Origin: Nitrososphaeria archaeon
GTDB taxonomy: Archaea > Thermoproteota > Nitrososphaeria > Nitrososphaerales > JARVJX01
DNA length: 52,394 nt
Direction: 5' to 3'
Assembly: GCA_029775995.1 (NCBI GenBank)
Contig: JARVJX010000002.1
Span: 1-52,394, forward strand
Under the pieces are notes generated by a model. That model made no database searches. It saw only the letters and a program-made list of their open reading frames with translations, and was not told where the DNA came from. The position numbers were made by a program, and so were the translations under genes. Shown here piece by piece: positions 1 to 52,394 of this stretch; the stretch's first letter is position 1, and each line of letters begins with the position of its first letter.

Positions 1-114
1 CACGTTAATGGGTGTGAGAGCTACAACTGGCACCTAAGAACCTTCCTAAGACCTAAGCGAGGAATATCTAGGAGAAAAGCCTCCTCCAAGCATTGGAGCC
101 TCAGCTTACGCTAG
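1..114 (+). mobile_element. Transposase C-terminal remnant
   Basis: Reading from base 1 in frame 1 gives about 37 residues that include NWHLRTFLRPKRGIS, then a TAG at 112-114. Segments of this kind (Asn-Trp-His-Leu-Arg followed by a basic stretch) occur near the C-terminus of archaeal DDE transposases. The gene enters from outside the window, so only its tail is seen. The tail after the motif looks scrambled, which suggests a decayed copy. A related-looking transposase fragment lies at the other end of the window. The family assignment is by eye. Confidence 0.4.
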
Positions 115-150
115 AACATAGTGGAAAGATCTAGATCAGCATACAAATGG

Positions 151-393
151 TTAATAACGATAACCATTCACTAAGGAGGCAAGAGCGTTTCTGAAATCAA
201 GAATAAAATCTCTTATTCCTGTCCTTGAATTAGGATCCGGATTTCTAATTTCCTTATCTCTCTCAAATATCAGCTGCTTTGGTGTTTTTCTACAAAATTC
301 ACAAAAATATCTTAATGCGTGTAAGTATTGCTTCTGTGATTTATTGCTGACTGTCTTCAACCAAGTTTGAACTTCTTTAAATTGTAGAAACTA
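151..393 (-). pseudogene. Integrase (tyrosine recombinase) N-terminal fragment
   Basis: An open frame from a TTG at 360 to a stop at 151 encodes 69 residues. Coding similarity extends upstream to about 393, where a stop cuts the frame. The text SQKQYLHALRYFCEFCRKTP followed by QLIFERDKEIRNPDPNSRTG resembles the N-terminal SAM-like DNA-binding domain of archaeal tyrosine recombinases. The catalytic domain with the R..H.R..Y residues is absent, and the frame degenerates after FRNAL. This is a dead fragment of an integrated element, next to a transposase remnant and a restriction-modification locus, which fits an accessory island. Confidence 0.6.
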
Positions 394-440
394 TTCTGTA
401 GAGAAAGTTTTATATTTTTCCTTATTCTTATTTCCCTTAG

Positions 441-506
441 TGGGGTCCGATTTCATCCGCAGTCACCTCACTCAGAGGATCTAGCTTTCCACGGCGAAGC
501 CCCCCT
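441..506 (-). other. GC-rich folded island, possible IS right-end or structured RNA
   Basis: In an AT-rich gap this stretch is GC-rich and can fold. On the minus strand a run of G at 505-500 can pair with CCCC at 445-442. The pair encloses a GGC-TTC-GCC hairpin and a CCTC-TGAGT-GAGG hairpin, and the strand ends in GATGAAATC..ACCCCACTAAG. The arrangement recalls the transcribed right ends (omega-RNA region) of IS200/IS605 elements that carry TnpB, but no tnpB gene remains nearby. A different small RNA is equally possible. The folding was done by eye. Confidence 0.3.
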
Positions 507-512
507 GTAATA

Positions 513-616
513 TTTATCCATTTATTCACCTATTAATATATGGATGAGCTTATTTATAAAGCTTTCTATAATTGAATGTATATATTATTGAATAGATAAA
601 TTTATAAATGGATTAA
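513..616. promoter_or_regulatory. Inverted repeat and TATA box upstream of the R-M operon
   Basis: TTTATCCATTTAT at 513-525 and ATAAATGGATTAA at 604-616 are inverted copies with one mismatch in 13. The right copy overlaps the best TATA-like box (AAATTTATAAAT, about 598-609), which sits some 25-30 bases before the likely transcript start of the winged-helix gene at 639. A dimeric regulator bound here would block or loop the promoter. The winged-helix protein encoded immediately downstream is the obvious candidate, by analogy with controller proteins of restriction systems. Confidence 0.4.
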
Positions 617-638
617 CCAATACAATATTTGTGGTAGA

Positions 639-872
639 ATGGAAGATGAAATATCTAAAGCTGCACTTAAAGTAATAAATTCTGCTGAGGAACCTCTCGA
701 AACTAAAGAAGTTGAAGAGAGGGTGAATAAAATTGTTAAGAATGCGACCCGAACAAAATTATTCTATAGACTTAATAATTTGAGAGCAGAAGGATTAATA
801 AAAGGTAAATTCGTTGGACCTGGAAAAGGTGTTTGGATCTGGTGGAAGAGAGGAGTATTTGAAAACAAATAG
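639..872 (+). CDS. Small winged-helix protein of the R-M operon
   Basis: This is a 77-residue protein with a predicted winged-helix fold. A first helix (about residues 3-15) is followed by helices around EVEERVNKIV and RTKLFYRLNNLRAEGLI, and then a beta wing rich in Gly and Trp (KGKFVGPGKGVWIWW). It starts at ATG 639, 25-30 bases after a TATA-like box. The methyltransferase gene begins 8 bases after its stop, so the two are surely cotranscribed. It may act as a controller protein that times methyltransferase and nuclease expression. That role is inferred from position; the sequence shows only a DNA-binding fold. It could also help the nuclease or methylase recognise DNA. Confidence 0.7.
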   Translation: MEDEISKAALKVINSAEEPLETKEVEERVNKIVKNATRTKLFYRLNNLRAEGLIKGKFVGPGKGVWIWWKRGVFENK

Positions 873-880
873 CGATTAAA

Positions 881-2125
881 ATGTTATTTGGAAAGATAAT
901 AATCGGAGATAGTAGAAAAATGATAGAACTTCAAGATAATAGTGTTGATTTAGTTGTTACATCTCCGCCTTATTGGTATATCAAAGATTATGAAGTTGAA
1001 GGACAAATTGGATATGGACAATCCTTACACGAGTATCTTAAAAGTCTTTATGTTGTTTGGAAAGAGTGTTTTAGAGTTTTAAAACCAGGCGCGAGACTAT
1101 GTATAAACATAGGGGACCAGTTTTTAAGAAGTATAGTTTACGGAAGATATAAGATAACGCCTCTACATTCTGAATTCATTGTTCAATGTGAGAAAATTGG
1201 ATTTGATTATATGGGATCTATTATTTGGCAAAAGAAAACTACTATGAATACAACCGGCGGCGCAAATGTGATGGGTTCTTATCCTTATCCGCCAAGCGGA
1301 CTTGTAGAAATAGATTATGAGTTTATTTTAATTTTTAAGAAGTTAGGTAAAAAAGTGGCATCTTCAGAAGAAATTAAAGAGAAATCTAAATTAACAAAAG
1401 AAGAGTGGAAAGAATATTTTTCTGGACATTGGAATTTTCCTGGAGAAAGACAAATATATCATGAAGCCATGTTTCCAGAAGAATTGCCAAAAAGATTAAT
1501 CAAAATGTACACTTTTGTAGGTGATGTAGTTTTAGATCCTTTTTTAGGGAGTGGAACTACAATTAAAGCCGCATTAAATTTGGGGAGAAATGCAATTGGA
1601 TACGAAATAAACGAAAAATTTTTGCCTATAATTAAGAAGAAGATCGGCATAAATCAAAGCTTGATTGGTTTAGATAAGAAAATAGATATAATAAAGAGAG
1701 ATAAACAAGTAAAAATAGAAGACGTAACAGATTATACCCCTAACATAAAAGATGCAAAACCCCAAATTAGTCCAGAACTATTCAGATTTAAACATGAAAG
1801 GTTATATTCGGTTAAGAAAGTATTAAATGAGGATACACTCGAATTAGATACAGGTTTAATAGTAAGATTGTTGGGCATAAAAATTAAAAAAAATGAGGCA
1901 AAACAATACCTAGAAAAATTTGTAAAGGGGAAGCAAGTATTTCTTAAGTTTGATCCATCTTATAAACCAGAAAAGAACACTATATTTGCATATGTATTCT
2001 TAAAAAATAAAATTTTCATTAATAAAGAAATGCTCAAGCAAGGTATTGCAGATGTGCAAGAAGGTCACTTTCTTTACAAAAATAATTTTATAAAAATTAA
2101 AACAGTGGATGAAAAGAATGGCTAA
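881..2125 (+). CDS. CTAG-type DNA methyltransferase with C-terminal SNase-like domain
   Basis: This 414-residue protein methylates DNA at a specific site using S-adenosylmethionine. The catalytic motif TSPPYW is at residues 27-32 and the AdoMet-binding FLGSGTT at 221-227, an order typical of beta-class N4-cytosine or N6-adenine methylases. The body resembles archaeal MthZI/MjaI methylases that protect CTAG; the paired MjaI-like nuclease supports this specificity. Such enzymes are near 290 residues, but here about 110 more follow. Residues about 305-400 look like a staphylococcal-nuclease fold: VRLLGIK matches the strand carrying Arg35, and NKEMLKQGIADVQ matches the family C-terminal helix. 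The residues equivalent to Glu43 and Arg87 appear to be missing, so the domain probably binds nucleic acid or protein rather than cutting. It follows the winged-helix gene by 8 bases and overlaps the nuclease gene by 8. Confidence 0.85.
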   Translation: MLFGKIIIGDSRKMIELQDNSVDLVVTSPPYWYIKDYEVEGQIGYGQSLHEYLKSLYVVWKECFRVLKPGARLCINIGDQFLRSIVYGRYKITPLHSEFIVQCEKIGFDYMGSIIWQKKTTMNTTGGANVMGSYPYPPSGLVEIDYEFILIFKKLGKKVASSEEIKEKSKLTKEEWKEYFSGHWNFPGERQIYHEAMFPEELPKRLIKMYTFVGDVVLDPFLGSGTTIKAALNLGRNAIGYEINEKFLPIIKKKIGINQSLIGLDKKIDIIKRDKQVKIEDVTDYTPNIKDAKPQISPELFRFKHERLYSVKKVLNEDTLELDTGLIVRLLGIKIKKNEAKQYLEKFVKGKQVFLKFDPSYKPEKNTIFAYVFLKNKIFINKEMLKQGIADVQEGHFLYKNNFIKIKTVDEKNG

Positions 2126-2783
2126 AGAATGGATACTGAATATGGCAAATGGCAGATGGGGGCTCACTAAACAAAATAGAGTTGGTCCAGTAGCTGCTTG
2201 GATAAGAGAATGTAGCCCTAAAGAAATTTTTGAATGAGAAAAATTCTACTACCAAAAATTAAAAGATTTTTTAAGGAATAGAGGTATTAATTTGCAGCCA
2301 AATGAATATTTAGAAAGTTTAGGTAAAATACTTTACACAAAAATAACAGAAGTTCTAAGATCCGAGATGGATGAAGTGACAGAGGAAGAATGCATAGAAT
2401 ACATAAGGAATCTTGCTATTAATAGAACGTTTGAAGGATATATAACTGAGAAAGAAACAATTTATGAACAACTACAAGATATTTTAAATACAAAAATAGA
2501 GCCTGCACCAGATGAATGGGACAGACTTTATAATGTGGATTTTTTTATAAAAATAAAGGACAAGTACATAGGTCTGCAAATAAAACCAGTTACTTTTGAA
2601 CATGCTCCAGAATTTGCTACGAAATGGCAAGAAGCATATAAAATTTCTCATGAAAAATTCACAAAGAAATTTGGAGGAAAAGTCTTCATTGTGTTATCTG
2701 TGAAAAAAGAGAAAAAGAAAGTTATTTTTAACTCACAGGTTATTGATGAAATAAAAGAAGAAATTAATAGATTAACTTCATAA
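2118..2783 (+). pseudogene. MjaI-family restriction endonuclease broken by in-frame TGA
   Basis: The frame opens at ATG 2118 inside the end of the methylase gene and reads MAKEWILNMANGRWGLTKQN, but TGA at 2235-2237 interrupts it at codon 40. The same frame resumes directly with EKFYYQKLKDFLRNRG and runs to 2783. Family members have a Trp at the interrupted place (..EEWEKYY..), so TGG to TGA is the likely change. The later text APDEWDRLYNVDFFIKI then GLQIKP is the hallmark of the MjaI family (cuts CTAG) and carries the PD-(D/E)XK-like nuclease core. A TTG at 2292 could restart translation of 163 residues, but these would lack the conserved N-terminus. Either the nuclease is dead with a surviving methylase, or the base is a sequencing error. 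Confidence 0.8.
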
Positions 2784-2791
2784 GAACTTAA

Positions 2792-2809
2792 AAGGGTAAA
2801 TATACCCTT
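2792..2809. terminator. Hairpin after the R-M operon
   Basis: AAGGGTA-AATA-TACCCTT is a perfect 7-base-pair hairpin with a 4-base loop, 9 bases after the restriction-gene stop, flanked by A-rich and T-rich sequence. It could end the operon transcript or stabilise its 3' end. Archaeal termination depends mainly on T tracts, so the role is uncertain. Confidence 0.35.
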
Positions 2810-2934
2810 AAAAGGTACTTAAATTTATTTATCATCTTAAAATCTTTTAAGGTTATATCATCTGAAAAACAAAAAGGATTAGCCTTAATACTAGGGAATC
2901 TAACTGTTAATTTCTTTTTAAAATTTGCTTGAGA

Positions 2935-3972
2935 TTAAATCTTCGGTAATTCCAGGTCAAGCTCCTTTGCAACTCTTAGCAATGAATTCCAGGTGTTTTT
3001 ATCTATTGGTATTCCTTCCTTACTTCTCTTTTCCGCTCTTATATCCTCTAACTCGCCTGGCAAATAAACCCTTTCTTGACCTTCCCAAGGCTTTGTAGAC
3101 CTTATTCTTTTTACAAGCCTCATAGTATCCTTTAAATAATCATTAAAACTTCTTAAGGATTCTATATTTAGGGCTTGAACATAAAATCCTCCTTGAGTAT
3201 AAGGTGTTAGCAAGATTTCATAAGATAACTTTGAGTTACATAAAATTGCTGTGTAAAGTTCTACCATAAGCATTAACCCATAACCTTTATACTCACCGAA
3301 GGGAAGCAAGGCACCCTCCAAAGCTTTTTTAGGGTCTGTTGTTTGCTTACCCTCCTTATCAAGGGCCCAACCCAATGGTATGCTTTTTCCACTTTCTGCA
3401 GCCATCATGATTTTCATACCAGCTATTACAGTGCTTGCCATATCCAACAAGATGGGTTTCTCCTCATAAGGAAATACCATGCAGATTGGATTTGTCCCGA
3501 AAACCTTCTCAGTTCCTCCCCAAGGGGCTACCATGGCTGGTCCATTTGTAAATATGATTCCTGCCATCTTTTTTGAAGCTATTAGTAAACCATAGTACCC
3601 TAACATGCCAACATGGGATAGGTTAAAGGTACAAACAGACCCAATACCATGCTTTATAGCCTTCTCTATGGCAAGGTTTGTAGCCTCTTTTGCAACTATC
3701 TGACCTAAACCCATATCACCATTCATTAGAGCAATAGAAGGATTATCTTTGACTAAACTTATTCTTGGATCTCTGTTTATGTATCCATCCTTAATCCCTT
3801 GAAGATAGTACTCTACTCTTATAACTCCATGACTATCTACACCTCTTAGATTTGCTAAAACTAAATGATTTGCTACTTCCTCAGCATGCTCTTTCTTTAT
3901 TCCAGCTTTGATAAAGGCCCTCCTTACAAAATTTTTTAAATCCTCACTCCAAACCTTTACTTCTTCTCTCAC
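2935..3972 (-). CDS. Malate/L-lactate dehydrogenase of the Ldh2 family
   Basis: This NAD(P)-dependent 2-hydroxyacid dehydrogenase belongs to the Ldh2/MDH2 fold (malate, L-lactate, sulfolactate or ureidoglycolate), distinct from the Rossmann-type malate dehydrogenase at 18288. Family signatures are present in order: NLRGVDSHGV, NLSHVGMLGYYG, GTNPICMVFP, DMASTVIAGMK, IPLGWALDKEGK and FGEYKGYGLMLMVEL. I chose GTG 3972 over ATG 4044. The extra 24 residues have no family match, and ATG 4044 would abut the divergent gene at 4045, leaving no room for promoters. From 3972 it is about 345 residues, normal for the family. The substrate cannot be read from sequence. Lactate is worth considering because nickel-pincer genes of lactate-racemase type lie at 13-20 kb. 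Confidence 0.85.
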   Translation of the reverse strand: MREEVKVWSEDLKNFVRRAFIKAGIKKEHAEEVANHLVLANLRGVDSHGVIRVEYYLQGIKDGYINRDPRISLVKDNPSIALMNGDMGLGQIVAKEATNLAIEKAIKHGIGSVCTFNLSHVGMLGYYGLLIASKKMAGIIFTNGPAMVAPWGGTEKVFGTNPICMVFPYEEKPILLDMASTVIAGMKIMMAAESGKSIPLGWALDKEGKQTTDPKKALEGALLPFGEYKGYGLMLMVELYTAILCNSKLSYEILLTPYTQGGFYVQALNIESLRSFNDYLKDTMRLVKRIRSTKPWEGQERVYLPGELEDIRAEKRSKEGIPIDKNTWNSLLRVAKELDLELPKI

Positions 3973-4044
3973 AGCACTACTATTAAATAACCCATGATAA
4001 ATTTTTTGAATCAGTATAGTTAATGTAATACAATTTCTGCCCAT

Positions 4045-4323
4045 TTGAGTATTCTATGGATAAAGATTTATGAGGAAGCTAAACTAAAAATTACTGTGAG
4101 TCAGCTAGAAAGCTTTACTCTCTTGGGTCTTTTCTTCATAATTTTAGGAATAGCCCTAATCCTAATGCCCTTTTTAATGAAGATAATAAACCTTCAAAAC
4201 CTTGAAAAGATACCTTCCTTCATAATTTACATTTATAAGTCTAATGGCTTTTATTTTGTAACCTCTCCTATCTTAATAGCTTTGAGCTTGCTCTTTCTTC
4301 TCTTAGCTTTGCTAAGAGGATAG
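4045..4323 (+). CDS. Small two-helix membrane protein, DUF2905-like
   Basis: The protein is about 92 residues from TTG 4045, or about 75 if it begins at the in-frame GTG near 4096, which would sit just before the first conserved helix. Two hydrophobic helices (LLGLFFIILGIALILMPFL and TSPILIALSLLFLLLALL) flank a short loop with a NGFYF motif. This layout matches the DUF2905 family of small membrane proteins, whose function is unknown. Its last 12 bases overlap the convergent moeA gene. There is no sign of a signal peptide or of catalytic residues. Confidence 0.6.
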   Translation: MSILWIKIYEEAKLKITVSQLESFTLLGLFFIILGIALILMPFLMKIINLQNLEKIPSFIIYIYKSNGFYFVTSPILIALSLLFLLLALLRG

Positions 4324-6297
4324 ATCTATTATTTCACCTATAGATTTATCTATCCTTATACCTGGCAAAGTTTCTTCTATTTTTTTCCTAAATTCCCCTG
4401 ACTTTAGTAGGCTTAGAAAATCCTTTACTATCCCTTTATCCAACCTTTCCTTTAAAATTATAAAGTCATAAAGCTCTTCAGCTATAGGTATAAAATCAAG
4501 GTTATACAGGCTTGCTGCAGTCTTAATTCCTATTCCTACATCAACTTTCCCATCCTTTACAGCCAATGCTATAGGAGTATGAGCTTTAGCCTCTAAATCG
4601 TATCCATTAAGCTTTGAAACTAACTCGTCAAAAGAAATACCTTTTTTCTCTGCCAACTCCTTTAACTTTAAGTCGAAGAGTATTCTTGTACCTGAGCCTT
4701 TGTTTCTATTCAAAATCCTAACATCTTTTCTTAAAAGATCCTCTAAGGTGTTAATGTTTTTAGGATTTCCCCTTTGAACGATCAATCCTTGCTCTCTAAT
4801 GTAACCTCTAACCAATAAAACATCTTCAGTAAGAGAATACTTTTTTATGTAAGGAACATTATAACTTTGAGTTTCTTCATCAATTAGATGAATTCCAGCT
4901 ATATCAGCTTCTTTCTTCTTTATAGCCATTAACCCCCCTAAGGAACCTATGTTGATAACCTTAACCATGAGATTAGGAATCTTTTTATAGAGCAAAAGTA
5001 TCAATTGGTCCAAACCTAGATCATGACTACCTATAAAAACCAAATCAGCAACTTTAAGCCTAGAACCAAAAAGATTGACTTGAACCTCTTCCCCTTCATC
5101 TAAGTAGTGGGTTCCTTGGGGCACATCGACATAACCATCGGCTAAAGCTAATGCACTTATAGCTCCAGAGCTCAAACCAACTTCATAAACAGAGTAGCCT
5201 TTACTTGTATTGATGATATGAACAGGTAATAGCTCTCTTCTACCCTTACCACAATCTATCCTCTTAGCTACCTTTGCCCTAATACTAATTAAAGGTAAAT
5301 CCTCTTGATTAGTTAGGGACAAAATTACTGGTCTAACTATTAAGTGAAAGATCATTAGGGCTGAAGTAGGATAGCCAGGCAATCCTATAACGATCTTTTC
5401 ATTTACAATGGCTATTACCGTGGGCTTTCCGGGTTTAACACTTAAACCATGAACAATAACTCCTGGCTCTCCTAAAGAATCCAAAACTTTGTAAATTAAA
5501 TCTCCCTTTCCAGCTGAAGTGCTTCCTGATGTTAAAACTATATCACAAAGCTTTAAAGCTTCTTTTAACTTCTCCTTCATCTCTCCTTCATCATCTTTAA
5601 CTACCCCTAGAAAGAGGGGTTCACAACCTAACTCTATTAGAGATGAAGCCAAAGTGTAAGAGTTAATATCGTAAATCTTTCCATAATTTAAGGGCTTACC
5701 CAAACTCTCTAACTCTTGCCCCGTGGAGATTATACCAACTTTTAATCTTTTGTAAACTTTTATTTTACTCTTACCAATTGCAGCTAAAACTCCAATCTCC
5801 CTTGGAGTTATCCTTTGTCCCTCTCTTAATACCAGCTCACCAGCCCTTATATCCCCACCAGCACTCATTACATTCTCCCCAGGAACCACAGCCCTTCTTA
5901 TTCTAACCTTGTTCCCTACTCTTGTTGTATATTCTACCATAACTACTGCATTAGCTCCAGTAGGGAGAGGAGACCCTGTAGAGATCTCACAGGCTTCTCC
6001 TCTATTAACCTCAAAGGTAGGATTTTCCCCAGCTTTTATACTTCCTACGATCTCTAAATCTGCAAAATTTTCTTCATCACAACCATAGGTATCTATAGCT
6101 CTAACAGCAAACCCATCCATAACAGCCCTATCAAAGCTTGGAACATCTATATCCGAGAATACGTCTTCAGCCATTACTCTACTTAAGGAATTTAATAGGT
6201 TGACTTCCTCAAAACCCAATTTGTAATTCTTTATGTAAGGTTTTAAAAGGTCTAAAGCCTCTTCAACACTAACCAAATTCTTAAAGATCTTTTGCAA
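4312..6297 (-). CDS. moeA: MoeA with C-terminal LysR-substrate/PBP-like domain
   Basis: This molybdopterin molybdenumtransferase inserts molybdate (or tungstate) into adenylylated molybdopterin. Residues about 1-405 are MoeA: SFDRAVMDGFAVRA, TGSPLPTGANAVVMVE, GVLAAIGKSKIKVY, VLTSGSTSAGKGD and IGLPGYPTSALM are classic motifs. Residues about 418-661 form a periplasmic-binding-protein-like domain (GSHDLGLDQL.., NRNKGSGTRILFDL, HTPIALAVKDGKVDVGIG) of the type fused to MoeA in many archaea, possibly a molybdate/tungstate or cofactor sensor. It begins 4 bases after the stop of the other moeA, so the two form an operon. Clients in the window are the two molybdenum hydroxylases at 41-51 kb. Confidence 0.93.
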   Translation of the reverse strand: MQKIFKNLVSVEEALDLLKPYIKNYKLGFEEVNLLNSLSRVMAEDVFSDIDVPSFDRAVMDGFAVRAIDTYGCDEENFADLEIVGSIKAGENPTFEVNRGEACEISTGSPLPTGANAVVMVEYTTRVGNKVRIRRAVVPGENVMSAGGDIRAGELVLREGQRITPREIGVLAAIGKSKIKVYKRLKVGIISTGQELESLGKPLNYGKIYDINSYTLASSLIELGCEPLFLGVVKDDEGEMKEKLKEALKLCDIVLTSGSTSAGKGDLIYKVLDSLGEPGVIVHGLSVKPGKPTVIAIVNEKIVIGLPGYPTSALMIFHLIVRPVILSLTNQEDLPLISIRAKVAKRIDCGKGRRELLPVHIINTSKGYSVYEVGLSSGAISALALADGYVDVPQGTHYLDEGEEVQVNLFGSRLKVADLVFIGSHDLGLDQLILLLYKKIPNLMVKVINIGSLGGLMAIKKKEADIAGIHLIDEETQSYNVPYIKKYSLTEDVLLVRGYIREQGLIVQRGNPKNINTLEDLLRKDVRILNRNKGSGTRILFDLKLKELAEKKGISFDELVSKLNGYDLEAKAHTPIALAVKDGKVDVGIGIKTAASLYNLDFIPIAEELYDFIILKERLDKGIVKDFLSLLKSGEFRKKIEETLPGIRIDKSIGEIIDLSS

Positions 6298-6301
6298 AAT
6301 T

Positions 6302-7525
6302 TCACCTCAGTAATGTAACTTCCACTTCTTCTCCTTCTTCTAGGCCTTCTTTATCTTCAGGAACAATTATTATACCATCAGCTTTGCTCATGCTTGATAT
6401 AATTCCTGCACCGAAGGTTCTAATGGGCTCAGCAAATAATCCATGGTTCTCTAGCAATTTAACCCTAACGTAGGTTCTTAACCCTCCTATGGTAGCTGCC
6501 CTTCTAAGCATCTTCGCCTTAACCTTACTTTCCTTAGGAGGTATGGCCCCCATAAGCTTATAAATAATAGGTTTGACTAGGGCATCAAAACAAACCATGG
6601 TGCTAACAGGGTATCCAGGTAGTAAAAAAACGATCCTATTATCTATTAAAGCGGCACCCGCTGGAGCACCAGGTCTCAAAGCTACTCCATGGAAAAGGAA
6701 TTTTGAGTTTTGAAAGGAGTTAATAACATCAGGAATTAGGTCTCTTTCCCCCACAGAGGTTCCTCCAGAAATTAATGTTATTTGAGCTTCTTTTAAGCTT
6801 CTAAAAACTTTATCCCTTATTTCATTTATATCATCCTTTGCTATTCCAAAATCTATTACATCACATGCTATCTTTTTACAGAGAGAGGATAAGCTATATC
6901 TGTTAACATCGTAAACCTGATCCTCATCCTTCTTTATACCCACTTCAACCAATTCGTTACCTGTGGATATGATTCCTATCTTTGGTTTTTTCACCACTTT
7001 TATTTTACTGTATCCTAAAGCTGCTAAAAGAGCTATTTGTTGAGGGTTGATTATTTTTCCTCTCTCTATTAAAAGCTCACCCTTCTTTACATCCTCTCCA
7101 ACTCTCGCTATATTTTTCCAAGGTGGTACTGATTGGTAAACCTCGATTTCTTCATCACTAATTTTCTTTGCTTCCTCCACCATTACAAGGGCATCAGCTC
7201 CCTCAGGAATAGGTGAACCTGTGGCTGTGTATTTTGCTTCTCCTTTACTTATCTTTCCATCCCTAGAAAGTTTTAATAGTATAGGATTGTGTTTAGTAGC
7301 CCCTAGGGTATCATCTGCTTTAACACTATAACCATCCATGGCCGCTCTATTAACAGAAGGGATATCTACTTCAGAAAATATATTCTCGTAATTTACTCTA
7401 TCCAAGGAGTCTAGTAGATTAACTTCTTCATAACCTAAAGAATATCCTTTAAGATGCTCTTCAATCCTCTTTATGGCTTCATCAATTCTTATATAATGCT
7501 TAAATCCTTTATCTCTAACATCCAT
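6302..7525 (-). CDS. moeA: MoeA, molybdopterin molybdenumtransferase
   Basis: This is a 407-residue stand-alone MoeA. It carries SVNRAAMDGYSVKADDT near the N-terminus, TGSPIPEGADALVMVEEA, ALLAALGYSKIKVVKKPK, TLISGGTSVGERD and FLLPGYPVSTMVCFDAL, the motifs of the molybdopterin-binding active site. It is first in a two-gene moeA operon reading leftward from ATG 7525. Two MoeA paralogues are common in archaea. One may handle tungsten and the other molybdenum, or the second domain of the downstream copy may regulate the pair; the sequence alone does not decide this. Confidence 0.93.
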   Translation of the reverse strand: MDVRDKGFKHYIRIDEAIKRIEEHLKGYSLGYEEVNLLDSLDRVNYENIFSEVDIPSVNRAAMDGYSVKADDTLGATKHNPILLKLSRDGKISKGEAKYTATGSPIPEGADALVMVEEAKKISDEEIEVYQSVPPWKNIARVGEDVKKGELLIERGKIINPQQIALLAALGYSKIKVVKKPKIGIISTGNELVEVGIKKDEDQVYDVNRYSLSSLCKKIACDVIDFGIAKDDINEIRDKVFRSLKEAQITLISGGTSVGERDLIPDVINSFQNSKFLFHGVALRPGAPAGAALIDNRIVFLLPGYPVSTMVCFDALVKPIIYKLMGAIPPKESKVKAKMLRRAATIGGLRTYVRVKLLENHGLFAEPIRTFGAGIISSMSKADGIIIVPEDKEGLEEGEEVEVTLLR

Positions 7526-7657
7526 TCTTACTTTCTCTTCTTCACAAATACTTATTAATCTTTAGATGGTGTAAATTATTTTTTACAAAAAGGTCTTAAA
7601 ATTTAATTAATAGAAGCTTTTATTAAGCCCTTTCTTCTATCTCTTGAATGAGGGAGG

Positions 7658-8293
7658 TTGGTAAGCTTAGCCTATTTAGAGGTATCAGTGCTTTTATTAG
7701 GTTCTTTCATAGGCTCAATGGTAGCCTATTCTTCCTTCAAAGGTTACAAAATTACTGGAAGTCCTACTTTGGTAAGATTGGCTTTCGCCTTCTTTCTTCT
7801 AAGCTTAGGGCTAATTATAGAAGGAACAAAAGAAATCTTTGGATCGTTGATAGGCTTTCTAGATCTTTCTGTATTGGAGGCTTCCCTTCAAGCTTCAGGT
7901 TACTTTTTATTGGCTTTTTCTCATGCCATGAATGTTCTAACAATACAGAAAATTCAGAGAATAGGGACTTTGGGTTTTCTTGCTCCTATAGCATTAAATG
8001 CTCTCTTTACCCTTCGTTCTCTAGCTTTACTCTTCCTTCTTTACGCTACCACAGAAACCTTCTTATCTTACTTGAGGGAAAAGAAGAGGAATACCCTGAT
8101 AATAGCTTTAGGTCTTGTTTTTCTTATAGTCGGAGAGCTCTTAAGATGGTTAAGTTACTTTTACCCACCCTTAAGCCTTATTTCAATCTTCTCTATAAGT
8201 TTAAAAGTTATAGGCTTCTCAACCCTCCTTATTCCTGTGGTTATTCTCATAGGTAGGGGAGGTAAATATCATGAGCTACAGAAATCAGATTAG
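7658..8293 (+). CDS. Multi-spanning membrane protein paired with a winged-helix gene
   Basis: About 211 residues with roughly six or seven hydrophobic helices and short basic loops; no family I can name and no enzyme motif. The upstream GGGAGG at about 7652-7656 is too close to TTG 7658 for normal use. A later GTG at 7688 has GAGG at 7679-7682 five bases before it and could be the true start. The 3' end overlaps the next gene by 23 bases, so they are translationally coupled. Membrane-protein plus winged-helix pairs of this size are frequent in archaea and may form a sensor-regulator unit, which is inference from arrangement. Confidence 0.7.
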   Translation: MVSLAYLEVSVLLLGSFIGSMVAYSSFKGYKITGSPTLVRLAFAFFLLSLGLIIEGTKEIFGSLIGFLDLSVLEASLQASGYFLLAFSHAMNVLTIQKIQRIGTLGFLAPIALNALFTLRSLALLFLLYATTETFLSYLREKKRNTLIIALGLVFLIVGELLRWLSYFYPPLSLISIFSISLKVIGFSTLLIPVVILIGRGGKYHELQKSD

Positions 8294-8552
8294 AATTATT
8301 GCAGATATATTATCTGTAACTAAAGATTATGGAGAAGAGGAAGGAGTAGGAATAACCACCATTCTTAGAAAGGCCAATTTATCCTATTCAAGATTGATGC
8401 AGATACTTAGAGATTTAATTAAAGCAGGCTTAATTATTGAAATTGAAAGGGATAAGGGCAGCAAATATATGATTAGTGATAAGGGCAAGAAATTTTTGCA
8501 AGCTTACATTCAATTTGAAGACTTTGCCCAATCTTATGGTTTAAGGCTTTAA
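8271..8552 (+). CDS. Archaeal winged-helix transcriptional regulator
   Basis: This 93-residue protein resembles the archaeal one-domain winged helix often called HTH_45. An initial helix (RNQIRIIADILSVT) precedes GITTILRKANLSYSRLMQIL as the helix-turn-helix, then DLIKAGLIIE and the wing SKYMISDKGKKFL, with a final helix. The start ATG 8271 has a good AGGGGAGGT site 7 bases upstream, inside the preceding membrane-protein gene. It probably controls its own operon or responds to the membrane partner. The gene ends 3 bases inside the convergent sfsA gene. Confidence 0.85.
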   Translation: MSYRNQIRIIADILSVTKDYGEEEGVGITTILRKANLSYSRLMQILRDLIKAGLIIEIERDKGSKYMISDKGKKFLQAYIQFEDFAQSYGLRL

Positions 8553-9244
8553 TCTAAGCTAACTTTAACATATCCATTCAATTCTATCTTATTGAACTCT
8601 GAAATTTTCTTAAACTTTATAGCTGAAATCTTAACTCCTTTTTCATAGGCAATCTTAAAGGCTTCATAAAATTTCTTATCTACTTCTTTGTTTGGCTTAA
8701 AGAGCTTTGCATCAGAGCGCTGTATTACGAACAAAACATAGCAATCATAGCCTTCTTCAATAAGTCTGCTCATTTCTAAGAGGTGTTTAGCCCCTCTTTC
8801 TGTTGGTGCGTCAGGAAAGAGTGCTATTCCCTTAACAACCAAAGTAACCGATTTAACCTCTAGGAGCTTTTTTTTCTCACCATCTAAAAGGAGAAAGTCA
8901 AATCGGCTTCCCTTAACTCTATATTCCTTTATTATTTTATCATAGTTCCCAAAGATCTCTATTTTTCTTTTCATCAAATTCTCATAAATTATCCTATTGG
9001 GGAATCTTGAATCTAAACTTACCAATTCCTTACCAAGCTCAGACCCTATTATCTCATATCTCAAGCCTCCCCTACGAAATTTATTCCTCTTTCTTTTGAT
9101 TAAGAAGAGCTTGTTATTTGAGGTTAATACCTCTCTTAACCTTCCAGGATTTGGCAAATAGGCCAACCCTAACTTACCTCTAATTTTGATTAAGCAGGTG
9201 AATCTGTTTTTTCTTTCAACAAAGTATCCCTCTAGAACCTTCAC
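8549..9244 (-). CDS. sfsA: SfsA family DNA-binding/nuclease-fold protein
   Basis: The 231-residue length matches SfsA, named in E. coli for sugar fermentation stimulation. The core has a PD-(D/E)XK arrangement: SRFDFLLLDGEKKKLLEVKS supplies the Asp and Glu-x-Lys, followed by the signature LFPDAPTERGAKHL. An N-terminal OB-like half (LEGYFVERKNRFTCLIKIRG, YLPNPGRL) binds nucleic acid in known structures. The true role of archaeal members is unsettled; DNA binding or nuclease activity is likely. It is divergent from the ornithine-cyclodeaminase-like gene, with about 67 bases between the starts. Confidence 0.92.
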   Translation of the reverse strand: MKVLEGYFVERKNRFTCLIKIRGKLGLAYLPNPGRLREVLTSNNKLFLIKRKRNKFRRGGLRYEIIGSELGKELVSLDSRFPNRIIYENLMKRKIEIFGNYDKIIKEYRVKGSRFDFLLLDGEKKKLLEVKSVTLVVKGIALFPDAPTERGAKHLLEMSRLIEEGYDCYVLFVIQRSDAKLFKPNKEVDKKFYEAFKIAYEKGVKISAIKFKKISEFNKIELNGYVKVSLD

Positions 9245-9311
9245 GTCAAAAATTCTTTTACTACTCTTTTATACTTTAAAACTTTTAAAAGGGAAAAAAG
9301 TAAGCTATAAC

Positions 9312-10256
9312 ATGCTTCTATTGAAGGATGAAGAGCTTATGGAGTTGATCAATTATGAAGAAGTTATAGAATGGATGAGAGAAATTTTTGAGGCTTACCA
9401 ATTGGGGAAGGTTGTTATGCCCTTAAGGATAAATATGGAGATTAAAGAGCGAGATGGAACCCTTTTGGTTATGCCTTGCTATCTTAAAGGGGAAGAGGAA
9501 GCTTTATCCTGTAAATTGGTTTCTATATACCCAAAGAATCAATTTAAAGATACAACTCAAGCTTGGCTTCTTTTATTTGATGTAAAGGATGGCTCTCTAC
9601 TATCTTTAATGGATGCTAAATATATAACTATGGTTAGAACAGCTTGCTGTAGTGCTTTAGCTACTAAGCTATTGTCAAGAAGGGATTCATCTCTCTTATC
9701 CATCATTGGTACTGGAAAGCAAGCAAAAGCTCATTTGGAGGCTTTTAGCAAGGTAATGAATATAGAAGAGTTAAAAGTTTATTCCCCAAATCCTGAGCAT
9801 AGGGAAGCTTTTGTTAAGTTTGCTGAAGAAGAATTTAATTTTAAGGCTAAAGCTATGAATAATGCTTTAGAATGCTTAGATTGTGACGTTTTAGTTACTG
9901 CAACTACATCTAAAGAGCCTTTGTTTGACGGTTCTTTGGTTAAAGAAGGAACCCATATAAATGCCATTGGCTCTCATTCCCCAAGCTTTAGGGAATTAGA
10001 TGATAAGGTTATAAAGAAGGGAAAAATAGTAGTGGATTCTAAAGAAGCAGCTTTAAAGGAAGCGGGTGAGCTATTGATCCCTATTAAAGAGGGAATATTT
10101 GATGAAAGGATAATATATGCGGAGTTAGGTGAAATTATTATAGGAAAAAAGAAGGGAAGGGAAAGGGATGATGAAATAACCATCTTTAAGTCTTTAGGCT
10201 TAGCCATGGAAGATGCTATATGCGCCATTAAACTTTACAAGAAAATAAAAAGATAA
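9312..10256 (+). CDS. Ornithine cyclodeaminase / mu-crystallin family dehydrogenase
   Basis: The protein is 314 residues from ATG 9312. An upstream in-frame start at 9186 lies inside sfsA and would add 42 residues without family similarity, so it is rejected. The fold is a Rossmann NAD(P) domain with SIIGTGKQAKAHLEAFSK as the nucleotide loop, preceded by MDAKYITMVRTACCSALATK and followed by DVLVTATTSKEPLFDG and HINAIGSHSPSFRELDD. Relatives include archaeal L-alanine dehydrogenase, ornithine cyclodeaminase and imine reductases; sequence alone cannot choose. The AT-rich stretch about 9270-9300 probably holds its promoter. Confidence 0.88.
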   Translation: MLLLKDEELMELINYEEVIEWMREIFEAYQLGKVVMPLRINMEIKERDGTLLVMPCYLKGEEEALSCKLVSIYPKNQFKDTTQAWLLLFDVKDGSLLSLMDAKYITMVRTACCSALATKLLSRRDSSLLSIIGTGKQAKAHLEAFSKVMNIEELKVYSPNPEHREAFVKFAEEEFNFKAKAMNNALECLDCDVLVTATTSKEPLFDGSLVKEGTHINAIGSHSPSFRELDDKVIKKGKIVVDSKEAALKEAGELLIPIKEGIFDERIIYAELGEIIIGKKKGRERDDEITIFKSLGLAMEDAICAIKLYKKIKR

Positions 10257-10368
10257 GGAAAATAACTGAGTTTTAATTGCAGCTGAAGATTGTATGTATG
10301 TTTTCACCCTTTTAATGAGGTAAACAAGTTCTAGAAAGATATATCCTAGAATTAAGCAGCTTTTTTGT

Positions 10369-11307
10369 ATGTGTAAAGTAGGTGTAGTAATAGGTAAAGA
10401 ATTGCTCCTCTACTCTTTCCCAAACCATCCAATGAGATCAGCTAGAATAGAGAGTTTTTGGAACCTCTTCAAGAAAGAAGAAAGCAGGTTTATAGTAAAA
10501 AATCCTGTAATGGCTGATGAAGAAATCCTTAGGCTCTTTCATGATCCCGATTATATTGAGTTTGTTAAAAAAGCTTCTGAATTAGGGTTTGGCTATTTAG
10601 ATTATGGAGATACACCAAGCTTCAAAGGGGTTTATGAAGCTTCGTGCTATGTGGTAGGATCAAGCCTATTAGCTCTCAATATGGTAATGAAGGGAGAAGT
10701 AGAGCATGGCTTTAATCCTATGGGGGGCTTACATCATGCTAGAAAGGATAGGGCTGGAGGTTTTTGCGTTTTTAATGACATAGGTATAGTTATAAATTAC
10801 ACTAGAAGTTTTTATAATTTGAAAAGAATCCTTTATGTTGATATAGATGCCCATCATGGAGATGGGGTGTTTTATGAGTACGAGGATGATCCTGATCTCT
10901 ATATAATAGATATACATGAAAGTGGTAGAAATTTATACCCCGGTTCAGGCTTTGAATATGAGAAAGGGAAAGGAAGGGCTTTGAATACTAAGATAAATAT
11001 AGAGATGAATCCTTATGATGGTGATGATGAGTTTATTAAAAGGTTTGAGGAAGTAATGAGTTTTGCTGAAGATAGTAAGCCTGAGCTAATACTTATGCAA
11101 TGTGGAGCTGATGGGCTAAAAGGAGACCCAATAACTCATTTAAGATACACTCCAAAAGCTCATGCCTTTACAACAAAAAAATTACATGCTTTAGCCCATA
11201 AACATTGTAAAGGTAAATTGGTGGCTTTTGGAGGGGGAGGTTATAATTTAGATAATGTGGCTTCAGCTTGGATGGAAGTGATTAGAGAATTAGCTTCTGA
11301 ATATTAA
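10369..11307 (+). CDS. Histone deacetylase-fold amidohydrolase (AcuC/acetylpolyamine type)
   Basis: This zinc-dependent deacetylase-fold enzyme has 312 residues and all catalytic positions visible. His122 and His123 are in GGLHHA. Zinc ligands Asp160 and His162 are in DIDAHHGDG, with Asp248 in CGADGL, and the transition-state Tyr292 is in GGGGYN. Family members remove acetyl groups from acetylpolyamines, acetyl-CoA synthetase or small acetylated metabolites; the substrate is open here. Spermidine-like chemistry elsewhere in the window is too remote to decide. The gene appears monocistronic, about 110 bases after the previous one. It converges with the TauE-type gene, with 4 bases between them. 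Confidence 0.9.
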   Translation: MCKVGVVIGKELLLYSFPNHPMRSARIESFWNLFKKEESRFIVKNPVMADEEILRLFHDPDYIEFVKKASELGFGYLDYGDTPSFKGVYEASCYVVGSSLLALNMVMKGEVEHGFNPMGGLHHARKDRAGGFCVFNDIGIVINYTRSFYNLKRILYVDIDAHHGDGVFYEYEDDPDLYIIDIHESGRNLYPGSGFEYEKGKGRALNTKINIEMNPYDGDDEFIKRFEEVMSFAEDSKPELILMQCGADGLKGDPITHLRYTPKAHAFTTKKLHALAHKHCKGKLVAFGGGGYNLDNVASAWMEVIRELASEY

Positions 11308-11311
11308 AATC

Positions 11312-12106
11312 TTATACTTGAAACCAAGAGTAAATCTCAAAAAAGAAGACTCCAGAAACTATCAGCAGAATAAATCCTAGGAGCTTTTTTAGCTTCCAAG
11401 AAGCAATGATTCCAGTATATTTAGCACCCATGAAACCTCCAACCATGGCTGCTCCTCCCATTACTAATAGTATTAACCAATTTATTTGACCAAAGGTTAT
11501 ATGCCCCAAGAAGCCAAAGAACCCCATAACAAAAGCCACAGATGTATTTGTTCCTACAGCTATCTTTGGCTCCATATTTAGCATTTTAACCATGGCTGGA
11601 ATCCTTAAAGTACCTAAAACGAGACCAACCATCCCTCCTAATAAGCCAATGAGAAAACCTAGGAACAATTCTTCCAAAATTCTTGAAGACCCAATTTTTT
11701 CTCTCTTTAAAGAAAGGGCTTCAGAATTGCCACCCTTTGGTTTCTTTGTTTTTGCAAAATCTATTCCTTGCCAAAGAAGGATCAAAGCAATAACAAATAA
11801 TAATATCCAGGCTGGGATTATCCAGCTAAGATACCCCCCTATAAAGGCCCCTAAAGCTGATGAAAAGGACATGATAACAAAGACTTGGTAATCTACCCTT
11901 TTTTCTTTAGCATGCCTAATAAAGCTAGAGAAAGAACCTAAAGTGCTGATCCCAATATTTGTCCCAGCCGCCATAGCAGGATTCAAAGCAAAGATATAGA
12001 TGATGGGAAGTCTTAGAACTCCGAGAACAAGCCCTACAATCCCTCCCACAAAACCAATTAAATAGCCTAAAACACCTATCGATAAAAGAGCAAATATATC
12101 TACCAT
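11312..12106 (-). CDS. TauE/SafE family sulfite/anion exporter
   Basis: This 264-residue protein has about eight membrane helices arranged as an internal repeat. GGIVGLVLGVLRLP near the N-terminus matches GGMVGLVLGTLRIP in the second half, each followed by a P.(A/I)A.GTN segment. That duplication is the hallmark of the TauE/SafE family, which moves sulfite, sulfoacetate or other organic anions across the membrane. A GGTGAG site precedes ATG 12106, and TATA-like sequence lies around 12130-12145. There is no sulfur gene next to it, so the substrate is unknown. Confidence 0.88.
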   Translation of the reverse strand: MVDIFALLSIGVLGYLIGFVGGIVGLVLGVLRLPIIYIFALNPAMAAGTNIGISTLGSFSSFIRHAKEKRVDYQVFVIMSFSSALGAFIGGYLSWIIPAWILLFVIALILLWQGIDFAKTKKPKGGNSEALSLKREKIGSSRILEELFLGFLIGLLGGMVGLVLGTLRIPAMVKMLNMEPKIAVGTNTSVAFVMGFFGFLGHITFGQINWLILLVMGGAAMVGGFMGAKYTGIIASWKLKKLLGFILLIVSGVFFFEIYSWFQV

Positions 12107-12222
12107 CTAACTCACCTTAAAAGCTGGGATATAATAATATAATTTCTCTATCACTCATCTTTAAGTTTTTCAATTGATTTTCAATTCCTTTCAAAACTAT
12201 CTACATGCTGATAGAATGCTAT

Positions 12223-13299
12223 TTACATTATTCTGATAACCTCTCTATTCTTTAATATTACAACCCCACTATCTAAATGCCTTATGAGTGTTACATCTTC
12301 AGGTAAAATATCAGTCCCAAGAGGTTCATTAGGTAAATTATCCTCTAATCCTGCTTTAACATAAATGTAGGGTAAATTATAGCTCCAATCTAAATTTAAA
12401 GCCTTTAAAGATAGATGGCACCACAGGCCTAAAGTGGTATGAACTTTAACATTTACTTCAGTTATTTTAGGTGCATTTTCTCTATCATATTTTATGTCTA
12501 TACAGTAGAAACCTGATGGATTAGAATCCATATTTTTTACAGCTCTTATACATAGCTCATTAACCTTCTCGTCTTTAATAGTTCTAGCAACAGTGGGGGT
12601 CCCAGTTATTCCTGATGGAGATAATTGAGGGTATATATAAAAAAGCCTTTCCCTTGTAAAACTTGCATAAAGTTTTCCCTTAAACCATAGGCTATCCCAA
12701 GCTACATCTTTCCCTGGTAAGAACTCTTGTATCATGAACTCTTCTTTATCTATTTTCTTTAAATTCCAAAGCTCAACCCATTTTCTTGCCTCTTCTAAAC
12801 TATATATGGGTAAAGATAATCTACCTCCTGCGCCTTTTCTAGCTCTAATCCATAGAGGAAAACCATGCTCACGAGCTAATTCTTCTAAATTTTCTTCGCT
12901 ATAAAGCCTTGTAGTAGGCATATTTATTTTTCCTTTAAGCTTTTCATAGGTTAGATATTTATCCCTTGAAATTTTTACCACTTCTTTTCTGGCTATAAGG
13001 GTTTTAGCTTTAATTTTTTCAATATTCTGGCTTAAGATCTCTAACTCAGGTTCAGGATTAGGGTGAATAAAATCTACCCTTTCTTCCGAGCATAAATGGT
13101 TTATAAAATCTATAAAGCTTGGATCTTCTCGTTTAGGCGCTTTGTAGCGCTTATTTAAATAGCTATTTAGGATCAGGTAAAATTCGTTTGTATCTATACC
13201 AACAATATAAAATTTTTCTGGTGAGCAGCTTAAAGACCTTAAAAAATTAATACAACCAACACTTCCAGCTCCAGTAGCTAAAATTCTAATTTCCTTCAT
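12223..13299 (-). CDS. ATP-grasp ligase overlapping larB
   Basis: This 358-residue ATP-grasp enzyme probably joins a carboxylate to an amine or thiol using ATP. The N-terminal pre-ATP-grasp fold has ILATGAGSVG; the ATP lid is near FPLWIRARKGAGGRLSLP; MIQEFLPGKDVAWDSLW forms the central strand; ITEVNVKVHTT carries the metal-binding Glu-x-Asn. It resembles CarB/PylC-like ligases but matches no named enzyme I recognise. Its ATG lies inside the end of larB (14-base overlap), so the two products are made together. This suggests a step linked to the nickel-pincer cofactor or its substrate, which is inference from coupling only. Confidence 0.8.
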   Translation of the reverse strand: MKEIRILATGAGSVGCINFLRSLSCSPEKFYIVGIDTNEFYLILNSYLNKRYKAPKREDPSFIDFINHLCSEERVDFIHPNPEPELEILSQNIEKIKAKTLIARKEVVKISRDKYLTYEKLKGKINMPTTRLYSEENLEELAREHGFPLWIRARKGAGGRLSLPIYSLEEARKWVELWNLKKIDKEEFMIQEFLPGKDVAWDSLWFKGKLYASFTRERLFYIYPQLSPSGITGTPTVARTIKDEKVNELCIRAVKNMDSNPSGFYCIDIKYDRENAPKITEVNVKVHTTLGLWCHLSLKALNLDWSYNLPYIYVKAGLEDNLPNEPLGTDILPEDVTLIRHLDSGVVILKNREVIRIM

Positions 13300-14089
13300 T
13301 TTTAGTCCTCATAACTACCTTTTGTATTTTATTAGCTATTAAAGATGCAAAGGCACCAGCCCCTACCCCATTATCTATATTAACTACAGCTAAGCCAGGA
13401 GAGCAGGATTGAAGCATACTCAGCAGAGCACTTTTTCCCCTAGAACCAAACCCATATCCAATAGAAGTTGGAACCCCAATAACGGGCAGATCTATTAAAC
13501 CGGAAACCACCGAAGGTAAAGCCCCCTCCATTCCTGCTACAACTATTACCACATCACAATCTTTTTCAATGATCTCTTTTAAAGGCTTGAACAATCTGTG
13601 TAAGCCCCCTACACCTACATCGTAAAAGCACAAAGCTTCAAAGCCCATCTCTTCAACTATAACCTTTGCCTCTTCAGCAATGGGTATATCTGAAGTTCCA
13701 GCAGATATTATGGCTATCTTTCTATCCTTTGGTTTTACCTCAAAGCCCTTTTTTCTGATAACAAGAACACGAGCTTTATCATTATACTTCAAATTCAATT
13801 CCTCTAAATTTAGAGTCTTTTCCATCTTTCTATAAGAATCTTCATCAACCCTGCTTATAATTACCCTATCTTCCCTCTCTAAGACCTTTTTAGCAATTCT
13901 AATTAACTGCTCAAAGCTCTTTCCCATGGCTAAAACTATCTCTGGAAATCCTTTCCTTAGCTCTCTATTTACATCGAACTTTAAAGAACCTTCTAACTCC
14001 TCTAAGTAATTTAGCCTTATTCTCTTTTCAGCCTCTTCTAAACTTATTTCTCCTTTTAAAAGTTTATCCAATATCTCTCTAATTCCCAC
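13286..14089 (-). CDS. larB: LarB, nickel-pincer cofactor synthase (carboxylase/hydrolase)
   Basis: LarB carboxylates nicotinic acid adenine dinucleotide and releases AMP, the first step of the nickel-pincer nucleotide used by lactate racemase. The protein has 267 residues, with a C-terminal PurE-like domain: KIAIISAGTSDIPIAEEAKV, VGVGGLHRL, VVAGMEGALPSVVSGL, VIGVPTSIGYG and VVNIDNGVGAGAFA. The start is GTG 14089 with AAGGTG just upstream. A perfect 14-base palindrome abuts the start. LarC is 5 kb away (19201); LarE and LarA are not in the window. Confidence 0.92.
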   Translation of the reverse strand: MGIREILDKLLKGEISLEEAEKRIRLNYLEELEGSLKFDVNRELRKGFPEIVLAMGKSFEQLIRIAKKVLEREDRVIISRVDEDSYRKMEKTLNLEELNLKYNDKARVLVIRKKGFEVKPKDRKIAIISAGTSDIPIAEEAKVIVEEMGFEALCFYDVGVGGLHRLFKPLKEIIEKDCDVVIVVAGMEGALPSVVSGLIDLPVIGVPTSIGYGFGSRGKSALLSMLQSCSPGLAVVNIDNGVGAGAFASLIANKIQKVVMRTKNEGN

Positions 14090-14103
14090 ACCTTAATTAA
14101 GGT
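14090..14103. promoter_or_regulatory. 14-base perfect palindrome between larB and etfB
   Basis: ACCTTAATTAAGGT is a perfect palindrome placed directly before the larB GTG start, in the 83-base gap between divergent larB and etfB. It could be an operator for a dimeric repressor. It also contains the probable larB ribosome site (AAGGTG on the minus strand), so an effect on larB translation is possible. No matching second copy was noticed nearby. Confidence 0.3.
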
Positions 14104-14172
14104 ATTAAGGGTTCAAAAGTCTTAATAATTTTTATAGGCTCTTTTCTTCACTTATAAGGGGAAAGAAGAAAA

Positions 14173-15345
14173 TTGCTCATCTTTACGCTAGTAAAGGGAG
14201 TACCGTCAAAGACCACACAAGTTATAATGGTAGGGGGTGTACTAAAGAGAGAAACCATGGATATAGTTTTAAACCCCTATGATGTAAAGGCTCTTCAAGC
14301 TTCCGATTACGTTAAAAGAAAAATAGGAGGGAAAGTTATAGCCATAACCATGGGCCCTGATTTTAAACTTTTGCCCATAATGAAAAAACTTTTTCAAATG
14401 GATATTGAGGGAATAGATGAAGCAGTGATTTTAAGCGATAAAAGGATGGCAGGAGCGGATACTTTAGCTACCTCTTACACTTTAGCTTTAGGTATTAGAA
14501 AGATTTTAGCTATTCATAAAGAAGCCATAAGTAAGCTCATAGAAACTGTAGATAAAAAAAGTAAAGAAGAAGTTGAAAGGCTTTCTCACGATCTTTACGA
14601 AAAGAACCTTTTACCCAATAAGATTTACACTACCTTAAAGAGCATTAAAGATAGCTTAATCCAGAGATACCTAAAGGACGAAATTTCTAAAGAAGAGGTT
14701 TTAGATCTTTTAGAAAATGAAATGAAAGAAATGGATAAATTCGTCATTTTTGCAGGGATTAAAAGTTCTGATGGAGAGACAAGTAGTGTAGGGCCTCAAG
14801 TAGCTGAAGGATTAAGTGAGTTATTAGGAAATACCATACCAAACGTTACCTTTTGTAACGAGTTTAGAATTAATAATGGAATTGTGAATCTAAAAAGAAA
14901 GATAGCCAATAGGTTAGAGCTCTTAGAGGCTTCCTTTCCTCTTTTAATAACACTTGTTAATGAGTATGAGCCTGAGCCAGTTTTGGCAAGTTTTAAATGG
15001 AAGGTTAGAGCTGAGAATTATAAGGGAAAGGTATTTAACCCTTACATATGGAATGTCGAGCAAATAGATGCTGATGTAAATAGGGTGGGTTTAATTGGTT
15101 CCCCCACTTTGGTAGGTCCAGGAATCGATGTAGGCAAGCCCCCAACCCAAAAATTTATAGGAAAAAGCTTAGTTTTCAAGAGAAAGATAGAAAGCATTAC
15201 TATGGATGATATAAAGTACGGTCCCTATGATGAAGGAGAATTAGCTGATAATCTCCCCGAAAGATTAAAACAGTACTTCCTTGAGAGAGGGGATCTAGAG
15301 TACTTTAGCTATGGAAGATTAGTTAGAGAGATCATAGGTAAATGA
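14173..15345 (+). CDS. etfB: Electron transfer flavoprotein beta subunit with insertion
   Basis: EtfB pairs with EtfA to carry electrons between flavin dehydrogenases and a membrane quinone reductase. Normal members are about 250-260 residues; this one is 390. The N-terminal motif (VKGVPSK..) and NPYDVKALQASDYVKRK precede DTLATSYTLALGIRKI. About 75 residues of charged helix (roughly 111-186) then interrupt the domain before the expected VIFAGIKSSDGETSSVGPQVAEGL. The C-terminal end is also longer than usual. The start is TTG 14173, after a GGGGAAAG stretch. The stop overlaps the etfA start by 4 bases. The insert may bind a partner; function unknown. Confidence 0.88.
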   Translation: MLIFTLVKGVPSKTTQVIMVGGVLKRETMDIVLNPYDVKALQASDYVKRKIGGKVIAITMGPDFKLLPIMKKLFQMDIEGIDEAVILSDKRMAGADTLATSYTLALGIRKILAIHKEAISKLIETVDKKSKEEVERLSHDLYEKNLLPNKIYTTLKSIKDSLIQRYLKDEISKEEVLDLLENEMKEMDKFVIFAGIKSSDGETSSVGPQVAEGLSELLGNTIPNVTFCNEFRINNGIVNLKRKIANRLELLEASFPLLITLVNEYEPEPVLASFKWKVRAENYKGKVFNPYIWNVEQIDADVNRVGLIGSPTLVGPGIDVGKPPTQKFIGKSLVFKRKIESITMDDIKYGPYDEGELADNLPERLKQYFLERGDLEYFSYGRLVREIIGK

Positions 15346-16433
15346 ATTTCAATAAGGAAGATTATAAAGATGTTTGGGCTTACCTCTCTACCATTGATGG
15401 TAAAATAACGAAACCTTCCCTTGAGCTTTTAGCTGCAGCTAGAAAAGTGGCTGATAAATTAAACCAAAAGGCTGTAGGAATTATAGTTGGTAAAAGAGAT
15501 TATGAGTTAGCAAAAAGGGCTATTCATCATGGAGCTGATAAGGTAATCTTAGTTAACCATGATAAATTGCAAAACTATCTTTGTTTACCTTATACATCAG
15601 CTTTAACTCAACTATGTTTAGCCTATAAACCTTACATTTTTCTCTTTATTGCCGATGAGATTGGTAAAGAATTAGGCCCAAGGTTAGCCTATAGACTAAA
15701 GACTGGCTTAGCTGCAGATAATATAGAGTTAGATATAGGAGATTATTATAATCCTCAAAATGGGACTCACTACAAAAGCTTGCTCATTCAAATTAGACCA
15801 GATTTTGGTACAAGAATAGCTAAAATCTACACTCCGAAACATAGACCTCAAATAGCTTCCGTAAGACCTGGAAACTTTGAACCCTTAAAGGAGAATAGAG
15901 AGAGGAAGGGGGAAATTTTGGAGTTTTCACCTACTTTAAGCTCTTCTGATTTTATGGTAGTTTTGAAGGAAATTAAAGAATTACCAAAGCCAAAGGTGGA
16001 TTTAGAGGGAGCTCAAGCTATAGTAAGTTTAGGTTTAGGTATTTTGAGAGATGGTAAGGGAAATCCAAGAAACCCCTTAGAAGCTTATAATTTAGCTGAA
16101 GAGTTGGCTAAAGCTATAAGAGAAAAGTTTGGCTTGAGGACAGAAATTGGAGCAACGAGAGCTTTAATTTACTCAGAGCTAAAGGAGCTGAGAGGCTTGA
16201 TTACAAAAGAGAATCAGGTAGGACAGACAGGGAAAACTGTTAGCCCTGAAATCTACATTGCCTTAGGTATAAGTGGGGCTGTTCAACATAGAGTTGGGAT
16301 GATAAGATCTAAGAGGATCATTGCGATAAATACTGATCCTAATGCTCCTATCTTTCAAGTAGCTCATTACGGGATAATTGGAGATATTTATGAAGAGGTA
16401 CCAAAGCTTATAGAAGCTATAAGAAGGGGCTAG
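15342..16433 (+). CDS. etfA: Electron transfer flavoprotein alpha subunit
   Basis: The 363-residue EtfA carries the FAD domain at its C-terminus: VGQTGKTVSPEIYIALGISG, AVQHRVGM and IAINTDPNAPIFQVAHYGII are the conserved flavin-binding segments. The N-terminal half has the usual alpha/beta domain (LELLAAARKVADKLNQKAVG..). There is no N-terminal ferredoxin domain, unlike some bifurcating EtfA proteins. It overlaps etfB by 4 bases and is followed 1 base later by the FixC-like gene, giving one tight operon. Acceptor and donor are not visible; the linked ETF-quinone oxidoreductase suggests menaquinone or another membrane quinone. Confidence 0.93.
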   Translation: MNFNKEDYKDVWAYLSTIDGKITKPSLELLAAARKVADKLNQKAVGIIVGKRDYELAKRAIHHGADKVILVNHDKLQNYLCLPYTSALTQLCLAYKPYIFLFIADEIGKELGPRLAYRLKTGLAADNIELDIGDYYNPQNGTHYKSLLIQIRPDFGTRIAKIYTPKHRPQIASVRPGNFEPLKENRERKGEILEFSPTLSSSDFMVVLKEIKELPKPKVDLEGAQAIVSLGLGILRDGKGNPRNPLEAYNLAEELAKAIREKFGLRTEIGATRALIYSELKELRGLITKENQVGQTGKTVSPEIYIALGISGAVQHRVGMIRSKRIIAINTDPNAPIFQVAHYGIIGDIYEEVPKLIEAIRRG

Positions 16434-16434
16434 G

Positions 16435-18126
16435 ATGGAAAAGTTTGATGTTATAATAGTTGGTGCTGGTCCAGCTGGAAGTGCCTGTGCTTACTATTTA
16501 GCTAAAGAGGGTTATAATGTTCTCTTGTTAGATAAAGCTAAGGTTCCTGGACAAAGAAATATGACAGGAGGGGTTCTTTATGGAGCCTATGAGAAGGGCT
16601 ATGGTTTAATAGATCTAATACCTGATTTTCAAGAAGAAGCTCCTTTAGAGAGAAAGATTGTAGAGCATTCTGTTTTTATTATTTCAGACCCATTAGAAAA
16701 GGATGATAGGCTAAGCTACAAATGCAAAAAGTTAGATGAATCTTCTTTACTTTCTAAGCTAAGGTTAATCTACATAGAAAAAGGAACTGGCTACGACTAT
16801 TCAGTATTAAGGGCTAAATTTGATAAATGGTTTGCCTTCAAAGCCATGAAAGAAGGTGCTATGCTTAGCACCGAGTCTACTTGTATAGATCTGATAAAGA
16901 GAGAAAATAAGATAATAGGGGTTTTGACCAATAGAGAGGAGCTTTATGCTGATCTAATCGTGGATGCCAGTGGTGTAACTTCAAAATTGGTTGAAAAGGC
17001 TGGGCTAAGAGGGAAATTAAAGCCAGAAGATGTTTACCATGGGGTTAAACATGTATATAGCTTAGATCCAAAGATCATGGAAGAGAAATTTAAACTAAAG
17101 GAGAAGCAAGGTGTAGCCTGGTTTTACTTTGGGCAATTTATGAAGGGGGTTAAAGGAGGAGCCTTTTTGTATACTAATTACGATACCTTATCCATAGGAA
17201 TAGTAATAAGCTTGGATTCCTTCTTAAAGAAATCCTTAGAGGAGCCCTATGAAATAGGAAAACCTTTGGAGATTCTTGAAGCCCTTGAGAACCATCCAAT
17301 TTTATCGAACTATTTGGAAGGAGCAAAGCTTGTTGAATATTCTGCTCATAATATACCGAAAGGTTACAGATGCATGCTTAACGAACCTTATAAAGACGGA
17401 TTTTTAGTAGCAGGGGATGCTTTAGGCACCTTTGTTAAGTTGGGGAACCTTATAGATGGTATGAGAAGGGCTATAGCTTCTGGTATAATGGCAGCCCAAA
17501 CTTACATTAAGGCTAAGAAATTGAAGGATTTCTCATCTAAAACCCTCTCCCTTTACAGAGAGCTATTAGCCCCTATCTATAGAGACATAAAGAGGTCAAA
17601 GAGAGATAGTAGAATAAGTGAGAGCAATTTTGCCTATAATTTGTTTCCAAAGCTCATCTTTACTTTAGGGATGGCAAAGAGGTATCAGGCTCCTAAAGAA
17701 AAAATATATGAACCTAAGGATTCTCTTCAGAAAATTCAGGATAGAACCAGTTTGCTCGATTACTATGAAGATAAAGAATATTCTCATATAAAGGTGAATT
17801 ATGAATTGGCCTCAAAGTCTAAGCATAAACCTTGGATACCAGCTTGCCCCACAAATTGTTACACTTTGGTTTTGAATAAAGGGGTCTACGCTTCCTATAG
17901 AGATTTGTATGAGTTCAATCTAAAGACATTAGAATCAAAATTAAAGGGAAAGGAGCTTAGAATTGAAGCCTTAAAGGTAACTAAGGAAGATATTGCTAAA
18001 GGTGAGTTAAGATTTGATCATATAGCCTGTGTAGCTTGTGGTACTTGTGGTGTGATAGGCCCTGAGGAGCAAATCCTCTTTGATCATGAATTGGATGGTC
18101 ATGGTGTTAAATATAAGTATGGATGA
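16435..18126 (+). CDS. ETF:quinone oxidoreductase, FixC-FixX fusion
   Basis: This flavoprotein takes electrons from EtfAB to quinone. In 563 residues it combines a FixC flavin part (DVIIVGAGPAGSACAYYLAK at the N-terminus, AGDALGTFVKLGN.. for the second FAD contact) with a FixX ferredoxin-like tail. Cys residues at about 471, 475, 532, 535 and 538 (ACPTNC and ACVACGTC) can hold one 4Fe-4S cluster, and HGVKYKYG is the FixX ending. Bacterial and many archaeal systems have separate fixC and fixX; the fused form is like the mitochondrial enzyme. The malate dehydrogenase gene follows after 160 bases. Confidence 0.9.
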   Translation: MEKFDVIIVGAGPAGSACAYYLAKEGYNVLLLDKAKVPGQRNMTGGVLYGAYEKGYGLIDLIPDFQEEAPLERKIVEHSVFIISDPLEKDDRLSYKCKKLDESSLLSKLRLIYIEKGTGYDYSVLRAKFDKWFAFKAMKEGAMLSTESTCIDLIKRENKIIGVLTNREELYADLIVDASGVTSKLVEKAGLRGKLKPEDVYHGVKHVYSLDPKIMEEKFKLKEKQGVAWFYFGQFMKGVKGGAFLYTNYDTLSIGIVISLDSFLKKSLEEPYEIGKPLEILEALENHPILSNYLEGAKLVEYSAHNIPKGYRCMLNEPYKDGFLVAGDALGTFVKLGNLIDGMRRAIASGIMAAQTYIKAKKLKDFSSKTLSLYRELLAPIYRDIKRSKRDSRISESNFAYNLFPKLIFTLGMAKRYQAPKEKIYEPKDSLQKIQDRTSLLDYYEDKEYSHIKVNYELASKSKHKPWIPACPTNCYTLVLNKGVYASYRDLYEFNLKTLESKLKGKELRIEALKVTKEDIAKGELRFDHIACVACGTCGVIGPEEQILFDHELDGHGVKYKYG

Positions 18127-18221
18127 TTGAATTGGCTATCCCTGAAGCTGAAGAAATGATTATTCAAAAAACAGTCCTAGAATTATATAGAACCCTTTCC
18201 TTTGCAAATCTATATGTGTAA
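18123..18221 (+). CDS. Possible 32-residue peptide coupled to the etf operon
   Basis: ATG 18123 overlaps the stop of the FixC-FixX gene (ATGA) and opens 32 codons, MIELAIPEAEEMIIQKTVLE followed by LYRTLSFANLYV, ending with TAA at 18219-18221. The ATGA overlap is the usual sign of translational coupling. The peptide is amphipathic and has no known family. It may instead be the head of a lost gene; I see no continuing frame. Confidence 0.3.
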   Translation: MIELAIPEAEEMIIQKTVLELYRTLSFANLYV

Positions 18222-18252
18222 AATATCTTTACCTTGCTAATATGTAGGAAAG

Positions 18253-18263
18253 AAATATATAAA
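18253..18263 (+). promoter_or_regulatory. TATA box of malate dehydrogenase
   Basis: AAATATATAAA sits about 25-33 bases before ATG 18288, the right distance for a nearly leaderless archaeal transcript. No ribosome-binding sequence precedes the ATG, which agrees with this. Confidence 0.5.
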
Positions 18264-18287
18264 TTAATTTTATAAAATAGAGCTGTA

Positions 18288-19211
18288 ATGATTAGCATTG
18301 TAGGAAGTGGAAGGGTTGGAAGCGCTGTAGCTCTAAATCTTATTTTTAAGGAATTAGATGATATTATTCTCTTAGATGTTGTGGAAGGATTACCTCAAGG
18401 AGAAGCCTTGGATTTAGGGCATATGGCTTCAAGAATGGGCAAAGATGTTAAAATAGAAGGTTCTTCTGATTTTTCATCTATAAGGGGTTCTGATCTGATC
18501 ATAATAACAGCAGGATCAGCTAGAAAGCCTGGAATGACTAGAATGGACCTTTTACACAAGAACTTTGAAATAATCAAGGATATTGCTGAGAAGGTTAAAG
18601 CCTATGCTCCAAATTCAAAGGTTTTGATGGTTACTAATCCTTTGGATGTTATGACCTATGTAGCCTTAAAGGTTACTGGCTTTGAACCTCATAGAGTCTT
18701 TGGAATGGGAGGAATATTGGATTCATCAAGATTTATTTATTATATAAATAAGGCTTTAAAGGTTTCAAGAAGATCCATCGATGCTATGGTAATAGGGGAG
18801 CATGGAGAGAATATGCTTCCCTTAATAAGATACTCATCAGTAGCAGGAATACCCTTAACAAAATTTCTAAATGAGCAAGAGCAGAAGAAGATTTTAGAGA
18901 GTACTGTTAAGGCTGCTGCTGAAGTTATAGCCTTAAAGGGAGCAACAGTTTATGCCCCAGCTTACGCTGTAGCGCAGATGGCTGAAGCTGTTATAAAGGA
19001 TAATAAAGAGCTCTTTCCTCTTTCAACCTACTTAAAGGGTGAATATGGGGTTAGGGGAGTATGTATAGGAGTTCCAGCCCTTCTAGGAGCTAATGGTGTT
19101 GAGAGGATTATTGAGTTAGAACTTAATGAGGAAGAAAGAAGTATATTTAATAGAGGAGTGGAAGCCATAAAAAAGGCTATAGTAGAAATAGGTTTTGGTA
19201 ATGAAGAATAA
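18288..19211 (+). CDS. mdh: NAD-dependent malate dehydrogenase, LDH-like
   Basis: This enzyme interconverts malate and oxaloacetate. The protein has 307 residues. ISIVGSGRVGSAVALNL is the NAD loop, LLDVVEG supplies the Asp that favours NAD over NADP, and ARKPGMTRMDLL carries the two arginines that mark malate rather than lactate specificity. TNPLDVMTY, LDSSRF and IGEHGENM contain the catalytic Asn, Arg and His. It is the second malate/lactate-type dehydrogenase in the window. Its last 11 bases overlap larC, so the central-carbon enzyme and the nickel cofactor gene are co-translated, an odd pairing. Confidence 0.93.
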   Translation: MISIVGSGRVGSAVALNLIFKELDDIILLDVVEGLPQGEALDLGHMASRMGKDVKIEGSSDFSSIRGSDLIIITAGSARKPGMTRMDLLHKNFEIIKDIAEKVKAYAPNSKVLMVTNPLDVMTYVALKVTGFEPHRVFGMGGILDSSRFIYYINKALKVSRRSIDAMVIGEHGENMLPLIRYSSVAGIPLTKFLNEQEQKKILESTVKAAAEVIALKGATVYAPAYAVAQMAEAVIKDNKELFPLSTYLKGEYGVRGVCIGVPALLGANGVERIIELELNEEERSIFNRGVEAIKKAIVEIGFGNEE

Positions 19212-20442
19212 GATTCTCTATATTGACTGCAGTTTAGCTGGTATTTCAGGGGATGCTTTTTTATCTTCTCTTATAGATTTAGGAGTCGATGAAGAAAGGA
19301 TAAAGCAAGCTGTAGATGTGATTGCTCAAGAGCTTAAGGTAAAAAATTATAATTTTTCTTTGCAAGATGTCTTAAGGAAGGAATTTAGGGCAAAGTATCT
19401 AGAGCTTGAAGTTAAAGAAGATAAAGCCTATAGAGAGGGAAAAGAGCTTAAAAAAGGTTTAGAGAGTATATTAAATAATTTAAAGCTTAGTGATAGGGCC
19501 AAGGAATATTCAAGAAGAGCCTTAAATCAGTTAGTAGAGGTTGAAGCAAATTTACACAGAGAGAGCTTAGAGGAAGTTCATTTGCATGAAGCTGGCTCTA
19601 TGGATACTTTAGTGGATATAATCTGTAGTGCCTTAGCTTTAGATGCTCTGAATCTCTTTGAAGAGGCTCTCTTTGTATCTTCTCCGGTAGCTTTAGGTAG
19701 CGGATTTTTAGAATTTTCTCATGGTAAAGTATCTTTACCAGCTCCAGCTACCTTGGAATTGTTAAGGGGTAAAGGTTTTTTGGTTCATGGAGGTTTTGTT
19801 AAGGAAGAGCTTACAACACCAACAGGAGCTGCTATTTTGGGCTCCTTAGTTAATTATTGTACGGATACTTTCCCCAAGATGAAGATAGATAAGATAGGTT
19901 ATGGTGCTGGGAAGAGGGAATTTGAAAACATACCCAATATATTAAGAGTGGTTTTAGGAGGAAACTATAATTTATTTGAAGAACCTCTTTACATCTTAGA
20001 GACCAATTTGGATGATGTTACAGGGGAGCTCCTGGGCTATCTTATAGACAAGCTTATGAAGGAAGGAGCTAAAGATGTGAATGTTATTCCTATGGTGGGT
20101 AAAAAGAGCAGAACTGTAAATATGCTTAGAGCTTTATGTGATAGTAAAGATTTGGAAAGATTAACTGGCATCATCTTTAAGGAGAGTGGTACCTTAGGCG
20201 TTAGGGTAATACCTTGCTCTAGATACCTTTTAAGGAGAGAGATTCTGAAGTTTAGGGTTAAGGTAAAAGGAAAGGATTTTGAGGTTAATGCAAAGATAGC
20301 TAGAGATAAATTTGGAGATGTAACAGGTTTTAAGGCAGAATTTGATGATGTATCAAAAATAGCTGAAGCTACCGATTTACCTTTAAAGGATGTTTATAAT
20401 ATTGTAAATAGAGAAATTGAGAAGAACTTAAAAAGGTATTAG
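19201..20442 (+). CDS. larC: LarC, nickel insertion protein for the nickel-pincer nucleotide
   Basis: LarC uses CTP to insert nickel into the pincer nucleotide. The N-terminus ILYIDCSLAGISGDAFLSSL is diagnostic, followed by LEEVHLHEAGSMDTLVDI, VSLPAPATLELLRG, ELTTPTGAAIL and LETNLDDVTGELLGYL. About 413 residues from ATG 19201; an upstream TTG at 19195 is less likely. In some bacteria larC needs a ribosomal frameshift to join LarC1 and LarC2, but here one uninterrupted frame encodes both halves. It overlaps mdh by 11 bases. LarE and the racemase LarA are not in the window. Confidence 0.93.
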   Translation: MKNKILYIDCSLAGISGDAFLSSLIDLGVDEERIKQAVDVIAQELKVKNYNFSLQDVLRKEFRAKYLELEVKEDKAYREGKELKKGLESILNNLKLSDRAKEYSRRALNQLVEVEANLHRESLEEVHLHEAGSMDTLVDIICSALALDALNLFEEALFVSSPVALGSGFLEFSHGKVSLPAPATLELLRGKGFLVHGGFVKEELTTPTGAAILGSLVNYCTDTFPKMKIDKIGYGAGKREFENIPNILRVVLGGNYNLFEEPLYILETNLDDVTGELLGYLIDKLMKEGAKDVNVIPMVGKKSRTVNMLRALCDSKDLERLTGIIFKESGTLGVRVIPCSRYLLRREILKFRVKVKGKDFEVNAKIARDKFGDVTGFKAEFDDVSKIAEATDLPLKDVYNIVNREIEKNLKRY

Positions 20443-20529
20443 TAGAAAGAGGGCATATTTAGTTATCACAAAGTAAAGCCATTAATAACATAAACAACAT
20501 TTTTACTTCCTTAAGTAAAACAACTTTAT

Positions 20530-21148
20530 TTAACTTTTTATAAAGGAGCTTTCATGCTCCACGGCATCTTGTAGTATAACGTTTTTCTTTAATGCAACTT
20601 CAAATTCTTTAGGAGTCTAGGCAAGGATCTCAAGAGATATTCTTTTTGTAGCTAAATTCCTGATTATAGATTAACGTTTAGCATAATTTAAACCATAAAG
20701 GCCTTAGATATCACTATAAGGTCTACATGCTATCCTCTATCCAGTCTACCTGAGCAAAACTTATAAAAAAGTAGATGGCATCCACATCTAATTTTCTAAC
20801 TATCTTCTTAACTAAGACAAGTACTCTTTTCTTCACCTTTAGAGGTATATTTTTAAGGCTTCTTCAAGGAATACTAGATCTCTCTCCAATAACTTTAAGA
20901 AGTTCTTTCGCAGATTTAACCATTCTTTTAGTGAACCTCTTATCTATTTCAGTCCAAGGCCTTCTTCCTAGAAACTATAATAGCAGCCTTCAAAGCCTCC
21001 TCGCACGCTTGTTGAGTGGCAAATAAGATCCTATTGTTTCTAGACCTTTCCAAAGCATCCTAAGCCTCTTTAACATCCTCTAAGGCCATAAGAAAAGAAT
21101 CCCTAGCACTTACAGAAGTCGTCTAGCAAATGGGCTTACAGTAAGCAT
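20530..21148 (-). pseudogene. Decayed HEPN-nucleotidyltransferase (toxin-antitoxin type) gene
   Basis: No intact gene lies here, but the minus strand retains clear protein text across frames. From ATG 21148: MLTVSPFARRL, shifting to SARDSFLMALEDVKEA, a stop, then FATQQACEEALKAAIIVSRK, which is a HEPN domain. Further on LKVKKRVLVLVKKIVRKLDV then FAQVDWIEDS, a shift, and VDLIVISKAF restore a nucleotidyltransferase GS-x-A-R-GD..SD-x-DL signature. ISLEILA-stop-TPKEFEVALKKN then VILQDAVEHESS finish it at 20530. At least three frame changes and several stops show decay. HEPN and MNT domains form an RNase toxin and its nucleotidylating antitoxin in archaea. Whether it was one fused gene or two overlapping genes cannot be told. 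Confidence 0.7.
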
Positions 21149-21369
21149 TCAAAAATTAAAAGTTAGGGCAAGTTAAATGAGATTAGTATTGCTAAAGAAT
21201 TAAAGAAATTGAGTATTAAGCATGAGATATTATTTAGTAGCTAAAGAGGCTAAACTTAATGAGCTTAAGCCACTTATATATTACCATCCTTACAATTCTT
21301 CTAAACTTAGTATGCAAGAAAGAGAAGAGGTAGATTAATCTTTAAATTATAGGGCTTTTAAGTTATAGC
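21149..21369. other. Gap before the SHMT-like gene
   Basis: AT-rich, with one 38-codon plus-strand frame (ATG 21222 to TAA 21338) that resembles nothing I know. TTTAAATTATAGGG at about 21341-21354 may be the promoter of the next gene. Nothing else is recognisable. Confidence 0.3.
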
Positions 21370-22551
21370 ATGGAAGATGAAATCCATAATTTAGTAGAAA
21401 AGTTAAAGAGTTTGATCAAAGACCATGAATTTTACAGAGAAAATTGCTTAAACCTTATAGCCTCTGAAAATATTATGAGCAAGGAAGCAAGGAAAATACT
21501 AAGTTCTGATCTGGTTCACAGATATACATCAAGGGATAAATTTTATAGGGGAACAAGATTTTTAGATGAAATAGAATCTTTTGCTGTTGAGCAAGCTAAA
21601 AGGCTCTTTAATTGTAAATATGCAGATGTTAGATTATTGTCAGGCCATTTATGCAATATGGCTATGATTTTACTTTTTTGTAAAGAGGGTAAAATTTTAT
21701 CGGTTTCTTGGAAAAATGGAGGCTATCCAGGGATCTCAGATACAGGATTATCTTCTTTACTTAAGTTAAGCAATATATACTTTCCCTATGATGAAGAAAG
21801 AATGAATATTAAGATTAAAGAGAGTTTAGAGCTTATAGAAAGAGAGAAACCAAATTTAATCTTCTTTGGTTCCAGCTTTATCTTATTTACACAACCAGTA
21901 AAAGAAATAGCTCCCTTCTTTAATGGGGTAAAGGTATATGATGCTTCTCACGTTTTAGGATTAATAGCTGGAAGAAGGTTTCAAAAGCCTTTAGAAGAAG
22001 GTTGTAATTTTATAATAGGTTCAACTCATAAAAGCTTCCCAGGCCCCCAGGGAGGTATACTATTATCCAACGATGATAGATTCTTAGAACTAGAAAAAAA
22101 TATTCAGCTAAAGATTGTGGATAATGCCCATTGGAATAGAATAGCCTCTTTAGCCTATTCGTTATTAGAGATGAGGTATTTTGGAGAAAAATATGCCGAA
22201 CAAATCATCAGAAATGCTAAAGCCCTAGCAAAGGGTTTAGATGAGTTAAAGGTGAGGGTTAAAGCAAAGGAATTAGGTTTTACCAATTCTCACCAAGTTA
22301 TATTAGATTACGATTCAAAGGAAAGTGTAATTATAGCTGATAAATTGGAAAGAGCAAATATAATAGTGGATTCAGGGGGAAGGATAGGGGTTAACGAGAT
22401 AACGAGAAAGGGCATGAAGGAAGAAGAGATGGATAAAATCTCTCAAGCCCTAGCTTCTGTAATTTTGAAGGATAATTATGAGGAAGCAAAGAGTATAGTT
22501 GAAAAATTAATTAAAGATTTTAATACCCTTCATTTTACCTTCTCGGCTTAG
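21370..22551 (+). CDS. Serine hydroxymethyltransferase-like PLP enzyme, divergent
   Basis: This fold-type I PLP enzyme has 393 residues. ENCLNLIASENIMS at the N-terminus, DASHVLGLIAG (Asp191, pairs with the PLP nitrogen) and IGSTHKSFPGPQGG (Lys221, Schiff base) follow the SHMT pattern, as does DEIESFAVEQAKRLF. It is divergent: the usual KYAEGYPGKRYYGG segment is replaced by HRYTSRDKFYRGTR, so the folate-binding region may differ. It may be the archaeal GlyA or a related beta-hydroxy amino-acid aldolase. The last 45 bases overlap the convergent glycosyltransferase gene. Confidence 0.8.
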   Translation: MEDEIHNLVEKLKSLIKDHEFYRENCLNLIASENIMSKEARKILSSDLVHRYTSRDKFYRGTRFLDEIESFAVEQAKRLFNCKYADVRLLSGHLCNMAMILLFCKEGKILSVSWKNGGYPGISDTGLSSLLKLSNIYFPYDEERMNIKIKESLELIEREKPNLIFFGSSFILFTQPVKEIAPFFNGVKVYDASHVLGLIAGRRFQKPLEEGCNFIIGSTHKSFPGPQGGILLSNDDRFLELEKNIQLKIVDNAHWNRIASLAYSLLEMRYFGEKYAEQIIRNAKALAKGLDELKVRVKAKELGFTNSHQVILDYDSKESVIIADKLERANIIVDSGGRIGVNEITRKGMKEEEMDKISQALASVILKDNYEEAKSIVEKLIKDFNTLHFTFSA

Positions 22552-23742
22552 TTGAAAGATACCTATAAAGCATAAAAGGGAAAATATGAGACCTAAAGAT
22601 CCTTTTACCCAAAACAAAAAGCTTTCATTAACTCTATAAATTTTATCAATTTCTCCATAGTTCCATAGGTTTAATCTTTCTAATAAGGGAGAAAAATTTA
22701 AGAGACCAAAGTTTGAAAGGGAGAAAATTATAGGTATTAATTGGAGAATTATAGCGTAAGTTAAGATTTTCTTATCCTCTTTTAAAGCATAAAGGGTTAA
22801 AGCCAAGATAAAGGGTTCGATGATCAACTGCTCTGAAACTCGAGAAAATAAAGATAAGAAGGAAAGATGAATTATTAGGCTATATTTTATCAAATTATCA
22901 TCCTTTAGATTTCTAAAGAAAAGAGTGGGAGGAATTATTATGGCTGGTATCCAGAGAATTTGAGCTAATTCCTTTAAATTTAAAAAGGGGTAAAGAAGAT
23001 ACCATAAATTCATAAGAGGATTTGGAGCAACACAACCATCACAATTTAAAGAAAAGACTTGATAGTATAGGGTTAAATAGAGAGGATAAGGATCCCAAAG
23101 GTAAGCCATTAATGTGCTAAAAGTAATTAAGAAAGGAGGTATTAACGCTATAAATAGATTCTTTAAAGAGCTTAAGAAGCCTTTATATTTAAGAGAATAA
23201 GTAAAAAGGAGAGGTAAGAGTATAGCTGGATAAAGCTTTAAAGCTATGCTGAAGCCTAAGGTTAAAAAGCCTAAATTAAATCTTTTGCTTATAAGAAGGA
23301 TTAAGCTCAGTAGAGTAAGCAAAGAGGATAGGGAATTGAGCTGCCCCCAAATGGCAGAAATATAGATTATAATTGGGGAAGTAACTATCAAGATGAATAC
23401 TTTTTTACTTAATACACCATGGTGTTTTTTATCTAAAAATACCTTAACTAAAATAGCTAGTGTCAGATGGGCTAAAATTAAGGGCATTTTGATAAAGATT
23501 AGCCATAGCTCATAGTTATAGCTAAAGAATTTATAAAGAGAGTAGCTTAGTAAAGCCCAGTAAGACCATAAAGGCAAATAACCTAAGTGATGGTTAGGAT
23601 AGTATATATTCTCCCCATTACTCATCAATGCTCCAGTCTTAAACCATATACTAAGATCAAAACCATGTCTAGTAAAGGGAGATAAAGTTAATTCAAAAAG
23701 TAGAATTATAATAGCCAATAAAAGAAGCTTTTTATCTAGCAT
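22507..23742 (-). CDS. GT-C type membrane glycosyltransferase
   Basis: The 411 residues form about ten membrane helices. An acidic-aromatic motif near the first external loop (TRHGFDLSIWFKTGAL, with Asp) and WGQLNSLSSLLTLLSL plus ALKLYPAILLPLLF are typical of lipid-linked (dolichyl-phosphate) mannosyltransferases such as family 87/PIG-M-like enzymes. It probably transfers a sugar on the outer face of the membrane for glycolipid or glycoprotein assembly. The start ATG 23742 lies only 20 bases from the divergent glycosyltransferase gene, so the two may share a promoter region and pathway. Confidence 0.75.
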   Translation of the reverse strand: MLDKKLLLLAIIILLFELTLSPFTRHGFDLSIWFKTGALMSNGENIYYPNHHLGYLPLWSYWALLSYSLYKFFSYNYELWLIFIKMPLILAHLTLAILVKVFLDKKHHGVLSKKVFILIVTSPIIIYISAIWGQLNSLSSLLTLLSLILLISKRFNLGFLTLGFSIALKLYPAILLPLLFTYSLKYKGFLSSLKNLFIALIPPFLITFSTLMAYLWDPYPLYLTLYYQVFSLNCDGCVAPNPLMNLWYLLYPFLNLKELAQILWIPAIIIPPTLFFRNLKDDNLIKYSLIIHLSFLSLFSRVSEQLIIEPFILALTLYALKEDKKILTYAIILQLIPIIFSLSNFGLLNFSPLLERLNLWNYGEIDKIYRVNESFLFWVKGSLGLIFSLLCFIGIFQLSREGKMKGIKIFN

Positions 23743-23762
23743 CGGCTAATATTCTTTAAATA

Positions 23763-24701
23763 TTGTCCTTTAAAAGATTATATGTGGAAGAACTTGAGGT
23801 ATCTATTGGAATCTGTGCTTTTAATGAAGCTCAAAATATGGAGAATCTTTTGAATTTTTTAAGAAAGGAAATTGGCTCTAAGGATGAAATCCTTATAGTG
23901 GTATCAGGTTCTACCGATGGAACTGATGATATTGTTAGAAAGATGAGCGTTAGAGATGATAGAATAAGGCTCATCATTGAAGAGGAAAGGTTTGGGAAAA
24001 GTCAAGCCCTTTCAAAAATTTTAAAGGAGGCTAAGAAAGATTTAATTCTTTATTTGTCTGCTGATGCTTATCCAGTAAAAGGCTCCATTAGAAAATTAGT
24101 TCATGCTATGAAAAGGGATAATTTGGGTTTAGCCTGTGCTTACCCTTTCCCTTTAAATGAGGATAAAGGCTTAGTAAATAAGATGGGAATTTTGCTTTGG
24201 AGTCTACATGGAGAAATTATGAAAGAATTATCTTTTAGAGATGAATTAAAGCATGCAAGTGATATGTTCTGTGTAAGAAAGGGTATAGTTAATAACATAC
24301 CTCTTAACGTTATAAATGATGATGGATACTTAGCCATGATGTTTAAAAGAAAGGGTTTAAAGGTTAAGCTTATAGAGGATGCGAAGGTTAAAATTTGGAG
24401 TCCTGATAGAATATGTGAGTTCTTATCACAGAGAAGAAGAATCCTTTATGGTCATATGATTAACAAAAGAATTTTGAAGGAATCTCCAAATTATATGGGC
24501 TACTTGCTTCTATCAAAGAGTAAATTAGCTCTAAAGGTATTGATTAAGACTTTAACCAAGAAGCCCTATCTTCTCTCTGCTTTAATTTTGTTTTTAGTTG
24601 AAATAATTTCTTACTTAATGGGAATTTTGGATCTAATGACCGAAAAGGATCATAAAAAATGGTCTATAGCTTATAGCACTAAAAGAGCCTATAGAAGCTA
24701 A
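23763..24701 (+). CDS. Family 2 glycosyltransferase
   Basis: The 312-residue protein has a GT-A fold N-terminal half: VSIGICAFNEAQNMENLLNF, VVSGSTDGTDDIV, GKSQALSKILKEAKKDLILY and SADAYPVKGSI (replacing the usual DAD). NDDGYLAM and the RRR near the C-terminal third (FLSQRRRILYG) correspond to the catalytic ED and QxxRW-like region. A C-terminal hydrophobic helix (LLSALILFLVEIISYLMGIL) probably anchors it to the membrane. The start could be TTG 23763 or GTG 23784; the second gives more room for the divergent promoter. It converges with the spermidine-synthase-like gene, overlapping it by 4 bases. Confidence 0.85.
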   Translation: MSFKRLYVEELEVSIGICAFNEAQNMENLLNFLRKEIGSKDEILIVVSGSTDGTDDIVRKMSVRDDRIRLIIEEERFGKSQALSKILKEAKKDLILYLSADAYPVKGSIRKLVHAMKRDNLGLACAYPFPLNEDKGLVNKMGILLWSLHGEIMKELSFRDELKHASDMFCVRKGIVNNIPLNVINDDGYLAMMFKRKGLKVKLIEDAKVKIWSPDRICEFLSQRRRILYGHMINKRILKESPNYMGYLLLSKSKLALKVLIKTLTKKPYLLSALILFLVEIISYLMGILDLMTEKDHKKWSIAYSTKRAYRS

Positions 24702-26366
24702 TTTCTCTTACTATACTCAAAGAGGTTTATACCCCAAACTAAAGCAACCGAAATCAAGATTGAGAAAGCTATAGGTGAATTATAATTTATTTCTAAGGAT
24801 TGATTCATATTAGCCTCATCTTGAGGAGAGTAGGGTTTACCAGTAATTGGATTTATAAGGTTCTCAACAGGTGCATAGTCATCTGTAAGGATCGGTATAT
24901 CTTCAAGGTTAGCGGCTGTATGTTGGAATTGGTATACATTGTTAAGGTATTTCTTTAGTTCATTCCTATAAGGTATGTTGGAATTAGATAGCAAGCTATT
25001 GAGCTCCTCTTCCCTAATGAGAATTTCCTTTAGAGCAACGACCATTACATTTTGAACTCTGCTAATCTCAGAAGATACAGGAAAAAGGTATACCTTTGGA
25101 AATAAGCTTTGAAGGGTTTTGTATTGAGCCCTTAATATGTTAGATGTATCTCCTACAAGGGAGGCTATTATATTACTAACTATAACACCATTAGGTGCTA
25201 ATCTATCGTAGAGAAGAAAAAAGAATTCTTTTGTCATAAGATGAAAAGGAATGTAGGTTTTTGAATAAGCATCAAGCACTATAACATCGTACTTTTTTTC
25301 TGAATTTCTGAGAAAGTTTCTAGCATCATCGTTGAATATTTGAAGCCTTGAATTAGGTTTTATATTAAAATATTCTTGAGCTACCCTTATAACATCTGAA
25401 TCAATTTCTACCACATCGATTCTTACATGGGGATAGGATTCAAGAAAGCTTTTAGGTCCGGAGAAGCTACCACCCCCTACAAACAAAACTTCCTTAAAGT
25501 TAGGGTTAAAGGCATAAGCAAGATGGAAAAGCCTGGTATAAGGGAAGACTAAATTGTTTGACCCATTTAGATACATGGCACCATGAGGTAAACCATTAAG
25601 ATATAGAGTCCTTAAAGAATCTCTATCTACAACATCAAGATGGTTATAAAAAGTTTCCTTCTCATATATAACATTCCCTGCATGAACATACAGATTCTGC
25701 AAAACTCCACTCAAAGGAAAGGTTATAGTTATTAAAGTTATGATAAAGAGTGCTTTTCCAATTCTTCTAACTCCCATTATAGAGGAGACCATTAAAGAGA
25801 GCCCTAGGGCAAAGATGATGCTTCTCAAATCTAGGGTAGGTATGAGAACGAAAACCGTTAGAAAGGTCCCTATTATGCTTCCAAGGGTGGATAGAGCATA
25901 AAGGTTTCCAGCTATCTTCCCAAGCCTCTCTGTACTTTTTGTAGCCAGCTTAACAGCATAGGGGGGAAACCATCCCTAGAATTATGGAAGGAGGGGCTAA
26001 GAGAATCGTAGTAGTGAAAAGGGGACCATACCTATCATCAAAGTCTAAGGCTAAAGAAGTCTCAAGGGTATAGGGAGAGAGGAAGGGTATGAGAATCACA
26101 TATATGCCTGCAGAGAAGATTATAGATGAAAAGATTTTAAAACTGGGATTTTTATCAGCCAATCTACCACCTAAATAGTATCCTGAGCTAAGCCCTGTTA
26201 AAACTACACCTATCAAACTTCCCCAAACGAATATAGAGTTTCCATAACTTGGGGCTAGGATTCTACTTCCCAGTATCTCTAAGGCCATAACTACAGTCCC
26301 TGAAACAAAGACCCCTATTCTTAGCCAAATTAACTGTTCCTTTAATTTCCATTCCAATCCTGACAT
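24698..26366 (-). pseudogene. Membrane spermidine-synthase-like protein, frameshifted at a G6 run
   Basis: Two frames belong to one protein. From ATG 26366, a four-helix membrane part (SGTVVMALEILGSRILAPSY, SGYYLGGRLADK) reads to GMVSP and then ends at 25950 as LCC-stop. In the next frame the expected continuation YAVKLATKSTERLGKIAGNL and LYALSTLGSIIGTFLTVF joins directly to the downstream part (24698-25828). The shift falls at six G (25961-25966; CCCCCC on the gene strand); five would restore the frame. The C-terminal part is spermidine-synthase-like: VLFVGGGSFSGPKSF, IDVVEIDSDVI and YDVIVLDAYSK. The catalytic Asp region differs from true spermidine synthases, so the product is uncertain. 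The cause could be a sequencing error, a real mutation or slippage. Confidence 0.8.
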
Positions 26367-26456
26367 CTCACTTTATACCCTTCTTTCTTAGCCTAAAAAT
26401 ATTATACGTATCTTACCATTAAAATTTAAATCTTAAAGGTTAATAATCTTTAAAGT

Positions 26457-27056
26457 TTGGTAGAATTTGCTTACTTTCTCTCAATTTTAGGATTAGGTTT
26501 TCTTCATGGGTTAGAGCCTGGTCACGGATGGCCTATAGCGGCTCTCTTGGCTATGAATAAGAAAAGGCCTCTACTTTACGGGTTCTTCGCCTCAAACATT
26601 CTTTCCTTTGCCCATATGTTTAGCTCTTTATTTTTGGTAATGGTTTATTTTTTAGTTAGGTTTTTCTTTGAAATCTCCCTTCCTTATATAAAATACATAG
26701 CTTCCTTCCTACTATTTTTGCTAGGTTTAAAAATTCTTTTAGGGAAAAGGAAAGGAGAAACAAAGAGAGAATTTATAACCCTTAAAAGATTTATACTATT
26801 TTCTTTAACCCTAGGCTTTGCTCATGAGGAGGAGATAGTTTTGTTAGGTTTTACTTTACAAGGATTAGACCCTTTATTACTTATGCTTCTTTATAGTATA
26901 GCTCTTCTACTGACCATAGTAGGAATGACTCTCATATCCTTACAGGCTTATAATAAGGTAAGGAGTAGAATAACTATATTTGAATTTTATATAAATAAGC
27001 TTTCAGGTTTAGTTATTATAGTTTCAGCTGTATTCTTCTTACTAAATATACGTTAA
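26457..27056 (+). CDS. NicO/RcnA-like nickel-cobalt transporter
   Basis: The 199-residue protein has about six membrane helices. HGLEPGHGWPIAALLAMN near the N-terminus is the histidine motif of NicO/HoxN-related metal permeases, and GFAHEEEIVLLGF adds a second His/Glu cluster. Both could bind Ni2+ or Co2+ during transport. The start is TTG 26457, leaderless, with TTAAAATTTAAAT about 28-38 bases upstream. The direction of transport is not visible. Nickel use is plausible because larB and larC are nearby, but cobalt export is also possible. Confidence 0.75.
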   Translation: MVEFAYFLSILGLGFLHGLEPGHGWPIAALLAMNKKRPLLYGFFASNILSFAHMFSSLFLVMVYFLVRFFFEISLPYIKYIASFLLFLLGLKILLGKRKGETKREFITLKRFILFSLTLGFAHEEEIVLLGFTLQGLDPLLLMLLYSIALLLTIVGMTLISLQAYNKVRSRITIFEFYINKLSGLVIIVSAVFFLLNIR

Positions 27057-27099
27057 ACTTTTTAAGGCTTAAAAGTATTGATAATCTTTTAATAGATGT

Positions 27100-27702
27100 G
27101 TGAGATTCCTTCTAAAGTTAGCTTCAATACCTATAATTATGAGCTTAGAGAAGTTAATCTGGCTAGTAGGAAGGTTCTACAAGGGAAAAACTAAAGCTTT
27201 ACCCTTTAAAGGAATGGTTCTTATATTCTTTCACAGATTCTTCACGAGAAATAAAAGATACTACGCCATAGAAATAGATTATGTAAAAAGTATAGAGAAG
27301 GGTAAAATTGAATTGTATTGGTTAGTAATTTCCAACGCTGGAATAAAATTATATCGTTCTTTAATAGATAAATTTACTTTAAGAATTTTATATTTTCAAG
27401 GAAAGGAATTAAAGGGTCATGGTAACGTTCTCTGGTTAAATGAAGAGGCTTTGAAGGAGGGAAAAGCAAAGATATACGATAAGGATATGCGCCTTATAAA
27501 AAAAGGAAAAATTATTATTGCGAAAGCCTTAATTAAAGAAAATAGAAAAGTTGAGCGCTTTAAGGTAATTTATGATTCGGATAGATTACTTGAAATAAAG
27601 ACAGAAAACTTTGGTCTATTTAATAAAGAGTTTTACTTAGAAAGTTATGAGCTCATCTTTAATAATTGTGGGTTAAATTTGAGTAAAGTTTTTATGTATT
27701 GA
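27100..27702 (+). CDS. Hypothetical protein, first gene of a three-gene operon
   Basis: The 200-residue protein starts at GTG 27100. A hydrophobic N-terminal stretch (LLKLASIPIIMSLEKLIWLVG) may anchor it. The rest is beta-rich and basic (KSIEKGKIELYWLVISNAGI, KGKIIIAKALIKENRKVERF, SYELIFNNCGLNL), suggesting a beta-sandwich or lipocalin-like fold. I recognise no family. The next gene starts 15 bases later and the radical SAM gene overlaps that one, so all three probably act together. Confidence 0.6.
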   Translation: MRFLLKLASIPIIMSLEKLIWLVGRFYKGKTKALPFKGMVLIFFHRFFTRNKRYYAIEIDYVKSIEKGKIELYWLVISNAGIKLYRSLIDKFTLRILYFQGKELKGHGNVLWLNEEALKEGKAKIYDKDMRLIKKGKIIIAKALIKENRKVERFKVIYDSDRLLEIKTENFGLFNKEFYLESYELIFNNCGLNLSKVFMY

Positions 27703-27717
27703 ACTCTCTTACTATGC

Positions 27718-28620
27718 GTGCTTAATACCCTTCATAAAGACCTTTTAACACTTGTTTACATATCTTCCTTAAATGGATACGCTTTAAGCTTAACTGAGCT
27801 CTCAAAACTTTTAGGAATCAATCCATTTACTTTGGAGAATGAAATTAAGATTTTAAGGAAGGATTTTAGCTTAAGAGATGGTTTAATAGTAGCAAAGGGT
27901 TACGAACATTTATTTGATGAAAAAGTATTAAGGTGGAAAAACTCCGAATTTTTCTTAAAGAATGCAAAAATCTTCGCCAAAGAACTTATAAAGAGAGATT
28001 CAAATCTTAAATTCTTGGCTTTATGTGGTTCCACAGCCTATAGAAGTGCCAGTAAAGATGATGACATAGATATATTTCTTATAACGGATAAGGGAAGGCT
28101 ATGGTTAAGTTTATTCAAAGCTTTTTTATTGGCAAGAGTTTTTGAATTAAAGGCAAAAGTAAGAGGTTTCAAGTTATCCTTCTGCTTTAGCTATGTAATG
28201 GATGAAAGGGAAATAAAAAGAGAATTTGCTAGCAGAAACTCCTTTTTCTTTGCCAGAGATGCTTTAACCCTAGATATCCTTTATGGTTATGATTATTATG
28301 AAAAACTTATCTTAAAAAATAGGGCCACCCTTACCTTACTCAAGAGAATAAAACCAAAAGTTCATGAAATTAATCTAAAAGTTAAGCGAAAGTTAAAGGT
28401 AAATATATTTTGGGATTTTTTTGATTTGATAATTTTTGCTTACCTTGGCTCTTATGTTAGGTTTAAAGCCTATCTCAAGAATCTAAGGATCAAGAAGAAA
28501 AACTATACTTTAAAATCTTTTCAAATCTCAACTAAAGAGCATAAGCTTTTATTAGAATCTGAGAAATACAATTTATTGACTAAGTATTATTTAAAGATGG
28601 GGGTTCTCAAAGATGGTTGA
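27718..28620 (+). CDS. Winged-helix plus nucleotidyltransferase-fold protein
   Basis: The 300-residue protein starts at GTG 27718. Residues about 8-70 form a winged helix (LTELSKLLGINPFTLENEIKIL). Residues about 95-125 carry a minimal nucleotidyltransferase signature: CGSTAYRSASKDDDIDIF, with GS at 104-105 and the acidic pair around 114-118 that binds metal and NTP. The remaining C-terminal part is helical and basic. Relatives transfer nucleotides to proteins, RNA or small molecules; the target is unknown. It overlaps the radical SAM gene by 8 bases, so the two products are coupled. Confidence 0.75.
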   Translation: MLNTLHKDLLTLVYISSLNGYALSLTELSKLLGINPFTLENEIKILRKDFSLRDGLIVAKGYEHLFDEKVLRWKNSEFFLKNAKIFAKELIKRDSNLKFLALCGSTAYRSASKDDDIDIFLITDKGRLWLSLFKAFLLARVFELKAKVRGFKLSFCFSYVMDEREIKREFASRNSFFFARDALTLDILYGYDYYEKLILKNRATLTLLKRIKPKVHEINLKVKRKLKVNIFWDFFDLIIFAYLGSYVRFKAYLKNLRIKKKNYTLKSFQISTKEHKLLLESEKYNLLTKYYLKMGVLKDG

Positions 28621-30049
28621 CCTTTTACTAGTTTTCCCTTACTTTCTCTCCTACGATAGAACTCAAAGAAAGTTTAGAAGCCCTTTCCCACCTTTAGGAT
28701 TAATGTATGTGGCAAGCTCTTTAAGAGAGAAGGGATATTCAGTTAAAATACTGGATTGCACCTTTTTAAGAGATTTAGATGAAGCTAAAGAAAAGATCAA
28801 GAGGGAAAGCCCAAACCTAGTAGGAATCTATGGTATGATAACACTAACCAGGAGAGGATTAGAGTTGGCTAAATTTTCAAAGGCTTTGGGCTCAAAGGTT
28901 ATATATGGAGGACCAGATCCTTCTTTAAGATCTGAAAAATATCTTAAAACAGGCTTTGTAGATTACGTAGTGGTGGGGGAAGGGGAAGAAACGGCCTGTG
29001 AGCTCTTAGATTTCCTTATAAAGGGAAGGGTTAAAGTAGAGGAAATTAAAGGTATCCATTATATAAAGAATGGAGAAATTAAGAAGAACCTCCCTAGAAA
29101 CCCTATAAAGGATTTAGATTCCATACCCTTCCCCAGTAGAGATTTAATAGATAACGAGCTGTATAGAAAGGTTTGGTTAGAGGATCATGGCTATGCTATG
29201 AGTTCAATAATCACATCAAGAGGTTGTCCTTATGGTTGTTATTACTGCAGCAATCCCATAGCTCCCTTTGGTAGAAGATATTACTATAGAAGTGTTGAGA
29301 ATGTGGTTAAAGAGCTTGAGCAGATAGTTTTAGAATTAAGGTTTAATAGAATTTGGTTTGCCGATGATGTGTTTACCATATTAAAGGATAGAACCCTAAA
29401 ATTATGTGATGAAATAGTTAAGAGAAACCTAAAGTTTGAGTGGTCTTGCTTAACTAGAGCCGATAGGGTTGATGAAGAAACTTTAATAGCTATGAAGAGA
29501 GCAGGCTGCGAACTTATCTTCTTTGGTGTAGAATCAGGCTCTCAAAGAATTTTAGATTTGATGAATAGGAATATGAAGATAGAGCATATAAGAAGAGCTT
29601 TTAAACTTTGTAAAAAGGTTGGAATAAGAACCCATTCTTTTCTCATGATGGGCTTTCCTGGAGAAGATTACTACTCCATTATGCAAACGATTAGTTTTGT
29701 AAAAGAGTTGCTCCCTGATGAATTCAGCTTTACTATTGCTTATCCTTTACCAGGTACTAGGCTCTATAACATGGTGGATCTTATAGATAAAAGGGATGAA
29801 TGGGATGAAGTTAGCGAAAATTCCTTACTTTTTAAGAGCGATTTACCATCTTGGGCTATAAAATTTGCCCTTTGGAAGGCAAAATATGAAATTCTAGCCG
29901 CTAAAAAAGCTATGAAAAAAAGAGCATTTTCCTTTCTAGGTAAGGGATTTAAGATTTTGACAGACCCAATTTTAGGTTTATCTCTTCCAAAGAGAAGTAA
30001 TTGTAGGGTAGCTGATGCTTTAGTTCAAATTCAAAGATTCAAAGCTTAA
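28613..30049 (+). CDS. B12-binding-domain radical SAM protein
   Basis: This radical SAM enzyme has 478 residues. Residues about 1-130 form a cobalamin-binding-like Rossmann domain (PPLGLMYVASSLREKGYSV, VIYGGPDPS, VVVGEGEETACELL) without the base-off DxHxxG His. C205, C209 and C212 in SRGCPYGCYYC bind the 4Fe-4S cluster. IWFADDVFT, LTRADRVD and FFGVESGSQRILDLM are standard barrel segments. Relatives methylate unactivated carbons or cyclise lipids and natural products. It is the last gene of an operon with a nucleotidyltransferase and an unknown protein. The substrate is unknown. Confidence 0.9.
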   Translation: MVDLLLVFPYFLSYDRTQRKFRSPFPPLGLMYVASSLREKGYSVKILDCTFLRDLDEAKEKIKRESPNLVGIYGMITLTRRGLELAKFSKALGSKVIYGGPDPSLRSEKYLKTGFVDYVVVGEGEETACELLDFLIKGRVKVEEIKGIHYIKNGEIKKNLPRNPIKDLDSIPFPSRDLIDNELYRKVWLEDHGYAMSSIITSRGCPYGCYYCSNPIAPFGRRYYYRSVENVVKELEQIVLELRFNRIWFADDVFTILKDRTLKLCDEIVKRNLKFEWSCLTRADRVDEETLIAMKRAGCELIFFGVESGSQRILDLMNRNMKIEHIRRAFKLCKKVGIRTHSFLMMGFPGEDYYSIMQTISFVKELLPDEFSFTIAYPLPGTRLYNMVDLIDKRDEWDEVSENSLLFKSDLPSWAIKFALWKAKYEILAAKKAMKKRAFSFLGKGFKILTDPILGLSLPKRSNCRVADALVQIQRFKA

Positions 30050-30212
30050 AACTTCTTCATATTATTGGTGTAGATTCGCTAGAAAATCTTTACTTTTGGT
30101 TTTTAATTTAAGTGTTTACAAGAAGAAAATAAAATAAGTATTAAGTAATTTAAAGAAAGCTAAAATAAGTAGTAAAGGTTAAGAATAAAGAAAACAATCA
30201 AAGGTGGAGAAG

Positions 30213-30689
30213 ATGATAAGAAATCCAAAATTTATAGATATAGTAAAGTTTACCCTTTACTTTCTTATAATGAGCCTCATAGCTACTGTTTTACACGAAT
30301 ATTTTCACCTTATTACGCTAAAGGTTTTAGGTGGAAAGGGAACCATAGATTTCAGCTTACAGCCTATAGTGTTTCCCTGGGATGCATCAACCACTAGAGT
30401 AGAAATAGCCCCAAAGGGCTTAGCAAACCTACTCCTATTTCATCTATCAGGGAGCTTAGCTACCACTATAATCTTAATAGTAATGTTGGTTTATGAGAAA
30501 GATTTTATTAAGAGCTTAGCGTTGAAATTTGTTTTAGCTCCACAGCTTATGTGGAGTGTGACTGAACCTCTTTACGCTTTTGGATTGCTCCCCCTTCTTA
30601 TTGATGTGAATATAACCTATCATATGCTTCTCTTTTCCTCCTGGTCCATACTCTCAGCTTTCCTTTTAGTAAGGTATAAATTTAGGTAA
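30213..30689 (+). CDS. Small M50-like membrane protein with HExxH
   Basis: The protein is about 158 residues from ATG 30213, which has GGTGGAG (30203-30209) just upstream; the GTG at 30204 lies inside that site and is less likely. Four hydrophobic helices are visible. The first ends in VLHEYFHLITLKVLGGKG, a zinc-protease HExxH within a membrane helix, as in site-2 (M50) proteases. No NPDG-like second motif was found, and the length is about half that of a normal protease, so it may be a DUF3267-like relative with altered function. The last 70 bases overlap the convergent gene. Confidence 0.6.
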   Translation: MIRNPKFIDIVKFTLYFLIMSLIATVLHEYFHLITLKVLGGKGTIDFSLQPIVFPWDASTTRVEIAPKGLANLLLFHLSGSLATTIILIVMLVYEKDFIKSLALKFVLAPQLMWSVTEPLYAFGLLPLLIDVNITYHMLLFSSWSILSAFLLVRYKFR

Positions 30690-31315
30690 GAGGGTATTAG
30701 AATAGAAAAAAAGAGTATAGAAGAAAGGATACCGTAAAGAGAATAAAGAGGTAAAAGCCCTCCTTCCTGAAAATAAATAAAAGAATATCGAAGGTGCAGA
30801 AAGATAAGAGGTAAAGAGAGAAGTAAAAGGTGAGAAAAACCCTTAGGTTTATTAAATAGTTCTGCATCTTTTTTTAAGAAAAGTAAAAATAGAACCATAC
30901 CAAAAATTTCTAAAGCTATGGATATCTCGTTTAAATAAATTCTTAATCCATACTGATCTAAGCTTGAAGGAAAGTAAAGGGGTACTTCATTAGTTACAAA
31001 ATCTCCAAAGATTACATGCTGAAGAGTAGCAACGCAATAGGGAAAGGCTTTTATTCCCACGCTCAAGGAAATCAGAAGAAAAGCTACAGTTATGACCAAC
31101 CAGGAATGGGCCAAACCATGGTGACCCAAGAGCGTACCATAAGGCTCTCTTATAGCAAAAAATCTTTGAAGGACTATATGAGAAATTAGGTCAAAATCAG
31201 GTATAGCTCCACATAAAAGGAGTAAAAAAGGGTTAAAGTTTCTATCCTTAAAAAAATTAAGGGTAATCCTACCTAAGACATACCCCCAAAACATATGGGT
31301 GACAGTTAGCATCAC
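30620..31315 (-). CDS. YdjM-like membrane metal-dependent hydrolase
   Basis: The 231-residue membrane protein begins MMLTVTHMFWGYVLG, with a conserved His, then CGAIPDFDLISHIVL (PDxD) and LGHHGLAHSWL. These His/Asp positions match the YdjM/DUF457 family, membrane hydrolases related to phosphodiesterase or phospholipase-like folds. About six helices follow. It overlaps its upstream neighbour (the secreted protein) by 4 bases and is likely translated with it. The convergent 70-base overlap with the M50-like gene is unusually long. Confidence 0.75.
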   Translation of the reverse strand: MMLTVTHMFWGYVLGRITLNFFKDRNFNPFLLLLCGAIPDFDLISHIVLQRFFAIREPYGTLLGHHGLAHSWLVITVAFLLISLSVGIKAFPYCVATLQHVIFGDFVTNEVPLYFPSSLDQYGLRIYLNEISIALEIFGMVLFLLFLKKDAELFNKPKGFSHLLLLSLPLIFLHLRYSFIYFQEGGLLPLYSLYGILSSILFFSILIPSYLNLYLTKRKAESMDQEEKRSI

Positions 31316-32340
31316 CTAAACCTTTTTTGTATAACACCAAGAACTAAGAGAGAAAGGGTTAAAATTATTAGCAAGGCTAAGCCTGGAAACTCTGGTATAA
31401 CGGTTGTGCCTAAGATTCTAATAGACTGGGGTGAACCATCGGATATATATTGGATAGAAAGAGTAGCATGAGTTTGATTTCTATTTTCTGAAAAGGTTAT
31501 CTCCTTTCCAGCTATAGATGTTGAATATTGTCCATCTAACAAAAGTAAAGGTATGATGATTTCCATTTTTACTAAAGCAAATGCTGCTGAGCTAGAAGTA
31601 AAAGCTATCTCCTTTTTTTCAATACTGAATTTAAAGTCTTGTAGGGAAGAATTGGCAACTATTTTAACTGAAAATACTTTGTCATCTTCCCTATGAGCTA
31701 TAAAGTTTAAAATTTGAGGATTTACAGTTAACTCATAGGTATCACTCTGGCCTAAAAGGTTATTAGCTCTATCCAAGAGCTTTGCTCTAAGAAAATACTT
31801 TCCAGTAAAGGGAGGTGTCCAATTAACATAAGCTGAACCAGTAGCAAAACTTTCATCAGCTATGGTTTTCCAATTAGCTTTATCTCTACTATATTCAAGG
31901 GTAAATCTATCGCCCTTAGAACCTTCTACTTTTACATTTACTTTCTCTCCGTAAGAGTAAACATCCTTAGGAATGGTAAGGAAAAGTTTGGCAATAACTT
32001 TAAACTTTGTTTCAGCACTAACACCTTTGTAAGATGCTTTAACAGTATATTCTCCCAGTGGGCTTCCTTTAGATACAGTAGCTACGGTGGATGAGAAGGT
32101 TCCATCTACAGCTGGAGAAGCCTGGTCTATAGCCCAAATACTATTATCTGGGTCTAGGATTTGTATAGCTATGGCAAAACCTTCACTAACCTCAGATACT
32201 TTACCTTGAACCTTAACAGGCTCTCCAATGGTGTAAAATTCCTTATCGGTCTTAACCTCAATACTTAAAGCGTAGAGGGGCATTATAAGGGAGGAAACTA
32301 AAAATAGCATACTTACTAGAACCATTAATATCTTTTTCAT
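31312..32340 (-). CDS. Secreted Ig-like domain protein with PEF-type C-terminal anchor
   Basis: The 342 residues start with a signal peptide (basic MKK, then a hydrophobic run to about residue 25). Beta-rich segments typical of Ig-like or macroglobulin folds follow (FYTIGEPVKVQGKVSE, GEYTVKASYKGVSAETKFKV, YSYGEKVNVKVEGSKGDRFT). The C-terminus is VIPEFPGLALLIILTLSLLV plus a basic tail, the PEF-type sorting/anchor signal recognised by archaeosortases in other archaea. It is therefore exported and held at the cell surface. Its role may be structural or binding. No archaeosortase gene is in the window. The YdjM-like gene follows with a 4-base overlap. Confidence 0.8.
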   Translation of the reverse strand: MKKILMVLVSMLFLVSSLIMPLYALSIEVKTDKEFYTIGEPVKVQGKVSEVSEGFAIAIQILDPDNSIWAIDQASPAVDGTFSSTVATVSKGSPLGEYTVKASYKGVSAETKFKVIAKLFLTIPKDVYSYGEKVNVKVEGSKGDRFTLEYSRDKANWKTIADESFATGSAYVNWTPPFTGKYFLRAKLLDRANNLLGQSDTYELTVNPQILNFIAHREDDKVFSVKIVANSSLQDFKFSIEKKEIAFTSSSAAFALVKMEIIIPLLLLDGQYSTSIAGKEITFSENRNQTHATLSIQYISDGSPQSIRILGTTVIPEFPGLALLIILTLSLLVLGVIQKRFR

Positions 32341-32362
32341 CCTTCTTAACTTAGAAGATAGG

Positions 32363-33595
32363 CTAAATAAGCCTTTCTGATTTAGAAAAGCGCTTAGCAG
32401 AATTTTCTAAAGCTTCAAAGAGAGGCAACTTCTTACCTACAAGGTACATGATTAAGGCCCCCCCTGCCGTGCTGGTATGGTCTATCCATTCCCTTATACC
32501 AAACCTTTCTAAGGCTGCTACAAGATGCCCTCCGCTAACTATAGTGGTACCAAAGGAGGAAGCCATGGCCTTTAAAAGGGCTTCAGTACCTATCTGAAAA
32601 TTCTTATGTTCGAAAAGGCCTGGAGGTCCACTCATAAATATGGTTCCTGCACTTCTAATTATTTTTGAATATATTTCTATAGTTTTACTACCTATATCGC
32701 ATATCTTCTGCTCTCCTTCTAACTCTGAAACCTCTATTTCCTTTCTTTCATCATCTATACTTATAGCTACATCTTTAGGCATTAGAAAGGTATCAGGATA
32801 CTTGTTGAGCAAAATCTTTGCCCTTTCCACATACTTTTCCTCATTTTCTATCCCTAAGCTTTGCTTTATTTTGCCACTGGCTTTTAGAAATACGTTAGCT
32901 ATTAATCCTGTTAGCAAAACTTTATCAGCCCTCTTACTTTCAATTAGTGTATCTATAGCTTCTAACCTATCTGAAATTTTAGCCCCTCCTAATACTGTAA
33001 CGTAAGGACCTTTAGAAATGCTTAAAATTTTATTTAAGGCTTTAAGCTCTTTTACAACCAATCTTCCTCCAGAAGCTGGTAAAAGTTCAGGAAATCCTAC
33101 TATAGAGGGATGGGCTCTATGGGCTGTAGGAAAGGCATCTACCACAACCATATCAAAGAATTTGTAAAGTCTTTGAATAAGGATAGTTTTAACGGCATCT
33201 TCTGGCTTAAACTCATAATTTTCTTCAGCAACAAATCTCAAATTATCCAGCAAAAGAATTTGACCCTTAGATAAAGAAGAAATGGCATTTCTTGCAGCTG
33301 GACCAATCACATCTTCTATAAAAATCACATCCTTACCCAATAGCTTTGATAAAGCTTTAGAGTGCTCTTCTAAAGAAATGAAATCGTATCTTCCAACCCT
33401 TCCCTGATGAGAAGCTAAAACCACCTTTGAGTTAGATAAATCTTTTAGGGTTACGCAGGCTTCACTTATTCTGCTAAAATCAAGGAGTTTTCTTGAAAAA
33501 GGATCTACAGGTGTATTTAGATCGGCCCTAACAAATACAGTCTTATTTTCAGGCTCGAGATCTTCTATGGTTAAGATTCTTGAACTTGAACCCAC
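32363..33595 (-). CDS. pgk: Phosphoglycerate kinase
   Basis: This glycolytic enzyme interconverts 1,3-bisphosphoglycerate and 3-phosphoglycerate with ADP/ATP. The full length of 410 residues is normal for archaea. FVRADLNTPVDP, LASHQGR, VVDAFPTAHRAHPSIVGFPE, VLGGAKISDRLEAIDTLI, FMSGPPGLFEHKNF and VSGGHLVAALERFG are in the expected order for substrate and nucleotide binding. The start is GTG 33595. The gene is apparently monocistronic; the signal-peptide gene begins 22 bases after its stop, so read-through is possible. Confidence 0.96.
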   Translation of the reverse strand: MGSSSRILTIEDLEPENKTVFVRADLNTPVDPFSRKLLDFSRISEACVTLKDLSNSKVVLASHQGRVGRYDFISLEEHSKALSKLLGKDVIFIEDVIGPAARNAISSLSKGQILLLDNLRFVAEENYEFKPEDAVKTILIQRLYKFFDMVVVDAFPTAHRAHPSIVGFPELLPASGGRLVVKELKALNKILSISKGPYVTVLGGAKISDRLEAIDTLIESKRADKVLLTGLIANVFLKASGKIKQSLGIENEEKYVERAKILLNKYPDTFLMPKDVAISIDDERKEIEVSELEGEQKICDIGSKTIEIYSKIIRSAGTIFMSGPPGLFEHKNFQIGTEALLKAMASSFGTTIVSGGHLVAALERFGIREWIDHTSTAGGALIMYLVGKKLPLFEALENSAKRFSKSERLI

Positions 33596-33958
33596 AATTT
33601 TTTATTCTTATTCCATATAAATAACCTTTACTAAATTGATTAGCTATTCAAAACTCAAAAGATAAGAATTAAGATAAGAATTAAAATTCCTAACGTAATA
33701 AAAATGAAAGTAATGAATAGATTAATAGAGAGCCTATCTCTTCTTCTACTTTACTATATTTAATATGCTAAAGTTGTAAGGAATGATGAGTGGGATAAAT
33801 TTAATAACCCCTTAAATTTCCTTACAATACTATAAGAATCCTTTTAGTATTCAACTTACCGAGAAGATAACCAAAACAATGATGAATTCATTTAGAATTT
33901 TCCATCTTCTTAAAAAACAGTGTTAGGAAAACAAGTTAAACAAATAGCGTGAAGAAAG
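33596..33958. other. Gene-free gap with repeats
   Basis: The gap has no credible coding frame. AAGATAAGAATT is tandemly repeated at 33659-33670 and 33671-33682. TTGTAAGGAA (33774-33783) and TTCCTTACAA (33818-33827) form a perfect 10-base inverted repeat with a 34-base spacer, which may be a hairpin or operator. The pgk promoter must lie at the left edge. Confidence 0.5.
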
Positions 33959-34354
33959 TTAAAATTTTAAGGGTTTCTTCAAGAACCAAGCCTTGACTTC
34001 CTCCTTTAGGGAGGAGAAGATTCTAAAAGCTTTATCTATTAGGTTCCTGTTTACTTCCGCATAGACTTTAATGCTCCCTCCTTCAAACTTTATGGTTATA
34101 TTTCTAAAAGCGCTTTTATAAAGGGTGTATTTTTTACCATCTTTACTAAACATTATCCTTTCTACCGTTAGTAAACCTTTATCCTTTAATTCATTAACCA
34201 ATCTATAAGCGGAAGTATGTGGAATATTACACTCTTTTATCAAATCCATCACGCTTCTAGCTTTCCATATGGTTCTAGAGAGTATCTTGAGTGCCTGCTC
34301 ATCAGCAATAGCCCTCATTAAGGCCATCCTTAACCTTTCATCTTTAATGAGCAT
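33959..34354 (-). CDS. ArsR-like winged-helix regulator
   Basis: The 131-residue DNA-binding protein has helix RSVMDLIKECNIPHTSAYRL as the helix-turn-helix, then VNELKDKGLLTVERIMFSKDGKKYTLYKSA as the wing. The C-terminal half (NITIKFEGGSIKVYAEVNRN..) may bind a ligand or form the dimer. No metal-binding cysteines of ArsR repressors are present. It stands alone between gene-poor regions, so the target is not obvious; its own promoter or the SCO operon at 35150 are candidates. Confidence 0.8.
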   Translation of the reverse strand: MLIKDERLRMALMRAIADEQALKILSRTIWKARSVMDLIKECNIPHTSAYRLVNELKDKGLLTVERIMFSKDGKKYTLYKSAFRNITIKFEGGSIKVYAEVNRNLIDKAFRIFSSLKEEVKAWFLKKPLKF

Positions 34355-35149
34355 CTTTATCCAATCCCAAATGTTTTATTACACCTTACATTTTTTCATT
34401 TTCTTATAAACTTATCGCTGAATTCCAAATTTGGAACTAAATAAATTGTATGAGCTTAAAATAAAATATGCAAGCGGGTCTAACCATCCAATTTTGCGGC
34501 AAACCCTATGGCTAAATCTTCTTTTTTATAATAGTTTAGTCTGAGAAAAGATAAGGGGGCATATATCTACATATTTTTACTATATACACTCATATAAAGT
34601 AAAAAGCTGGCTAATTATACTTCTTTGGTAATATGGCTACCTTACTGAAGCCATATGGAAGAATATGTCCAAACTTATAGAATTCAAGGAGCAGATAAAT
34701 AAAAATACTTTTACTAAGATAAAAGATCTGGCTATTTCAGCTCTTAGGTAAAATCTGAGCTCTTTATGAAGGCTGTCTAATCTATTTTCAAGTTCAACTT
34801 GCTTAATCTAATCTATTCTTTTAGCTAAATTGATAAACCCTTGTGAGACTTATCTTTGCTTTTTTCTAAGAGTGCTTTTTACCCTTTCCTTTGCTTTTTA
34901 CGCTTAGACTAGCAATTTAGAAAATTTGCTAAATAAGGATACACTAGCAAATGAGGCTAAGGCAACCTTTAAAAATTAAGATGGAATTTTAAGAATTGTT
35001 TTTCCTAAATATAAGAGGTTAACTATAAAGCGGGATTGAAAGCCAATTAGAAAGAATAGATGCCCCTACAGTAATTTGGATTTTAAAAGGCTTAAAAATT
35101 GAAATTTACAAGTAAAATTTATATATAGTTATGCTATACTAAAAATGGC
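34355..35149. other. Gene-poor gap with a possible coding remnant
   Basis: No intact gene is seen. On the minus strand at about 34640-34860 the frame reads VSQGFINLAKRID, a stop, then IKQVELENRLDSLHKELRFY and a helix-like tail before a stop; this looks like a decayed coiled-coil gene but matches no family I can name. At 35018-35042 a 25-base sequence ending GGGATTGAAAG resembles the end of an archaeal CRISPR repeat but occurs once only. The end of the gap carries the SCO promoter. Confidence 0.4.
35118..35125 (+). promoter_or_regulatory. TATA box of the SCO operon
   Basis: TTTATATA at 35118-35125 lies about 25 bases before the TTG start at 35150, consistent with a leaderless transcript. No ribosome-binding site precedes the start. 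Confidence 0.5.
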
Positions 35150-35764
35150 TTGAAAAAGGAGTTTATTCTTACAATTGCTACCATTCTTATAGTCTTTGGG
35201 ATAGCTGTGCTCCTTTTTTCTGGAATTTTAAATCCTAAGCCAAGCTATACACCGTCTATAGTTTTAGAGGGTAACAGTTTAGCACCAAATTTTATTCTAA
35301 CCAATCATAAAGGTGAAAAGTTTAATTTAGCTGATGTAAAGGATAAAGTGATTTTAATCTTCTTTGGTTATACTAACTGCCCAGATGTATGCCCCATAGT
35401 GATGAGCAAATACGTTGAGCTTACCAAGGTTCTTGGAGAGGATGCTAAGAAAGTGGCTCTGTTATTTATATCTACGGATCCTGAGAGGGATAGTCCCCAG
35501 GCTATTAAAGCCTTCATTGAGCGTTTTGACCAAAATCCAAGCCCCTCTATCATTGGATTAACTGGTTCCTTTGAAGAGCTATCTAAAGTTTGGAAAGCTT
35601 ATAACGTCCCAGTTGAAGTGGAGGAACATAAAGAAGGGGAAAATTACTTAGTGGGTCATTATGCTTTAATTTTTGTAGCCGATAAGAACCATGTTTTGAG
35701 GTTTGCCCTCACACCAGAAATGAGCCTAGAAGAATATATACAAACAGTAAGGCTTCTACTTTGA
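35150..35764 (+). CDS. SCO1/SenC-family copper chaperone or thiol protein
   Basis: The 204-residue protein has an N-terminal membrane anchor (residues about 5-25) and a thioredoxin-fold domain outside the cell. GYTNCPDVCP gives the CxxxC pair (C77, C81), and VGHY supplies the third ligand His170, the full copper site of SCO proteins that load the CuA centre of cytochrome oxidase. FISTDPERDSP is a family motif. Translation starts at TTG 35150. The partner membrane gene overlaps by 4 bases. No oxidase subunit is in the window, so it may serve an oxidase elsewhere or act in redox signalling. Confidence 0.9.
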   Translation: MKKEFILTIATILIVFGIAVLLFSGILNPKPSYTPSIVLEGNSLAPNFILTNHKGEKFNLADVKDKVILIFFGYTNCPDVCPIVMSKYVELTKVLGEDAKKVALLFISTDPERDSPQAIKAFIERFDQNPSPSIIGLTGSFEELSKVWKAYNVPVEVEEHKEGENYLVGHYALIFVADKNHVLRFALTPEMSLEEYIQTVRLLL

Positions 35765-36312
35765 GCAATATAATACTGATCCCTAAAGGAAGGGGTAATA
35801 AAATTCTCCTAATTATTTCTGCCATAGGCTATTTAACTTACTATCTTTTCTTTACAGGCATAGTGCAAGTGGATATAATTACTGGTTACTCTATCTTAGG
35901 ACTATACCTTAAACTTGTATCCATATCTAGTGCTACCTATTCTGGTCCAGCTTTTCAAATCATTAATAGCTCTTCTGTTATAACTATTCGCTCCTTACCT
36001 TTTCTCCTTTCCCTTTTCCTTTCTATAGCCTTTGGATTAAATGTAACCCTAATGTGTGTTCTCTATAGGCTAAGGGGCTTTAAAGCTTGCCTTTATGCTG
36101 GTGGTGCTGGAGGAATAGGTACCATAATAGCTAACCTTGCTTCTTTCTCTTATCTTTGCTGTGGCTGGGCAGCTTCTTTAGCCCTCATAGGAAGCACATT
36201 TCTAGCTACCCTTAGTCCCTTAATCACTCTAGGTGCAGCAGCTTTACTCATGTTTAATGCCTTTCTTCTTGGGAAAAGATACTCCCTTATTACTGCTAAA
36301 AGTTTAATTTGA
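35761..36312 (+). CDS. Hypothetical membrane protein coupled to SCO
   Basis: The 183-residue protein has about five membrane helices, starting at TTG 35761 inside the stop of the SCO gene (4-base overlap). Gly-rich helix AGGAGGIGTIIANLASF and the paired cysteines in YLCCGWAASLALIG stand out; the CC could bind copper or form a disulfide. I recognise no family. Tight coupling suggests it helps copper delivery or electron transfer with the SCO protein, but this is inferred from position. Confidence 0.65.
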   Translation: MSNIILIPKGRGNKILLIISAIGYLTYYLFFTGIVQVDIITGYSILGLYLKLVSISSATYSGPAFQIINSSSVITIRSLPFLLSLFLSIAFGLNVTLMCVLYRLRGFKACLYAGGAGGIGTIIANLASFSYLCCGWAASLALIGSTFLATLSPLITLGAAALLMFNAFLLGKRYSLITAKSLI

Positions 36313-36413
36313 TAAATTTTTTACAGTCTATTAACTTACTCTTTTACTACACTTTTTAGCTTAAAATAGATTACTTTTAAAAATTTAAATGCGATTAAAG
36401 AGAAGGGTGAAAA

Positions 36414-37487
36414 ATGGTAAAAATTAGAACTGTGAGAGGAGATATAAGTCCAGAGGATCTTGGAGTAACTCTATCCCATGAGCACATCTTGATTAACCTA
36501 CAATTCTTATGTAATTTAATGATGCCTCAAGAGGCTTCCCTTAGAGCCCTTATGGACAAGCCTGTAACTATAGAAATGATATATCTTCTTAGGAGAGGGG
36601 TTAGAAAATTCAACTATGATGATGCCCTTCTTTCTGATATAGATTTGATGGTAAGGGAGCTTTTGGAGTATAAATCCTTTTCTGGAAGAAGCTTGGTAGA
36701 GCAAACCCTTCCAGGTATTGGTAGAGACCCTTTAGGGTTAAAGAGAATTTCAGAATTGACAGGGCTAAATATAATCTGCTCAACAGGCTGGTATATAGTA
36801 TCCTCTCACCCATCTTATGTAAAGAATAAGAGCTCTGAAGAGTTAGCAGATATTATGATAAAAGAGATAGAAGAAGGCATTGATGATATAGGGATTAAAG
36901 CTGGAGTAATAGGGGAATGTGGTTGCTCTTTTCCCATACCCTATCATCCTGAAGAGGAGAAGGTTTTAAGAGCTGCTTGTAAAGCTCAGAAAGCTACAGG
37001 AGTGGCCTTTAGCTGCCATCCAGCCTTTATAGATGTTGAGAGGAAAGTTTACAGAACCGATGCACCCTTAGCCTACATTAAGCTCATTGAGAAAGAGGGA
37101 GCAAACCTTGAGAAGTTCTTCTTAAGTCATAGTGATATTGTCTGCCCAACTTCTGATCATGCATCAAAGCTTTTGGAAAAGGGAATCAATTTGAGCTTTG
37201 ATACCTTTGGTCAGGATCATTATGATGATTATATCTTTATGGGGGCAAGGCATCCTACCGATCCTGAAAGGATTAGCAATATCGTAGAGCTTTGTAAAAG
37301 AGGCTATGAGAAAAATATTATGCTTTCTCAGGATGTTTGCTGGAAGCACCTGTTAAAGAGATATGGAGGACCAGGATACTCTCACCTTCTGGAGCATATT
37401 GTTCCCACTTTCAGATACTATGGAGTTAAAGAGAAGCAGATAAGAACCATGCTGATAGATAATCCGAAGAGAATTCTATCTTTCTGA
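36414..37487 (+). CDS. Phosphotriesterase-family metal hydrolase
   Basis: This TIM-barrel hydrolase has 357 residues. SHEHI gives His22 and His24; GVIGECGCSFP puts Glu where classical phosphotriesterase has a carboxylated Lys; FSCHP and LSHSD give the third and fourth His; SQDVCW gives the final Asp. Glu in the bridging position occurs in the PHP/YhfV-like branch, whose substrates are lactones or unknown esters, so organophosphate hydrolysis is not implied. The start ATG 36414 is preceded by GGTGA (about 36406-36410), with TTTAAAAATTTAAAT at 36376-36390 as the TATA region. Monocistronic. Confidence 0.88.
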   Translation: MVKIRTVRGDISPEDLGVTLSHEHILINLQFLCNLMMPQEASLRALMDKPVTIEMIYLLRRGVRKFNYDDALLSDIDLMVRELLEYKSFSGRSLVEQTLPGIGRDPLGLKRISELTGLNIICSTGWYIVSSHPSYVKNKSSEELADIMIKEIEEGIDDIGIKAGVIGECGCSFPIPYHPEEEKVLRAACKAQKATGVAFSCHPAFIDVERKVYRTDAPLAYIKLIEKEGANLEKFFLSHSDIVCPTSDHASKLLEKGINLSFDTFGQDHYDDYIFMGARHPTDPERISNIVELCKRGYEKNIMLSQDVCWKHLLKRYGGPGYSHLLEHIVPTFRYYGVKEKQIRTMLIDNPKRILSF

Positions 37488-38198
37488 GAGGATTTAAATA
37501 CCTTATGCAGTAGAGTTAATAGGAACCTGCTCTTATCTATCGTCGTAGAATCTCTTGATATAACGCTAAAATTATACTTTATGAATTGTAACTTAATATA
37601 GGAGAGAAAATGGTTAAAAATTTACATCTAAGAACGAATTAAATGGTATCTTAAAAATTATAGTGTACACTTTTTCAGAGCTCTGCTTAGTGAAATTCAG
37701 ACCCTACCTGGATTATAACAGTAGAGAGATAGGATGATTTATAAAGGGACTAAAATGTCTAAATTAGGAGCCAACTTACAGAACCAATGAGGAAGATCTT
37801 TTTGGAAAAAATACCATGGTGTATTCTTTAAAAAGTTACTAATTAACTAAAATAGTTTTGCAAGGGCCCTTTACAAACTAAGAAATTAGAAAATTAAAGA
37901 TTAAAATACTAACAGATAAACCAGCTCTTATATAGATATTAGGTAGGTCAAAATTTCCTTTAACTCTAAAAACTATCTCAATAACAAAACTCTAAATAAC
38001 CAATAAAATGTTGCCAAAAATAAATCCACTAAAAACACATTTATACACACTTTTTTATATACCAATAGAGCCTTTAATCTTTCATTCAAATAAAAAGAGC
38101 AAAAATCAAAACCTTTCCCTTCAACAGTTAAAATCCATCTTTTGTACGGAGATTTGTTTCAGCAAAATATATAATAGGAGGAAATCAAACAAAGGGGT
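37488..38198. other. Gap without a recognisable gene
   Basis: About 700 AT-rich bases. A short plus-strand run around 37660-37740 reads FSELCLVKFRPYLDYNSREI before a stop; it looks like decayed coding sequence but was not identified. A 64-codon frame at 38008-38202 is low-complexity and probably chance. The last bases contain AGGAGG (38176-38181) and AAAGGGG before the next ATG. Confidence 0.4.
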
Positions 38199-39119
38199 AT
38201 GACTAAATCCTTTACAAATTTGAAGAATTTGGGTTTTATAGGATTGGGGAGAATGGGTAATTTGATGGCTAAAAATTTAATTAAAAGAGGCTATCTTCTT
38301 AATGTTTGGAATAGAACTATAGAAAAGGCTAAGGAATTATCAAGTTTAGGAGCCTCCATAGCAGAAAATCCAAAGGCTGTAGCTGAGAAAAGTGATGTAA
38401 TCATATGTATGCTTGCTAATCCTTTAGTTACTGAAGATGTTATCCTTGGGAAAGAGAAGTATATAGGAATATCAGTCTCTGATGGAATTAGCAAGGATAA
38501 GATGGTAATAGATATGAGTACAAATAACCCAAAGGTCGTTAAAAGAATGGCAAACACTTTGAAAGATAAAGGTTGTGAGCTTATAGATGCCCCCGTTATG
38601 GGTAGTATAAATCTTGCCGCTGAAGGCGGTTTAACCATTCTTGCCTCTGGTAGAGAAGAGAGTGTGAACTTTGTAAAACCTATTTTGGAGGCTATGGGTA
38701 AAAAGGTCTGGTATATAGGAGAGGTAGGTTTAGCCTCTTCTCTTAAACTCATACTTAATACCCATCTATGGATAATGCTTGGAGCCTTTTGTGAGACTTT
38801 AACCTTAGCAGCTAAGGTAGGAATCGATACAAAGCTAATGTTAGAGGTTTTAAATAGTAGCCCTTTAAAGACTTTCGTCTCAGAAACTAAAGCTAAAAAG
38901 GTTTTAGAAAGAGATTGGAGACCTGCTGCAACCTTAGAGATAGCCTTAAAGGATTTAAATCTTGCAGTAGATATGGCTGAAGAAGCTTATGTTCCCATAC
39001 CTCTTGCCAATCTAATCAAAGATTTGTTTATAGCAGGAATAGCAAAGGGTCTAAAAGATTTAGATTATAGCGCCTTAATTTGCTTATATGAGAGCTTAGC
39101 AAAGGTTAAAGTTTCCTAA
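38199..39119 (+). CDS. 3-hydroxyisobutyrate dehydrogenase-family enzyme
   Basis: The 306-residue NAD(P)-dependent beta-hydroxyacid dehydrogenase has LGFIGLGRMGNLMAKNLIKR as the nucleotide loop. NRT after the second strand suggests NADPH (Arg/Thr in place of Asp). DAPVMGSINLAAEGGLTILA is the substrate-binding block, and the catalytic Lys is in LASSLKLILN. Family members act on 3-hydroxyisobutyrate, tartronate semialdehyde, glyoxylate or 6-phosphogluconate-like substrates. It ends 4 bases into the convergent dikinase gene, so its link to the neighbouring molybdenum-hydroxylase locus is by position only. Confidence 0.85.
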   Translation: MTKSFTNLKNLGFIGLGRMGNLMAKNLIKRGYLLNVWNRTIEKAKELSSLGASIAENPKAVAEKSDVIICMLANPLVTEDVILGKEKYIGISVSDGISKDKMVIDMSTNNPKVVKRMANTLKDKGCELIDAPVMGSINLAAEGGLTILASGREESVNFVKPILEAMGKKVWYIGEVGLASSLKLILNTHLWIMLGAFCETLTLAAKVGIDTKLMLEVLNSSPLKTFVSETKAKKVLERDWRPAATLEIALKDLNLAVDMAEEAYVPIPLANLIKDLFIAGIAKGLKDLDYSALICLYESLAKVKVS

Positions 39120-40069
39120 AGGGTTGTTATAGGTCTGGATTGTAAAATATAAATTTTATTCTCTTCTATACACCACTCTATATCTTGAGGATGCTTAAAG
39201 TATTCTTCTATTCTCTTAGCCATTTTACATAAATTGTAAATTTCTGAATCAGAAAGGGACTCTGAATTTGCTAAATCTTTGGGAATTTCTTCCATCTTTG
39301 TTCCTTTTCCTTTGTAGAAATCATAAACCACCTTTACTCTTTTGTTTGATATAATACGATGAATAGTTTTACAAAGGTTTTTGTTTACTACATAGTGATC
39401 TGGTGTAACAGAGCCAGATACTAAGGCTTCACCTAAACCCCAAACCGATTCTATGATCATTTGCTCTGGGTTTCTAGTTATGGGATGATAAGTAAAGATT
39501 ACACCAGATTTTTCTGAATTTATCATGCTCTGTACTATTACAGCCATGCTAGCATCCTCATGCTTAATATTTCTAGTTTGTCTATAAATCAGGGCTCTTG
39601 GTGTAAATAGGGATAGCCAACACCCTTTAATGCATTCCATAAATTCATCTTCAGAAACATAGAGATAGGTTTCGTGAATACCAGCAAAACTAGATTGGGG
39701 TAAATCTTCAGCTATTGAAGAACTTCTAATAGCAACATGATGGTTTTTTTCTCTGAGCACCTTATAGTACTTTATAACTTCATCTGTAATTGCCTTGGGG
39801 ATCAAAATTTTTGAAAAGACTTCAGATATGGATAAATGAGTCCTTTCTATGGATTTTATATCCTTATAATCTATACTATCCAAGAGGGGTTTTATCTTAT
39901 CTATTATTCCAGTATTATAAAGAAAATCCTTGTAGGCATTAGCTTTAAGGACATAACCTTTAGGAATAGGGATATGAAGCTTTATTAGCTCACCCAAATT
40001 TGCCGCTTTCGCTCCAACAGATTCTAAATTATATCTGGAAACCTCTTCTAACCAAGAAACATAGTTCAT
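39116..40069 (-). CDS. Dikinase ATP-grasp subunit (PEP-synthase N-terminal half)
   Basis: The 317 residues correspond only to the N-terminal ATP-binding part of PEP synthase. GAKAANLGELIKLHIPIPKG opens the domain; VAIRSSSIAEDLPQSSFAG is the ATP loop; SEKSGVIFTYHP and GLGEALVSGSVTPDHY follow; QDIEWCIEENKIYILQSRPI closes it. It lacks the swivelling His domain and the PEP barrel. Phenylphosphate synthase splits the same way, with a 40 kDa ATP-binding subunit and a 70 kDa His subunit; the matching partner here is at 42806. A GGTGAG site precedes ATG 40069 in the short gap after the HprK-like gene. Confidence 0.88.
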   Translation of the reverse strand: MNYVSWLEEVSRYNLESVGAKAANLGELIKLHIPIPKGYVLKANAYKDFLYNTGIIDKIKPLLDSIDYKDIKSIERTHLSISEVFSKILIPKAITDEVIKYYKVLREKNHHVAIRSSSIAEDLPQSSFAGIHETYLYVSEDEFMECIKGCWLSLFTPRALIYRQTRNIKHEDASMAVIVQSMINSEKSGVIFTYHPITRNPEQMIIESVWGLGEALVSGSVTPDHYVVNKNLCKTIHRIISNKRVKVVYDFYKGKGTKMEEIPKDLANSESLSDSEIYNLCKMAKRIEEYFKHPQDIEWCIEENKIYILQSRPITTL

Positions 40070-40080
40070 AATAACTCACC

Positions 40081-40974
40081 TTAAATCAAAAGCTTCTCCA
40101 CTTCATCTATTAAAAGTTGAGGGTTAGGAGCACGTATTAGAAAGTAAGGAATACTTGATAATCTCTTTACAAACTTTGCTCTATTTTCACGTAGTAAGTT
40201 GTTATCTAAAAGGGGCATAGCAACATTTGAGCATATAAGGGTAGATAAGGCGTAAAAGGAACTTATACTGTAAAAGGTCTGATATTCTCTCTCAAAAGGG
40301 TTTAGATCAATCACATGAATATCAAAGTTACCATCTATATCTGGTAGTATGATTAAATCTGGTTTTGCTGGCAGTTCATAATAAGTAAAGTTGGGTAGTT
40401 CTTTAAAGAACTTTGCAACCCCATCTTTTGTTGATGGCTTATCGGACCTTTCAGTACCCTTTAAACGCTTTTTAAGAAATACATCCCTTGTTCCAGATAG
40501 TATTAAACCTTTTTTATCACAAATTAAGCTTTCAGTTCCAATGACCTTTCCCTTTCTATTTGAGGCTTCTATTAAACACATGGTCTTACCGTGATTTTCT
40601 TCACCACTAAGAAAAATTATGTTTTTACTCTTATAATTTAAGGCTGCTGCATGTAGTGGATAAAGCTCGTTCTCTTCTAACCTCTTTACCAATATGGAAA
40701 CTAAAATACGCTGAACTTCGCCTTCGCTCCAATTTCCCTTTAGCAAAAGCGTATCATTACGTAATAGTATATTCTTAGAATCTTTATCATCTTCTATAAT
40801 AATATCGGGATTAGGCTTGCTTGTTTCTTTGCTAAACTCTAATACACCTAGTCTGTAAATTAAATAAGTACTATCTCCAAAGTATTTTTCTAATAAATTA
40901 TCCTCTGAATCAACACGAACCTTGGCTTTAAGGCACTTAATTTCTATCGATGCTTTAGCTTTATTGCCCATCAT
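40081..40974 (-). CDS. HPr-kinase/PEPCK-like P-loop protein
   Basis: The 297-residue protein has a P-loop SGEENHGKT at residues 123-131, preceded by YPLHAAALNYKSKNIIFL, the text typical of HPr-kinase-related proteins and of PEP carboxykinase-fold P-loops. The N-terminal 100 residues are family-poor. HPr kinases phosphorylate a Ser on a partner protein; archaea generally lack the HPr sugar system, so another target is likely. The middle gene of the operon SCP2 - HprK-like - dikinase. It could regulate or charge the dikinase, but this is inference. Confidence 0.75.
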   Translation of the reverse strand: MMGNKAKASIEIKCLKAKVRVDSEDNLLEKYFGDSTYLIYRLGVLEFSKETSKPNPDIIIEDDKDSKNILLRNDTLLLKGNWSEGEVQRILVSILVKRLEENELYPLHAAALNYKSKNIIFLSGEENHGKTMCLIEASNRKGKVIGTESLICDKKGLILSGTRDVFLKKRLKGTERSDKPSTKDGVAKFFKELPNFTYYELPAKPDLIILPDIDGNFDIHVIDLNPFEREYQTFYSISSFYALSTLICSNVAMPLLDNNLLRENRAKFVKRLSSIPYFLIRAPNPQLLIDEVEKLLI

Positions 40975-41010
40975 TAAAAAGGTTCAATAAAGTAGAAATA
41001 TATATTTAAG

Positions 41011-41400
41011 CTAAAGGAATAGCCTACCAAATTTAAGAAGAAAATTAATTTTACCTTTATTTCTCTCTTGAACTATTTGGCTAATCCTTCTGAATCTTAC
41101 AGCATCAGTTATAGAGCCTGATATTTGATATAGCTTCTTCACAAAGGCTTCCTCCTGATCTATCTCACCCATAATTATTCTGTAAAAAGTTTGTGATTCA
41201 CAAGTTATAGTGGCTGATGCATTACCTACTTTACCATCTTTTAAAACCATTTTACCATTTTTTATTTCAACATAAAAAGGTTCTTCTCCATACAGCTCAA
41301 ATTGTATTAAACTTTCCATACTTTCTAGCATTTGCTTTGCTTCCTCTGTACGATTAGCAAGAAATATCAATCCTTTAAGAGCCCTTAAACATTTACCCAT
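41011..41400 (-). CDS. SCP2-like sterol/lipid-binding domain protein
   Basis: The 129-residue protein has the single-domain SCP2 pattern: IQFELYGEEPFYVEIKNGKM, VLKDGKVGNASATITCESQT, then FYRIIMGEIDQEEAFVKKLY and a C-terminal SGSITDAVRFRR helix. SCP2 domains bind hydrophobic ligands such as sterols, fatty acyl chains or aromatic compounds in a tunnel. It is the first gene of the leftward operon. It shares a 53-base divergent promoter region with the molybdenum-hydroxylase operon, which suggests a role in presenting a hydrophobic substrate. Confidence 0.8.
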   Translation of the reverse strand: MGKCLRALKGLIFLANRTEEAKQMLESMESLIQFELYGEEPFYVEIKNGKMVLKDGKVGNASATITCESQTFYRIIMGEIDQEEAFVKKLYQISGSITDAVRFRRISQIVQERNKGKINFLLKFGRLFL

Positions 41401-41423
41401 GACCTCATTAACGAGCCATAAAC

Positions 41424-41434
41424 TTTAAATTTTT
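41424..41434 (+). promoter_or_regulatory. TATA-like box of the first molybdenum-hydroxylase operon
   Basis: TTTAAATTTTT ends about 20 bases before ATG 41454, inside the 53-base divergent gap. The region must also drive the leftward SCP2 operon, so the two sides may be controlled together. Confidence 0.4.
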
Positions 41435-41453
41435 CTAAAGGATACAATATAGA

Positions 41454-42335
41454 ATGCCTGAGCTTGGATATTTTGCCCCTGATGAGTATTTAAAACCTAA
41501 TTCCATAGAGGAAGTAGTTAATCTTCTTCAGAGATATGGAGATAAAGCAAGAATAGTAGCAGGAGGAACGGCCCTTTACGAGTTAGCGAAAAGGGGTATG
41601 ATTCCTCAGGTGAAGAAAATGATAGATTTGGAATATTTGAATTTAAGGTATGTACGCTCTGATGAAGAAGGAATAAAGATAGGTTGTATGGTAAAGATAT
41701 ACGAGCTTGCTAATAGCCCCATCTTAGATATTCATCCCTATTACTCTATAAAGGAAGCAGCCCTTAACATAAGACCTGTTCAAATAAGGAATATGGCTAC
41801 CGTTGGGGGAGAAATTTGTTCAGCTATTCCCTTCCTAGATTTACCAACTGTTTTTCTAGCCTTAGATGCAAAATTAAGGATAATTGGACCAAAGGGAGAA
41901 AGGAAAATTGACATGGATGGTTTTTATTTTGATTATTTTCTTACATCTTTAGGTAATGGTGAGTTTGTTATAGAGGTTATGATACCTAAGTTACCAGATA
42001 AAACTGGTAGTGCCTTTTTAAAGTTTGAAAGGACGGCTGTAGATTTGCCTTTGGTAAATGTCGGAGTTAGTTTGATGAATAAAAATGGTGAGTGCAAGAA
42101 TGTAAGAATTGCCTTAGGAGGGGGGAGAACTCATGTAAGGATTAAAAGCTTGGAAAGGGCTTTAGAAGGAAAAAGGTTCAATGATAAGATTTTAGATGAT
42201 ATAGTTCAAAGCTTATCTGATGAGTTTAAACCTATAAGCAGTGCCCACGCATCCACTGAGTATAAACTTGAAATTGCAAAAATACTGTTAAGAGATGCCT
42301 TACTTATAGCCTATAAGAGAAGCCAAGGTGATTAA
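41454..42335 (+). CDS. Molybdenum hydroxylase FAD subunit
   Basis: The 293-residue medium subunit of a xanthine-dehydrogenase-family enzyme. It binds FAD and passes electrons out. ARIVAGGTALYELAKRG (AGGT motif near the N-terminus) and IRPVQIRNMATVGGEICSAI, followed by FLDLP, are the FAD-binding signatures; the C-terminal CO-dehydrogenase-type domain has NVRIALGGGRTHV. The stop overlaps the iron-sulfur gene by 8 bases. It is first in the order FAD - FeS - dikinase - Mo. Confidence 0.92.
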   Translation: MPELGYFAPDEYLKPNSIEEVVNLLQRYGDKARIVAGGTALYELAKRGMIPQVKKMIDLEYLNLRYVRSDEEGIKIGCMVKIYELANSPILDIHPYYSIKEAALNIRPVQIRNMATVGGEICSAIPFLDLPTVFLALDAKLRIIGPKGERKIDMDGFYFDYFLTSLGNGEFVIEVMIPKLPDKTGSAFLKFERTAVDLPLVNVGVSLMNKNGECKNVRIALGGGRTHVRIKSLERALEGKRFNDKILDDIVQSLSDEFKPISSAHASTEYKLEIAKILLRDALLIAYKRSQGD

Positions 42336-42813
42336 ATTAAGCAGAAAGATTACTTTAAATGTTAATGGTAAGAACTATGAGGTTTTATGTGAAGCTGGGG
42401 AAAATTTACGGGATGTTCTTAGAGAAAAATTGGGTTTTTTAGGGGTTAAGAAGGGTTGTGATTTTGGTGGTTGTGGTGCCTGCACTGTGATAATTGATGA
42501 TAATGCCGTATATTCATGTATGACCTGGGCTTATAAAGCTGAAGGAAAAAAAATCACCACCATAGAAGGATTATCCTCTGGAAGGCCTTTACATCCTGTT
42601 CAAGAGGCCTTTATAGCTTTAAGTGCCTCTCAATGTGGTTATTGCACTCCTGGAATAGTTATGTCAGCTCTTGCTTTACTAAATAAAAATCCTAAACCAT
42701 CGTTTGAAGAAATTAAAGAGGCTTTAGCTGGTAATATGTGCCGCTGCACAGGGTATGTTAGATATATTAAAGCCATAGTTAATGCCTGTAAGAATTTAAA
42801 GAAGTTTGAATAA
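42328..42813 (+). CDS. Molybdenum hydroxylase 2Fe-2S subunit
   Basis: The 161-residue small subunit has two iron-sulfur clusters: a plant-type one in KKGCDFGGCGACTV with a fourth Cys in SCMTWA, and the second in CGYCTPG plus MCRCTGYVRY. It moves electrons from molybdenum to FAD. GTG 42328 is the start, overlapping the FAD gene by 8 bases. It overlaps the dikinase gene by up to 8 bases, so the four genes are translationally linked. Confidence 0.94.
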   Translation: MIKLSRKITLNVNGKNYEVLCEAGENLRDVLREKLGFLGVKKGCDFGGCGACTVIIDDNAVYSCMTWAYKAEGKKITTIEGLSSGRPLHPVQEAFIALSASQCGYCTPGIVMSALALLNKNPKPSFEEIKEALAGNMCRCTGYVRYIKAIVNACKNLKKFE

Positions 42814-44554
42814 AATAAAAGTTTATATGAACCATCTATTAAACAAATTATTAATGAATGCTGAAGATGAATACGTATTCGGGTCTAAAGTAATAGGAAA
42901 GTTCTTTGGTGATACAAAATTTCCAGTAGAATGGTCCAATGAAGATGAGAAAAAGCTCCATTGGTGGTTTGATGATTTACATTGCCCGCATCCTTTATCC
43001 TTCATGTATGAAAATATCGGTGTAACTGCATCTTGGAATGTTAGATATGCCTTTAGAAGGTTTCGCTTCCCCCAATCTAAAGATTGGATACAAAAGCTCT
43101 TTAATAGATATTTACATACTGCCCTTATACCAAGAGAGCCTGAAGAAGCTAAGCGTTATGAAGCCTATTATAACATGATATTCCCAGTATATATTAAAAA
43201 ATTTCCAGAATGGTGGAAAACAAGATATGAACCAGAGCTTAAAAGAAATTTAGATTACCTTGATAACTTTGATTATGAAAAGGCTTCACTGGCAGAACTA
43301 ATGGTTCTCTTAGAGGATGCTTTGGATATAAATGATAGACATTGGGAGATTCACTGGATACTCAACTTTGCCCAATTCTTTAGCTTCATAAGATTTAGAC
43401 AAGTGTATGCGGAAATCTTTGGAGAAATAAAGGAAGAGGATGAAGAAGAGATACAAAAGATGCTTACAAGCTTTGAAGATAAGAATTGGGATGCCATAAA
43501 ACACCTCTGGTTAATGAAGGAGAGGGTCAAAGCAAGTCCTAATCTAACTAATATATTCAAAAGAGAAAATGCAAAGGAGATACTTGAAGCCTTGAATAAG
43601 GATTCAGAAGGTAAAGAATTTATGTTAGAATTTGAAGAGTTTTTAAAGGAATTCGGGGCTAAAGCCATCTATGCTCACGAGTATATATATCCTACTTGGA
43701 GGGATGAACCTTCTGCAGTTATTGAGCTTATAAGAACCTACCTTATAATGGATTACAACTTCTATGAGCATTTTTACAGGCTTAAAAATGTTAGGGATGA
43801 AGCTATCAAAAAGATGTTTGATAGAGAAATGAAGGAAGAGCAAAGGAAGAAATTGAGTGAAGCTCTTAACGATGCTTTAACTTTAGCTCCCTTAACTCCA
43901 AATCACCATTTCTATATTGACCAAGGAACCAATGCAAGAATGAGGCAGGTATTTTTAGAAATAGGAAAGAAGCTTGTAAAGGAGAATGTAATTGATAAGC
44001 CTGAGGATATATTCTTCTTATACTATGAAGAGTTACGTGATATAGCATCTAACCCGAACTTTTTGAATGCTAAAGTTTTAATCGAAAGGAGAAGAAAAGA
44101 ATGGGAGGAAGCCCATAAATTGATTCCGCCTCCCTTTTTAGGAACTGTAACTGAATGGTCAGCAAAGGAAGAAGCATGGAAAGTTGGTTTGTGGGGATGG
44201 CAGTTGCCAGAACCTACAAAGAAGGTTAAAGAAGATTTATTGCATGGTTTAGCAGCTTCTCCTGGAGTTGTTGAAGGAATAGCAAGAGTAGTAGTTTCTG
44301 TTGAAGAGTTTGATAAGGTTAAGCCTGGAGATATTTTGGTCTGTGATATGACAAATCCGGCCTGGGTCCCTCTATTTCCAAAAATTAAGGGCTTGGTTAC
44401 CGATTCTGGAGGTTTACTATCTCATCCAGCCATCACTGCGAGAGAATTTAGAATTCCTGCTGTAATTGGTACTGCTATGGCCACAAAGAAGGTAAAAAGT
44501 GGTCAAAGGATAAGGGTTGATGGTAGTAAAGGTATCGTTGAGATACTTAAATAG
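42806..44554 (+). CDS. Dikinase large subunit with phospho-His swivelling domain, nested in Mo-hydroxylase operon
   Basis: 582 residues (about 68 kDa) from TTG 42806, or about 575 from ATG 42827. Residues about 478-582 form the PEP-synthase swivelling domain: AASPGVVEGIARVVVSVEEF, then DSGGLLSHPAITAREFRIPA with the catalytic-position His near 540. The long N-terminal part (HWWFDDLHCPHPLSFMYENI and onward) resembles the corresponding half of phenylphosphate synthase. The PEP/pyruvate barrel is missing. It would accept the beta-phosphate of ATP from the ATP-grasp subunit at 39116 and pass it to an alcohol or phenol. It lies between the FeS and molybdenum subunits, a very unusual place. Confidence 0.85.
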   Translation: MNKIKVYMNHLLNKLLMNAEDEYVFGSKVIGKFFGDTKFPVEWSNEDEKKLHWWFDDLHCPHPLSFMYENIGVTASWNVRYAFRRFRFPQSKDWIQKLFNRYLHTALIPREPEEAKRYEAYYNMIFPVYIKKFPEWWKTRYEPELKRNLDYLDNFDYEKASLAELMVLLEDALDINDRHWEIHWILNFAQFFSFIRFRQVYAEIFGEIKEEDEEEIQKMLTSFEDKNWDAIKHLWLMKERVKASPNLTNIFKRENAKEILEALNKDSEGKEFMLEFEEFLKEFGAKAIYAHEYIYPTWRDEPSAVIELIRTYLIMDYNFYEHFYRLKNVRDEAIKKMFDREMKEEQRKKLSEALNDALTLAPLTPNHHFYIDQGTNARMRQVFLEIGKKLVKENVIDKPEDIFFLYYEELRDIASNPNFLNAKVLIERRRKEWEEAHKLIPPPFLGTVTEWSAKEEAWKVGLWGWQLPEPTKKVKEDLLHGLAASPGVVEGIARVVVSVEEFDKVKPGDILVCDMTNPAWVPLFPKIKGLVTDSGGLLSHPAITAREFRIPAVIGTAMATKKVKSGQRIRVDGSKGIVEILK

Positions 44555-44578
44555 TAAAATGATTAAGGGTAGAAGTCT

Positions 44579-46960
44579 TTGGGTACAGTTGAGTTAGAAA
44601 AAGAAAGAAAAAAAGAATTAATTTATGTAGGAAAAAATTTGCCTAGAATTGATTCCTTAGAGAAGGTTACAGGCTCGGCAAAATACTGTTATGACCTTTT
44701 TTTTCCCAATATGCTTTACGCAGCTGTTGTAAGTAGCAAGTATGCCCACGCTTTTATAAAGAGAATAGATACTACTGAAGCCCTTAAATTACAGGGAGTC
44801 AGAGCTATCATCACTTCTGAGGATGTACCAAAGAAAAGAAAAGGTCAACTATTTTTTGATAGGCCAATAATTACTAAAAAAGCTAGGTATATAGGAGATG
44901 TTATAGCAGCTATAGCTGCTGATACTGAAGAAATTGCTTATGAAGCCGCAAGGAAAATTAAGGTTGAGTATGAGAAACTTCCAGCGATTTTTGATGTAAA
45001 AGAAGCCTTTAACATAAATCCAAAGGTAATAGTACATGAAGACTTAGATGAGCTTATAGAAGCCAGTCAAGGTCATCCTTTATTTGAGCAAGATGCCCCT
45101 TTTTTTAGAAAAATTTTAAAAGATAGGCCTAATGTATTTGCTAACTTCGAAGGTGAAATTGGTGAGGTAGATAAAGCCTTTAAAGAAGCTGATTTTATAG
45201 TTGAAAATGAGTTTAAAACAGGTAGGGTTTATCACGCTGCTGTGGAACCTCATGTAGCTATAGCGAATTATAACCAACATACTGGAGAAGTGACCATTTG
45301 GAGTTCATGCCAATGCCCTTATAGAGCTAAGATGGAACTGTGTTATTTGTTTGATCTTGAGCCCTCTAAAGTAACCTTCATAAATCCTTATGTAGGGGGA
45401 GGTTTTGGTTCCAAAGGCTATCTAACCATAGAGGATATAGCTTTAGCTCTCTCTATGAAGACAAATAGAGCCGTTAGATTAGCCTATAGTAGAAGAACCG
45501 ATTTTCTAAGCACAGTTATAAGAAATGCTACCTACTCCCGTATAAGGGATGCTGTAAAGAATGGTAAGATATTAGCAAGAGAAATGGAAGTATTATTTGA
45601 TGCTGGAGCCTACAATGATGCAACCTTTAAATTTACAAGAAGTGCCATCTTTGCAGCTATAGCCTCTTATTCAATACCAAACTTCAGATTTAAATGCTAT
45701 GGAGTTTACACAAATACACCAGTAGGTGGAGCTTATAGAGGCTTTGGGATACAGCAGGTCCTTTGGCCTGTAGAGAGGCAGATGGATATTTTAGCTGAAA
45801 AGTTATCTATTGATCCAGTGGAGATAAGGAAAAGGCATTTACCAAAAAAAGATGGCTTAAATCCATTATCTAAAGAAAGCTTAGGGGATGTAAAAGCCAA
45901 TGAGTGCTTGGAAAAGGTTATTGAAGCAATAGATTACTATAATAAGAAGAGTGAGAAAAAGAGTAATGGGAAATGGAAAAAGGGAATTGGTATTACCATG
46001 GCAAATAAGCCTATCCATTTACATCATCCTTCAGCTACAGTAAAGATAGATATGAATGGCTTTGTTGAGGTTAGAGTGGGAGTTCAAGAAATTGGAACAG
46101 GCTCTTTAACGGCTTTAGCCCAGATTTCCTCAGAAGCATTAAAAACACCTATGGAAAAGGTAAAGATAGTATGGGGGGATACAAGACTTACACCCTATGA
46201 TGAGGGTACTGCTGGAAGTCGTGTTACAGCTCTTACAGGAAATGCGGTGCTTAGAGCCTGTATGAAAGCTAGGGAAAAGGCCCTTAAACTTGCTTCAAAA
46301 AAATTAGGAATACCATGGCACGAATTAGAATATAAAAATGGTGAAATATTTTCAAAATCCTTTCAAGATAAGAAAATTCATATAAACGAACTTTTTTATA
46401 AAACCATGTATGGTTTACCTAGTGCATCTATTGAGCATGGAGAAATAATAGGCAATGCTATATACGACCTTAAAGAAGAAACTTCAGGCTTAAGAAGATT
46501 TCATCAATCCTATACTTGGGGAGCTCAAGGTATGGAGTTAGAGGTTAACACTGAAACGGGTAAAGTAAATATTCTAAAGGTTATAACGGCTATAGATGTT
46601 GGTAAAGCGATTAATCCAGAGTTAGTGAAATCACAGATTGAGGGAGGCGTTGCCATGGGAATAGGTTTGGCTCTTTACGAAGAGCTGATTTTAAATGAGC
46701 AGGGTGAAATAATAAATGAACACTTCTTAGATTACAAAATTCCAACACCCTTTGAACTCCCTTTAGATATGGAAACTATTATCGTTGAATCTTATGATTC
46801 CTATGGCCCCTTTGGGGCTAAAGCAGTGGGAGAATTTCCATTATGTATAACTCCACAAACAGTAGCTTCTGCTATCTATGATGCCATAGGTATCCAATTC
46901 TATGAGATACCTATAACATCTGAAAAGATATTTTTTGCGATTCATGGTGTAAGAAAATAA
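44579..46960 (+). CDS. Molybdenum hydroxylase catalytic (Mo) subunit
   Basis: The 793-residue large subunit of a xanthine-dehydrogenase-family hydroxylase binds molybdopterin and inserts an oxygen from water. HAAVEPHVAIA, VGGGFGSKGYLT (273-284), PVGGAYRGFGIQQ (381-393) and KAVGEFP with catalytic Glu752 are in place, so it belongs to the AYRGFG class rather than the CO-dehydrogenase AYxCSFR class. The translation start is TTG 44579, 24 bases after the dikinase gene. The substrate is probably a heterocycle, aldehyde or aromatic compound; sequence does not decide. Confidence 0.92.
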   Translation: MGTVELEKERKKELIYVGKNLPRIDSLEKVTGSAKYCYDLFFPNMLYAAVVSSKYAHAFIKRIDTTEALKLQGVRAIITSEDVPKKRKGQLFFDRPIITKKARYIGDVIAAIAADTEEIAYEAARKIKVEYEKLPAIFDVKEAFNINPKVIVHEDLDELIEASQGHPLFEQDAPFFRKILKDRPNVFANFEGEIGEVDKAFKEADFIVENEFKTGRVYHAAVEPHVAIANYNQHTGEVTIWSSCQCPYRAKMELCYLFDLEPSKVTFINPYVGGGFGSKGYLTIEDIALALSMKTNRAVRLAYSRRTDFLSTVIRNATYSRIRDAVKNGKILAREMEVLFDAGAYNDATFKFTRSAIFAAIASYSIPNFRFKCYGVYTNTPVGGAYRGFGIQQVLWPVERQMDILAEKLSIDPVEIRKRHLPKKDGLNPLSKESLGDVKANECLEKVIEAIDYYNKKSEKKSNGKWKKGIGITMANKPIHLHHPSATVKIDMNGFVEVRVGVQEIGTGSLTALAQISSEALKTPMEKVKIVWGDTRLTPYDEGTAGSRVTALTGNAVLRACMKAREKALKLASKKLGIPWHELEYKNGEIFSKSFQDKKIHINELFYKTMYGLPSASIEHGEIIGNAIYDLKEETSGLRRFHQSYTWGAQGMELEVNTETGKVNILKVITAIDVGKAINPELVKSQIEGGVAMGIGLALYEELILNEQGEIINEHFLDYKIPTPFELPLDMETIIVESYDSYGPFGAKAVGEFPLCITPQTVASAIYDAIGIQFYEIPITSEKIFFAIHGVRK

Positions 46961-46983
46961 CTGATTTTTTCTGATAAGTTTGC

Positions 46984-47116
46984 TTTGTGGCTTAATTCGC
47001 TTTTTTCTCATTCACATTAATATTTTCGTACAAATGCTTGGTGCTATTTTCCGAAAGATTTAATCTAAATGACTATAACGGAACAAGGAATCCGAACTTT
47101 ATAATTAAGCCACAAA
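46984..47116. repeat. MITE-like sequence with 14-base terminal inverted repeats
   Basis: TTTGTGGCTTAATT at 46984-46997 and AATTAAGCCACAAA at 47103-47116 are perfect inverted copies bounding 133 bases with no coding frame. This is the form of a miniature inverted-repeat element or a long hairpin. No target duplication is evident. Confidence 0.4.
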
Positions 47117-47163
47117 CCTATAAGTTTTAATGATTCAATTTGCTTTTACCAAGTATTTTGTAT

Positions 47164-47232
47164 TATAATGCTTCATATATAAAATAAAACTCACTTATTC
47201 TTCTTTCTTATTCTTTTTAAGGAAGCATTATA
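47164..47232. repeat. Second inverted repeat in the intercluster gap
   Basis: TATAATGCTTC (47164-47174) and GAAGCATTATA (47222-47232) are a perfect 11-base inverted repeat around a pyrimidine-rich 47-base core. It could be a terminator hairpin or regulatory structure between two convergent molybdenum-hydroxylase operons. Confidence 0.35.
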
Positions 47233-47239
47233 GAAGAAG

Positions 47240-47366
47240 AACCTTAAAACCCATAAACCTCCCCCAGAAAAATTGAGAGAATTGGACTTAGAAGATCTTA
47301 TAAAGGATTTATGGACTCAAGTTAAATATTATAATAGATATTTCCAAACATTCTTTAACTCTTTAA
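47240..47366 (+). pseudogene. Possible gene remnant ahead of the second Mo operon end
   Basis: In one plus-strand frame the text THKPPPEKLRELDLEDLIKD followed by LWTQVKYYNRYF reads like real protein, but it has no start signal nearby. The frame then runs antisense through the 3' end of the molybdenum subunit gene. I do not recognise the family. It is probably a leftover fragment. Confidence 0.25.
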
Positions 47367-47367
47367 G

Positions 47368-49743
47368 TTATTTATGGATGACTTTCCAAATCTTCTCAGG
47401 TGAAAGGGGTAGCTCGGTTATGCGAACGCTGAAAGGTGATAGGGCATCTTCTACTGCATTTGCTATTGCAGCAGGAACTCCCATAGGAAGTCCTTCACCT
47501 TTACCCTTACCACCAGTAGCTGTATAAGGTGTTGGAACATGGTGCTCATATATTTCGATCTTTGGAGCCTCAGCAATATTAATAAATCCATAATCCATTA
47601 AGGTTGGATTTTGTAATATTCCATTCTCATCATATACGAATTCTTCTGACAAGGCATTACTTACCCCTAAACTCATACCTCCTTGAATCTGTCCCTTCAA
47701 GAGCAATTCGTTTATTGGTTTACCCGAATCATCAACTACTACATATCTATGTATCTTTATCTTCCCTGTATTAGGAGAGACCTCAGCAATAACTCCATGC
47801 ACATCTATTGAGAATAGGGTTGGTACCTTCAAATCATGGTAGGCTATGCTTTCTAAACCAGGTTCCATACCATTAGGAAGCTTTGTAGGATCTAAAATGG
47901 CAACTTTAGCTAACTCGTAAATACTCATCTTCTTACTTTTATCTTTATTATAGATTACAAAACCATCACTAAAGGTAAAATCTTCCATCTTTGCATCAAT
48001 TTTCATTAGATGAGCTGCAAGTTTTGCCAATTTTTCTTTAATACGTCTAGCAGCAATTATAGCAGCACTAGCATTTCTAGCAGGCTGAGCATACCATCCC
48101 TGACCATAGGGACATAGAGCAGTATCTCCCTTTATTACCTTAACTTCATCTATCTTAACCCCAATTTCTCCAGCTACTATTTGGGATAGTATTGTTTCAT
48201 GGCCAGTGCCTGTTGAAACATCTGGAACTGAAACAGTAACCTTTCCATCCCAATCTATCCTTATATGGGCAACACCATACGTGGGTATACTTTCTAAGAG
48301 TACTTGAAGACCAGAACTTAACCCACCAATCTCAATAGCTGGTACTATTCCAATTCCTATGTATCTCCCTTGCTTTCTCAATTCTTCTTGCTCCCTCTTA
48401 AACTTCTCATAATCCAATATTCGAACACACTTTTTGAAGGCCCCTATGTAGTCTCCTGCATCATGAAAGATACCAGTTGGTGAAGTATAGGGGAAATTAT
48501 CTATTAGATTTTTCAACCTTAACTCAACTCTATCCATCTTCATCTCTTTTGCAGCTATATCAAGGAGCCTCTCTAGGGCAAATCTTGGAGGCATGGAGCC
48601 AAAGGCTCTGCTGGGCTGAAGAGGGCCTTTATTCGTTACAGCACATATAACTTCTATCCCTATATTTGGAATTTTATAGGCATTATGAATTAAATAGGCT
48701 CCTAACCAAGTCATAAGCATACCTAAATATACTCCTCCATAACCAGGTCCTACATTGGCTATTATTTTATCCTTTAAACCTGTTATTATTCCATCCTTTG
48801 TAAGGGCAATTTGCAAATAATGGGATTCTTCTCTAGCTTGAGTAGACGTAGTTAAATTTTCCGTTCTGCTTTCAATCCATTTTACCGGTTTTTGTATTTT
48901 TAATCCTGCATAAGCTATTACTAACTCTTCACTATATATGGAGGCTTTTGTTCCAAAGGAACCTCCAATATCGTTAGGAGCTATTACCCTAATTCTTTCA
49001 GGAGGAAGGTTGAGAATTTTAGAAAAGGCATCTCTCCACTGAAAGGGTCTTTGGGTTGTTATCCATACTGTTAAACCAGATATAGGATCATAACTTGAAA
49101 TGCATCCTCTAGTTTCCATAGGTGAACCTCCACATCTATGCGTGTAGAACTTTTCACTAAAGATGTAATCGGCATTAGAGAAGGCTTTATCAGGGTCTCC
49201 AAAATTCTTTTTCTCATAGTATTCTACATTACTATCCCAATGATCGTATAGTTTGGGAGCCTTCTCCTTTAGGGCTTCCTCAGCATCTACTATTACAGGT
49301 AAGGGTTCATAATCCACTTGAATTAGCTCTAAAGCATCTGTAGCCAAATAGGGGTCTTTAGCTATCACTAAAGCCAATGGCTCCCCAAAGTACCTTACTT
49401 TTCCTAAAGCTAAAGGGTAGTATTTAGGTATGTTAAATTTCACTTCTGGATTCAATAACCAGAGCCTTGGGACAAAATCCTCTAGAATCATAGGAGGCAT
49501 TCTCTTCTGTAGCTCTTCTCCAGTAATTACATCTACTACACCCTTTTGCTTTTTTGCATCAGCAACATCTATAGATTTTATTAAGGCATGGGCATAAGGA
49601 GATCTTAGAAAGACTCCATAATGCATATTACTAAGTTTTATATTTCCAATATATTCTCCTTTACCCAATAAAATCCTTAAATCTTCTTTTCTTTTTATAG
49701 GTGCTCCTAAAAGAGGATTTGTACTACTCATTTCTCTCACCAC
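47368..49743 (-). CDS. Molybdenum hydroxylase catalytic subunit, second copy, atypical active-site loop
   Basis: This 791-residue large subunit has GAPIKRKEDLRILLGKGEYI at the N-terminus, GGSPMETRGCISSYDP, DIGGSFGTKASIYSEELV and the catalytic Glu near residue 750 in GKGEGLP. The active-site loop reads NKGPLQPSRAFGSMPPRF (about 371-388), with neither AYRGAGR nor AYxCSFR. It resembles CoxL/aldehyde-oxidase-like subunits, but the substrate is unknown; true aerobic CO dehydrogenase is unlikely. It overlaps the small subunit by 7 bases in the order FAD - FeS - Mo. Confidence 0.9.
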   Translation of the reverse strand: MVREMSSTNPLLGAPIKRKEDLRILLGKGEYIGNIKLSNMHYGVFLRSPYAHALIKSIDVADAKKQKGVVDVITGEELQKRMPPMILEDFVPRLWLLNPEVKFNIPKYYPLALGKVRYFGEPLALVIAKDPYLATDALELIQVDYEPLPVIVDAEEALKEKAPKLYDHWDSNVEYYEKKNFGDPDKAFSNADYIFSEKFYTHRCGGSPMETRGCISSYDPISGLTVWITTQRPFQWRDAFSKILNLPPERIRVIAPNDIGGSFGTKASIYSEELVIAYAGLKIQKPVKWIESRTENLTTSTQAREESHYLQIALTKDGIITGLKDKIIANVGPGYGGVYLGMLMTWLGAYLIHNAYKIPNIGIEVICAVTNKGPLQPSRAFGSMPPRFALERLLDIAAKEMKMDRVELRLKNLIDNFPYTSPTGIFHDAGDYIGAFKKCVRILDYEKFKREQEELRKQGRYIGIGIVPAIEIGGLSSGLQVLLESIPTYGVAHIRIDWDGKVTVSVPDVSTGTGHETILSQIVAGEIGVKIDEVKVIKGDTALCPYGQGWYAQPARNASAAIIAARRIKEKLAKLAAHLMKIDAKMEDFTFSDGFVIYNKDKSKKMSIYELAKVAILDPTKLPNGMEPGLESIAYHDLKVPTLFSIDVHGVIAEVSPNTGKIKIHRYVVVDDSGKPINELLLKGQIQGGMSLGVSNALSEEFVYDENGILQNPTLMDYGFINIAEAPKIEIYEHHVPTPYTATGGKGKGEGLPMGVPAAIANAVEDALSPFSVRITELPLSPEKIWKVIHK

Positions 49744-50237
49744 CTAAAGGCTTCCTTTAATTTATCTTTTGGTATGCCTGTAAGAGTTTCTGAAGCGTAT
49801 TTAATAGCATCAATGATATTTGTATAGCCTGTGCATCTACAAAGATTCCCTTTTAAAAATTCTCTTATCTCTTCTTCAGAAGGTGTTAAATTCTTCTTTA
49901 ATAAGGAGTAAGTAGCCATCAAAAATCCACTGGTACAAAATCCACATTGAAGAGCATGGTTTTCCCAGAAGCCCTTTTGTATAGCATGTAGCTCTCCATC
50001 TTTAGCCAACCCTTCAACTGTTACTATATGCCCTTCATTAGCCATAGCAGCAAAAATTAAACAGGACTTTACAAGCTTGCCATTTAAGATGACTGAGCAA
50101 GAGCCACACCTCCCTACACCACAGGAAACATTAACACTTAAGGCATCAACCTTTTCCCTTAGAAAATCAGAGAGTAGCATTCTAGGTTCAACTTCTTCTT
50201 CAACTAAAACCCCATTGACCTTCATTCTAATTTTCAA
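49737..50237 (-). CDS. Molybdenum hydroxylase 2Fe-2S subunit, second copy
   Basis: The 166-residue small subunit has the plant-type cluster in VSCGVGRCGSCSVILNG with a fourth Cys in VKSCLIF, and the second cluster in LQCGFCTSGFLMATY plus NLCRCTGYTNII. CGFCTSG replaces the more common CGYCTPG. It overlaps the FAD gene by 4 bases and the molybdenum gene by 7. It is a paralogue of the gene at 42328. Confidence 0.93.
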   Translation of the reverse strand: MKIRMKVNGVLVEEEVEPRMLLSDFLREKVDALSVNVSCGVGRCGSCSVILNGKLVKSCLIFAAMANEGHIVTVEGLAKDGELHAIQKGFWENHALQCGFCTSGFLMATYSLLKKNLTPSEEEIREFLKGNLCRCTGYTNIIDAIKYASETLTGIPKDKLKEAFRW

Positions 50238-51112
50238 ATTCTAGCACCTGCCCTTTCCAAAGATAAATTTAAAGAATTTTCTACTAAAGTAGCTATTAAA
50301 GCCCTTCTATATTCGCTTGATGCCATCCAATCACTTTGAGGGTTTAAAGTTTCAGAAGCTATCTTAGAAGCCTCTACTATATCCTTATCTTCCACCTTTT
50401 TACCTACTATTACATCTTCAGCTCCCTTTACTCTTTCTGGTTTTGGTAGGATTCCACCAACGGCTATTCTACAGTCTTTAACAACTTTATTTTCATCTAT
50501 TTTAACTAAGGTTGCCACATTGATTAAGGATATATCACCCTGATGATAAGGGAACTTTAGAAAGCTTGAACCAACCCTTCCCTTAACTTTTGGGATTTTG
50601 ATCTCCAACAACAACTCATCAGGAAGGAGGGAAGTTTCAAAGGGCCCCATTAGAAATTCATCAGCCTTTAAAGTTCTCTTACCCTTATTGCTTATAGTTA
50701 ACAATAAGGCTTCTAAAGCTAAAACAACTGGTAAGTAATCAGCTGCAGGATCACTATGGCAAACATTTCCTCCTATAGTACCCATATTTCTTATAGCATG
50801 ATCAGCTATATTTTTTGCAGCATCTACTAAAGCTTTTGCATATCTACTTAGCAATTCACTTTCTAACACTTCATTATGGCGTGTAAGGGCTCCTATATTT
50901 ATATAATTATCATCTTCCTTAATATAGGAAAGTTCAGAGAGTTTATTGATATCTATTACAATCTTTGGTGATAAAACTCTAAGCTTCATCAAGGGTATAA
51001 GGCTTTGTCCTCCTGCAAGGACCTTTGCATCTTGTTGATACTTCTCTAACAAATCTAAAGCTTCTTTCAGTATATTAGGAGATTCGTATTCAAAATTTTT
51101 TGGGTAATACAT
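50234..51112 (-). CDS. Molybdenum hydroxylase FAD subunit, second copy
   Basis: The 292-residue medium subunit carries AKVLAGGQSLIPLMKLRVLS (AGGQS) and HAIRNMGTIGGNVCHSDPAA followed by DYLP, both FAD-binding. A C-terminal CO-dehydrogenase-type domain contains DCRIAVGGILPKPERVKG. It is first in the second operon, reading leftward from ATG 51112; a 56-base gap separates it from the upstream isomerase gene, so all four may be cotranscribed. Confidence 0.93.
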   Translation of the reverse strand: MYYPKNFEYESPNILKEALDLLEKYQQDAKVLAGGQSLIPLMKLRVLSPKIVIDINKLSELSYIKEDDNYINIGALTRHNEVLESELLSRYAKALVDAAKNIADHAIRNMGTIGGNVCHSDPAADYLPVVLALEALLLTISNKGKRTLKADEFLMGPFETSLLPDELLLEIKIPKVKGRVGSSFLKFPYHQGDISLINVATLVKIDENKVVKDCRIAVGGILPKPERVKGAEDVIVGKKVEDKDIVEASKIASETLNPQSDWMASSEYRRALIATLVENSLNLSLERAGARI

Positions 51113-51168
51113 TTCCTCTCAGCTATATTTAATAACTTAATATAAATACATTTCTCCTTTCTAAATTT

Positions 51169-51972
51169 TTATATTTTCTCAAATTGCTTTTTGCATTCAT
51201 TTATGAGCCAATTAGGATCCTCCTTCCATAGCTCATCAGAGAAAATCTCTACTTCATAAAATCCATCATAACCTGTATCTTTTATAGCAGATAATATGCT
51301 CTTTAAAGGAATTATTCCATAACCCATTATGGTTCTATCATTTAGGGAACGAGTTTTCTCCCTCCAATCGTTTATATGTACCCCAAAGATCTTTTCTGAA
51401 GCTCTCTTTATTTGAGAATATAAATCTCTCTCCCACCATAAATGGTAAACATCAAAGAAAATACCCAAATTCTTTGAGTCAATCTCCTCAACCATATCTA
51501 GCGCATCTTTTAAGGTATGAATTATAGTCCAATCAGCTCTATACATAGGATGAATAGGTTCTAAAGCTAATTTAACCTTATATTTTTCAGCAACGGGTAT
51601 AAGCTCCTTAAGGCAACTTTTAACCCTTGCAATAGCGTCTTCTTGAGTAAATTTTCCTATAGGCCCAGTGACAACTAAAAGACAGTCAGCCTTTAGCTTT
51701 GAAGTCAATTCAATGGCCTTAATGGCATCTTTCATTCTGCCTTTAAGAGTTTCTTCACTATCTTGAGTAAAGAGACCACAAAAGGAAACTTCTGCTACAT
51801 GCATTTTAAACTCATTAAGTAATCTAATTCCCTTCTCAATTCCATATTTCTCTATTTTATCCCTGAAGACTCCTATACCTTTAATACCATTAAGAGAATA
51901 ATTTTTAACATCCTGTTCAAAGTCCCAGTTAATGGTGGTGATTTCACTTATAGATAACTTATTTATATCCAA
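51169..51972 (-). CDS. Xylose-isomerase-like TIM-barrel sugar isomerase/epimerase
   Basis: The 267-residue TIM barrel of the AP-endonuclease-2/sugar-phosphate isomerase family has LALEPIHPMYRADWTIIHTL (metal Glu), LGIFFDVYHLWWERDL (Asp, His), GVHINDW (His) and FYEVEIFSDELW (Glu) as the metal site. Relatives isomerise or epimerise ketoses, hydroxypyruvate or inosose. It lies 56 bases upstream of the second molybdenum-hydroxylase operon in the same direction, so a shared sugar-like substrate is possible, but the link is weak. Confidence 0.85.
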   Translation of the reverse strand: MDINKLSISEITTINWDFEQDVKNYSLNGIKGIGVFRDKIEKYGIEKGIRLLNEFKMHVAEVSFCGLFTQDSEETLKGRMKDAIKAIELTSKLKADCLLVVTGPIGKFTQEDAIARVKSCLKELIPVAEKYKVKLALEPIHPMYRADWTIIHTLKDALDMVEEIDSKNLGIFFDVYHLWWERDLYSQIKRASEKIFGVHINDWREKTRSLNDRTIMGYGIIPLKSILSAIKDTGYDGFYEVEIFSDELWKEDPNWLINECKKQFEKI

Positions 51973-52059
51973 CTTCCCTCTTACTAAGGTCTTTTTTTAT
52001 TAATATAATAAGTTATGCTATTAATCAGGTGATGTTGTCACGATAAGGTTTGACCCTTT

Positions 52060-52394
52060 TGTATAATTCCTTTGCCCATCGAGCTTGTTTATTGAGGGTT
52101 CTAGGCTTATTCTATGCAAGCTCTAAGGTTCTGATGGATAGGGTAAGGGAGAGTAAGTAGAATAGCTCTTCAAGAGTAAAAAGACCCCCTTGGAGGTGAA
52201 GGTCCTTCTTCTATGCTCTGCTCCTCAGCTCTATCTTACAGAAAGGCTACGAGCTTGCTGGGAGAACTATCCTATAGGGCTGTGTAAAGGTCCTTCAAAG
52301 CCTTGAGGGATACCTTTAAGGCCTGAGAAGAAGTATCCTAGATGTATAGCTTTGGATGAGACCAAGAAGAAGCTGATAGGTAAGCAGATCATCC
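52060..52394 (+). mobile_element. Decayed DDE transposase, truncated by the window end
   Basis: Plus-strand text in shifting frames recovers a transposase: SYRKATSLLGELSYRAV, RSFKALRDTF and then RPEKKYPRCIALDETKKKLI followed by GKQII, the first DDE Asp lying in LDETK. Stops and frame changes between the blocks show decay. The rest lies beyond base 52394. It may be the same family as the tail at 1-114. The gap 51973-52060 holds the isomerase promoter only. Confidence 0.55.

Follow-up and report, generated by a model that had tools for sequence, protein, structure and literature searches.

A split dikinase encoded with a molybdenum hydroxylase and a PEPCK-fold P-loop protein in archaea and bacteria: a candidate catabolic activation module

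The organization, folds and conservation of a divergent gene cluster were evaluated in a 52,394-nucleotide stretch of DNA from a Nitrososphaeria archaeon (GCA_029775995.1, contig JARVJX010000002.1), the whole of which is referred to as the window. A split dikinase (DikN and DikC), a molybdenum (Mo) hydroxylase and a P-loop protein are encoded together in the window and in distant genomes, and the association of DikC, the Mo enzyme and the P-loop protein is not due to chance. The gene set, its folds and catalytic residues, its conservation and co-inheritance, and the monophyly of the linked Mo enzymes were obtained by computation. On balance, the dikinase, the Mo hydroxylase and the P-loop protein appear to form one catabolic activation module with a polar acceptor.

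Organization of the Locus

All seven open reading frames were intact at the coordinates of the original prediction (Table 1), and its description of two divergent groups with a 53-base gap was borne out by those coordinates. The leftward group comprises the genes for the SCP2 protein, the P-loop protein and DikN, whereas the rightward group comprises those for the FAD subunit, the 2Fe-2S subunit, DikC and the Mo subunit. The FAD and 2Fe-2S genes overlap by 8 bases, as do the 2Fe-2S and DikC genes, and the spacing from DikC to the Mo subunit gene is 24 bases. DikC is placed within the Mo operon. The gene labels first proposed for the dikinase halves, the SCP2 protein and the three hydroxylase subunits agreed with the Pfam domains; the label of the P-loop protein as HprK-like did not hold.

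Table 1. Features of the divergent locus in the window.
Feature	Coordinates	Strand	Basis
DikN, ATP-grasp half of dikinase, 317 aa	39116..40069	-	PF01326 8e-97, PPDK_N only
P-loop kinase-like protein, PEPCK/HPr-kinase fold, 297 aa	40081..40974	-	Predicted model and Foldseek
SCP2-domain protein, 129 aa; likely an incidental neighbour of the conserved genes	41011..41400	-	PF02036 4e-11
Divergent intergenic region, 53 bases, AT-rich	41401..41453		Presumed to hold both promoters
FAD subunit of Mo hydroxylase	41454..42335	+	PF00941, PF03450
2Fe-2S subunit of Mo hydroxylase	42328..42813	+	PF00111, PF01799
DikC, substrate-binding and swivelling phospho-histidine dikinase half, 582 aa, His540	42806..44554	+	PF00391 4e-25
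Mo-cofactor subunit of hydroxylase, 793 aa	44579..46960	+	MoCoBD_1/2; dikinase-linked Mo clade

Conservation of the Gene Set

A single scan of a genome collection, with the N-terminal domain of DikC as the only query, returned 80 loci; genes in high-GC loci were called by codon usage. A Mo hydroxylase subunit was present around DikC at 56/80 loci, the P-loop protein at 51/80, a GntR regulator at 57/80 and an ATP-grasp partner at 40/80. Neither the Mo gene nor the P-loop gene was found at 14 of the 80 loci, several of which were on short contigs. With Mo subunits numbering about 4.6 per 3 Mb in the host genomes, the chance expectation for one within 10 kb is about 3%.

In the phylum of the window (398 genomes), a DikC of this clade occurred in two genomes, which were also the two with the P-loop protein. 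Of 251 Chloroflexota genomes, 24 had DikC and 10 had the P-loop protein, all 10 being among those 24 (hypergeometric p 9e-12, for species that are not independent). The P-loop protein was found only alongside DikC in the genome samples searched. Hence, the proposal that the dikinase halves, the Mo operon and the P-loop gene form a set gained support from this conservation and from the shared clade of the linked Mo enzymes, and the set recurred in distant genomes, although without SCP2. The hosts include soil Chloroflexota, Acidimicrobiia, gut Oscillibacter and Treponema, and thermophilic archaea, and the operon is carried by the cultured Thermomicrobium roseum DSM 5159, Moorella stamsii and Bacillus canaveralius. 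No published account of the gene set came up in searches of a collection of open-access papers.

The Split Dikinase

PPDK_N was the sole dikinase domain detected in DikN, in which the ATP-grasp motifs are present, and the PEP-utilizers domain was confined to the C-terminus of DikC. The catalytic histidine of DikC is residue 540, in the motif GGLLSH. No PEP barrel was detected in DikN or DikC by the Pfam scan, and the earlier view of a split dikinase lacking this barrel is supported. The AlphaFold model of DikC (pLDDT 89.7) had rifampin phosphotransferase entries as its top PDB matches (Foldseek, 5fbu, 4e-20), with the alignment spanning nearly the whole chain. The matches of DikN were to PEP synthase and rifampin phosphotransferase, in their ATP-grasp domains. 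By domain content, as seen in sequence and model, DikN and DikC probably belong to the two-component subfamily of small-molecule dikinases (HpeHI-type).

A separate partner for either half was also sought in the 1.89 Mb assembly. DikN and DikC are the sole unpaired dikinase halves in the genome, and DikN is its sole free-standing ATP-grasp half. The only other dikinase is full-length (904 codons) and lies on another contig (C100), which leaves DikN and DikC without any other free partner. By analogy, the two proteins would pair, with phosphate passing from the ATP-grasp half to His540 and then to the acceptor.

The DikC of the window fell in a clade with 100/100 support, together with proteins of archaea, Bacillota, Spirochaetota, Chloroflexota and Actinomycetota. 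This clade stood apart from the PpsA/CreH clade (also 100/100), which was anchored by Azoarcus PpsA with its plasmid neighbours PpsB, PpsC and phenylphosphate carboxylase. The position of the window protein was not resolved in the DikN tree, which took in three unrelated long open reading frames. No relatives of DikC were found on viral contigs.

The Molybdenum Hydroxylase

The FAD, 2Fe-2S and Mo subunits are complete and have the normal Pfam domains. In a tree of 39 Mo subunits, 20 dikinase-linked ones, including that of the window, formed one clade (support 99/98). This clade left out all 18 unlinked paralogs, which were drawn from genomes also carrying linked ones, and the second Mo enzyme of the window genome; one linked subunit (T. 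roseum copy 2) also lay outside it. The window enzyme shares its three-subunit architecture and catalytic Glu with XdhABC-type Mo hydroxylases such as 4-hydroxybenzoyl-CoA reductase and glyceraldehyde dehydrogenase, whereas it differs from them in belonging to its own dikinase-linked clade.

The catalytic Glu is retained in the linked enzymes. They lack Glu802, and according to the motif alignment Gly occupies its position and there is no Arg at position 880. Glu802 and Arg880 (bovine numbering) are active-site residues of xanthine dehydrogenase, and by these two residues a purine-type xanthine dehydrogenase is unlikely. The closest solved relative of the Mo subunit is 4-hydroxybenzoyl-CoA reductase; the window hydroxylase scored 527/994, 98/404 and 173/258 bits against the curated HcrABC models, too low for assignment to that enzyme, and it fell under every curated equivalog cut-off. 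The suggestion of an aldehyde substrate for the linked enzymes draws on replacement by another oxidoreductase in some relatives (see below), and no feature of the enzymes positively identifies such a substrate.

Companion Genes and the Likely Acceptor

The genes accompanying DikC at the 80 loci included transaldolase (31/80), UPF0261/Tm-1 (22/80), Zn alcohol dehydrogenase (20/80), cyclase-family hydrolase (17/80), PEP_hydrolase-like proteins (15/80) and split transketolase (14/80). Ribose-type or LivFGHM-type ABC transporters recurred near DikC, and in Anaerolineae a ribose-type transporter adjoins the set. Solute-binding proteins of RbsB-like and LivK-like type are encoded next to the set at L066 and L114. 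SMP-30, Zn alcohol dehydrogenase and transketolase halves were found at Ruminiclostridium loci, and PGK with a type II GAPDH that scored above its curated cut-off was found at the Moorella locus. The transaldolase, transketolase and cyclase neighbours are absent from the window. At three loci (L065, L072 and L138), the Mo enzyme is replaced by a tungsten-type aldehyde oxidoreductase (AOR), which in one archaeal genome (G271) adjoins DikC in the position expected for the Mo enzyme. The AOR, transaldolase, split transketolase or sugar transporters at loci without Mo speak for a substrate that is polar, either sugar-like or enolisable, rather than hydrophobic. The acceptor would probably be a polar compound of a sugar-like, cyclitol-like or enolisable kind, as the neighbouring genes weakly suggest.

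An aromatic acceptor is a serious rival to such a polar compound, because phenols are the substrates of every two-component dikinase characterised so far (PMC12167813) and because a PpsA-clade dikinase adjoins a linked-clade Mo hydroxylase in one genome (G041, L037). The Mo enzyme would then hydroxylate a ring or N-heterocycle, and the dikinase would phosphorylate the hydroxyl in the manner of PpsAB, CreHI and HpeHI. The kinship of the Mo subunit with 4-hydroxybenzoyl-CoA reductase is consistent with this route, as is T. roseum, in which a PpsA-clade dikinase adjoins another XdhABC and a FAH-family gene is present. Moreover, an SDR together with a cyclase-family hydrolase is reminiscent of the phloroglucinol pathway (PMC10470551), although the likeness ends there, with no transaldolase or transketolase reported for that pathway. 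However, DikC lies in a clade separate from PpsA/CreH, sugar-phosphate enzymes and sugar transporters recur, and AOR can stand in for the Mo enzyme. Furthermore, probes for UbiD, UbiX, PpsC and CoA ligase matched none of the 80 loci, which is evidence against a phenol-carboxylation route. An aromatic acceptor is thus considered rather unlikely.

The P-Loop Protein

The PDB sequence search with the P-loop protein returned no meaningful match, and fold comparison was therefore used. Its predicted model (pLDDT 92) matched ATP-dependent PEPCK first (2.4e-8) and HPr kinase second (1.5e-4, 1knx) in Foldseek. The TM-scores were moderate, about 0.5, indicating kinship to PEPCK and HPr kinase at the superfamily level. 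No family model of Pfam or NCBIfam matched above its threshold, those of HPr kinase included, and the ATP-dependent PEPCK model PF01293 gave 13.1 bits, under its gathering score of 26.5. The original prediction of an HprK-like protein was thus right as to a P-loop kinase fold, with HPr kinase as second match, whereas the nearest fold is that of ATP-PEPCK and the HPr-kinase models do not recognize the protein. The P-loop lies at residues 124-131; its motif G-E-x-N-x-G-K and a second motif, GTER-x-D, were both invariant across 34 aligned homologues, which suggests from sequence an active phosphoryl-transfer enzyme. A profile of the protein weakly picked up long archaeal open frames resembling canonical PEPCKs. 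The protein was not found on plasmids.

The P-loop protein could instead act on the dikinase as a regulatory protein kinase, like the PPDK/PEPS regulatory protein. The position of HPr kinase among the fold matches and the occurrence of the protein exclusively with DikC in the genome samples searched would fit this role. The regulatory Thr of the PPDK/PEPS system lies two residues before the catalytic His, and Leu occupies that position in the GGLLSH motif of DikC. In addition, the closest fold is that of a metabolic PEPCK, and neither an HPr nor a PTS protein turned up in the neighbourhood. A regulatory kinase is accordingly judged unlikely.

The SCP2 Protein

The SCP2 gene heads the leftward group and is the sole SCP2 gene in the genome. 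The original prediction assigned its product the role of a carrier holding a hydrophobic compound, which the Mo enzyme would hydroxylate before phosphorylation. However, SCP2 was found at none of the 80 DikC-related loci. Among 22 genomes with a related dikinase, none had SCP2 on the dikinase contig, 12 had no SCP2 at all, and the remaining genomes had it on other contigs. This absence leaves the carrier idea without support and speaks strongly against SCP2 as a part of the system, and the neighbouring genes suggest polar substrates. The hydrophobic route is therefore very improbable.

A chance, back-to-back neighbourhood of two unrelated operons, for which the divergent rather than single-operon arrangement and the incidental SCP2 gene might speak, is virtually discounted by the 8-base overlap of DikC with the 2Fe-2S gene inside the Mo operon, and for DikC, the Mo enzyme and the P-loop protein it is ruled out by recurrence of the set in several phyla, the background rate of Mo genes and the monophyly of the linked Mo enzymes.

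Proposed Mechanism

In the favoured module with a polar acceptor, DikN would bind ATP and phosphorylate His540 of DikC. The swivelling domain of DikC would carry the phosphate to the substrate-binding domain of the same protein, from which a small organic compound would receive it on a hydroxyl or enol group, with ATP converted to AMP and Pi, as for rifampin phosphotransferase and HpeHI. Oxidation of this compound or of its product would fall to the dedicated Mo hydroxylase, most likely at an aldehyde-type group because the tungsten aldehyde oxidoreductase replaces the Mo enzyme in some relatives. The order of oxidation and phosphorylation is tentative. The pathway may include a second phosphoryl transfer, made by the PEPCK/HPr-kinase-fold protein, a role that is likewise tentative.

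The recurrence of the same set across archaea and many bacteria looks like an undescribed activation pathway for a small carbon compound. It is conceivable, with appreciable doubt, that a new split-dikinase clade and a dedicated Mo/W oxidoreductase join with a miniature PEPCK-fold kinase in a catabolic pathway, hitherto undescribed, that activates a carbohydrate-like or enolisable compound with two phosphoryl transfers; such a pathway would extend over archaea and no fewer than four phyla of bacteria. The set suggests that a wide range of microbes consume some compound through a costly ATP-to-AMP phosphorylation coupled to a Mo/W enzyme. It enlarges the two-component dikinases by a new clade and brings in a hitherto unexplored family of PEPCK-fold kinases. 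If true, a two-component dikinase would for the first time be seen to act outside aromatic catabolism, and the PEPCK-fold family of the P-loop protein would gain its first function. The cultured hosts that carry the operon make the system directly testable.

Comparison With Known Systems

The division between an ATP-grasp protein and a substrate-binding/swivelling protein has been described for HpeHI, CreHI and PpsAB (PMC12167813). HpeHI, the acetovanillone/4-hydroxyacetophenone dikinase of Rhodococcus (PMC12167813), resembles DikN and DikC in having this division, a catalytic His on the second protein and no PEP barrel. HpeH was outside the tree, and its relatives PpsA and CreH suggest a clade different from that of DikC. 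Unlike the present set, the Hpe cluster contains a biotin carboxylase, a phosphatase and a CoA ligase, and has neither a Mo hydroxylase nor a PEPCK-fold gene.

The phenylphosphate synthase PpsAB (Thauera; Azoarcus KH32C plasmid) is a split dikinase with the same domain division, and the original prediction had identified DikN and DikC with this form. That identity was not upheld. PpsA belongs to the other 100/100 clade, and its neighbours PpsC (CBS) and phenylphosphate carboxylase, like UbiD and UbiX, gave no probe hits at the 80 DikC loci. Among the open reading frames around the window locus, neither PpsC nor a UbiD-type phenylphosphate carboxylase was recognised. The window DikC scored 215 bits against PRK08296 (NF006153), under the cut-off of 578, whereas Azoarcus PpsA scored 809. 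The clade, this score and the neighbours together rule out DikC as a phenylphosphate synthase. The 4-cresol kinase CreHI is a split dikinase that starts a catabolic route, as proposed here for DikN and DikC; the CreH-like locus of Rhodococcus ruber has a P450 and ferredoxin context, and its protein belongs to a clade other than that of DikC.

Among solved structures, rifampin phosphotransferase has the fold closest to DikC, and it also matches DikN closely. It differs in being a single chain that serves antibiotic resistance and is not found in catabolic operons, and its model NF041857 gave 165 and 267 bits against a cut-off of 999. ATP-PEPCK and HPr kinase share the P-loop fold of the 297-aa protein, which their Pfam models do not detect. 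Taken with these systems, the set is apparently an undescribed and widespread variant of the two-component dikinase systems represented by HpeHI, CreHI and PpsAB.

Companion and Neighboring Genes of the Split Dikinase

The genes for Tm-1-like (UPF0261) and PEP_hydrolase proteins were repeated companions of the window-type dikinase system, and this recurrence is a clue to the function of both gene families. DikC, the substrate-binding and phospho-histidine half, was adjoined in Chloroflexota by a PPDK_N plus swivel protein of approximately 720 aa (L114 and 26 similar loci). This protein, which did not have the usual PPDK length, may be the ATP-grasp partner of DikC in loci without DikN. The archaeal-type II GAPDH of Moorella stamsii scored above the curated cut-off and was 65% identical to its counterpart in the actinobacterial locus L091.

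Among the 80 related loci retrieved with the DikC N-terminal domain, the 3-hydroxyisobutyrate dehydrogenase family neighbor occurred in none and the phosphotriesterase-family neighbor in at most one. The second Mo hydroxylase of the window belonged to a clade unrelated to the Mo enzyme of the dikinase locus. A third Mo subunit of this genome was located on contig C151.

Coordinates of the features at the window and related loci
Feature	Location	Strand	Context
Phosphotriesterase-family protein (lactonase-like)	window 36414-37487	+	beside dikinase locus
3-Hydroxyisobutyrate dehydrogenase family protein	window 38199-39119	+	beside dikinase locus
Second Mo hydroxylase (Mo, FeS, FAD)	window 47368-51112	-	adjoins dikinase locus
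TIM-barrel sugar-isomerase-like gene	window 51169-51972		after second Mo hydroxylase
Tm-1-like (UPF0261), PEP_hydrolase	L144 10490-12593		Thermomicrobium roseum plasmid
Archaeal-type II GAPDH, PGK	L064 15708-18072		Moorella stamsii, within operon
PPDK_N plus swivel protein	L114 19077-21293		Chloroflexota
PpsA-clade dikinase, Mo hydroxylase	L037 6838-13652		genome G041
Third-clade dikinase	L035 439-5082; L036		genome G015
PpsA/CreH-clade dikinases	L061 6968-9825; L062 6593-9453		two archaeal genomes

Dikinases of Other Clades

The split dikinase of L037, a member of the PpsA clade, lay immediately next to a Mo hydroxylase that falls in the dikinase-linked clade; hence, one Mo lineage was common to two dikinase clades. 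A third dikinase clade was observed within the order of the window (L035 and L036), with a double-cupin protein, a HAD hydrolase and an Amidohydro_2 protein as neighbors. The archaeal PpsA/CreH-clade split dikinases of L061 and L062 had no Mo enzyme beside them, and their neighbors were HAD-like hydrolases and further catabolic genes. These dikinases possibly represent an archaeal route similar to that of HpeHI and CreHI, characterized two-component dikinases for phenolic substrates.
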